Position numbers and translations under genes: made by a program
Assembly (NCBI GenBank): GCA_036504895.1
Contig: DASXUJ010000137.1
Span: forward strand, 1 to 34,387
Source: Syntrophorhabdaceae bacterium
GTDB taxonomy: Bacteria; Desulfobacterota; Syntrophorhabdia; Syntrophorhabdales; Syntrophorhabdaceae
DNA: 34,387 nt
Reading direction: 5' to 3'
The notes under the pieces: generated by a model
Seen by the model: only the letters and a program-made list of their open reading frames with translations
Databases searched by the model: none
What the model was told of the DNA's origin: nothing
Shown here: positions 1 to 34,387 of the stretch, piece after piece
Layout of the letters: each line of letters opens with the position of its first letter
Position numbering within the stretch: position 1 is the first letter of the stretch

Positions 1-1
1 C

Positions 2-1210
2 GCCCTTTCGAAGCTACGAATACAAAACACGACTGTCGCCGGCGGGCCCGGAAGGACGAGAAAAAGGATCTTTACCTGGGCCGTGGCGGCGCTCCTCCTT
101 ATCCTTGCGGGTGTCTCCTATTCGAAGGGACTCTTTTCCGCGGCAACGAACGTGGAAGTGGCGACCGTGGCGCTTATTTATCCTTCCCAAACCTTTACCC
201 TCCTCAATGCGAGCGGATATGTGGTGGCCCAGCGAAAGGCCGCGGTAGCTTCGAAAATTACGGGCAGGCTTACCTCTCTTACCGTGGAGGAAGGAAGCAG
301 GATCAAAAAGGGGGAGGTCATCGCCCAATTGGAGAACGATGACATCGCCGCCGCAAAGCGGCAGGCCGCGGCCAACCTCGAAGTTGCCCGTTTCAACCTG
401 GAGCAGGCAAAAGCGGAGCTCTATGACGCAAAACGAAATTTCGAGCGCGAAAGGACGCTGCTCGCCCAGGAGTTCACCACGCGTGCCTCCTTCGACGCGG
501 CAGAGGCACGTTATAAAAAGGCGGAGGCAGGGGTTTCCGGGGCAGAGGCGGGAAAGAACGCGAGTGCCGCCGCATTGCGCTCCGCTGAAGCGAGCCTCGA
601 ATATACCTACATACGGGCGCCCTTCGACGCGGTGGTTCTTACGAAAAACGCCGATGTGGGGGACATTGTGACGCCTTTGGGGGCCGCGGCCAACGCCAAG
701 GCTTCGGCGGTGACTATTGCGGACATGGCCTCCCTCATGGTCGAGGCGGATGTCTCGGAGTCGAATCTCACGAAAGTGAAACTGGGGCAGCCGTGCGAAA
801 TGCAGCTCGACGCCATTCCCAACGAGCGGCTCCGTGGCGTCGTGCATATGATCGTACCGACAGCCGACAGGAGTAAGGCGACCGTCATGGTCAAAGTGCG
901 ATTCCTCCAAAAGGACCCGCGCATTCTGCCCGAAATGAGCGCGAAAGTAGCCTTTCTTTCGAGGGAGCCGAGCGCCTCGGATGAAACGCCCCGCATCAGC
1001 GCACCTCAGAGGTCAATCCGCGACGGAAGGATCGGTCCCACCCTCCTTCTCATCAAAGGCAATAAAATAGAGGAGACGCCGGTTACGACGGGCGCCCGTT
1101 TGGGCGATATGATCGAGATTAAGAGCGGCGCAAAGGCAGGGGAAAGGGTCGTGGTAAATCCTCCCGCGGGACTCAGGCAGGGCTCCAAAGTCAAGTTTGC
1201 GGAGCAGTAG
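2..1210 (+). CDS. Periplasmic adaptor (HlyD/MacA-like) of an ABC exporter, 5' end outside window
   Basis: This is a membrane-fusion/adaptor protein that links an inner-membrane ABC exporter to an outer-membrane channel. The frame is open from base 2 with no stop, so the gene begins upstream. The GTG at 83 is internal, because the residues before it (KRIFTW) are the basic flank of the N-terminal membrane anchor whose core is AALLLILAGV. After the anchor come a lipoyl/barrel-sandwich half (SKITGRLTSLTVEEGSRIKKGE), a long alanine- and glutamate-rich coiled-coil hairpin, the second lipoyl half (YIRAPFDAVVL) and a beta-barrel (EADVSESNLTKVKLGQ). The stop codon shares its last base with the GTG start of the ATPase gene, so the genes are translationally coupled. 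The family is certain. The exported substrate is unknown. Confidence 0.9.
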   Translation, partial: ALSKLRIQNTTVAGGPGRTRKRIFTWAVAALLLILAGVSYSKGLFSAATNVEVATVALIYPSQTFTLLNASGYVVAQRKAAVASKITGRLTSLTVEEGSRIKKGEVIAQLENDDIAAAKRQAAANLEVARFNLEQAKAELYDAKRNFERERTLLAQEFTTRASFDAAEARYKKAEAGVSGAEAGKNASAAALRSAEASLEYTYIRAPFDAVVLTKNADVGDIVTPLGAAANAKASAVTIADMASLMVEADVSESNLTKVKLGQPCEMQLDAIPNERLRGVVHMIVPTADRSKATVMVKVRFLQKDPRILPEMSAKVAFLSREPSASDETPRISAPQRSIRDGRIGPTLLLIKGNKIEETPVTTGARLGDMIEIKSGAKAGERVVVNPPAGLRQGSKVKFAEQ

Positions 1211-1929
1211 TGCTTATGAAGGATACGGACCCGGTGCGACCGATCGTTGAAATTCGTAACATCTACAAATCCTATCTCAGGGGAAGCCAGGTGGTGCCCG
1301 TGTTGAGGGATGTTACCTTCGACATACCGGAAGGTGAATTCCTCGCCCTCATGGGCCCATCGGGGTCGGGCAAGAGCACGCTCCTCAATCTCATTGCGGG
1401 CATCGACAAGGCGGATGAAGGCGCCATTATGGTGGAAGGCGTCGATATCACCCGCCTCAAGGAGGTGGAGCTTGCCCAATGGCGCGCCACCCATGTAGGC
1501 TTCATCTTCCAGTTCTACAACTTGATACCCGTGCTTACCGCGTATGAGAACGTGGAGTTGCCGCTGCTGCTTACGTGGCTCAAGAAAAAGGAGCGACGCG
1601 AGCACGTGGAGATGGCCCTCAGGGTCGTGGGCCTGTCGGACCGGGTGGAGCACTATCCCGGCCAGCTCTCCGGCGGTCAGCAGCAGAGGGTCGCCATTGC
1701 ACGGGCCATTGTCACCGATCCGACCATACTGGTGGCCGACGAGCCGACCGGTGACCTCGACAGGGTCTCGGCGGAAGAGATCATGGCCCTCATGGACCGG
1801 CTGAACCGGGAATCGGGAAAGACCATCATCATGGTTACCCACGATCCCCGGGCTGCGGGAAAGGCCCACACGGTCCGGCATCTCGATAAAGGTGTGCTCG
1901 ACTATGCACGTTCTCAAGATAGTCTTTAA
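1210..1929 (+). CDS. ABC transporter ATP-binding protein (MacB/LolD family)
   Basis: Cytoplasmic ATPase that powers the two FtsX-type permeases encoded downstream. Walker A (GPSGSGKST) lies near residues 49-57. It is followed by the Q-loop (HVGFIFQFYNL), the ABC signature (LSGGQQQRVAIARA) and Walker B with the catalytic Glu (ILVADEPTGDLD), and then the H-loop (VTHDPRA). At 239 residues it has the normal size for the LolD/MacB/FtsE-like clade. The start is GTG at 1210, overlapping the adaptor stop. An ATG at 1216 is an alternative start two codons on. Its 3' end overlaps the first permease gene by 26 bases. This clade usually drives mechanotransmission or lipoprotein and toxin export rather than substrate import. 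That is family knowledge, and the cargo cannot be read here. Confidence 0.95.
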   Translation: MLMKDTDPVRPIVEIRNIYKSYLRGSQVVPVLRDVTFDIPEGEFLALMGPSGSGKSTLLNLIAGIDKADEGAIMVEGVDITRLKEVELAQWRATHVGFIFQFYNLIPVLTAYENVELPLLLTWLKKKERREHVEMALRVVGLSDRVEHYPGQLSGGQQQRVAIARAIVTDPTILVADEPTGDLDRVSAEEIMALMDRLNRESGKTIIMVTHDPRAAGKAHTVRHLDKGVLDYARSQDSL

Positions 1930-3061
1930 GAACGCCTTTCGTCATAAGCTTCGCACGGGCCTCACAATTCTCTCTATCACCATTGCAATCCTCGCCTTCG
2001 GCCTTTTACGGACCGTGATCCATGCATGGTACGCCGGCGTGGAGGCGTCGGCCGTAAACCGGCTCGTAAGCAGGAACTCCATATCCATGATCTTTCCCCT
2101 CCCTCTCTCATATAAGGAAAAGATTCGCCAGATAGAAGGCGTAAAGACTGTCTCGTGGGGGGGCTGGTTCGGGGGCATTTATATCGACGAGAAGAATTTC
2201 TTCGCCAATTTTGCGGTCGACGCGAAAACATATCTGGAGCTCTATCCCGAGTATATAGTGCCCCCGGACCAGAAAGCCGCTTTTTTGAAAGACCGCAAGG
2301 GTTTTGTGGCGGGAAGGAAACTCGCGGCCCGTTATGGATGGCATATCGGCGACACTATCGTGCTCAAGGGAACGATCTACCCCGGCACCTGGGAATTCGT
2401 GCTCCGGGGGATCTATACGGGCAGGGACAAGGGTACCGACGAAAGCGTTTTTTTCTTCAATTGGGATTACCTCAATGAGGAAGTAAGGAAGAAGACGCCG
2501 GGGCGGGCAGATCAGGTCGGCTTCTACATGATCGGCGTAACCAATCCCGATCTCGCGGCGGACGTAGCCGCTCGGATCGACGGCTCCTTCAAGAATTCCC
2601 TGGCGGAAACCCTCACGGAAACGGAAAAGGCCTTCCAGCTCGGCTTCGTCTCCATGTCCGACGCCATAATCACCGCAATCAAGCTCGTCTCTTTCGTGGT
2701 GATCGTGATCATTCTCGCGGTGGTGGCAAACACCATGGCCATGACCGCCCGGGAACGGATGGGGGAATATGCCGTCTTCAAGACCCTCGGATTCGGGGCC
2801 CGCCACCTCGCGGGACTCATCTTCGGTGAATCTATTTTTATTACCCTTGTAGGTGCGGCGTGTGGCGTGGCCCTCACCTTCCCCGTGGCCGACGCCTTCG
2901 GCCGGGCCATGGGACAATATTTTCCGACTTTCAACGTGACCGGGGAGACCGTGGTAATGGACGTGATCACGGCCCTTATCGTCGGCATCCTTGCGGCCAT
3001 CGTGCCCACGGTGCGTGCGATAAAGGTAAGGATCGCCGACGGGCTGAGGAGCATCGGCTAA
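1904..3061 (+). CDS. ABC transporter permease, FtsX/MacB type (first copy)
   Basis: Inner-membrane permease of the MacB/LolC type. It has an N-terminal membrane helix after the basic stretch MHVLKIVFKNAFRHKLRTG, then a large periplasmic MacB-core-like domain of about 200 residues, then three C-terminal helices (LVSFVVIVIILAVVANTMAM, SIFITLVGAACGVALTF, VVMDVITALIVGILAAIVP). The conserved cytoplasmic coupling motif MTARERMGEYAVFKTLGF is present. ATG 1904 is preferred over the GTG at 1892, because the additional residues MCST add nothing to the conserved N-terminus. The gene overlaps the ATPase gene by 26 bases and abuts the second permease, whose ATG follows the stop directly. The operon probably forms a heterodimeric ABC exporter with the second permease. 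Confidence 0.93.
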   Translation: MHVLKIVFKNAFRHKLRTGLTILSITIAILAFGLLRTVIHAWYAGVEASAVNRLVSRNSISMIFPLPLSYKEKIRQIEGVKTVSWGGWFGGIYIDEKNFFANFAVDAKTYLELYPEYIVPPDQKAAFLKDRKGFVAGRKLAARYGWHIGDTIVLKGTIYPGTWEFVLRGIYTGRDKGTDESVFFFNWDYLNEEVRKKTPGRADQVGFYMIGVTNPDLAADVAARIDGSFKNSLAETLTETEKAFQLGFVSMSDAIITAIKLVSFVVIVIILAVVANTMAMTARERMGEYAVFKTLGFGARHLAGLIFGESIFITLVGAACGVALTFPVADAFGRAMGQYFPTFNVTGETVVMDVITALIVGILAAIVPTVRAIKVRIADGLRSIG

Positions 3062-4228
3062 ATGATCGTGCCTTTTTCCTATAGCCTCCGGAACCTCTGG
3101 ACCCGCCGTCTCACCACGGTGCTCACCGCATCCGGCATGGCACTCGTGGTATTCGTCTTTGCCTCGATCCTCATGCTCGCCGAGGGATTACAGAAGACAC
3201 TCGTGGAAACAGGCTCCTATGATAATGCAATCGTGATCAGAAAAGCCTCGGCATCGGAGGTCCAGAGCGGCATCGAGCGGAAGCAGGCGTCTATCGTGGA
3301 AACCGACCCGGAGATCGCGATAGCAGGCGACGGCAAACCGCTGGTGGCCAAAGAGATGGTGGTCCTCATCGGCCTGCCGAAAAGGGGAAGCAATAAACAA
3401 TCAAACGTGGTGATAAGGGGCATCACGGACAGATCGCTCATGCTTCGGCCTCAAATCAAGCTGATCGAAGGCAGGATGCCCACACCGGGCTCTGCCGAGG
3501 TTATGGCGGGCTTGAGCATCGCCAAGCGCTTTAACGGGGGCAACATGGGCGAAACGCTCCGCTTCGGCATGAGGGAATGGAGGATCGTGGGGATCTTCGA
3601 TGCAGGGAACACGGGATTTACCTCCGAAATATGGGGCGACGTGGACCAGCTCATGCAGGCCTTCCGCCGTCCCGTCTATTCGTCCGTCACGTTCAAGCTG
3701 CGCGACTCCTCCCGATTCGGCGAGGTGAAGAGACGCATAGAGGGCGACCCGAGGCTCACTCTCGAGGCCAAAAGGGAGACAAAATATTATCTCGAACAGT
3801 CGGAGGTAATGGCCAAGTTCCTCCGCATCCTCGGCATATCTCTCACCGTGATCTTTTCTCTCGGGGCAATTATCGGGGCCATGATCACCATGTATACCGC
3901 GGTAGCCACACGGGTGGGTGAGATAGGGACCCTTCGGGCCCTGGGCTTCCAGAGAACGAGCATCCTGACCGCCTTTCTCATGGAGTCACTCCTCCTCGGT
4001 CTGGCCGGAGGACTGGCGGGACTCTTCTTTTCCTCCTTCCTGCAGCTCATCACCATCTCCACCCTGAACTTTCAGACTTTTTCAGAGCTCGCCTTCTCCT
4101 TCACCCTTACCCCGGGGATCATCCTCCGCGCCCTCGCCTTTGCCCTCATCATGGGATTCGTGGGAGGGGTCCTGCCGGCGGTCCGGGCAGCTCATATGAA
4201 TATCGTCGACGCACTGAGATCGGGTTGA
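3062..4228 (+). CDS. ABC transporter permease, FtsX/MacB type (second copy)
   Basis: This is the second permease of the exporter, 388 residues, with the same four-helix FtsX architecture. The N-terminal helix (TTVLTASGMALVVFVFASIL) is followed by a periplasmic domain to about residue 255. The C-terminal helices surround the motif ATRVGEIGTLRALGFQRTSI, the equivalent of the coupling loop in the first permease. The two permeases are clearly divergent in sequence, which argues for a heterodimer, as in LolCE, rather than a MacB homodimer. The ATG follows the preceding stop with no gap. A promoter-like sequence and a change of gene type follow, so this probably ends the export operon. The substrate is unknown. 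Confidence 0.93.
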   Translation: MIVPFSYSLRNLWTRRLTTVLTASGMALVVFVFASILMLAEGLQKTLVETGSYDNAIVIRKASASEVQSGIERKQASIVETDPEIAIAGDGKPLVAKEMVVLIGLPKRGSNKQSNVVIRGITDRSLMLRPQIKLIEGRMPTPGSAEVMAGLSIAKRFNGGNMGETLRFGMREWRIVGIFDAGNTGFTSEIWGDVDQLMQAFRRPVYSSVTFKLRDSSRFGEVKRRIEGDPRLTLEAKRETKYYLEQSEVMAKFLRILGISLTVIFSLGAIIGAMITMYTAVATRVGEIGTLRALGFQRTSILTAFLMESLLLGLAGGLAGLFFSSFLQLITISTLNFQTFSELAFSFTLTPGIILRALAFALIMGFVGGVLPAVRAAHMNIVDALRSG

Positions 4229-4254
4229 AAAGGAAAATAAATCCATCCCCCACC

Positions 4255-4282
4255 TTGACTTCCCTGCCATCGTACCTATTTT
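4255..4282 (+). promoter_or_regulatory. Sigma-70-like promoter for the cytochrome gene
   Basis: TTGACT at 4255-4260 is separated by 16 bases from TATTTT at 4277-4282. It lies in the 90-base gap between the export operon and the cytochrome gene. This suggests that the cytochrome can be transcribed independently. Assigned by eye. Confidence 0.5.
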
Positions 4283-4318
4283 TTAGGAAATGTGACCATT
4301 TCGCGAGGAGGTTTGATA

Positions 4319-6292
4319 ATGGGGGCGAGGAAGAGAAACGTGGGAGGCTGCCATTCGACCTGTTTCATAATAACATGCATTATGATGGCTCTTTTCGCGG
4401 GCGATGCGCTCTCGGCATCGATCACGTCCGCCACGTGGAACGCGGGCACGTCCGTTCTCAAGGTGCTGGGGACGGGCTGGAACAGGGGGATTACGGTGGC
4501 AATAAGCGATACCGCCAACGGGACCCTTCTCGGCACCGCCAGAACGAACGGAACGGGGAATTTTGCCTTTTCCGCCAGAATCCTTGCCGGCGCGCCGTGC
4601 AATGTGGAGGCGAGGTCCGGCGCCTTCGTCGTTACGAGCGCAGTTACGAATGCACCCGCCATCTGCGCGGCCCCCTCGACCCTCAGGGTGTTCGCTTTCA
4701 ACAACCTGGGCATGCACTGCTACGACAACGACTATTCGGTTTTCTCCATTCTTCCGCCTTTTAACACGGTGAATGCCCAGGTAATAAGGGCAGGGGCGAG
4801 CCCGGTGATCTTGAATAACACCCAGGCGAGCGTAGTCTATTCGGCAGTCGCCGACAGAACCAGGTCGATCAATACGACGAGTGAGGGCAAAACCAATTTT
4901 TGGTCCTATGTGGCCGGCCTTTTCGGCGTAACCCTGCCTACAGACCAGGGCCTCACAGGATCGAGGATGCCCGGGGCCTCCAATGGGGCCCAGTCTTTTT
5001 TGGCCTTCGACCCGGTGATCAAATGGTTTACCGCGGAAGGTATCCCCATTACGTCTTATGACGATCGGATGAAAAAGAACCCCTACCCCCTCATGAATAT
5101 ACAGCCCTACGAAACAGGAAGCGCCGTAATTCCTGCGCCGCTCTCCGTAGTGCTTCCCGTCTCCGATGAAATGCACTGCAGTGACTGCCATAACAACGGG
5201 GGAAAAGGAGCGAACAATGCAGTTAGGAAGAAATACGGGATTACCTCATGGAGCAGGAGCGCTTCCTCCAAAGTGCGTTACCGCGAGAACATCCTGATTC
5301 TCCACGATGCCACGAGGGGGACTTCCCTCCTGACCGCTACACCCGTCCTTTGCGCCTCGTGTCATTATTCCCCCGCCCTCGACCTCACCGGCGCCGGGCC
5401 GACCGGCAATCAGATCGGTAAATCGATGCTTTCCATGGCGGTTCACGGCAAGCACGGCAAGGCAGTCGACGGGACCATTCCCTCCGCAACCAAGCCCGCC
5501 ATCATCCCCGACACGGGAGTAGCGGCGTGCTACAAATGCCATCCCGGAAGTGTGACCAAATGTCTGCGTGGCGCTATGGGTGCGGCAGGTATCACCTGTC
5601 AAAACTGTCACGGCGGCATGCTCGCCGTGGGGGGCGCCTATGCGGCCAGGACACCGTGGGTAAACGAGCCGAAGTGCCAGTCCTGCCATACAGGCGATGC
5701 GATGAGCCATCAGGGCCCATCCATCCGATCGCGCATTGCCTATGACCCGGGCGATCCGGCCGCCACCCCTCTCACCGCAACAAACCAGCGTTTCGCGGAA
5801 AATGCGGCTGCCCTTTACCGGAACAGCACCGGTCATGGCGGTTTGGCGTGTCAGGCGTGCCATGGGAGCACCCATGCCGAATGGCCCACCGGGACCTCCC
5901 TTGCCAATGATAATCTTGCGGCAAAGCAGATCCAGGGCCATGCAGGTCCTGTGATCGAATGCGTCGTGTGCCATGGGAGCGGGCAGTCTCGGACCACCAA
6001 TGGGCCCCACGGGCTGCACAATGTGAACAGTGCAAGCTGGAACACAGGCCACGGCTCCTTTTTTGAGTCAAACCAGGCCGGCTGCCAGGCGTGCCACGGC
6101 GCCACTCTTCAGGGCACGGTACTTTCACGGGCGGCTGCGAACCGACTGCTCATGACGGATGACAACAGAACGGTCTATGTCGCCAAGGGGAGCCCGGTCC
6201 CCTGTACCTTATGCCATGAAAACCCCCTGAATGGAGGAGGAAACAGCCTTTCCCGCATCTCTTCCCCAAGAAAAATTAGGAAAATACAGTAA
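4319..6292 (+). CDS. Secreted nine-haem cytochrome c with N-terminal Ig-like domain
   Basis: A 657-residue multihaem c-type cytochrome, presumably periplasmic or surface-exposed and acting in electron transfer beyond the inner membrane. Nine CXXCH haem-binding motifs start at about residues 287, 345, 404, 427, 453, 511, 548, 589 and 629. A signal peptide (FIITCIMMALFAGDALSA) is followed by a beta-rich, Thr/Asn/Gly-rich domain of about 90 residues. Next comes a conserved section with LRVFAFNNLGMHCYDNDYSV, and the haem region fills the C-terminal half. ATG 4319 is chosen because GAGGAGG lies at 4305-4311. An upstream ATG at 4292 would put a poor extension before the signal peptide. Similar LGMHCYD-containing cytochromes occur in Geobacter-like bacteria, from memory. 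The partner and the electron acceptor are unknown. Confidence 0.93.
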   Translation: MGARKRNVGGCHSTCFIITCIMMALFAGDALSASITSATWNAGTSVLKVLGTGWNRGITVAISDTANGTLLGTARTNGTGNFAFSARILAGAPCNVEARSGAFVVTSAVTNAPAICAAPSTLRVFAFNNLGMHCYDNDYSVFSILPPFNTVNAQVIRAGASPVILNNTQASVVYSAVADRTRSINTTSEGKTNFWSYVAGLFGVTLPTDQGLTGSRMPGASNGAQSFLAFDPVIKWFTAEGIPITSYDDRMKKNPYPLMNIQPYETGSAVIPAPLSVVLPVSDEMHCSDCHNNGGKGANNAVRKKYGITSWSRSASSKVRYRENILILHDATRGTSLLTATPVLCASCHYSPALDLTGAGPTGNQIGKSMLSMAVHGKHGKAVDGTIPSATKPAIIPDTGVAACYKCHPGSVTKCLRGAMGAAGITCQNCHGGMLAVGGAYAARTPWVNEPKCQSCHTGDAMSHQGPSIRSRIAYDPGDPAATPLTATNQRFAENAAALYRNSTGHGGLACQACHGSTHAEWPTGTSLANDNLAAKQIQGHAGPVIECVVCHGSGQSRTTNGPHGLHNVNSASWNTGHGSFFESNQAGCQACHGATLQGTVLSRAAANRLLMTDDNRTVYVAKGSPVPCTLCHENPLNGGGNSLSRISSPRKIRKIQ

Positions 6293-6293
6293 G

Positions 6294-6337
6294 ATAGAAG
6301 AGGCGGAGCCGGAAAACTCCGCCTCTTCTATCCTTTT
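6294..6337 (+). terminator. Intrinsic terminator after the cytochrome gene
   Basis: A perfect 15-bp stem (6294-6308 with 6317-6331) encloses an 8-base loop, and TTTT follows at 6334-6337. It begins two bases after the cytochrome stop codon. Confidence 0.9.
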
Positions 6338-6448
6338 CCCCCTATCCCCTCTCAATGACTATTAATTTCCAAAAAAGAGAAAATATTCCTAATGGGGCTA
6401 TTTCGGTGTAACCTCCAGGGCTCCGAGTCTGACCTACGTTATGAGCAA

Positions 6449-6477
6449 CGTCCTCGAAGCAAAGCCTCCGGAGGACG
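6449..6477. repeat. Inverted repeat in the leader of the Rrf2 gene
   Basis: CGTCCTC (6449-6455) and GAGGACG (6471-6477) are perfect inverted arms 15 bases apart. The palindrome CCTCCGGAGG (6465-6474) overlaps the right arm. The two alternative pairings could be an RNA switch or an autoregulatory operator of the regulator encoded 26 bases downstream. No function is shown by the sequence itself. Confidence 0.35.
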
Positions 6478-6502
6478 AACGATCGACACCAGGAGAGGAA
6501 AA

Positions 6503-6943
6503 GTGAGAATTACCACAGAGATACAGTACGGGCTCAGGTCCCTGTGCGACATGGTATATAACGGATCCCAAGGCCCCATTCAGGCACGGAGTATCGGTGA
6601 AAGGCAGAATATATCCCAGAGATATATAGAGCAGATCTTTCAGAAGCTGAGAAAAGAGGGGATCGTAAAAAGCGTTCGCGGTCCCCTGGGAGGATACCGT
6701 CTGGCCAGGAGACCCGACAAGATCAGCATTGGAGACGTGATCCGTGCCGTTACCGGCGGTGACCTACGCCTTGTCTTCTGCGAAGGCAGTAACAACCGCC
6801 CTCATGGAGCCTGCCGACGGCTAGGTAAATGCGTGGTATCCGAGATATGGGGAGAGGCGTCGAAAAACCTCATGGATTATTTTAACTCGGTTACTGTCGA
6901 GTCTATCTGCGAGGAGGCCCGGGAGAGGGGAATGGAAATATAA
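6503..6943 (+). CDS. Rrf2-family transcriptional regulator with three cysteines
   Basis: DNA-binding regulator of 146 residues. The N-terminal winged helix-turn-helix has the typical Rrf2 pattern (VRITTEIQYGLRSLCDM, then ISQRYIEQIFQKLRKEGIVKS and GPLGGYRL). The central region carries Cys93, Cys104 and Cys110, spaced like the iron-sulfur ligands of IscR/NsrR-type members, so a redox- or iron-sulfur-sensing role is likely. GTG 6503 is chosen because AGGAGAGG precedes it and the homologous region starts there. An in-frame ATG at 6392 would add 37 residues with no family resemblance. The gene stands alone between the cytochrome and a convergent operon, and no cysteine desulfurase gene is nearby. 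It may control the cytochrome or itself, which is inference. Confidence 0.88.
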   Translation: MRITTEIQYGLRSLCDMVYNGSQGPIQARSIGERQNISQRYIEQIFQKLRKEGIVKSVRGPLGGYRLARRPDKISIGDVIRAVTGGDLRLVFCEGSNNRPHGACRRLGKCVVSEIWGEASKNLMDYFNSVTVESICEEARERGMEI

Positions 6944-6966
6944 AAAAAGGCGGGCACAAGCCCGCC
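6942..6966 (-). terminator. Intrinsic terminator of the hpf-ptsN-...-pfkB operon
   Basis: The 7-bp stem GGCGGGC (6949-6955) and GCCCGCC (6960-6966) has the loop ACAA. The seven A at 6942-6948 read as a U-tract on the minus strand. It overlaps the stop codon of the convergent Rrf2 gene and may also slow plus-strand transcription. Confidence 0.85.
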
Positions 6967-6986
6967 CTATTGAATCGTTTTTTCTC

Positions 6987-7910
6987 TTACCTGGCGAATT
7001 CCACTTCTCCGAAGTCGATACATTTTTTAAATGAATGATACCGCTGCCTTATTTCGTCGTATCCGAGGGCTTTAAGCCTGTTGACGCTGAAATCCTCCAC
7101 GTTGAAAGAGGCCATGAGGGAGCCCATGATAATGGCCTGCTTTATCGTCTCCGCGCTGGCTTCGCCTACATTGGAAAGATACCCCATGAAGCCTCCGGCA
7201 AAGGTATCGCCCGCGCCCGTGGGATCGAATACGTCCTCAAGGGGATAGGCAGGGCAAAGGAATATCTCGTCCCGGTTCACCATGAGGGCGCCGTATTCTC
7301 CCCTCTTGGCCACGACGCACTTCGGCCCCTTCTCCAGTATCTTTCTCGCCCCTTTTACGAGGTTGTGCTCTTTTGAGATCTCCCGCAGCTCCGCCTCATT
7401 TATTACAAGCATATCTATTTTGCCGATCGCGTGCATCAGTGCGTCGAGCTTATGCTCTATCCAGAGATTCATGGTATCGAGCACTATTACGGCCGGATTG
7501 GCCAACTGATCGATCACGTGGGACTGAATTTCCGGATCGATATTAGCGAGAAAGACAAACTCCGCGTCCATGAAATTCTCAGGTATGGAGGGCCTGAAAT
7601 TCTCTATCACGTTAAGCTCCGTCTTCAGGGTAATCGCCTGGTTGAGATCGAAACCATATCTCCCTTCCCACCGGAACGTCTTCCCCTCATCGACCTGAAT
7701 GCCGCTCATGTCCACACTTCGCGTTTTCAGATAGCTGATATCTTCGAGGTCAAAGTCTTTTCCCACCGACGCAATAATGCCCACATCGGTGAAAAAACTT
7801 GCTGCCGACGTGAAATGAAGGGCGGAGCCGCCTAATACGTTCTCGACTTTTCCGAATGGGGTCTCAATCGAATCGTACGCAACCGTCCCCACCACCAGAA
7901 GTTTACTCAT
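6987..7910 (-). CDS. PfkB-family carbohydrate or nucleoside kinase
   Basis: ATP-dependent sugar/nucleoside kinase of the ribokinase-like PfkB family, 307 residues. The C-terminal PfkB signature DPTGAGDTFAGGFMGYL contains the catalytic Asp and the anion hole. The N-terminal glycine motif is NVLGGSALHFTSAASFF. The acceptor sugar cannot be assigned from sequence. The gene is the last of the minus-strand operon, 52 bases after metK, and a strong terminator follows. The link to S-adenosylmethionine synthesis is unexplained. A role in salvage of a methionine-cycle by-product would be possible but is a guess. Confidence 0.92.
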   Translation of the reverse strand: MSKLLVVGTVAYDSIETPFGKVENVLGGSALHFTSAASFFTDVGIIASVGKDFDLEDISYLKTRSVDMSGIQVDEGKTFRWEGRYGFDLNQAITLKTELNVIENFRPSIPENFMDAEFVFLANIDPEIQSHVIDQLANPAVIVLDTMNLWIEHKLDALMHAIGKIDMLVINEAELREISKEHNLVKGARKILEKGPKCVVAKRGEYGALMVNRDEIFLCPAYPLEDVFDPTGAGDTFAGGFMGYLSNVGEASAETIKQAIIMGSLMASFNVEDFSVNRLKALGYDEIRQRYHSFKKCIDFGEVEFAR

Positions 7911-7962
7911 GTTCCATCTCGCAGTCTATTATCATTCTCCCCTCCGGTCTTCTTTCCCTTTG

Positions 7963-9126
7963 TCAGATGCCGGCTTTCTTTCTGATCTGGTCGACCATGT
8001 CGAGCTTTTCCCACGTAAAATCGGGATCGTTCCTGCCGAAGTGGCCGCAACACGCGGTTTTGTTATAAATGGGCCTCAGAAGGTCGAGTCTCTCGATGAT
8101 CTTTCTCGGCCTCATATCGAAGACCTCCATGACGATCTCCGCAATTCTGTCGGGGCTTATCTTCGCCGTGCCCTGGGTATCGACCATTACGGATACGGGC
8201 TCGGCCACTCCAATGGTATAGGCGAGCTGAAGCTCGATCCTGTCCGCAAGCCCCGCGGCAACGAGGTTCTTCGCGATGTAACGGGCCATATAGGAGGCGC
8301 TCCGGTCCACTTTCGAGGGATCTTTGCCCGAGAAGGCGCCGCCGCCGTGGCTGCCTACGCCGCCGTAGGTATCGACGATGATCTTCCGGCCCGTCATGCC
8401 GCAGTCACCCTTGGGGCCGCCCACCACGAACCTTCCCGTGGAGTTCACATATATTTTCGTCTTGTCGTCCATCATCTCTTCGGGGATCACCTTCTTGATC
8501 ACCTCTTCGATCACGCCTTCCCGCACGGTTTGCGACGTCACATCCGGATTGTGCTGGGCAGCGATAACCACCGCGTCCACCCTCACGGGCTTTCTGTCGA
8601 TATATTCGATCGTCACCTGGCTCTTTCCGTCAGGCCGGAGGAAGTTAAGAGTATTGTCGTGCCTCACCTTCGCGAGCCGCTCGACGAGTTTATGGGCATA
8701 GGAGATGGTCATGGGCATGTACTCGGCGGTCTCGTTGCACGCGTAGCCGAACATGATGCCCTGGTCGCCGGCGCCCTGCTCGTGGCCCTCGGTCTCATTG
8801 ACGCCCATGGCGATATCGGGCGACTGCTCGTCTATGGAAGTGATGACTGCGCATGTCTCCCAGTCGAAGCCCATGGAAGAATTATTGTAACCGATCCCCT
8901 TTATCGTCTCCCGTACCACGTCGGGTACATGGACGTAGCAGCTGGTCGTGATTTCGCCACCCACAAGCACGAGCCCCGTGGTGACGAGGGTTTCGCAGGC
9001 CACTCTCGCCTTTGTATCCTGTCCTATTATGGCATCAAGGATCGCGTCTGAAATCTGGTCGGAAACCTTGTCCGGATGTCCTTCGGCAACCGATTCGGAT
9101 GAAAATAGAAACCTGGTCATTCCCAT
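7963..9126 (-). CDS. metK: S-adenosylmethionine synthetase
   Basis: Cytoplasmic methionine adenosyltransferase that makes S-adenosylmethionine from methionine and ATP. The length of 387 residues is typical. Motifs include [17 protein letters not shown] near the N-terminus (metal and ATP binding), the hexapeptide-type signature [12 protein letters not shown], and the phosphate-binding loop [17 protein letters not shown]. The ATG at 9126 has AGGAGG seven bases upstream. A second ATG two codons later is less well placed. No SAM riboswitch is visible in the 81-base gap before it. The gene probably depends on read-through from the PTS operon or on a promoter I could not recognise. Confidence 0.97.
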
Positions 9127-9207
9127 GTGTGAACCTCCTCGTCATTGATATTATCGAACTTGAGCCGGGCCCTTGGAGAACTTCAATAAAAGTCTTCGGA
9201 CCGGCCG

Positions 9208-10998
9208 CTAACCTTCGCTAATGAAACACTTCATAAAATCCTCGGGGAAAATTCTGCCCATTTCCCTGCGCAGGAGCCCTTCGCCTTCTTTTGCCGATTT
9301 CATACGCAGGACCTCCGCCAGCAGCTCCTTGCAATAGTCGTGGTCGAGGCCGCGTATCACTTTCTTCACCCTCGGGATGGAATAGGGGTTCATTGAAAAC
9401 TCGTCAAGCTCGAGACCCAGGAGGACCGGCACATAGAGGGGCTCGCCCGCCATCTCGCCGCATAAGGCCACTTCTATATCGTTCACGTGGGCCGCCTCAA
9501 CCGTCTTCTTTATCATCCTGAGCACCGCGGGATGGAGGGGCTCGTAAAGATAGGAGACGTATTCATTCACCCGGTCTATCGCCAAGGTATACTGGATCAG
9601 ATCATTGGTGCCTATGCTGAAAAAATCGACTTCTTTGGCGAGCACATCGGCGATCATGCACGTGGACGGCACCTCGATCATGATCCCTATCTTTATGTAT
9701 TTGTCGAAATGGACCTTCTTGCGCTCCAATTCGTCCATACACTCACGGATGATCGATTTGGCGAGACGCACCTCATCGATGCCCGATACCATGGGAATGA
9801 GGATCCTTAAGGGGCCGTGGGCGCTGGCGCGGAGGATGCCCAGGAGCTGGGCCTTGAAAATAGGCAATTCCTTTACGCACAGGCGAATGGCCCTGAGCCC
9901 CATGGCGGGGTTGATTTCCCGTTTCACCTCGATGGTATTCGAGAATTTATCCCCCCCGATGTCGAGGGTTCTGATGGTGATATACTCGAGGGCCTTGTTC
10001 TCCGCCAGCTTCCGGTAAATGTGGTAATGGTCCATCTCGGAAGGGAGCGAGTTTCGTGAAAGGTATATGTATTCGGTCCTGTAGAGACCTATCCCGCTCG
10101 CTCCGTACCGGGATACGATATCCATTTCGGCGAGGAGCTCGATGTTCGCCCCTACCCTTACCCTGAAGCCGTCGCTCGTCTCAGCCTTGAGCTTGGCGAT
10201 CTTGAGAAAATCACGCCTCTGGCTTTTGAGATGGACCTGCCGGGCCATATAGTCCCTCTGCACGTCCTGGTCGGGGTTGATGATCACCACCCCGTCGTCG
10301 CCGTCTATAATGATCGTATCGTTATTCTTTATCTGGCTCGTAAGATCGCCGAGGCCGACCACCGCCGGTATCTCGAGTGCCCGTGCTACAATCGACGTAT
10401 GGGAGGTCCTTCCACCCACATCGGTGGCAAAGCCTGAAATCTTACTGAGGTTCAGTTGGATCGTGTCTGCCGGAGAAAGGTCCCTGGCCACAATTATGGC
10501 CCTGCCCTTGATCCCTTTCTGGTGGATGGTCAGCCCTTTGCCTTTCACCAGGATGCGCACGAGCCTCTCATAAATATGCTTTATGTCCTGGCCTCTTTCC
10601 CTGAGATAGGCGTCCTCCATCCTCTCGAAGCTCGCCAGATATTTGGAAACCACCGAATCAAGGGCCCATTCGGCGTTGACCCGCCTCTCCCTGATCGTTC
10701 TCACCACATCGTCCACAAAGAAAGGGTCCTGGAGTATAAGCATATGGGCGTCGATGATGAAGGCATGTTTTTTCAATTCATCATCGGCGATGCCGCCCTT
10801 TATGGTATCGAGCTCCTCTATAGCCACCTTTATGGCATTCTTGAATTTGACGACCTCCCTTTCCAGGTGGTCCTCTCTCACCGATACCTTGCTGACAGGA
10901 ATCTTTCCCCGTTCAAGGAGATAGACCGTGCCTATGGCGATGCCCGAAGACACCCCGACGCCTTTCAAGGCCCTATTTACGTACGCTTCTTCGTTCAT
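9208..10998 (-). CDS. ptsI: Phosphoenolpyruvate-protein phosphotransferase (PTS enzyme I)
   Basis: Transfers phosphate from phosphoenolpyruvate to HPr, the first step of the phosphotransferase chain. At 596 residues it is standard enzyme I without the GAF domain of PtsP. The N-terminal HPr-binding/phosphohistidine domain has the active-site His200 in GGRTSHTSIVARALEIPAVVGL. The C-terminal PEP-binding TIM barrel shows GIGLYRTEYIYLSR and FFSIGTNDLIQYTLAIDR, with the catalytic Cys in the CGEMAGEPLY motif. Its ATG overlaps the HPr stop as ATGA. No sugar-specific EIIB/EIIC is in the window, so the chain most likely serves regulation through the two EIIA proteins and HPr kinase. Confidence 0.96.
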   Translation of the reverse strand: MNEEAYVNRALKGVGVSSGIAIGTVYLLERGKIPVSKVSVREDHLEREVVKFKNAIKVAIEELDTIKGGIADDELKKHAFIIDAHMLILQDPFFVDDVVRTIRERRVNAEWALDSVVSKYLASFERMEDAYLRERGQDIKHIYERLVRILVKGKGLTIHQKGIKGRAIIVARDLSPADTIQLNLSKISGFATDVGGRTSHTSIVARALEIPAVVGLGDLTSQIKNNDTIIIDGDDGVVIINPDQDVQRDYMARQVHLKSQRRDFLKIAKLKAETSDGFRVRVGANIELLAEMDIVSRYGASGIGLYRTEYIYLSRNSLPSEMDHYHIYRKLAENKALEYITIRTLDIGGDKFSNTIEVKREINPAMGLRAIRLCVKELPIFKAQLLGILRASAHGPLRILIPMVSGIDEVRLAKSIIRECMDELERKKVHFDKYIKIGIMIEVPSTCMIADVLAKEVDFFSIGTNDLIQYTLAIDRVNEYVSYLYEPLHPAVLRMIKKTVEAAHVNDIEVALCGEMAGEPLYVPVLLGLELDEFSMNPYSIPRVKKVIRGLDHDYCKELLAEVLRMKSAKEGEGLLRREMGRIFPEDFMKCFISEG

Positions 10999-11261
10999 TC
11001 TTCGTAAAATCCTTCGTTGAGGAGCGTTCCGAGATTTTCGAAGGCCAGTTCTTCATCAGGGCCGTCCACACTCAGCTGTATGGTGCTTCCAAGGGGACAG
11101 GCAAGCATGAGAAGGCCCATGATGCTCTTTCCGTTTACCTTTGCCCCGTCTTTTTCCATCCAGATATCAGCTTCGAATTCAGTCGCCTTTTTCACAAACA
11201 GGGCAGCCGCCCTCGCATGAAGTCCCAATCTGTTTCTTATGGTAAATGTCCCTTCCCGCAT
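10995..11261 (-). CDS. ptsH: Phosphocarrier protein HPr
   Basis: Small cytoplasmic phosphocarrier of 88 residues. His15 in GLHARAA accepts phosphate from enzyme I. Ser46 in NGKSIMGLLML is the regulatory serine phosphorylated by HPr kinase, which is encoded in the same operon. Both key sites are intact, so both phosphorylation modes should operate. The gene lies seven bases after the EIIA-Man gene and overlaps the enzyme I gene, as expected for a coupled cascade. Confidence 0.96.
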   Translation of the reverse strand: MREGTFTIRNRLGLHARAAALFVKKATEFEADIWMEKDGAKVNGKSIMGLLMLACPLGSTIQLSVDGPDEELAFENLGTLLNEGFYEE

Positions 11262-11267
11262 AAACCG

Positions 11268-11678
11268 TTAATCCTTTTTTCTCGCTTTCAAGACATCCGT
11301 CGCCAGATATATATTTTTCTGGCCGTACTGGGCGATAAACCGGGCAAGCTCATTGAGCGACTTGCCTTCCCGGTACGATACCAATTTTATGAGCATGGGA
11401 AGATTAACGCCCGCCACGACCTCTACCTTCCCTTCCTCCAGGAAAGAGAGGCTGATGTTGGAGGGCGTGCCCCCGAACATATCGGTCAGAATAATAATTC
11501 CCTGGGGGGAATCGACTTTTTTCAGGGCCTGGACAACCTTATCCTTCACCTTATCCACGTCGTCGGTCGGAAAAATATCGACATAACCGAACTGTTTCTG
11601 TTTACCCACTATCAGTTCCGTGGCCGCAACCATCTCCCGGGCGAGATTGAAATGAGCCACTACCACCAGTCCTATCAT
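11268..11678 (-). CDS. PTS EIIA component, mannose/fructose family
   Basis: Soluble EIIA domain of the mannose type, 136 residues. The probable phospho-histidine is His9 (MIGLVVVAHFNLAREM). The motif ILTDMFGGTPSNIS is diagnostic for EIIA-Man. ATG 11678 is chosen because AAGGAGG precedes it. An upstream in-frame ATG at 11768 would extend back into the rapZ coding region without similarity. It stands alone, without IIB, IIC or IID, which is common in Desulfobacterota, where a single EIIA-Man sits beside hprK and rapZ. Its phosphorylation state is probably a signal rather than a transport step. Confidence 0.93.
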   Translation of the reverse strand: MIGLVVVAHFNLAREMVAATELIVGKQKQFGYVDIFPTDDVDKVKDKVVQALKKVDSPQGIIILTDMFGGTPSNISLSFLEEGKVEVVAGVNLPMLIKLVSYREGKSLNELARFIAQYGQKNIYLATDVLKARKKD

Positions 11679-11688
11679 CCCTTCCTCC

Positions 11689-12552
11689 TTATCTGTCAAC
11701 ATCCCTGTGAACGGTAGATACCGCGTAGCTCGATGTGGAGAATTGCTTTGCAAGCTCGTTCGCCACAAAGACAGACCTGTGCTTGCCGCCCGTACAGCCG
11801 ATCCCCAGAGTCAGATAACTCTTACCTTCTTTCTCATAGAGAGGGAAAAGGTAAGAAAGAAAGTCAAAAAGCATACGGGAAAACTCTTCATATGCCTCGG
11901 TCGAACGAATGAAATCGGCAACATCTTCCGAAGAACCCGTCTTTTCCCTCAACTCCTCTACAAAATAGGGGTTAGGGAGAAAACGCACGTCAAATACCAG
12001 GTCCGCTTCGTGAGGGATTCCCTGGGCATAACCGAAAGACATGAGGTGTATGGTCATTCCCCTCGTGTCCTCCCGGTACGAGGTGAGGGCAAGGCGTCTC
12101 AGCTCATGGGGAGTCATGAAGGAGGTATCGATGACCCTGTCCGCAATATCCCTGATCCAGCTCACGAGCATTCTTTCCTCTTTCAGGGCCTCTTTAATGC
12201 TCGAAATCCCATAAAGAGGATGGGCCCTCCTGGTGACTTTAAATCTGTTTATAAGTGTATCGTCCGAACTGTCAAGAAATATAACCTCGGCATTCCATTT
12301 TGTCTTGACCTTTCGCAGAATATCCTTGCCTTCTTCGAAAAATTCTTTTTCCCTGATGTCCACCACGAGCGCGCACTTCTCGATCTTATTCCCTGCGGCC
12401 TTGGCAAGAATTGAGAAGTTCTGCAGCAGCATAAGAGGGAAATGGTCCACGCAAAAATACCCCACGTCTTCGAGGGCCCGGAGGAAGGTGGTTTTCCCCG
12501 ATCCGGAGATACCGCTAAGAATTACTATTTTCAATGCTTTGTCCCTTTTCAA
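11689..12552 (-). CDS. rapZ: RNase adaptor / nucleotide-binding protein RapZ (YvcJ family)
   Basis: RapZ-family P-loop protein, 287 residues. Walker A is GISGSGKT at residues 14-21, and the N-terminus LKIVILSGISGSGKTTFLRALEDVGYFCVDHFP is characteristic. The C-terminal domain carries the conserved LGIGCTGGKHRSVFVANEL motif. In enterobacteria RapZ controls glucosamine-6-phosphate synthase through small RNAs. In other bacteria the role is less defined. The start overlaps the hprK end by 38 bases, and the EIIA-Man gene starts 10 bases after its stop. The location inside the regulatory PTS operon is typical. Confidence 0.95.
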   Translation of the reverse strand: MKRDKALKIVILSGISGSGKTTFLRALEDVGYFCVDHFPLMLLQNFSILAKAAGNKIEKCALVVDIREKEFFEEGKDILRKVKTKWNAEVIFLDSSDDTLINRFKVTRRAHPLYGISSIKEALKEERMLVSWIRDIADRVIDTSFMTPHELRRLALTSYREDTRGMTIHLMSFGYAQGIPHEADLVFDVRFLPNPYFVEELREKTGSSEDVADFIRSTEAYEEFSRMLFDFLSYLFPLYEKEGKSYLTLGIGCTGGKHRSVFVANELAKQFSTSSYAVSTVHRDVDR

Positions 12553-13471
12553 TAGTTCTCAAAATCTTCTCCTCCAGTTCCACGGCCGTATTGATGCCCT
12601 GGGTCTTGAGGATGTGGTTCCTGCACGCAAGCTCTATGATCGCGGAAACGTTTCTCCCGGAGCTGACAGGTATCCTGACGAGAGGCAGGTCGAGACCGAG
12701 GAGACTGTATTTATCCTCCCTGAGCCCCACTCTTTCGCATTCCACGCCTTTCTCCCAGTCGAGAAGCTCCACGACGAAATCGATCTTCTTCCTGTCCCGC
12801 ACCGAAGAAACTCCGAAGAGCTGTCGTATATCCACGATGCCCACTCCCCGGATCTCCAGAAGATTCTTTATCATTTCGGGGGCCTCGCCATAGAGGTCGA
12901 TTACCCCCATCTTCTTCACCTGGACCACGTCGTCAACAACAAGCCGGTGCCCGCGCATGACAAGGTCGAGGGCGTTCTCGCTCTTGCCTATGCCGGGCCG
13001 CCCTATTATCAGAACACCCACGCCCAGGATATCCATCAGGACCCCATGGACGATCGTATTGGGCGCCAGCCTTTCTTCGAGAAACCTCGTGATCCTCTCT
13101 ATAAATACCGAGGTGATGAGCGGGGTCCTCAGGATGGGGATATCTTTCTTCTCCGTCTCCCGCAAAAAATAATCGGGAACGCTGAGGTTGCGCGTTATTA
13201 TAAAACAGACCACGGCATTTTTGCAAAGCTCTTTTATTATCCGCTTGCTTTCTTCTTCAGGGAGAGAATGAAGATAGGACATCTCCACGTTGCCCAGGAT
13301 CTGCACCCTGTGGGGATGGAGATACACCATGTGGCCCGTGATTACGAGCCCCAGCTTCTGAATTCTGGGATTATAGATCTTTCTCGATAACCCCTTATGT
13401 CCTGAATATGCCTCCAGTTCGAGCCCGTATACCGTGTCTTCCTTGAGCTCTTGTACCGTTATACCCGTCAT
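12515..13471 (-). CDS. hprK: HPr kinase/phosphorylase
   Basis: Bifunctional enzyme that phosphorylates and dephosphorylates Ser46 of HPr, 318 residues. The P-loop is GRPGIGKS at residues 157-164, the catalytic His142 is in TIVHGVLMDI, and the family signature EIRGVGIVDIRQLFG is present. The N-terminal HprK domain covers about the first 130 residues. It lies between ptsN and rapZ in the operon. Its substrate site is intact in the HPr encoded downstream, so it is expected to be active. In Gram-negative bacteria its output is poorly known, since CcpA-type catabolite repression is absent. Confidence 0.96.
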   Translation of the reverse strand: MTGITVQELKEDTVYGLELEAYSGHKGLSRKIYNPRIQKLGLVITGHMVYLHPHRVQILGNVEMSYLHSLPEEESKRIIKELCKNAVVCFIITRNLSVPDYFLRETEKKDIPILRTPLITSVFIERITRFLEERLAPNTIVHGVLMDILGVGVLIIGRPGIGKSENALDLVMRGHRLVVDDVVQVKKMGVIDLYGEAPEMIKNLLEIRGVGIVDIRQLFGVSSVRDRKKIDFVVELLDWEKGVECERVGLREDKYSLLGLDLPLVRIPVSSGRNVSAIIELACRNHILKTQGINTAVELEEKILRTIEKGQSIENSNS

Positions 13472-13514
13472 CCGGTAAACGCTTCCTTCCCTACGTTATA
13501 CCGTACAAATTTTA

Positions 13515-13976
13515 TCATGGATGTTTTCTATCCTCTTCTATCACTTTTCCATAAAGCCCTTCGCGATTGAATTCGACGAGACTTTTTCTGAAGGAAGGAT
13601 CCCTGAGGACAATGGAGATACGGGAAAGCATTTTGAGGTGGAGGCTCGCCGAATCCTCCGGCGCGATGAGAAGAAAGAATATGTGGACCGGCTTGTGGTC
13701 GATGGCATCGAAATCGACACCGGCCTTCGACCTCCCGAAGACGCAGCGAATCGTGTCGATGCCTTTCAGTTTTCCATGCGGTATGGCAACCCCATCGCCG
13801 ATGCCCGTGCTTCCGAGTTTTTCCCTCTCCAGGACCACCGCCACCGCCTTTTCCGTATCCTGAACGAGATGTGCGTCACCGAGTGCTTTTACGAGCTCGG
13901 TGATAATTTCTTTTTTCGAGGTTCCCGTGAGGTCGCTCAAAACGCACTGCTCGTGCAGCACTTCTTCAATGGTCAT
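13515..13976 (-). CDS. ptsN: PTS EIIA-Ntr regulatory protein
   Basis: EIIA of the fructose/nitrogen type, 153 residues. The phospho-acceptor is His67 in IGDGVAIPHGKL. The C-terminal half has the EIIA fold signature VHIFFLLIAPEDSASLHLKMLSRIS. In other proteobacteria EIIA-Ntr regulates potassium transport, phosphate sensing and stress responses, normally as the end of a PtsP-NPr chain. Here HPr and enzyme I probably supply the phosphate. It overlaps the end of hpf by four bases (ATGA) and precedes hprK. Confidence 0.95.
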   Translation of the reverse strand: MTIEEVLHEQCVLSDLTGTSKKEIITELVKALGDAHLVQDTEKAVAVVLEREKLGSTGIGDGVAIPHGKLKGIDTIRCVFGRSKAGVDFDAIDHKPVHIFFLLIAPEDSASLHLKMLSRISIVLRDPSFRKSLVEFNREGLYGKVIEEDRKHP

Positions 13977-14497
13977 AGATTCTTTCCCAGAGTCTCTATA
14001 AGGCTGAAATTTCCATCTCTTCTTTTGTAAATAACACAGACATTGCCTTTGTCCCGGTCGCGGAAGATCATGAAGCTGTCTCCCGAGGCATCGAGCTGCA
14101 TGGTAGCCTCTTCAGGGTCCATAGGCTTGGCCTCCACGGTCCTGGTCACGATAATTTTCGACACGGCCTCTCCGGGCGTGGATTCGGCCCCCTTGGGCCT
14201 GTTTTCCCTGTACTTCTTCATCTTGTCCTTGTACCGGGTCAGCCTCCGCTCGAGCTTATCCACGATCTTGTCAATGGCCGCATGCATCTCGTCCATTACT
14301 TCGTGGGCATTGATTACCACGCCGTTTATGGTGAACATGACATCGATTCTGTGCCGGTATTTCCGCTCTATCGAGAGCACTACGTGAACGTCCAGAGGTA
14401 TTTCGACATGTTTCTGAAGCTTCGCGATCTTTTCTTCCACATACTTCTTAATCTCTTCATCCGGATCGATGTGTCGGAAACTTATGGTAATACCCAT
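13973..14497 (-). CDS. hpf: Ribosome hibernation promoting factor, long form
   Basis: Ribosome-associated protein that dimerises 70S ribosomes in slow growth. The 174 residues contain an N-terminal S30AE domain (MGITISFRHIDPDEEIKKYVEEKIAKL to about residue 100) and, after a linker, the C-terminal dimerisation domain (AKPMDPEEATMQLDASGDSFMIFRD). This makes it the long type rather than the short HPF/YfiA type. ATG 14497 follows GGGAGGT closely. A possible earlier ATG at 14548 adds 17 residues with no conserved sequence. It is the first gene of the regulatory PTS operon, an order also known from sigma-54 (rpoN) loci, but rpoN is not present here. Confidence 0.95.
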   Translation of the reverse strand: MGITISFRHIDPDEEIKKYVEEKIAKLQKHVEIPLDVHVVLSIERKYRHRIDVMFTINGVVINAHEVMDEMHAAIDKIVDKLERRLTRYKDKMKKYRENRPKGAESTPGEAVSKIIVTRTVEAKPMDPEEATMQLDASGDSFMIFRDRDKGNVCVIYKRRDGNFSLIETLGKNL

Positions 14498-14518
14498 AAT
14501 ACCTCCCGCGATAAAAAT

Positions 14519-14541
14519 AAGGTTGGCGCAATTCCAACCTT
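14519..14541. promoter_or_regulatory. Hairpin at the predicted 5' end of the hpf mRNA
   Basis: AAGGTTGG (14519-14526) and CCAACCTT (14534-14541) form a perfect 8-bp stem with a 7-base loop. It starts at about the transcription start predicted from the promoter just upstream on the minus strand. It may be a 5' mRNA-stabilising stem or an operator. Confidence 0.4.
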
Positions 14542-14547
14542 GTATCA

Positions 14548-14576
14548 AAGGTAACAGATATGGAATACCATGTCAA
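14548..14576 (-). promoter_or_regulatory. Sigma-70-like promoter of the hpf operon
   Basis: On the minus strand, TTGACA (14571-14576) is 17 bases from TACCTT (14548-14553). TG stands one base before the -10, giving an extended -10. It is divergent from the riboswitch promoter at 14774. Confidence 0.65.
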
Positions 14577-14773
14577 TCCAATTCGCCGTAACCATTACGC
14601 TTACGGGGCAATCAACCGGATCGGGAGAAGAGGATAACGGAACTTTCCGGTATGTCCTCAGTTTCAGTCAAACCCTTTTTCTCGCCACAGACAAAACCGG
14701 ATATGGGTAGATGAAAGCGTCTCTTCCGTCCACCCGGCGACACTACCCGTTGGACACTTTCCTTCCTTTTTCC

Positions 14774-14802
14774 TTGCCCTACGGCAGCTCCTGTGATACC
14801 CT
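14774..14802 (+). promoter_or_regulatory. Promoter of the riboswitch-controlled efflux operon
   Basis: TTGCCC (14774-14779), 17 bases, and TACCCT (14797-14802) with TG one base upstream as an extended -10. The predicted start, about 14808-14811, coincides with the first base of the riboswitch aptamer. That supports both calls. The 190 bases between this promoter and the divergent hpf promoter hold no gene. Confidence 0.65.
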
Positions 14803-14810
14803 ATTTTCCG

Positions 14811-14906
14811 AAAAGGGGAGTAGCTTTCATCGGCAGTAACGTCATGACGTCTGTGCGAGCAGACCGGGCTGCCGGTTAGGTAACGCTAACAAGCAAGACC
14901 TTTACC
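14811..14906 (+). ncRNA. yybP-ykoY manganese riboswitch
   Basis: The aptamer has all elements of the yybP-ykoY class. P1 is AAAGG (14812-14816) with CCUUU (14899-14903). The L1 sequence GGGGAGUAG starts at 14815. P2 is GCUU (14824-14827) with AAGC (14891-14894). P3 is CGGCAG (14831-14836) with CUGCCG (14869-14874), enclosing the conserved L3 core CGUCA (14840-14844) and a distal GUCUG/CAGAC hairpin. A further hairpin is GUUAG (14875-14879) with CUAAC (14886-14890). The class binds Mn2+ between L1 and L3, and binding normally turns on exporter genes such as mntP, TerC-family and UPF0016 genes. Here the downstream operon is an RND heavy-metal efflux system. Assigned from memory of the consensus, without a covariance search. 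Confidence 0.9.
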
Positions 14907-14931
14907 ATATAAAATGGTGAGGTCTTTTTTT
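14896..14931 (+). terminator. Riboswitch expression-platform terminator
   Basis: AGACCU (14896-14901) pairs with AGGUCU (14920-14925), and ACCAU (14904-14908) pairs with AUGGU (14914-14918). There is a small internal loop, and seven U follow at 14925-14931. The 5' arm shares bases with the 3' strand of riboswitch P1, so ligand-stabilised P1 and the terminator are mutually exclusive. This predicts an ON switch. Confidence 0.88.
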
Positions 14932-15375
14932 ATGGCAAGAGCGAACAGCTTTCCCCTGCTATACACAAAAAAATGTGACCCTTCTATGAAACAGACAATA
15001 TCCTGTTATTCAATCCGTATTCTCGTTGCCTTCATGCTTATGGTGAGTTTTACCCTGCCCGTCGTGGAAAACCTCACCGCCACTACCGATATCGATGTGG
15101 GAGGCACCCATTACGACGCGGGCCAGGAATGGCTCGGTCTCTATCTCTCCCTCACCCATACCGGCTCATCGGGCAGCGCACATGGAACCGCCGACTCCCG
15201 GGACCCCCAAGAGAATCCCTTCTTCGATTCCTGCGACGGGGACGTCGACGGGGAATGGCTGCCCATTACCCAGGCTCACCGGGTCTATTTTACCTCTGCC
15301 CGGCTTTTTTTCGAAAAAGATTCTCCACGCTCGCCCACCCTTGCCTCCTCCCTTTACAGACCCCCCAGGAGCTGA
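14932..15375 (+). CDS. Small secreted or membrane-anchored protein, first gene behind the Mn riboswitch
   Basis: Unrecognised protein of 147 residues (130 if it starts at ATG 14986). From the second Met it shows a short basic region and a hydrophobic stretch (IRILVAFMLMVSFTLPVV), so it is secreted or anchored. The mature part has scattered His, an acidic patch with one Cys (FFDSCDGDVDGEW), and a C-terminus ending in SSLYRPPRS. ATG 14932 is preferred because GUGAGG in the 3' arm of the terminator hairpin lies about nine bases upstream. ATG 14986 has no clear ribosome binding site but gives a more normal signal peptide. Its place just before the CzcC-type gene resembles the position of the small periplasmic CzcI proteins. 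No sequence homology is claimed. Confidence 0.65.
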   Translation: MARANSFPLLYTKKCDPSMKQTISCYSIRILVAFMLMVSFTLPVVENLTATTDIDVGGTHYDAGQEWLGLYLSLTHTGSSGSAHGTADSRDPQENPFFDSCDGDVDGEWLPITQAHRVYFTSARLFFEKDSPRSPTLASSLYRPPRS

Positions 15376-15491
15376 AGCACCTCTCTCCTTTCGTTTTCGC
15401 CCGATCTTCAGGCTCTTCGGCACCCGCCTGAATGAGCGCGAAATGATTACATTATGCTATCCGTGTATGAAACAGTTGAGGAGGCGGCTTC

Positions 15492-16721
15492 ATGTCCCAC
15501 ATCATCCCATTTGTTTTTTTCATCTTAATTTCCGCAGGGTTTGCCCATGCCGTCACCATGACCGAGGCCGTGGGAATAGGGTTTGCAAATAACCCCGATC
15601 TCATGGCATTAAGGCAGGAGGCGGAATTGGCGAAGGCCCAGCTCCAAAAGGCGCGGCTCCTGCTGCCTGCCAATCCTCTGATTGCCGGTACCCTGTCGAA
15701 AAAGGAGAAACCCTCTGAGGCAGGGACGGGGAATTATACCAACTACAGCCTTACCCTCTCGCAGGAATTCGAGGTCGCGGGCCAAAGGGGCGTGAGGATT
15801 GGGCTTGCGGAGAAGAACCTTTCCAGGGTCGGCTTTCAGATCAGGGATCGGGAAAGGTTGCTCCGATATGCGATAAAAGATGCCTTTGCCCGGGCGATTT
15901 CTCTCAAGAACCGGGAAGAGCTGACCCGGAGGGTAGTTGGTTTTCAGGAAGAGCTGGTGGACTTCACCCGTATAAAATACAGGGCCGGAAGCGTTTCAGG
16001 CCTCGAGGTGAACCTCTCCGAGATAGAGCTCGGAAAAGCAAAAAAAGATCTTTTTTCGGTTGAACGGGAATTGAAGGAGGCACTCCTCGGCCTTCAGGGA
16101 CTCATGGGAGTAAGGTCAAATCCCGCGTTCACCGTTCATGGAGAGCTTTCTCCCGAAAAATTCCGTGTGCCTGCAAAAGAGGAGCTCATGAAGCGATCGG
16201 CGGAAATGAGGCCCGATATGAAGGTGTCGGTCGCCGAAGTCGATATGTCGGAGCGCGCCATCGATCTGGCGAAGCGGGAGGCCATACCGAACGTGGTGCT
16301 GGGCGGATTCCAGACCAGGGATGAGGAGAGGTTCGACAGGGGCGTCCTCATGTCCGTGGCAATTCCGCTCTTCGACAGAAGACAGGCGGAGAGAAAAAGG
16401 GCCGAGGCGCTGGCCCTCCAGGCACGGATCAGGCGCTCGGGCCTCGAAAAAACGCTCGAGCGGGAGATCGATGATGCATATAACAATCTCTCCCTTACCT
16501 TAAGAGAGCTTGCCCTATTTCAGAAGGAGATAATGAATAAGTCGATGGAAACCCTAAGCCTTCTCAACTTCGCCTATAAGGAAGGTAAAATCAGTTTTTT
16601 CGAGGTTAGGACAGCCCAGAAGGATACGCTGGAGATCCAGTTTGCCTATCTCGATACGGTATTGCAGGCGGAGCGATGGCTTCACGCCGTCGAACGCGCC
16701 GTGGGGGGTGAGATAGAATGA
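15492..16721 (+). CDS. Outer-membrane efflux channel of the TolC family (CzcC-like)
   Basis: Outer-membrane factor of a tripartite metal efflux system, 409 residues. The signal peptide is MSHIIPFVFFILISAGFAHA. It is followed by two tandem OEP repeats rich in long amphipathic helices (ADGYG-type loops are absent). The pattern MTEAVGIGFANNPDLMALRQEAELAKAQLQKARLLLPANP begins repeat one, and ERAIDLAKREAIPNVVLGG begins repeat two, as in CzcC/CusC. The ATG has GAGGAGG upstream at 15479-15485. The stop overlaps the adaptor start (ATGA), so the CzcC, CzcB and CzcA genes form one translation unit. It lies 116 bases after the small secreted gene, with no terminator between. Confidence 0.93.
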   Translation: MSHIIPFVFFILISAGFAHAVTMTEAVGIGFANNPDLMALRQEAELAKAQLQKARLLLPANPLIAGTLSKKEKPSEAGTGNYTNYSLTLSQEFEVAGQRGVRIGLAEKNLSRVGFQIRDRERLLRYAIKDAFARAISLKNREELTRRVVGFQEELVDFTRIKYRAGSVSGLEVNLSEIELGKAKKDLFSVERELKEALLGLQGLMGVRSNPAFTVHGELSPEKFRVPAKEELMKRSAEMRPDMKVSVAEVDMSERAIDLAKREAIPNVVLGGFQTRDEERFDRGVLMSVAIPLFDRRQAERKRAEALALQARIRRSGLEKTLEREIDDAYNNLSLTLRELALFQKEIMNKSMETLSLLNFAYKEGKISFFEVRTAQKDTLEIQFAYLDTVLQAERWLHAVERAVGGEIE

Positions 16722-17935
16722 GGAAGTTCTCCTGGAATAGAAAAAAAGTCGCTGTCCTTGTCGCTCTGTCTTTTTTACTTGTATCGGCGGTTGCGGCAAC
16801 GATTCTCGCACGAAAGGGATCATCAAAACACCGCGATTCTTACGCGAGGGAGGCGAAGAAGGAAGAACCGGGTATGGTGGTCCTTGCCGCCGAAAAACTG
16901 GCCGCATCGGGCATAGAGATCATGCAGATCAGGCGTGAGCAGACCCGGGCGCCCCTTACGGCGACGGCGGCCATAGAGATCAATGCCGACAGTTCCTCCC
17001 GAATAAGCTCGAGAGTAACGGGCCGGATCGTACACCTCATGGTTTCCCAGGGAGACCGGGTGAAAGCAGGCCGGCCTCTGGCTTCGATGGATACGGTGGA
17101 ACTCGACCAGATATGGTCGGAGTACCGGAAAAATTCCGGCAGGTATCAGCTGGCCCTGAAGAACCTGAAGCGCGAGGAGGCACTTTTCGAAAAGAATGTG
17201 GCCCCGGAGAAAGATGTGCTCAAGGCAAAACAGGACCTGAGTGAGGCCGAGGCGGACCTCACTCTTTCCAGGGAAAGGTTCCGACTTCTCGGGGTCGATG
17301 TAAACGCGATAGAGATCCAGAAAAACGGCGAGGCAGCAAAAAGGCCCCTCATACCCATTATATCGAGCGTGAGCGGGGTTGTTATCGAGAAACCGGTCAC
17401 CCTGGGAGAGGTGGTGAATCCTGAAAAACTGCTTTTTATCGTGGCCGATCTTTCGACCCTCTGGGTCATGGTCGATATCTATGAAAAAGACGTATCGAGG
17501 CTCAGGGCGGGCGCGGTGGTCACCATATCGGTCAGTGCCTTTCCCAACAGGCCGTTCAGGGGAAAAATATCGTATATCGGCGATGTCGTGGACGTGCGCA
17601 CGAGGACCGTAAAGGCCCGTGTGACCATCGACAACCACGACGGCGTGCTGAAACCCGGCATGTTCGCCACGGTCTCCATCGATTCCGAAAAAGACGCCCC
17701 CACGGAAATGGTGATCTCCGTCCCCGAAGAGTGCATCCTTATCGACGGCTCGGACAGGTATGTCTTCGTCCGGGTGGGCGAGGGCAGGTTCAAGAGGAAG
17801 GATGTAACCCCGGGCAGGGCCTTCGGCAAAAAAGTCGAGATATCGGCGGGTCTCGATGAAGGGGATATGATCGTGACAAAAGGAACTTTCCCCCTCAAGT
17901 CGGAGTACAAAAAACAGATGGTTCAGGGTCACTAA
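16718..17935 (+). CDS. RND efflux periplasmic adaptor (CzcB-like)
   Basis: Membrane-fusion protein of 405 residues that connects the inner-membrane pump with the outer-membrane channel. An N-terminal membrane anchor (VAVLVALSFLLVSAVAATIL) precedes the lipoyl domain (SSRISSRVTGRIVHLMVSQGDRVKAGRPL). A coiled-coil hairpin runs from about residue 125 to 190. The second lipoyl half contains PIISSVSGVVIEKPVTLGEVV. The barrel and membrane-proximal domains (DIYEKDVSRLRAGAVV, DGVLKPGMFATVSI) complete it. The N-terminal Met-rich copper site of CusB and the His-rich extensions of some CzcB proteins are not seen, so the metal cannot be read from this protein. Confidence 0.94.
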   Translation: MRKFSWNRKKVAVLVALSFLLVSAVAATILARKGSSKHRDSYAREAKKEEPGMVVLAAEKLAASGIEIMQIRREQTRAPLTATAAIEINADSSSRISSRVTGRIVHLMVSQGDRVKAGRPLASMDTVELDQIWSEYRKNSGRYQLALKNLKREEALFEKNVAPEKDVLKAKQDLSEAEADLTLSRERFRLLGVDVNAIEIQKNGEAAKRPLIPIISSVSGVVIEKPVTLGEVVNPEKLLFIVADLSTLWVMVDIYEKDVSRLRAGAVVTISVSAFPNRPFRGKISYIGDVVDVRTRTVKARVTIDNHDGVLKPGMFATVSIDSEKDAPTEMVISVPEECILIDGSDRYVFVRVGEGRFKRKDVTPGRAFGKKVEISAGLDEGDMIVTKGTFPLKSEYKKQMVQGH

Positions 17936-17945
17936 GGGGGAGGGA

Positions 17946-20900
17946 ATGCAGAAAATCATCGATCTCGTGCTGAAGCAGCGCCTTCTCATCCTCCTCGGAG
18001 TGGCTGTCCTTGTGGGAACGGGCCTCTATTGCTACAAAACCATCTCCATCGATGCCTTCCCCGACGTTACCAACATCCAGGTCCAGATCATATCCCAAAC
18101 CCCGGGCATGTCGCCCCTTGAAACCGAAAAATTCGTGACTGCGCCCATCGAGCTTCAGATGAGCGGCCTCACGGGCCTCAAGGAGACAAGGTCGATCTCG
18201 AAATACGGGCTCTCTCTCGTGACCCTCATCTTCGAAGACAGCGTGAATGTCTACTTCGCGCGCCAGCTCGTTCTGGAGCGGATGATCGAGGTGAGGGAGA
18301 AGCTTCCCTCCGGGGTGGAGCCCACATTCGGGCCCATCTCGACAGGCCTCGGTGAGATATTCCAGTATACCCTCGAAGGCAAGGGGAAGAGCCGGATGGA
18401 GCTCAGGACCCTTCAGGACTGGGTGGTCAAGAAAATCCTGAAGTCCGTACCCGGCGTGATCGAGGTAAACTCCCATGGGGGGGATGTCAAGGAGTACCAG
18501 GTCATCGTAAGCCCCGAGCAGCTGATCAAATACAACCTTTCCCTGCGGCAGATATTCGAGGCGGTGGCGCGCAACAATGCCAATGCAAGCGGAGCTTACA
18601 TGAACATAGGGGGAGAACGGTACGTGATCCGGGGCCTGGGCCTGCTCAAGAACCTTGAAGATATCGGGAATATCGTGGTGGCTTCGTCCAGGGGCACCCC
18701 TATTTTCCTGAGAGATATTGCAGAGCTTAAACTCGGTCCGGCCTTCAGCCCCGGGGCAGCGGTCAAAAACGGGGAGGAAGCAGCCGCGGGAATCGTCCTT
18801 CTCGTAAAGGGCGGCAATTCCATGGTGGTAATACAGAAGATAAAGGAGAAGATCAGGGAGCTTCAAAAAGCCCTTCCCGAGAATGTGAGGCTCGTGCCCT
18901 TTTACGACCGGTCCGATCTCGTGAAAAAAGTCCTCTCTACCATTTCGAGGGCTTTGGCCGAAGGCTCCATTCTCGTCATTATCGTACTCTTCGTCTTCCT
19001 GGGCAGCGTGAGAACGGCCCTTGTGGTCACCTTTTCCCTTCCCCTCACCGTGCTTCTCACCTTCATCATCATGAGGGTTTCAGGACTCACCGCCAATCTC
19101 ATGTCTTTGGGCGGTCTGGCCATCGCCATCGGTATGATCGTGGACGGAGCGGTCGTCATCGCGGAGAACGTGTACCGCCAGCTCTCCGAAAGGAAAGGGG
19201 AGTCGAGGCTTCACATTGTGGCCGAGGCATCGAAGGAGGTAATCCGGCCCGTCTTCTTCGGCATCCTCGTGATCACTATTGTCTTTCTCCCTCTCTTCAG
19301 CCTTACCGATGTGGAAGGGAAGATGTTCATCCCGCTGGCGCTGACCGTGGTGATAGCCCTCGTCAGCTCCCTGGTTGTCTCTTTCCTGTTCGTCCCCGTC
19401 TTCGCCCTCCTCATACTGAAACCGGGGCAGGAAAAGGATACCAGGCTCCTCGCCTGGATAAAAAAGAGGTTCCGGCCCCTCCTCGAGGTGGCGCTCCTCA
19501 ACCGGAAAAAGATCGCCGTGGCGGCCTGCGCGGCCCTCGCCTTAAGCCTCTGTCTCCTGCCTTTCATAGGCAGGGAGTTCATGCCCACCCTGCAGGAAGG
19601 CTCTCTCGTGATCCAGCCCATTCGCTTTCCCAGCGTCTCACTCGAGGAATCGATAGAGATCGAGAAGAGGTTCCACAGAATACTCTTTTCATTCCCTGAA
19701 GTAGAGTCGGTCGTCTCCAAGATCGGAGGCTCGGGGATAGCCACCGACCCCCAGGGCCCTGAAATCTCGGACCCTATTATCACATTGAAACCCCGCTCCA
19801 AGTGGAAGACCGCGAAGACCCAGGAGGGCCTTATCGCCAAAATGCGGGAGCGCCTCGAATCGTCGATGCCCGGCGTAGGATTCAATTTCACCCAACCCAT
19901 CGCGCTCAGGGTGGATGAGCTGATCTCGGGGGTAAAATCGCAGATCGCCATAAAGATCTACGGCGATGACCTCGACGTGCTCAAAGAGAAGGCGGAAGAA
20001 ATCGCAAAGATCATGTCCGCCGTCAGGGGGACGGCTGATTTGAGGATCGAACAGGTCTCCGGACAGCCTTACCTCAATATCGATTTCGACCGGAAGGCCA
20101 CGGCGCGTTACGGCATCAATATATCGGACGTACAGGAGATCATAGAGACCGCGGTACGGGGCGGCCGGCCCACGGAGCTCCTGGAGGGAGACCGGAGATT
20201 TGCAGTCAGGATCCGCTTCCCCGAAGAAAAACGGAATAATGCCGAGGCGATCGGCAAGCTCCTCGTCCCGGTCCAGGAAGGCCGGGGAGTACCTCTCAAC
20301 CTACTGGCTGACCTCTCCCTTATTGAAGGACCCAATCAGATAAGCAGGGAAAACGGGCAAAGAAGGATTGTCATCGAGTGCAACCTGAGAGACAGGGACA
20401 TGGGGAGCTTTGTGGAAGAGGCGCAGGAAAAAATCGCCGCCCGGGTCCAACTGCCCGTCGGATATACCCTCAAGTGGGGCGGCCAGTTCGAAAACCAGCA
20501 GCGCGCCATGAAGCGTCTCGTCATTATCGTGCCCATAACCCTGCTCCTCATGTTCCTTCTTCTCTACTTCACCTTCAATTCCGTGAGAAATGCCCTGCTT
20601 ATCATCCTGAATATCCCCTTTGCATTGATCGGAGGGATTGTGGCCCTCTTCCTTTCGGGCCAGTACCTGAGCGTACCCGCATCGGTGGGGTTCATCGCCC
20701 TTTTCGGTGTGGCTGCCTTGAACGGCATCGTACTGGTTTCCTGCCTCAACCAATTGAGAAGGGAGGGCATGGCACTGGAGGCGGCGGTACGAAAGGGCAC
20801 GGAGCTCAGACTGAGACCTGTTCTCATGACGGCGTCCGTGACGCTCCTCGGCCTCGTCCCTCTCCTCCTCTCAACGGGAATCGGCTCGGAAATACAGAAG

Positions 20901-21032
20901 CCTCTCGCGGTGGTGGTGGTGGGCGGATTGATCACTTCCACGCTTCTCACCATCGTCGTGCTCCCCACCTTCTACAAGTGGTTTGAAGAAGGACAGGAGG
21001 ATAAGGAAAGCAGGGAACATGAAGACGTATAA
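17946..21032 (+). CDS. Heavy-metal efflux RND pump (CzcA/CusA family)
   Basis: Proton-driven inner-membrane pump of the HME-RND family, 1028 residues with twelve predicted helices and two large periplasmic loops. The TM4 region reads LGGLAIAIGMIVDGAVVIAENV. Asp400 and Glu407 correspond to proton-relay residues Asp408 and Glu415 of CzcA, while Ala394 replaces the CzcA Asp402 of the DFG motif. The periplasmic segment QPIALRVDELISGVKSQ lacks the Met of CusA-type sites. So it is neither classical CzcA (Zn/Co/Cd) nor CusA (Cu/Ag). A Mn2+ riboswitch upstream makes manganese or a related divalent ion a candidate. The ATG has GGGGGAGGG immediately upstream and lies 10 bases after the adaptor stop. 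Confidence 0.95.
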   Translation: MQKIIDLVLKQRLLILLGVAVLVGTGLYCYKTISIDAFPDVTNIQVQIISQTPGMSPLETEKFVTAPIELQMSGLTGLKETRSISKYGLSLVTLIFEDSVNVYFARQLVLERMIEVREKLPSGVEPTFGPISTGLGEIFQYTLEGKGKSRMELRTLQDWVVKKILKSVPGVIEVNSHGGDVKEYQVIVSPEQLIKYNLSLRQIFEAVARNNANASGAYMNIGGERYVIRGLGLLKNLEDIGNIVVASSRGTPIFLRDIAELKLGPAFSPGAAVKNGEEAAAGIVLLVKGGNSMVVIQKIKEKIRELQKALPENVRLVPFYDRSDLVKKVLSTISRALAEGSILVIIVLFVFLGSVRTALVVTFSLPLTVLLTFIIMRVSGLTANLMSLGGLAIAIGMIVDGAVVIAENVYRQLSERKGESRLHIVAEASKEVIRPVFFGILVITIVFLPLFSLTDVEGKMFIPLALTVVIALVSSLVVSFLFVPVFALLILKPGQEKDTRLLAWIKKRFRPLLEVALLNRKKIAVAACAALALSLCLLPFIGREFMPTLQEGSLVIQPIRFPSVSLEESIEIEKRFHRILFSFPEVESVVSKIGGSGIATDPQGPEISDPIITLKPRSKWKTAKTQEGLIAKMRERLESSMPGVGFNFTQPIALRVDELISGVKSQIAIKIYGDDLDVLKEKAEEIAKIMSAVRGTADLRIEQVSGQPYLNIDFDRKATARYGINISDVQEIIETAVRGGRPTELLEGDRRFAVRIRFPEEKRNNAEAIGKLLVPVQEGRGVPLNLLADLSLIEGPNQISRENGQRRIVIECNLRDRDMGSFVEEAQEKIAARVQLPVGYTLKWGGQFENQQRAMKRLVIIVPITLLLMFLLLYFTFNSVRNALLIILNIPFALIGGIVALFLSGQYLSVPASVGFIALFGVAALNGIVLVSCLNQLRREGMALEAAVRKGTELRLRPVLMTASVTLLGLVPLLLSTGIGSEIQKPLAVVVVGGLITSTLLTIVVLPTFYKWFEEGQEDKESREHEDV

Positions 21033-21056
21033 AATAAGCCAGTACGAGGAGGGCCG

Positions 21057-21398
21057 ATGAAAGAGATCGTAGCGATACTCCAGCCTTTTATGCTTGGAAA
21101 AGTGGCCTGGGCGCTCCAGAATATCCCCGCCTTCCCGGGCATGACCGTCACCAAAGTGCAGGGATTCGGACGGGGGAGGGCGAAAGGGGCGCCTCACACA
21201 TTCGTGGAGGACCTGATCGAATATGTGGCGAAAGTTAAAATAGAGGTTATCGCGAATGACGACCAGGTGGAAGAGATCCTCTCCGCGATTATCCGTACTG
21301 CCCACACGGGCCACAAGGGCGACGGGAAGATATTCGTCCTGCCCGTGGAAAGGACGGTCCGGATCAGGACCGGCGACTTCGATGAGGCGGCAGTATAG
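21057..21398 (+). CDS. PII-like regulatory protein of an RND efflux operon (PII-NG type)
   Basis: P-II family protein of 113 residues, 24 bases behind the pump gene with GAGGAGGG before its ATG. It keeps the PII core (TKVQGFGRGR, KVKIEVIANDDQVEEILSAI) and the ATP-binding C-terminal block (GDGKIFVLPVERTVRIRTG). In the T-loop the uridylylated Tyr51 of GlnB/GlnK aligns with Asp and Tyr46 aligns with His, and the region reads APHTFVEDLIEY, so GlnD modification is excluded. No amtB or glnA is adjacent. Proteins of this kind next to CusABC/CzcABC genes have been called PII-NG in the literature (from memory). It may sense nucleotides or metal and modulate the pump, which is inference. Confidence 0.85.
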   Translation: MKEIVAILQPFMLGKVAWALQNIPAFPGMTVTKVQGFGRGRAKGAPHTFVEDLIEYVAKVKIEVIANDDQVEEILSAIIRTAHTGHKGDGKIFVLPVERTVRIRTGDFDEAAV

Positions 21399-21417
21399 GG
21401 GCCGACTTCTTTTACCT

Positions 21418-23157
21418 TCAGGCTCCTAAAACCCGTCTCACGGCGGCAGCGAGCTCACCCTTGTTCGCTGTTTTGTCGAGTGATGCGTTGATGCCCGCCT
21501 CTTCCATAGTTCCCGCGTCCACCCGCTGGTTAAAACCCGAAAAGAGAAGGATCGGCACATCGGCCCTGATTTCGTGGATTTTTCGCGCGAATTCGATACC
21601 TGTCATGTCAGGCATGGCGAAATCCGTAATCACCAGATCGAAGAAAGCGGGATTTGACCGGAAGGCGTCAATCGCTGCCGCGGGGTCCGAGTGACTCTCA
21701 ACCTTATAACCGAGGTTTTTAAGTCTCGCCCCGTTCATCTCCACGAGCTCCTCTTCATCGTCGACAAAAAGTATTCTTTCTTTTCCTCTTTCAATTCTCC
21801 CCGGTACGGCGTCCACGGCTCCCGCATTCACGGCGGAGGCCGGCAGGAGCACACGAAAAATGGAGCCTTCACCGGGTTCAGTCTGCACGGTAATCGAGCC
21901 GCCATGTCCTTTCACGATGCCATGGACCACCGACAGCCCCATACCCGTTCCCTGCCCCGGCCTCTTGGTCGTAAAGAAGGGATCGAATATCTTTTCAAGC
22001 GACTCTTTCTCAATCCCGCAGCCTGTATCCCTCACAGAAATTTCAGCATAAGGGCCTTCCTTCAGCCCCAAGGCGGAAGCTTCGGGATCAGCGAGCTCCC
22101 GGTCTGCGAGACCAACCTCTATAAGACCCTCTTTACCTTGCATTGCGTGGGCGGCATTCGTGCAAAGGTTCATGATTACCTGGTGCACCTGGTCGGGGTC
22201 AACGGAAATAGTCTCTCTCACGGATGAGACATTCTTCCTGATCTCGGTTCCGGGGGGAAGGACCGGCCCGAGGAGCCTCAGTGACTCCTCTATAAGCGTG
22301 CCCAGTGCAATCTGCCGCTTTTCCGGATTGGCCCCGCGACTGAAGGCAAGTATCTGCTTCACCAGCTCCCGGCCCCTGACCCCGCTCTTATGGATGAGCT
22401 CCAGCTTGCGTCGCGTCGGGGCGTCGGAGGGCGTCTGGTCGAGCACCATCTCGGTGAAGCCTATGATGCCCGCGAGAATATTGTTAAAATCATGGGCGAT
22501 GCCGCCGGAGAGAGTTCCGAGGGCTTCGAGTTTCTGGGCCCGGCGGAGCTCCTTCTCTACCCGTTGGCGCTCTTGAGTCTCGGCCCTCAGTACCTTGTAT
22601 GCGCGGCTCAGCTCCTCGGTGCGTTCCTCAACCCTCATCTCTATCTCGCGCTTCCCCTGCTCCAGAGCATCGCGCATGTCGGCCAGACTCGAGACCATGA
22701 GATTAAAGGACTCGGAGAAATCGCCCATAAAGTCGACGCGCTGGGAAAAATCCCCTTTCGCAATTACCTGGGTCTGCCAGGTCAAATGACGGAGGTTTGC
22801 CTGCAATGTCTTGAGGCTTCCCACCATGGCCCCTTTTGCGTGAAGAGGTCTTGAAAGATCGCCTTTCGACAGGGCAAGGGCAAACTCCTGAACGGCAAGG
22901 ATATCCCGGATCAGTCCGGCGCTTGCTTTCTCCGCGCTTTCTCCCACATCCGGAACCCCGGGCGGGACAGTACCGCGGCGCCACGCCCCGATGATGAGGT
23001 CGAGGTCCTGCGTATCGCCGGCCCATGAATCATCCGTCTTGATATGAATAAGGGCTGCCTCAAGACCCTCCCTGAGGCGCACCGCATCTTCCTCGTGTTC
23101 CGATTCGATGGCTACGTCGAGTAGCGCCCTCAGCTCTTTAAGGACATCTTTTACCAT
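21418..23157 (-). CDS. Cytoplasmic hybrid histidine kinase (HAMP-HisKA-HATPase-REC)
   Basis: Sensor kinase of 579 residues with no membrane helix, so it is cytoplasmic. A helical N-terminus is followed by HAMP-like repeats (LSKGDLSRPLHAKGAMVGSLKTLQ and IAKGDFSQRVDFMGDFSESFNLM, about residues 85-160). Next come a coiled coil and the dimerisation domain with phospho-His222 (LSGGIAHDFNNILAG). The HATPase domain has its N-box (QVHQVIMNLCTNAAHAM) and G-boxes (DTGCGI, GTGMGLSVV). The C-terminal receiver has phospho-Asp near residue 512 (LVITDFAMPDMTG). It lies 66 bases behind the V4R gene and probably forms an operon with it. No separate response regulator is adjacent. The signal may come from the V4R partner. 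Confidence 0.93.
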   Translation of the reverse strand: MVKDVLKELRALLDVAIESEHEEDAVRLREGLEAALIHIKTDDSWAGDTQDLDLIIGAWRRGTVPPGVPDVGESAEKASAGLIRDILAVQEFALALSKGDLSRPLHAKGAMVGSLKTLQANLRHLTWQTQVIAKGDFSQRVDFMGDFSESFNLMVSSLADMRDALEQGKREIEMRVEERTEELSRAYKVLRAETQERQRVEKELRRAQKLEALGTLSGGIAHDFNNILAGIIGFTEMVLDQTPSDAPTRRKLELIHKSGVRGRELVKQILAFSRGANPEKRQIALGTLIEESLRLLGPVLPPGTEIRKNVSSVRETISVDPDQVHQVIMNLCTNAAHAMQGKEGLIEVGLADRELADPEASALGLKEGPYAEISVRDTGCGIEKESLEKIFDPFFTTKRPGQGTGMGLSVVHGIVKGHGGSITVQTEPGEGSIFRVLLPASAVNAGAVDAVPGRIERGKERILFVDDEEELVEMNGARLKNLGYKVESHSDPAAAIDAFRSNPAFFDLVITDFAMPDMTGIEFARKIHEIRADVPILLFSGFNQRVDAGTMEEAGINASLDKTANKGELAAAVRRVLGA

Positions 23158-23223
23158 CTGGTGCGATCCTCCTCAGTCGCTCCCCTATTCCGATGGGCAA
23201 TGCTCCTTTTCGCTGTCGGAGCA

Positions 23224-23745
23224 TCAATCCGAGATTTGTGCGACAAACCTGCACATGCGGTCCCCGGTGGACCAGCATTCCTCTTCCTTCACCTTAAAGG
23301 TTTCGCCAAAGAACCTTTCAAGCAAGCCCGCGATAAAACCTTCGTCATAGACGCATATCTGATATCCGAGCTCCGGAAGACCCGAGCAATCCAAATCTTC
23401 CGAAATGGTGAGATGAAAGGACCGGTTCTTTGAATCAGCCTCTTCGATACGGAGAATACCGATCCCCATCTCCTTGAACGCCTTCTGCAGTCGTCCGACC
23501 AGTTCGTTGAATTGTGTCACCGAGCCGAGCACATGATCGTAGAATTGCGTCCCTGCGAGTTTACCGGCCTCCCGGAAAAGCAGGTCGGCCTTCTCTACGC
23601 CCAATTGCTTCTCTGCCACGTCCCGGAAAGTGAATTGCATCAACCGGTAGACTTCAACGCTGGTCTGATTTCCCAGGTTAGGCCTGCCGGTTTTAAGATC
23701 CCCCAGGAGATCCCAGGTAAACCGATATTTTCGCCCCGGCTCCAT
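23224..23745 (-). CDS. V4R (4-vinyl reductase) domain protein
   Basis: Single-domain protein of 173 residues with the V4R pattern in its C-terminal half. The seen elements are SEDLDCSGLPELGYQICVYDEGFIAGLLERFFG followed by KEEECWSTGDRMCRF, with conserved cysteines typical of this small-ligand-binding fold (the fold also occurs in XylR/DmpR-type sensors and BchJ). Family knowledge suggests binding of a hydrophobic or aromatic ligand. In this context it is a plausible sensory partner of the histidine kinase encoded 66 bases downstream, whose own N-terminus has no recognisable sensor domain. ATG 23745 has GGAGGAGAG in front. It has its own promoter at 23812-23840. Confidence 0.85.
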   Translation of the reverse strand: MEPGRKYRFTWDLLGDLKTGRPNLGNQTSVEVYRLMQFTFRDVAEKQLGVEKADLLFREAGKLAGTQFYDHVLGSVTQFNELVGRLQKAFKEMGIGILRIEEADSKNRSFHLTISEDLDCSGLPELGYQICVYDEGFIAGLLERFFGETFKVKEEECWSTGDRMCRFVAQISD

Positions 23746-23811
23746 ACTCTCTCCTCCATGTTGTCGATATCGCCCCTCCCGGTACCGGTTCTCGTGAGAG
23801 GCTGTTCCATT

Positions 23812-23840
23812 ATTCTACTTATCTTCAGACGGGATATCAA
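23812..23840 (-). promoter_or_regulatory. Sigma-70-like promoter of the V4R-kinase operon
   Basis: On the minus strand, TTGATA (23835-23840) is 17 bases from TAGAAT (23812-23817). The distance to the V4R start is about 67 bases. Confidence 0.6.
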
Positions 23841-23885
23841 ATAGGTATGAAAGATTAATCTGAGGGGAAGGGCAGGAAGCAAAAG

Positions 23886-23930
23886 CGAGGGGCTGCTGAA
23901 GGGGCCTCCCTCCCCTTCAGCAGCCCCTCG
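23886..23930 (-). terminator. Intrinsic terminator of the sCache gene
   Basis: A perfect 19-bp stem (23886-23904 with 23912-23930) has the 7-base loop CCTCCCT. On the minus strand CTTTTGC follows. It lies five bases after the sCache stop codon. Confidence 0.9.
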
Positions 23931-23935
23931 GGTGA

Positions 23936-24394
23936 TTATTTGAAGAAGCCGCAACCGATGTAGAAGTTGCCGGCGTCCGCTTTTTTGAGATAGGTGACTT
24001 TCGGCTGAATCTTCTTCGACACGGGATTGGTCCAATTATATTCGACCGTGCCGCTGCCCTTTGTTTTCGACACTTCGATCATCTCTTTCACGAAGGATTT
24101 ACCGCTCGAGTCTTTTAACCCAAAGTGGTTCTGACCGACGAGCTTCGGGTTTCCCCCGTTCGCGAGCATGATCCCATCGTAATCCTGGGCAATGATATAG
24201 AGATCGCCCTTTACAAACTGCCCCTTGGGGTTATTGAACTCGGCAATCGCCTTGTCCTTCCCGTTTGCTTTCATATAGGCATCCGCCTTATCGACCATCG
24301 CCTTTGCTTCTTCAAGAGTCGAAGCATGGACCACGAAGCAGGCGCACATTACAAAAAAGAATACCCCCATCAGAATCGAACACGTTTTTCTCAT
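23936..24394 (-). CDS. Secreted single-Cache (sCache_2) domain protein
   Basis: Standalone periplasmic Cache-domain protein of 152 residues. The signal peptide is MRKTCSILMGVFFFVMCACFVVHAS. The mature part fits the sCache_2 pattern: TLEEAKAMVDKADAYMKANGKDKAIAEFNNPKGQFVKGDLYIIAQDYDG, then HFGLKDSSGKSFVKEMIEVSK and GTVEYNWTNPVSKKIQPKVTYLKK. Such domains usually form the ligand-binding part of chemoreceptors and kinases, so a free secreted copy suggests a binding-protein role. ATG 24394 is chosen because AGGAGG precedes it. An in-frame ATG 14 codons upstream would disturb the signal peptide. It is separated from the V4R gene by a strong terminator. Confidence 0.88.
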   Translation of the reverse strand: MRKTCSILMGVFFFVMCACFVVHASTLEEAKAMVDKADAYMKANGKDKAIAEFNNPKGQFVKGDLYIIAQDYDGIMLANGGNPKLVGQNHFGLKDSSGKSFVKEMIEVSKTKGSGTVEYNWTNPVSKKIQPKVTYLKKADAGNFYIGCGFFK

Positions 24395-24530
24395 AATACA
24401 TCCTCCTTTGATTTTGTTTTGTTTTGGGATTGCCATATGATGGATAACGCCTCCCTTGAATATGTTTTCGGTAAGATATTGTTCTTCTTAAGTAATTAAG
24501 TTGAAATGCAAGTATTGACGAGGTTCTGGC

Positions 24531-24551
24531 TGTATACGGCTCTTGTATACA
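24531..24551. promoter_or_regulatory. Perfect inverted repeat, candidate operator upstream of the FMN reductase
   Basis: TGTATAC (24531-24537), seven bases, then GTATACA (24545-24551). It ends three bases before the predicted -35 at 24555. The position suits a transcription activator or a repressor of the reductase gene. The binding protein is unknown. Confidence 0.5.
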
Positions 24552-24554
24552 CGG

Positions 24555-24583
24555 TTGAAATCCACCCAATCGATGCTTATATA
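24555..24583 (+). promoter_or_regulatory. Sigma-70-like promoter of the FMN reductase gene
   Basis: TTGAAA (24555-24560) is separated by 17 bases from TATATA (24578-24583). The start codon is 49 bases downstream. Confidence 0.65.
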
Positions 24584-24632
24584 AGAAAACGGAAGTGACT
24601 GATTTTCCTGTCACACCCACACCGGAGGACAT

Positions 24633-25205
24633 ATGGAAAAGAAAACCCTATTCTCAATCCTCGGCTTTGCGGGGAGCCTGAGAAAACAGTCTTTCAATAA
24701 GGCAATTTTAAGAACAGCCGTAGAGTCCACCCCCGTTGGGGTGGAGATAGAGGTTTTCGACCTCGAGGGAATCCCGCCTTTCAATCAGGACCTGGAGGCG
24801 GAACCCCCGGATAAGGTAAAAGAGTTTAAAGCGAAGATAAGGGCCGCGGATGCGATCCTGATCGCCACGCCGGAATATAACTACTCCATGCCCGGGGTAT
24901 TGAAAAACGCGATCGACTGGGCTTCCCGCCCCTACGGCGACAACGCCTGGGAGGGAAAGGCGGTGGCGATTATGGGGGCTTCCGTCGGCATGATCGCCAC
25001 CGCGAGATCCCAATACCATCTGCGTCAGTCCATGGTATTCGTCAATATGCATCCCCTCAACCAGCCAGAAGTGATGGTGCCTTTCGCCGACAAAAAAGTG
25101 GATGCCGACGGACGTCTGACGGATCAGGTGACGCGGGACAAAATAGGAGAACTTGTCGTAGCCCTCGTAAAATGGACAGAGCGGTTGAATGCCGGGCGCG
25201 GGTGA
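24633..25205 (+). CDS. NAD(P)H-dependent FMN reductase (flavodoxin-like quinone/chromate reductase family)
   Basis: Flavodoxin-like NAD(P)H:FMN oxidoreductase of 190 residues. The FMN phosphate loop is GSLRKQSFN near residues 15-23. The second flavin-contacting motif TPEYNYSMPGVLKNAIDW is near residues 87-104, as in ChrR/YieF and azoreductase-like members. The ATG has CCGGAGGACAT directly before it. Substrate (quinone, chromate, azo dye or free flavin) cannot be decided by sequence. An inverted repeat lies just upstream of its promoter, so the gene is probably induced by a redox or electrophile signal, which is inference. Confidence 0.94.
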   Translation: MEKKTLFSILGFAGSLRKQSFNKAILRTAVESTPVGVEIEVFDLEGIPPFNQDLEAEPPDKVKEFKAKIRAADAILIATPEYNYSMPGVLKNAIDWASRPYGDNAWEGKAVAIMGASVGMIATARSQYHLRQSMVFVNMHPLNQPEVMVPFADKKVDADGRLTDQVTRDKIGELVVALVKWTERLNAGRG

Positions 25206-25235
25206 ACCCTGATCCTATTCCCGCCCTTTCTCATG

Positions 25236-25264
25236 TTGTAACCTTCTGCCCATGCTGTTACAAT
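25236..25264 (+). promoter_or_regulatory. Promoter of the DUF5661-like gene
   Basis: TTGTAA (25236-25241), 17 bases, then TACAAT (25259-25264) with TG one base upstream. The two hexamers extend to a perfect 7-bp inverted repeat (TTGTAAC/GTTACAA). In the leader CCGGGG (25272-25277) and CCCCGG (25282-25287) form a short GC hairpin before the ribosome binding site. Confidence 0.6.
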
Positions 25265-25314
25265 GAATGTGCCGGGGAGGACCCCGGTACTACGAATGCG
25301 TAAAAGGAGGGTTC

Positions 25315-25752
25315 ATGGAGCTTCCGGAATACATCACCTCATCTGAAGTGAAAAGAGTCTGCAAGGAACTTGGCATCAGGGACTGGTCCCGTCTCAAGAC
25401 TGCGAAGGCCCTTCCCGAGGAGGCCTCTAAAATCCTCGCCGAGGTCAACACGGAAAAGATGAACATCGATCTTGATGAATTTCTCGCAGGCCTCAATGTG
25501 GAGCTGGAGCACGGCACACGGTTCAAAGATGCGAATGTCACCAACAACCACCCCATAATCACAGGTAAGATCGTCCTGGCCCATCTCAAGGAGTTCCTTG
25601 ACTACTATAAACTCCTCGACGTCGCGGAGCTGTGGGGCGACCTGCTGAAAGCAATAGCCTCCGGAGACGGGCCCAAGACAAAAAAAGAATTCAAGAAACT
25701 GGCCTCCGCCAGAATAGCCCTCGCAACCGCAGAGCTGAAAGCACTGAAGTAA
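25315..25752 (+). CDS. Conserved protein of unknown function (DUF5661-like)
   Basis: Cytoplasmic, soluble protein of 145 residues with no signal peptide or membrane helix. ATG 25315 follows AAAGGAGGG. The central motif LDEFLAGLNVELEHGTRFKDANVTNNHPIITGKIVLAHLKEFLDYYKLLD resembles a small widespread family, which I recall as DUF5661, with its conserved Glu-His-Gly and His-Leu segments. The C-terminus is a Lys/Ala-rich helix. It has its own promoter and stands next to the FMN reductase gene. No function can be given. Confidence 0.85.
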   Translation: MELPEYITSSEVKRVCKELGIRDWSRLKTAKALPEEASKILAEVNTEKMNIDLDEFLAGLNVELEHGTRFKDANVTNNHPIITGKIVLAHLKEFLDYYKLLDVAELWGDLLKAIASGDGPKTKKEFKKLASARIALATAELKALK

Positions 25753-25753
25753 A

Positions 25754-25815
25754 AGCGTGTAAAGCGTTGAAGCGTGTGATGTGTGTAAAGCGTTAATGCG
25801 TGTAATGCGTTGAAG
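25754..25815. repeat. Degenerate 17-nt direct repeat
   Basis: About three and a half units of 17 bases built on GCGTGTAA and GCGTTGA words (starts at 25754, 25771, 25788 and 25805). It begins two bases after the stop of the DUF5661-like gene. Copies differ at several positions. Confidence 0.6.
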
Positions 25816-25947
25816 ACATGTAGTGCCATGCTCCGGTAATCAGTAGGCCCGCAAAGGAGCGAGAAAGGGGTATGCTCGTCCCGATGGAAGCCAAGCGTGA
25901 ATCCCGGCACACGCTGGGCTTGCACAGTCATCCCCGCGTGACGTAGC

Positions 25948-26014
25948 TCGCACCGCGAGCGAGAAGGGGAGGCTCCGATAGCTTCGCTATCGGAGGGGGC
26001 GACGCGAGCCCCCC
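25948..26014. repeat. Cluster of three hairpins downstream of the TPP-enzyme gene
   Basis: GCTCGC/GCGAGC (about 25946-25960), CTCCGATAG (25973-25981) with CTATCGGAG (25987-25995), and GGGGGC (25995-26000) with GCCCCC (26008-26013) follow each other within 70 bases. The last may terminate either flanking gene, although no U-tract follows. The arrangement resembles a repetitive extragenic palindromic element. The 280 bases between 25753 and 26032 hold no gene. Confidence 0.45.
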
Positions 26015-26032
26015 TTCAACTGCAAGCCCCTT

Positions 26033-27592
26033 TCAACTGCTCATTACCATCTCCACGAGATGAGGTCCCGGCTCATGAAGGGCTCTGCCCAGTTCCCGGG
26101 CCAATTCACCGGCGGTTTCCACCGAGACTCCGGGCACACCGAAACCTTCCGCAATTTTCATCCAATCGACAGGAGGATTACCGAGGTCCGAGAGGGTCAG
26201 GGCCGCGGGGCCCGGCTTGGAGATGCCCGCCCGTTCGAGCTCTACTCTTACCACCTGATAGCGCCTGTTGGAGCAGATAAGGGTGGTGACATTGAGCCCC
26301 TCCCGCGCCTGCGTCCAAAGGGCCTGGAGTGTATAGAAGGCGCTTCCATCGGCCTGGATGTTTATGATCGGCCTCTCCGGGCACGCGAATGCCGCTCCCG
26401 CCGCACAAGGCATGCCATACCCGATGGCGCCTCCCGCCACGTACAGGAGGCTGTGGCGCGGCAGGTTTTCGGTAAGGGGATAGTAGGAAAAGGCGGTGGT
26501 CAGCCCCTCGTCCACGATGATTGCCCCTTCCGGTTGAAGGGCTGCCACGGTAAGACATATCCTTTCGGCGGTGAGACTCCCCTCAGGCACTTCAGGCCTC
26601 TCGACGTGCCTCGGCGTCCCTCGCGCTGCCCCTGCCTTTTGACCTGCCTGCCCGAGCTCCCCGACGAGAAGCTCGAGAGCCTCCACGATATTGCGGGTAT
26701 CCCAGGAAATCCTTACCTTTTCCTGGTCTTTCCTCAAAAGGCGACTTTCGATGCCCTCGTATCCGAAAAAGGTGACCGGTTCCGTATCGCCTGCGAGCAC
26801 GATAGTCTCATAGGAAGCCAGGACCGGGATGGCAGCCTCCGGGAAGTAGGGGATCCGGGTGACCGACGGCAGGTCGATGCCTCGTTCTACACGGCCCGGA
26901 AAATTTCTCATCAAAAGATCGCATCCGGTGAGATATTGAATGCGGCCCGCGAGCCTGAGGCCTGGTTCAAGGAGTGCCCCTCCCCCAAGGATAATCGCGC
27001 AGCGCCGGGATTCCCTCAACCTGGCCGCCGCCCTTTGGATCAACTCCGGATCGGGCGGATCGGGAGCGACATGGGGCCTGACAATCGTCTTGACCTTCAG
27101 TTGCTCGAGCTGAAGGTCATGGGGAACGATAAGGCTTGCCACCTGTCCCCGCATGGAGGCGGAGATAGCCTCCGCCATATTGGAAGATAATTCCTCTCCA
27201 GAAGCAGATGTTCTAAACCAACCGGATACGGTCGCGGCAAGGGGCTCGATGTGCATTTCGAGGGGGGCATCGGCACCGCGGTGCCAGGTGGAGTGCTCGC
27301 CTATTACGTTGACTACAGGACTCCGGGCGCGCTTCGCATTATGCAGGTTGGCGATGCCGTTCGCAAGACCCGGGCCCAGGTGGAGAAGGGTCATGGCCGG
27401 GACGCCTCTCATGCGCCCATATCCGTCAGCCGCGCCCGTACAGACCCCTTCGAAAAGTCCCAGCACCGGCTTAATCCCCTGAATGCGGTCGAGGGCCGCA
27501 ACCAGAGGCGTTTCCGTGGTACCCGGATTGGCGAAGCAGATTTCGATGCCTCCCTCGCGGGCCGTCGTCAACAATGATAATGCGCCGTTCAT
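26033..27592 (-). CDS. Thiamine-diphosphate-dependent enzyme, acetolactate synthase large-subunit-like
   Basis: TPP enzyme of the acetolactate synthase/benzoylformate decarboxylase superfamily, 519 residues, with the usual three domains (N-terminal PYR, central, C-terminal PP). The catalytic Glu48 lies in GLFEGVCTGAADGYGR. The TPP/Mg motif is INIQADGSAFYTLQALWTQAREG, followed by CSNRRYQVV, so the canonical GDG and NN appear as ADG and NR. I recall this as normal in a subgroup annotated as acetolactate synthase large subunit, whose real substrate is unknown. No small regulatory subunit gene is adjacent. It forms a minus-strand cluster with a metallo-hydrolase and a permease gene. Confidence 0.88.
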   Translation of the reverse strand: MNGALSLLTTAREGGIEICFANPGTTETPLVAALDRIQGIKPVLGLFEGVCTGAADGYGRMRGVPAMTLLHLGPGLANGIANLHNAKRARSPVVNVIGEHSTWHRGADAPLEMHIEPLAATVSGWFRTSASGEELSSNMAEAISASMRGQVASLIVPHDLQLEQLKVKTIVRPHVAPDPPDPELIQRAAARLRESRRCAIILGGGALLEPGLRLAGRIQYLTGCDLLMRNFPGRVERGIDLPSVTRIPYFPEAAIPVLASYETIVLAGDTEPVTFFGYEGIESRLLRKDQEKVRISWDTRNIVEALELLVGELGQAGQKAGAARGTPRHVERPEVPEGSLTAERICLTVAALQPEGAIIVDEGLTTAFSYYPLTENLPRHSLLYVAGGAIGYGMPCAAGAAFACPERPIINIQADGSAFYTLQALWTQAREGLNVTTLICSNRRYQVVRVELERAGISKPGPAALTLSDLGNPPVDWMKIAEGFGVPGVSVETAGELARELGRALHEPGPHLVEMVMSS

Positions 27593-27663
27593 ATAATCAC
27601 CTTTTACCGTCCTTTTTGGGATGGTAGGATTACCCTCGGGGAATAACAGATTCAGATCTCATT

Positions 27664-28386
27664 CTATCCCTGGACCGGGAGATATCCCTGTTCATATTGG
27701 GAGCGGATGCAATACTTCAGATACTCCTGAACCTGTGTGTCCGGCTCGTATGCGCCCGAGTGGCCGTCGCAGAGCACGTCCGCGTGGAGGGTATAGAGTT
27801 TTTCCACCGATTCGACCCATGCAAAAGGATTGCAGTCGAACTCCTTGAGCAGGGGAGCGCCGATGTCCTGGGCAAAAAGGATTTTCCTGCCGTCTATTTC
27901 CGCAAGAACCGAGATGGAGCCGGGCGTATGGCCGGGCGTATGGAGGCACGTGAGCGTATATCCGCCCACGGGGAGCCGTTCTTCCTCCTGGTAGAGTTTA
28001 AGGTCTATGGAGAAAGGCTCAAGATATACTTTGAAGCAGAACGCGGCGGTCATCCGCTGGTCGCCGGCTTCCAAAAGCTCCGCATCCAGGGCGTGCATGA
28101 CAAGGCGGCAACCGAGACGCTTTCTTAATTTGGCGGCCCCGCCTATATGATCGAAATGGCAGTGGGTGAGGATGATGGTGGAGATGCGGGCGGGATCGAA
28201 ACCCAGCTTCTCGATGTTCCCGATAAGACGCTCTAGCCGCATACCCGCCCCCGAGTCGATAAGGACAAGCTCCCCGAGGTCCAAAAGGTAGGAAACGCAG
28301 TCCCTGGGGTCGGTGATGCCCGGTCCGCTGACCTGGTAAATCCTGGTCCCGATCCGGGCGGGCTCTCTATTTCGTTCTCCGGCCAT
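27664..28386 (-). CDS. Metallo-beta-lactamase-fold hydrolase (glyoxalase II-like)
   Basis: Zinc hydrolase of 240 residues with the metal motif ILTHCHFDHIGGAAKL (HxHxDH) near residue 95, a later His in LHTPGHTPGSISV, and a C-terminal His in LCDGHSGAYEP. This matches the MBL fold of glyoxalase II, lactonases and related enzymes. The substrate is unknown. It lies 48 bases after the permease gene and 71 bases before the TPP enzyme, so the three are probably co-transcribed. Confidence 0.92.
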   Translation of the reverse strand: MAGERNREPARIGTRIYQVSGPGITDPRDCVSYLLDLGELVLIDSGAGMRLERLIGNIEKLGFDPARISTIILTHCHFDHIGGAAKLRKRLGCRLVMHALDAELLEAGDQRMTAAFCFKVYLEPFSIDLKLYQEEERLPVGGYTLTCLHTPGHTPGSISVLAEIDGRKILFAQDIGAPLLKEFDCNPFAWVESVEKLYTLHADVLCDGHSGAYEPDTQVQEYLKYCIRSQYEQGYLPVQG

Positions 28387-28434
28387 TTTTGTTACCCCCC
28401 CAAGGCTGCGAAGGAGCGCGACACAAGGGTCCGC

Positions 28435-29271
28435 CTATCTGAGCTGATAGCGTCTCCTCGGATCGAATATATCCCTGAGCCCTTCCCCGAGGAGATTATA
28501 TCCCATTACGGTCAGGAATATGGCGAGCCCCGGATAGAGGCTCAACCACCAGGCGACCTCTATATTGTCTTTCGCTGCGGTAAGGATATTTCCCCAGCTT
28601 GCCGTGGGCGGCTGAACCCCGATGCCCAGGAAGCTCAATGCAGATTCCGTAAGAATGGCCCCCCCGATACCCAGGGTCGCCACCACGTAGACAGGGGAAA
28701 GGGCGTTCGGCAGCACATGGCGGAAGATGATCCTGAATTCCGAGAAACCCTGCGTTTTCGCCGCAAGTACATATTCTTTGCCTTTTATGCTCAATATCTC
28801 GGCCCGGACGAGCCTCGCAATGCCCATCCAGTTGGTAAGGCCTATGACAATCATGATATTCCATATACTCGGCTCGAGAAGTGCGATGACGGCAAGGATG
28901 AGAAAGAAGGTGGGGAAACACATCATAAGGTCCACGAACCTCATGATCACCTCGTCGATTATCCCTCCGTAATAGCCTGAAACCGCCCCTATGAGAATCC
29001 CTATGAGGGTCGCGATCCCCACGGAGACGAATCCCACGAGAAGGGAGATCCTGCTCCCGTAAACCACCCTTGAAAAGACATCCCTTCCCAGGGTGTCGGT
29101 TCCGAAGGGGTGGGAAAAGGAGGGGGGCGCGAGAATCTGTTTCAGGTCCGGCTGGACGGGGTCATGAGGAGAGATGAGGGGCGCGAAGAAGGCGCAGAAG
29201 AACATGGGGACGAGGATAATTACCCCTACGAGGGCGAGATTATGTCTGCCCAGCCTTCTCAGTAGCTCCAT
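28435..29271 (-). CDS. ABC peptide/nickel-type importer permease (DppC/OppC family), orphan
   Basis: Inner-membrane permease of 278 residues. The N-terminal OppC segment (LALVGVIILVPMFFCAFFAPLISPHDP, then HPFGTDTLGRDVFSRVVYGSRISL) and about six membrane helices are present. The ATPase-docking loop is EYVLAAKTQGFSEFRIIFRHVLPNALSP. ATG 29271 is chosen because GGGAGGAC precedes it. The ATG at 29289 has no such site. A DppC normally works with DppB, two ATPases and a binding protein, and none is in this window. Either the partners are encoded elsewhere or the gene is a remnant of a rearranged operon. The frame itself is intact. Confidence 0.92.
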   Translation of the reverse strand: MELLRRLGRHNLALVGVIILVPMFFCAFFAPLISPHDPVQPDLKQILAPPSFSHPFGTDTLGRDVFSRVVYGSRISLLVGFVSVGIATLIGILIGAVSGYYGGIIDEVIMRFVDLMMCFPTFFLILAVIALLEPSIWNIMIVIGLTNWMGIARLVRAEILSIKGKEYVLAAKTQGFSEFRIIFRHVLPNALSPVYVVATLGIGGAILTESALSFLGIGVQPPTASWGNILTAAKDNIEVAWWLSLYPGLAIFLTVMGYNLLGEGLRDIFDPRRRYQLR

Positions 29272-29326
29272 CCGTCCTCCCGGCTGCATTGGATCGTTAT
29301 GAAAGACCCTTTGCGCTTTCTTTAGT

Positions 29327-29356
29327 TTTATACCATTATACCTCCGGCTGTTTCAA
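29327..29356 (-). promoter_or_regulatory. Promoter of the DppC-like gene cluster
   Basis: On the minus strand, TTGAAA (29351-29356) is 18 bases from TATAAA (29327-29332). A second TATAAT lies within the spacer. Confidence 0.55.
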
Positions 29357-29387
29357 TACTCCCCTTTCTTTTCCCCCAAAGGTGGAA

Positions 29388-29416
29388 TTGACAAGAGACG
29401 CCGAATCTTATACCTT
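29388..29416 (+). promoter_or_regulatory. Promoter of the PAC2 gene
   Basis: TTGACA (29388-29393), 17 bases, then TACCTT (29411-29416). The same hexamer pair and spacing occur at the hpf promoter. The start codon lies 64 bases downstream. Confidence 0.55.
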
Positions 29417-29480
29417 TATCAAAAAGAGGCGGACCGCATTCGCGGAAATCGGCAGGAGTTGAGGCCGACAGGGAGGTACC

Positions 29481-30365
29481 ATGGTGAGACTCGGCGCTTT
29501 TCGATTATCCGGGCCCGCAAAAGAGTGCAGGAGACCCTTGGTCCTGGCCGTTCTCCGGCCATGGATCGACGTAAACAACGTGGGCAGCCTGCTCCTCAAG
29601 GAGTTGAAAGAGCGCTACGGGGCCCGAAGGTGGGGGGAACTGGCGATGCCGGGCCGATTCTATGATTTTACCCGTTACAGGCCGGTCATAGACCTCGAAG
29701 AGGGCATCCGAGGGATGGCCGTCCCCAATACCACGATTTATCGTGCGAAAAGGGAGGGAGAAAACGATCTTCTTCTGCTGCGCCTTTTGGAGCCCCATAA
29801 TCTCGCCGAGGTCTATATTGCCTCAGTAATGAAACTTCTCAAGGCAGTGGAAGCGAGCAGGTACGTGCTCCTCGGCAGCATGTACGACGCTGTCCCCCAT
29901 ACGCGGCCGCTGCTCGTGAGCGGTTACGGCATGGGAGCCGGCGGCCGGGAGGACGTGGCCAGGGCAGGGGCGGCGCCCATCACCTATCGGGGGCCTTCAT
30001 CACTGCTTAATCTTATTACCAAAGAAGCTGCCGATGCAGGCATCGACGCGGCCGTATTTATTGTCTCTCTGCCCCAGTATGTGGCCGTTGACGAGGACCA
30101 CCAGGGGAAGCTCAGGCTCCTGGAGCTTTTGAGCACCCTTTATAATATCCCCATAGCCGGAGAAGATTTTGAGAAAGCCCGCGAGCAGATGCGTATGATC
30201 GACCTACGGGTCGAAACCACCCCGGAGGCGAAACTTCTCCTCCCTCAACTCGAAAAAGCCTATGACGCGCGGGTGGGAGAAATGGAGAGGGGGGACGAAT
30301 CAAGCCTCTCCGATCTGGAAGAGATATTCCGGAACACTCCGGGCCACGATATAGGGAAAGCATAG
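29481..30365 (+). CDS. PAC2 family protein (proteasome-assembly-chaperone-like fold)
   Basis: Soluble protein of 294 residues with the PAC2 pattern: LRPWIDVNNVGSLLLKELKERYGA near residue 25, then MPGRFYDFTRYRP, then LLLLRLLEPHNLAEVYIASVMKLLKA. The C-terminal half has VSLPQYVAVDEDHQGKLRLLELLSTLY, typical for bacterial and archaeal PAC2 proteins that are sometimes called ATP-grasp-associated. Their biochemical role in bacteria is unknown, and no proteasome gene is in the window. AGGGAGG stands four bases before the ATG, and a GTG three bases on is an equal alternative start. Confidence 0.88.
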   Translation: MVRLGAFRLSGPAKECRRPLVLAVLRPWIDVNNVGSLLLKELKERYGARRWGELAMPGRFYDFTRYRPVIDLEEGIRGMAVPNTTIYRAKREGENDLLLLRLLEPHNLAEVYIASVMKLLKAVEASRYVLLGSMYDAVPHTRPLLVSGYGMGAGGREDVARAGAAPITYRGPSSLLNLITKEAADAGIDAAVFIVSLPQYVAVDEDHQGKLRLLELLSTLYNIPIAGEDFEKAREQMRMIDLRVETTPEAKLLLPQLEKAYDARVGEMERGDESSLSDLEEIFRNTPGHDIGKA

Positions 30366-30519
30366 CCCTCCGTCGGACGCTGTTCTCCTGGTACCACCGG
30401 CGTCTGCCTGATACATCGGATATACCCCCAATCCGCCCTTAATGGACGCACCGAAGGTGCCGATAATACCATGGCGCCGTGATTCCTTGCGGCAAAATAA
30501 GGAGTGTGGGAGGAAAGAG

Positions 30520-30666
30520 ATGACGATAAGAGACGACAGGATCGGTTTCAGGGGGATGTGCATCATGGTGCTCGTTGCCGCGGCCGCCGCGTTCCTCATC
30601 AGCGCTCTTTGTGCTTCCAGGGCTGCCGCCGCGCCGGATGTCCTCTCCCGGTTCACTCTTCTCTAA
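30520..30666 (+). CDS. Putative small single-pass membrane protein
   Basis: A 48-residue frame (MTIRDDRIGFRGMCIMVLVA...) with GGAGGAAAGAG before the ATG and one strongly hydrophobic Ala-rich helix (CIMVLVAAAAAFLISALC) that ends in an Ala-rich signal-peptidase-like site (ASRAAAA). It is 154 bases after the PAC2 gene, and its end overlaps the end of the convergent dehydrogenase gene by 14 bases. Only the ribosome binding site and the hydrophobic helix support it. It could be non-coding. Confidence 0.4.
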   Translation: MTIRDDRIGFRGMCIMVLVAAAAAFLISALCASRAAAAPDVLSRFTLL

Positions 30667-31621
30667 AATCGAGGAGGATCTTGAGCGCCCCTTGGGTGCG
30701 TGCAGCCTCAAAGGCTTCCCGTGCCTTTTCAATAGGATAGATGCCCGAGATAAGAGGCTTTACATCCACAGACCCCTGAGACAAAGCCCTCAGGGCCGGT
30801 CCGAAGGGGCCGCAGCGCGACCCGATTACCTTGATCTCATTGATGACTATGGGTGTCAGATTTATTGAGTTCCCACCGGCGACCGTGCTCTTCAGTATGA
30901 TGGTCCCCCTGGGCTTCACCCGGACGAGCGCCTCCCCGATACCCTCCGCCCGACCCGTAGCTTCCACCACCATATCGTATTTTTCGTCAGGAGGAAGGTG
31001 ATCGACGGAAATCGCCTCGATGCCCGCTTTTCGTGCGATATCGAGCTTCCACCCGTGTTTTCCCACAAGGGTCACATGAGCCTGGGTTAAGGAGAGGACA
31101 AAAACCGAGAGAAGGCCGAGCTTTCCATCTCCCATCACGAGCACCCGGTCCGTGGGCTTCACGTGATTCTGGTCGGTAATCTCCACGGCTGCGGCCAGAG
31201 GCTCGGTAAAAACCGCCTCTTCATCGGAAAGCCCCCGAGGCACCTCCAGAAGGTTGATCGCAGGAAGGGTCAGGTATTCTGCAAAAGCGCCGTTCCTCTC
31301 TGCAATCCCGAGGGTGGTCCTGCGGGGACAGTGGCTCTTCATGCCCTGAAGGCAATAAGAGCAGACACCGCAGGAGCAATTGATCTCCCCCACCACGCGT
31401 CTGCCAATAAGGTCGTCCGGTCCCCCCGCGACGCGCTCCACGATTCCGGTGAACTCATGGCCCGGGATACCCTTGAACCCCATGTAGCCCTTGAAGATCT
31501 CGAGGTCCGTATTGCATATCCCCGCCACGCGCACCTTGATGAGGGCCTCGCCTTCCCGGGGTACGGGCACGGGAAAATCTTTCGGGAATTCAAGTTTTTC
31601 ATTCCAGACAACCGCTTTCAT
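30653..31621 (-). CDS. Zinc-dependent alcohol dehydrogenase (MDR superfamily)
   Basis: Medium-chain dehydrogenase/reductase of 322 residues. Catalytic zinc ligands are in AGICNTDLEIF (Cys) and IPGHEFTG (His, Glu). The four structural-zinc cysteines are in NCSCGVCSYCLQGMKSHC. The NAD(P) motif is RVLVMGDGKLGLLSVF (GxGxxG). ATG 31621 is chosen because GGAAGAGG lies upstream and MKAVVWNEKLEF is the family start. An ATG at 31648 would overlap nudC by eight bases. The substrate, possibly a sugar alcohol or another secondary alcohol, is not predictable. It follows nudC at a distance of 19 bases, so both are probably one operon. Confidence 0.93.
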   Translation of the reverse strand: MKAVVWNEKLEFPKDFPVPVPREGEALIKVRVAGICNTDLEIFKGYMGFKGIPGHEFTGIVERVAGGPDDLIGRRVVGEINCSCGVCSYCLQGMKSHCPRRTTLGIAERNGAFAEYLTLPAINLLEVPRGLSDEEAVFTEPLAAAVEITDQNHVKPTDRVLVMGDGKLGLLSVFVLSLTQAHVTLVGKHGWKLDIARKAGIEAISVDHLPPDEKYDMVVEATGRAEGIGEALVRVKPRGTIILKSTVAGGNSINLTPIVINEIKVIGSRCGPFGPALRALSQGSVDVKPLISGIYPIEKAREAFEAARTQGALKILLDFREE

Positions 31622-31640
31622 TCCGCCTCTTCCTGCCGGT

Positions 31641-32510
31641 TCATTCATCAGGGCCGTAACTCTTTTCCACGACCGCGCCTGCAGCCGGCTTTTTCATACG
31701 GGCCTCCACGAACCAGTCTATCAGCTTTCGGGCCACGCTTATCCTCCCGGGAATGCGGGGCAGCTGGTCCGGATCGAACCATGCCGCTTCCTCTATCTCG
31801 ACGCCGTCGATCGCGATCTCACCGCTCTCGTAATCGGCGGTAAAGGCTATCATGAGCGAATCGGGGAAAGGCCATGGCTGGCTTCCGAAGTACCGTATAT
31901 TCTTGACCTTTATTCCAACCTCTTCTTCGATCTCCCTCATCACGGTCTCTTCCAGTGATTCTCCCGGCTCCACAAAGCCGGCAAGCACGCTGTACATCCG
32001 TTCGGCAAAACGAGTTGCCCTCGCAAGGAGGACCTTACCCTCCTTTTGGACCAGCACAATCACTGCCGGGGAAATTCGGGGAAAAACAGTATGTCCGCAT
32101 CGGGGGCACTCTTTTGCAATGACCTCGGCCTTGTTTACTGTCTCGGAGCCGCACCGCCCGCAGTAATGCTCGTTCTTCTCCCATTCAAGGAGGTGGATGG
32201 CCCTCATGGCGATTTTATGGGTCAACCCATCGATGCGGCCGTAGAGGGACCTGAGACCGTGCCATGATCCTCCCGCGGGAGCCTCGCCGCCCCCGGCTTC
32301 CACACCATAACAGGGCACCCCGTCGAGAATTCCGATGAACCTCTCGGACACGGGATCGACTCCCAGGTCCCGGGAGTCTTTCACGAGCGGCACCGCAAGG
32401 GCTTCGCCATTTATAATTAGCAGCATCTTCCGGTCTCTGAAAATGAACCGCCATCCTGCTTCAGTTGCATCGTGAGTTCCCTGTGCAGAAGGTAAAAACC
32501 GGCCGTCCAT
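31641..32510 (-). CDS. nudC: NAD+ diphosphatase / NADH pyrophosphatase
   Basis: Nudix hydrolase that splits NAD(H) (or NAD caps on RNA) into nicotinamide mononucleotide and AMP, 289 residues. The zinc ribbon YCGRCG ... CPRCG is near residues 116-138. The Nudix box runs from GFVEPGESLEET to MREIEEEVG. The NudC-specific SQPWPFPDSLM motif (QPWPFPxS) is just behind it. All diagnostic features are intact. The N-terminal extension to ATG 32510 is consistent with the usual length, but no clear ribosome binding site is visible there, so the exact start is open. Confidence 0.94.
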   Translation of the reverse strand: MDGRFLPSAQGTHDATEAGWRFIFRDRKMLLIINGEALAVPLVKDSRDLGVDPVSERFIGILDGVPCYGVEAGGGEAPAGGSWHGLRSLYGRIDGLTHKIAMRAIHLLEWEKNEHYCGRCGSETVNKAEVIAKECPRCGHTVFPRISPAVIVLVQKEGKVLLARATRFAERMYSVLAGFVEPGESLEETVMREIEEEVGIKVKNIRYFGSQPWPFPDSLMIAFTADYESGEIAIDGVEIEEAAWFDPDQLPRIPGRISVARKLIDWFVEARMKKPAAGAVVEKSYGPDE

Positions 32511-32587
32511 ACCGTAAATTACATGACAGAAAGATCAAAAGTCAAGGAATTGTGCGGCAGCGCCGCCCGGCGAAGGCAGAGGGGCAA

Positions 32588-32617
32588 TTAATTGTATTTG
32601 ATTCATAAATATATAAT
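32588..32617 (+). promoter_or_regulatory. Possible promoter of the parA-like operon
   Basis: TTAATT (32588-32593), 18 bases, and a perfect TATAAT (32612-32617) in a locally AT-rich stretch 86 bases before the ParA start. Confidence 0.45.
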
Positions 32618-32703
32618 CTCAGGACTAAAAATGGTAGAATAGGAAGGGTGGGGTTCGCAGGAAAATCGGTATACATACTTTCAGACGGGAAATAGGGGGC
32701 AGC

Positions 32704-33477
32704 ATGAGGGTTATAGCAGTCATCAATCAAAAGGGAGGAGTGGGCAAGACGACCGCCACGGTCAATGTGGGCAGAGGTCTCTCCCTGCTGGGCAAGAAAG
32801 TGATGCTCATCGATATGGACCCCCAATCGCACATGACTTATTCCCTTGGAGTGCAGGCACACGAATTGGGTAAATCTATTTACGACCTCCTTAAAGGGGA
32901 GGCGTCACTGGCCGATGTCACACTGACCATGAATAACCATAAGAATCTGAAAATCATCCCCTCCACTCTCGATCTGTCCGGGGCTGAAATTGAGCTCGCC
33001 TCCGTGCCCGGAAGAGAGTCGATCCTGAAAGAATGCCTGAAAGGGATAAAAGGAATTGATTTCGTCCTGATGGATTGCCCTCCCGGGCTGGGGCTCCTTA
33101 CTCTAAATGCCCTCACCACCGCAAAGGAGCTGTTCATTTGCCTCCAGACAGAATACCTCGCCCTCCAGGGGATAGGCAAACTGATGGAGACGGTGGAGAT
33201 CGTACGGAAAAGGCTCAACAGGAACCTTGGCGTCTCAGGGATCATCTGCACCAGGTTTGACAGGAGAAAGAAACTCAACAGGGAAGTAGTCCATAAAATA
33301 AAGGAATATTTCGGCGAAACGGTTTTCAGGACAATGATAAGGGAAAATGTCGCGATTGCAGAGGCGCCGACCAAGGGTCTCCCCATATTCGATTATGCGC
33401 CGAAAAGCAATGGTGCGGCGGACTATATGAGCCTGTGCAAAGAGATCATTAAGAGGGGAGGATCTGATGGGAAATAA
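32704..33477 (+). CDS. ParA/Soj-family ATPase, orphan
   Basis: Deviant Walker ATPase of 257 residues that starts directly with MRVIAVINQKGGVGKTTATVN (deviant Walker A with the signature Lys). It continues with the A' motif VMLIDMDPQSHMTYSLG and Walker B VLMDCPPGLGLLTLNAL, and ends in typical ParA helices. No N-terminal DNA-binding domain is present, so it is the short Soj/chromosomal type. No parB, gid or parS-like site was noticed nearby. The ATPase is therefore more likely one of the orphan ParAs that position other cargos (chemosensory arrays, secretion or membrane complexes). It overlaps the next gene by 11 bases. Confidence 0.93.
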   Translation: MRVIAVINQKGGVGKTTATVNVGRGLSLLGKKVMLIDMDPQSHMTYSLGVQAHELGKSIYDLLKGEASLADVTLTMNNHKNLKIIPSTLDLSGAEIELASVPGRESILKECLKGIKGIDFVLMDCPPGLGLLTLNALTTAKELFICLQTEYLALQGIGKLMETVEIVRKRLNRNLGVSGIICTRFDRRKKLNREVVHKIKEYFGETVFRTMIRENVAIAEAPTKGLPIFDYAPKSNGAADYMSLCKEIIKRGGSDGK

Positions 33478-34090
33478 ACCGCTCCTTACGGAAAGTAAAC
33501 TGAGCTGGATTCGTGATACGACTGCGGAAGCGCCTGCGAAGGCAGATCGCCGAGATGATTCTTCGAGGGAGGAGGAGGCCAAGGCCCCGAAAGAACCTGT
33601 GAGATCGGCGCCCGAACCTGTAAAACAGACACTGCAGGATAATCCGCCGGCCTACAGAGGTGTCGGGCAAGGGCCGATAAGCAGGACATCCGAACAGCCC
33701 GACAAGGCGGAAGCCCCTTTGTCCGGCCGCAGGACTACCGGCCAGCAGGCCCCCGGGCAGGCCCATATGAGACAGGCCCAGCCGCCCGGAATGAGGCAGG
33801 AGGGTCTTTACGAGGATGGGGCAGAAAACGAGCCGTTGAGTGCCAGGCCAAAAAGACCCGGCATGGTGCATTACTGGCTTGCCCTTGTGGCCCTCATATG
33901 CGTCGCCGTCACCGTTCCCGAACGCTATGGCGCTCTCATCTTCCTCGGTTTCATTTTTGTGATTCTCATCGAGATATCTTACCGAGTGGGCCAGCACTAT
34001 TACCAGGCACGAACAAACGCGGAAGCGCTGAGGAGAATACTCCAATCACTGAGGCAGGGCGAGAAATGCGACAGGCAGGGACCCCGATGA
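33467..34090 (+). CDS. Proline- and glutamine-rich membrane protein coupled to ParA
   Basis: Unknown protein of 207 residues. A long low-complexity hydrophilic part (about residues 1-130) is rich in Pro, Ala, Glu, Gln and Arg and probably disordered. It is followed by two close hydrophobic segments (YWLALVALICVAVTV and ALIFLGFIFVILIEISY) and a basic tail. The ATG overlaps the parA end, with GAGGGGAGG before it, so translation is coupled. A disordered, cytosolic arm attached to the membrane and produced with an orphan ParA would suit a tether or cargo adaptor, which is inference. No homologue is recognised. Confidence 0.75.
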   Translation: MGNKPLLTESKLSWIRDTTAEAPAKADRRDDSSREEEAKAPKEPVRSAPEPVKQTLQDNPPAYRGVGQGPISRTSEQPDKAEAPLSGRRTTGQQAPGQAHMRQAQPPGMRQEGLYEDGAENEPLSARPKRPGMVHYWLALVALICVAVTVPERYGALIFLGFIFVILIEISYRVGQHYYQARTNAEALRRILQSLRQGEKCDRQGPR

Positions 34091-34096
34091 TCCGAC

Positions 34097-34127
34097 GGCG
34101 GGCCCTCATGTCCGGGCCGCCTTTTTT
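34097..34127 (+). terminator. Intrinsic terminator of the parA operon
   Basis: GGCGGGCCC (34097-34105) pairs with GGGCCGCC (34114-34121) with one bulged G, and six T follow at 34122-34127. It lies six bases after the stop codon of the membrane-protein gene. Confidence 0.88.
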
Positions 34128-34172
34128 AAGCACATGTGTGGTCCATTAAAGATAAATATTACGGAGGTGGCT

Positions 34173-34387
34173 ATGAAAATTGATTTGACTCCGGAACAAT
34201 TCGAGCTTTTGCTGAAGGCCGTCTATCTCGGTGGGTGGATGGTGAAATCCGCTGAAGATGATTCGGCTGAAACCGATTTCGATGATATGGAGGGTTATAT
34301 CCTCTCCCTCGCGAAGGATTTCGGCCTCGATCGTTATGTGGAGTACGATGATGAGCAGAAAAGATACTTCCCCTCCAAAGAACTCGA
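34173..34387 (+). CDS. Unknown small acidic protein, 3' end outside window
   Basis: An open frame from ATG 34173 to the window end, with ACGGAGGTGG just before it. The visible 71 residues start MKIDLTPEQFELLLKAVYLGGWMVKSAED and are strongly acidic (SAETDFDDMEGYILSLAKDFGLD). No signal peptide is present. I recall short conserved hypothetical proteins with this DLTPEQFE...YLGxWM start but know no function. Confidence 0.75.
   Translation, partial: MKIDLTPEQFELLLKAVYLGGWMVKSAEDDSAETDFDDMEGYILSLAKDFGLDRYVEYDDEQKRYFPSKEL

Follow-up and report, generated by a model that had tools for sequence, protein, structure and literature searches.

A yybP-ykoY-type Mn2+ riboswitch without arm P2 in front of a tripartite HME-RND and PII operon in a Syntrophorhabdaceae genome

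The locus and its features

The window analysed here is a stretch of 34,387 nucleotides from a Syntrophorhabdaceae bacterium (assembly GCA_036504895.1, contig DASXUJ010000137.1, positions 1 to 34,387). Its + strand carries an RNA leader followed by a small ORF, the three genes of an efflux pump and a gene for a PII-family protein. The features are as follows.

14774..14802, +: promoter-like site (TTGCCC, 17 nt, TGA-TACCCT with an extended -10), read from the sequence, about 10 nt before the aptamer
14812..14903, +: predicted P2-less yybP-ykoY (Mn2+) riboswitch aptamer, from a leave-window-out covariance model and 45-sequence covariation
14812-14816/14899-14903, +: P1.1 of the aptamer
14815-14824 (GGGGAGUAGC) and 14893-14900 (GCAAGACC), +: L1 core
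14831-14836/14869-14874, +: P3
14840-14844 (CGUCA) and 14863-14867 (ACCGG), +: L3
14875-14879/14886-14890, +: P4
14895..14931, +: intrinsic terminator that uses the 3' strand of P1.1/L1 as its 5' arm, so that terminator and aptamer exclude each other
14932..15375, +: small ORF, start probably at 14989, N-terminal signal-like segment, C-terminus LYRPPRS, weak coding score
15492..16721, +: outer-membrane efflux protein of CzcC/CusC type (PF02321, E 1.2e-37)
16718..17935, +: periplasmic adaptor of CzcB/CusB type (PF16576, HlyD_D23, E 1.4e-51; TIGR01730 above cut-off)
17946..21032, +: HME-type RND permease of the CzcA/CusA family (PF00873, ACR_tran, E 1e-296; TIGR00914)
21057..21398, +: PII-family protein, PII-NG-like by context (PF00543, P-II, E 3.9e-24)

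The gene order proposed by an earlier sequence-only reading was recovered by the domain searches: the OEP, HlyD_D23, ACR_tran and P-II domains follow one another in a tight series on the + strand, behind a secreted-type ORF. The small ORF has the best coding score among the frames of its stretch, yet a weak one. It belongs to no family, has no homologue among the fetched loci, and when relatives were sought by motif ahead of other czcC genes, only a loose C-terminal resemblance (L047) came up. Elsewhere in the window, an HlyD adaptor with MacB/FtsX-type permeases lies at 83-4228 and a multihaem cytochrome with an MtrC/MtrF-like domain at 4292-6292.

Aptamer structure, class assignment and switching

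The RNA element can be read in the sequence as AAAGGGGAGUAGC (14812-14824), CGUCA, ACCGG and GCAAGACCUUU (14893-14903), and contains both conserved cores of the yybP-ykoY class, L1 (GGGGAGUAGC ... GCAAGACC) and L3 (CGUCA ... ACCGG). The last base of CGUCA, A14844, is what we take to be the equivalent of A41, the Mn2+ contact of the L. lactis structure. The linker from P1.2 to P3 is 6 nt long and arm P2 is absent, so that the junction has three arms, whereas the yybP-ykoY crystal structures display a four-way junction with arm P2 (PMC11087558). Arm P2 is likewise missing from about 36 of the 45 homologues, among them leaders of UPF0016 and P-type ATPase genes, a fraction that is biased because the model used to collect them (R1) was built from P2-less copies. 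Since these homologues share the loss, we regard the window aptamer as a variant form within the class. The description of a complete yybP-ykoY aptamer holds for the class and for the intact core, and fails for arm P2. Overall, the element shares with yybP-ykoY (RF00080) the L1 and L3 cores including CGUCA, the helices P1.1, P3 and P4, an overlapping terminator and sister copies in a metal-exporter context; it differs by its three-way junction, by lying below Rfam detection and by its tripartite RND target.

A scan with RF00080 had been set beforehand as a refuting test of the class assignment. No match was obtained in the window at the gathering threshold or in the whole genome at E 0.001, nor was the family listed in permissive scans of the aptamer region. 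However, the model (Rfam 15; 177 positions, with no P1 pairs drawn) is insensitive in this clade: it reports a single one of 20 sister loci supported by covariance models, and that one below gathering. Because the other 19 were missed as well, the negative result is a property of the model and is uninformative. RF00080 also misses P2-bearing leaders before TerC and HtpX, and gives 19 bits to the P-type ATPase leader of the same genome. As most of the yybP-ykoY-type RNAs tested in the phylum escape it, the class is under-annotated there.

Purpose-built covariance models were used next to RF00080. Model R2 was trained on three P-type ATPase leaders only (from the same genome, a genome of the same family and another genome of the phylum), leaving the window out. 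It matched the window with 70.8 bits and an E-value of 6.2e-19, and additionally matched UPF0016, TerC, HtpX and MntP leaders; TerC, HtpX and MntP leaders possessing P2 were recovered by the purpose-built models too. In the alignment of the 45 homologues to model R1, which is fitted to the structure and whose related sequences inflate the shuffle control, double changes occurred in 22 of the 24 pairs, 209 cells carried them against 76 in shuffles, and 90% of the cells were paired against 25-53% after sliding the partners, an operation that destroys the signal. None of 500 shuffles reached any of these measures. The covariation is convincing in view of the slide control and of how large the effect is, and helices P1.1, P1.2, P3 and P4 are all kept by it. 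A search of the same genome with the core pattern returned two places, against none with the reversed control; the second lies before a P-type ATPase and has an overlapping terminator of the same kind. Finally, BLASTN aligned the aptamer region to a P-type ATPase leader (L159) with 78% identity over 102 nt (2e-16). Given the leave-window-out match and the covarying pairs, the window aptamer almost certainly belongs to the yybP-ykoY class, as first proposed, and Mn2+ is likely its ligand.

The overlapping terminator and the ON-type architecture that had been suggested were both recovered: the hairpin at 14895-14931 consumes the 3' strand of P1.1, pairing the ACCUUUACC strand with GGUGAGGU and ending in seven U. 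Minimum free energy folding gave -42.1 kcal/mol for the free RNA, which contains the terminator, versus -33.9 kcal/mol with the aptamer helices forced. That the terminator is favoured in the free fold agrees with the expectation for a ligand-dependent ON switch. At low cytoplasmic Mn2+, the 3' strand of P1.1 would enter the terminator and transcription would stop near 14931; at high Mn2+, docking of L1 with L3 would hold P1.1 and the polymerase would read through into the pump genes. The promoter-like site at 14774-14802 is placed as in the sister leaders, which have TTGACA/TATAAT-like sites at the same position; it scores too low to pass the consensus scan.

Targets, pump and PII protein

Model R1 was searched in 395 genomes of the phylum and in 46 genomes of the order, yielding 43 matches in 34 of the former and 41 matches in 24 of the latter. 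The first recognisable targets were named at 45 loci, by Pfam check for examples and by sequence motif for the remainder. They comprise 14 P-type ATPases, 12 UPF0016/GDT1 proteins, 9 HtpX, 4 TerC, 3 Na/Ca exchangers, 2 unassigned genes and a single RND pump, that of the window. In the order set, P-type ATPases or UPF0016 follow at 23 of the 24 inspected loci, the last one being truncated, and no RND parts were present at any of the 24. The genome of the window has three switches, located before a P-type ATPase (contig C3), before a UPF0016 gene (C85) and before the OEP-HlyD-CzcA-PII operon of the window. The two others are of the same leader type as that of the window, but P-type ATPases and UPF0016 proteins are single-protein inner-membrane exporters, unlike the window pump. 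A Mn2+ riboswitch has been reported upstream of 328 of 333 UPF0016 genes (PMC7380456).

The genome search proposed earlier, for switches before HME-RND operons, thus returned the window only: none was found at the other loci with a named target, in the order set or before about 80 CzcA relatives. The pairing is a single instance that no relative shares, and the idea of a widespread system is not upheld. The statement that the class has no known RND target stands, none being found among the sister loci or in the literature searched, whose coverage of the founding papers of the class was incomplete. The locus is a known switch class joined to a known operon type in a new pairing, seen once.

The searches also returned leaders with other surroundings. 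In several genomes of the phylum, HtpX-like M48 membrane proteases stand behind yybP-ykoY-type leaders, at L012, L013, L014, L177, L182 and L184, and further at L185, L189, L191, L194 and L197; we found no description of HtpX as a target of the class. Transporters of the Na/Ca-exchanger family follow the riboswitch at L172, L173 and L181. Six genomes of one genus have tandem aptamer matches on the same strand, about 120-300 nt apart (G016:C23:103337-103684, G010:C234, G011:C53, G013:C46, G009:C137 and G008:C239), standing before P-type ATPases at the inspected loci. A small zinc-ribbon ORF (CPxC...CPxCxGxWLDxGEL, zf-TFIIB-like) is located near or directly after the riboswitch at L160, L164, L174, L192 and L194. 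A pattern scan of viral contigs gave one match (L127), judged to be due to chance.

The window permease scores 1212 bits against TIGR00914, for a curated cut-off of 701, and shares with the CusCBA, CzcCBA and Zne HME-RND pumps this permease family and the three-gene organisation. Its TM4 reads AIGMIVDGAVVIAEN, that is AIG...DGA...AEN instead of DFG...DGA...VEN. The DFG of the HME1/HME2 (Zn/Co/Cd/Ni) motif DFGX3DGAX3VEN (PMC3637150) is absent, the first Asp being missing, and the CusA methionines M573, M623 and M672 are replaced by Q557, I607 and E658. Since both the CusA Met triad and the first Asp of HME1/2 are missing, transport of Cu(I)/Ag(I) appears unlikely from the residues. No residue of the window CzcA points to Mn2+, and we give slightly less than even chances to Mn2+ being the physiological substrate. 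A CzcCBA copy 83% identical to the pump is encoded in the same genome (C121:1-9000, L123), behind a histidine kinase and a response regulator and without riboswitch, on a contig that ends within CzcA. The other relatives of the pump reach at most about 57% identity over part of the length and none has a switch. A relative of the pump from the same genus (L124, G032:C23) is broken up into several reading frames, which would fit decay or misassembly.

In GlnB, residues Q39 and Y51 serve 2-oxoglutarate sensing and uridylylation, respectively. Aligned to GlnB (1pil), the PII protein of the window lacks the equivalents of both and keeps the ATP-site motifs TGxxGDGKIF and RIRTG. Because Q39 and Y51 are missing, 2-oxoglutarate sensing and uridylylation are doubtful for this protein. 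One mark of PII-NG is a PF00543 domain whose gene adjoins an HME-RND operon, and the window has it; this arrangement was already described (PMC7726332). The CzcA relatives in L044, L046 and L050 have a PII gene behind them too, so that the link between PII and pump is independent of the switch. L046 has no riboswitch; in L044 and L050 the upstream sequence is too short to tell. In Geobacter sulfurreducens, the PII-NG gene comes first in the operon with czcABC (GSU2134-2137), which answers to Co2+ and Fur (PMC7726332). The PII gene adjoins the CzcCBA genes in both organisms, but in the window it comes last and a riboswitch leads.

Interpretation

Building on the aptamer homology and covarying structure, the mutually exclusive terminator and the gene order and strand, all established by the computation, our preferred reading is that a P2-less yybP-ykoY Mn2+ riboswitch probably controls the tripartite HME-RND and PII operon by transcription read-through. 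The targets of the sister leaders, mostly metal-transport genes, and the promoter position and overlapping terminator, which are as in the sisters, support it. Against it count the single instance, the gap ORF without homologues, the silence of RF00080, the CzcA residues, none of which points to Mn2+, the other metals known for related pumps and the predicted nature of Mn2+ binding. In the simplest account, a leader of the P-type ATPase type would have been duplicated or captured before the RND-PII operon, adding a Mn2+-induced envelope pump to two inner-membrane exporters. With two more switches in the same genome, before the P-type ATPase and UPF0016 genes, the likely logic is a regulon for export in two stages. 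Mn2+ would reach the periplasm through the single-membrane exporters, the RND pump would take Mn2+, or divalent metals generally, out of the envelope, and PII would probably tune the pump to the ATP/ADP status. We advance only tentatively the full form of this proposal, namely a dedicated RND Mn2+ exporter, PII-gated and switched by a three-way-junction yybP-ykoY RNA, forming the outer step of a regulon with three switches (P-type ATPase, UPF0016, RND). To our knowledge, the Mn2+ exporters established so far take the metal across the inner membrane only. A trans-envelope pump under a Mn2+ switch would, if real, be a Gram-negative route for clearing periplasmic Mn2+, and the substrate question of this RND subgroup would become testable via its switch.

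The most serious competitor, a possible though not favoured explanation, is that the switch is real and Mn2+ a proxy, the pump exporting other divalent metals (e.g. Fe, Co, Ni or Zn) after capture behind a duplicated P-type ATPase leader. P-type ATPase leaders are indeed the nearest to the window aptamer, the 83% identical pump is placed under a two-component pair instead of a switch, and Co2+ stress induces the G. sulfurreducens operon (PMC7726332). However, every core base is kept, so that selection probably maintains the switch together with the target it now has, and the two other switches of the genome drive families known for Mn2+ export.

The leader could also be stranded, terminating or driving a short transcript or the small ORF only, with a separate promoter and regulator serving the pump. 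The distance of 560 nt from the terminator to czcC fits this, as does the ORF between them, weakly coding and without homologues. Yet 350-1100 nt separate switch and ATPase gene in the sisters L160, L163 and L164, some of these gaps being longer, the window switch has an intact core and lies on the same strand as the pump, and no P-type ATPase remnant lies between the two. A separate promoter in 15376-15491, which the sequence-only reading held would detach the pump from the switch, did not appear: a consensus scan, a weak kind of evidence, found no sigma70-like site there on the + strand. We hold it likely that the window switch controls the pump operon, and the stranded leader improbable.

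An assembly or binning artefact, suggested by a draft genome of 138 contigs and by a pairing seen once, is very unlikely for a junction within a 34 kb contig with ordinary genes on either side. Lastly, a chance resemblance to yybP-ykoY RNA, for which the RF00080 negative could be invoked, is refuted by the leave-window-out model and further opposed by the reversed-pattern control, the covariation and the insensitivity of RF00080.
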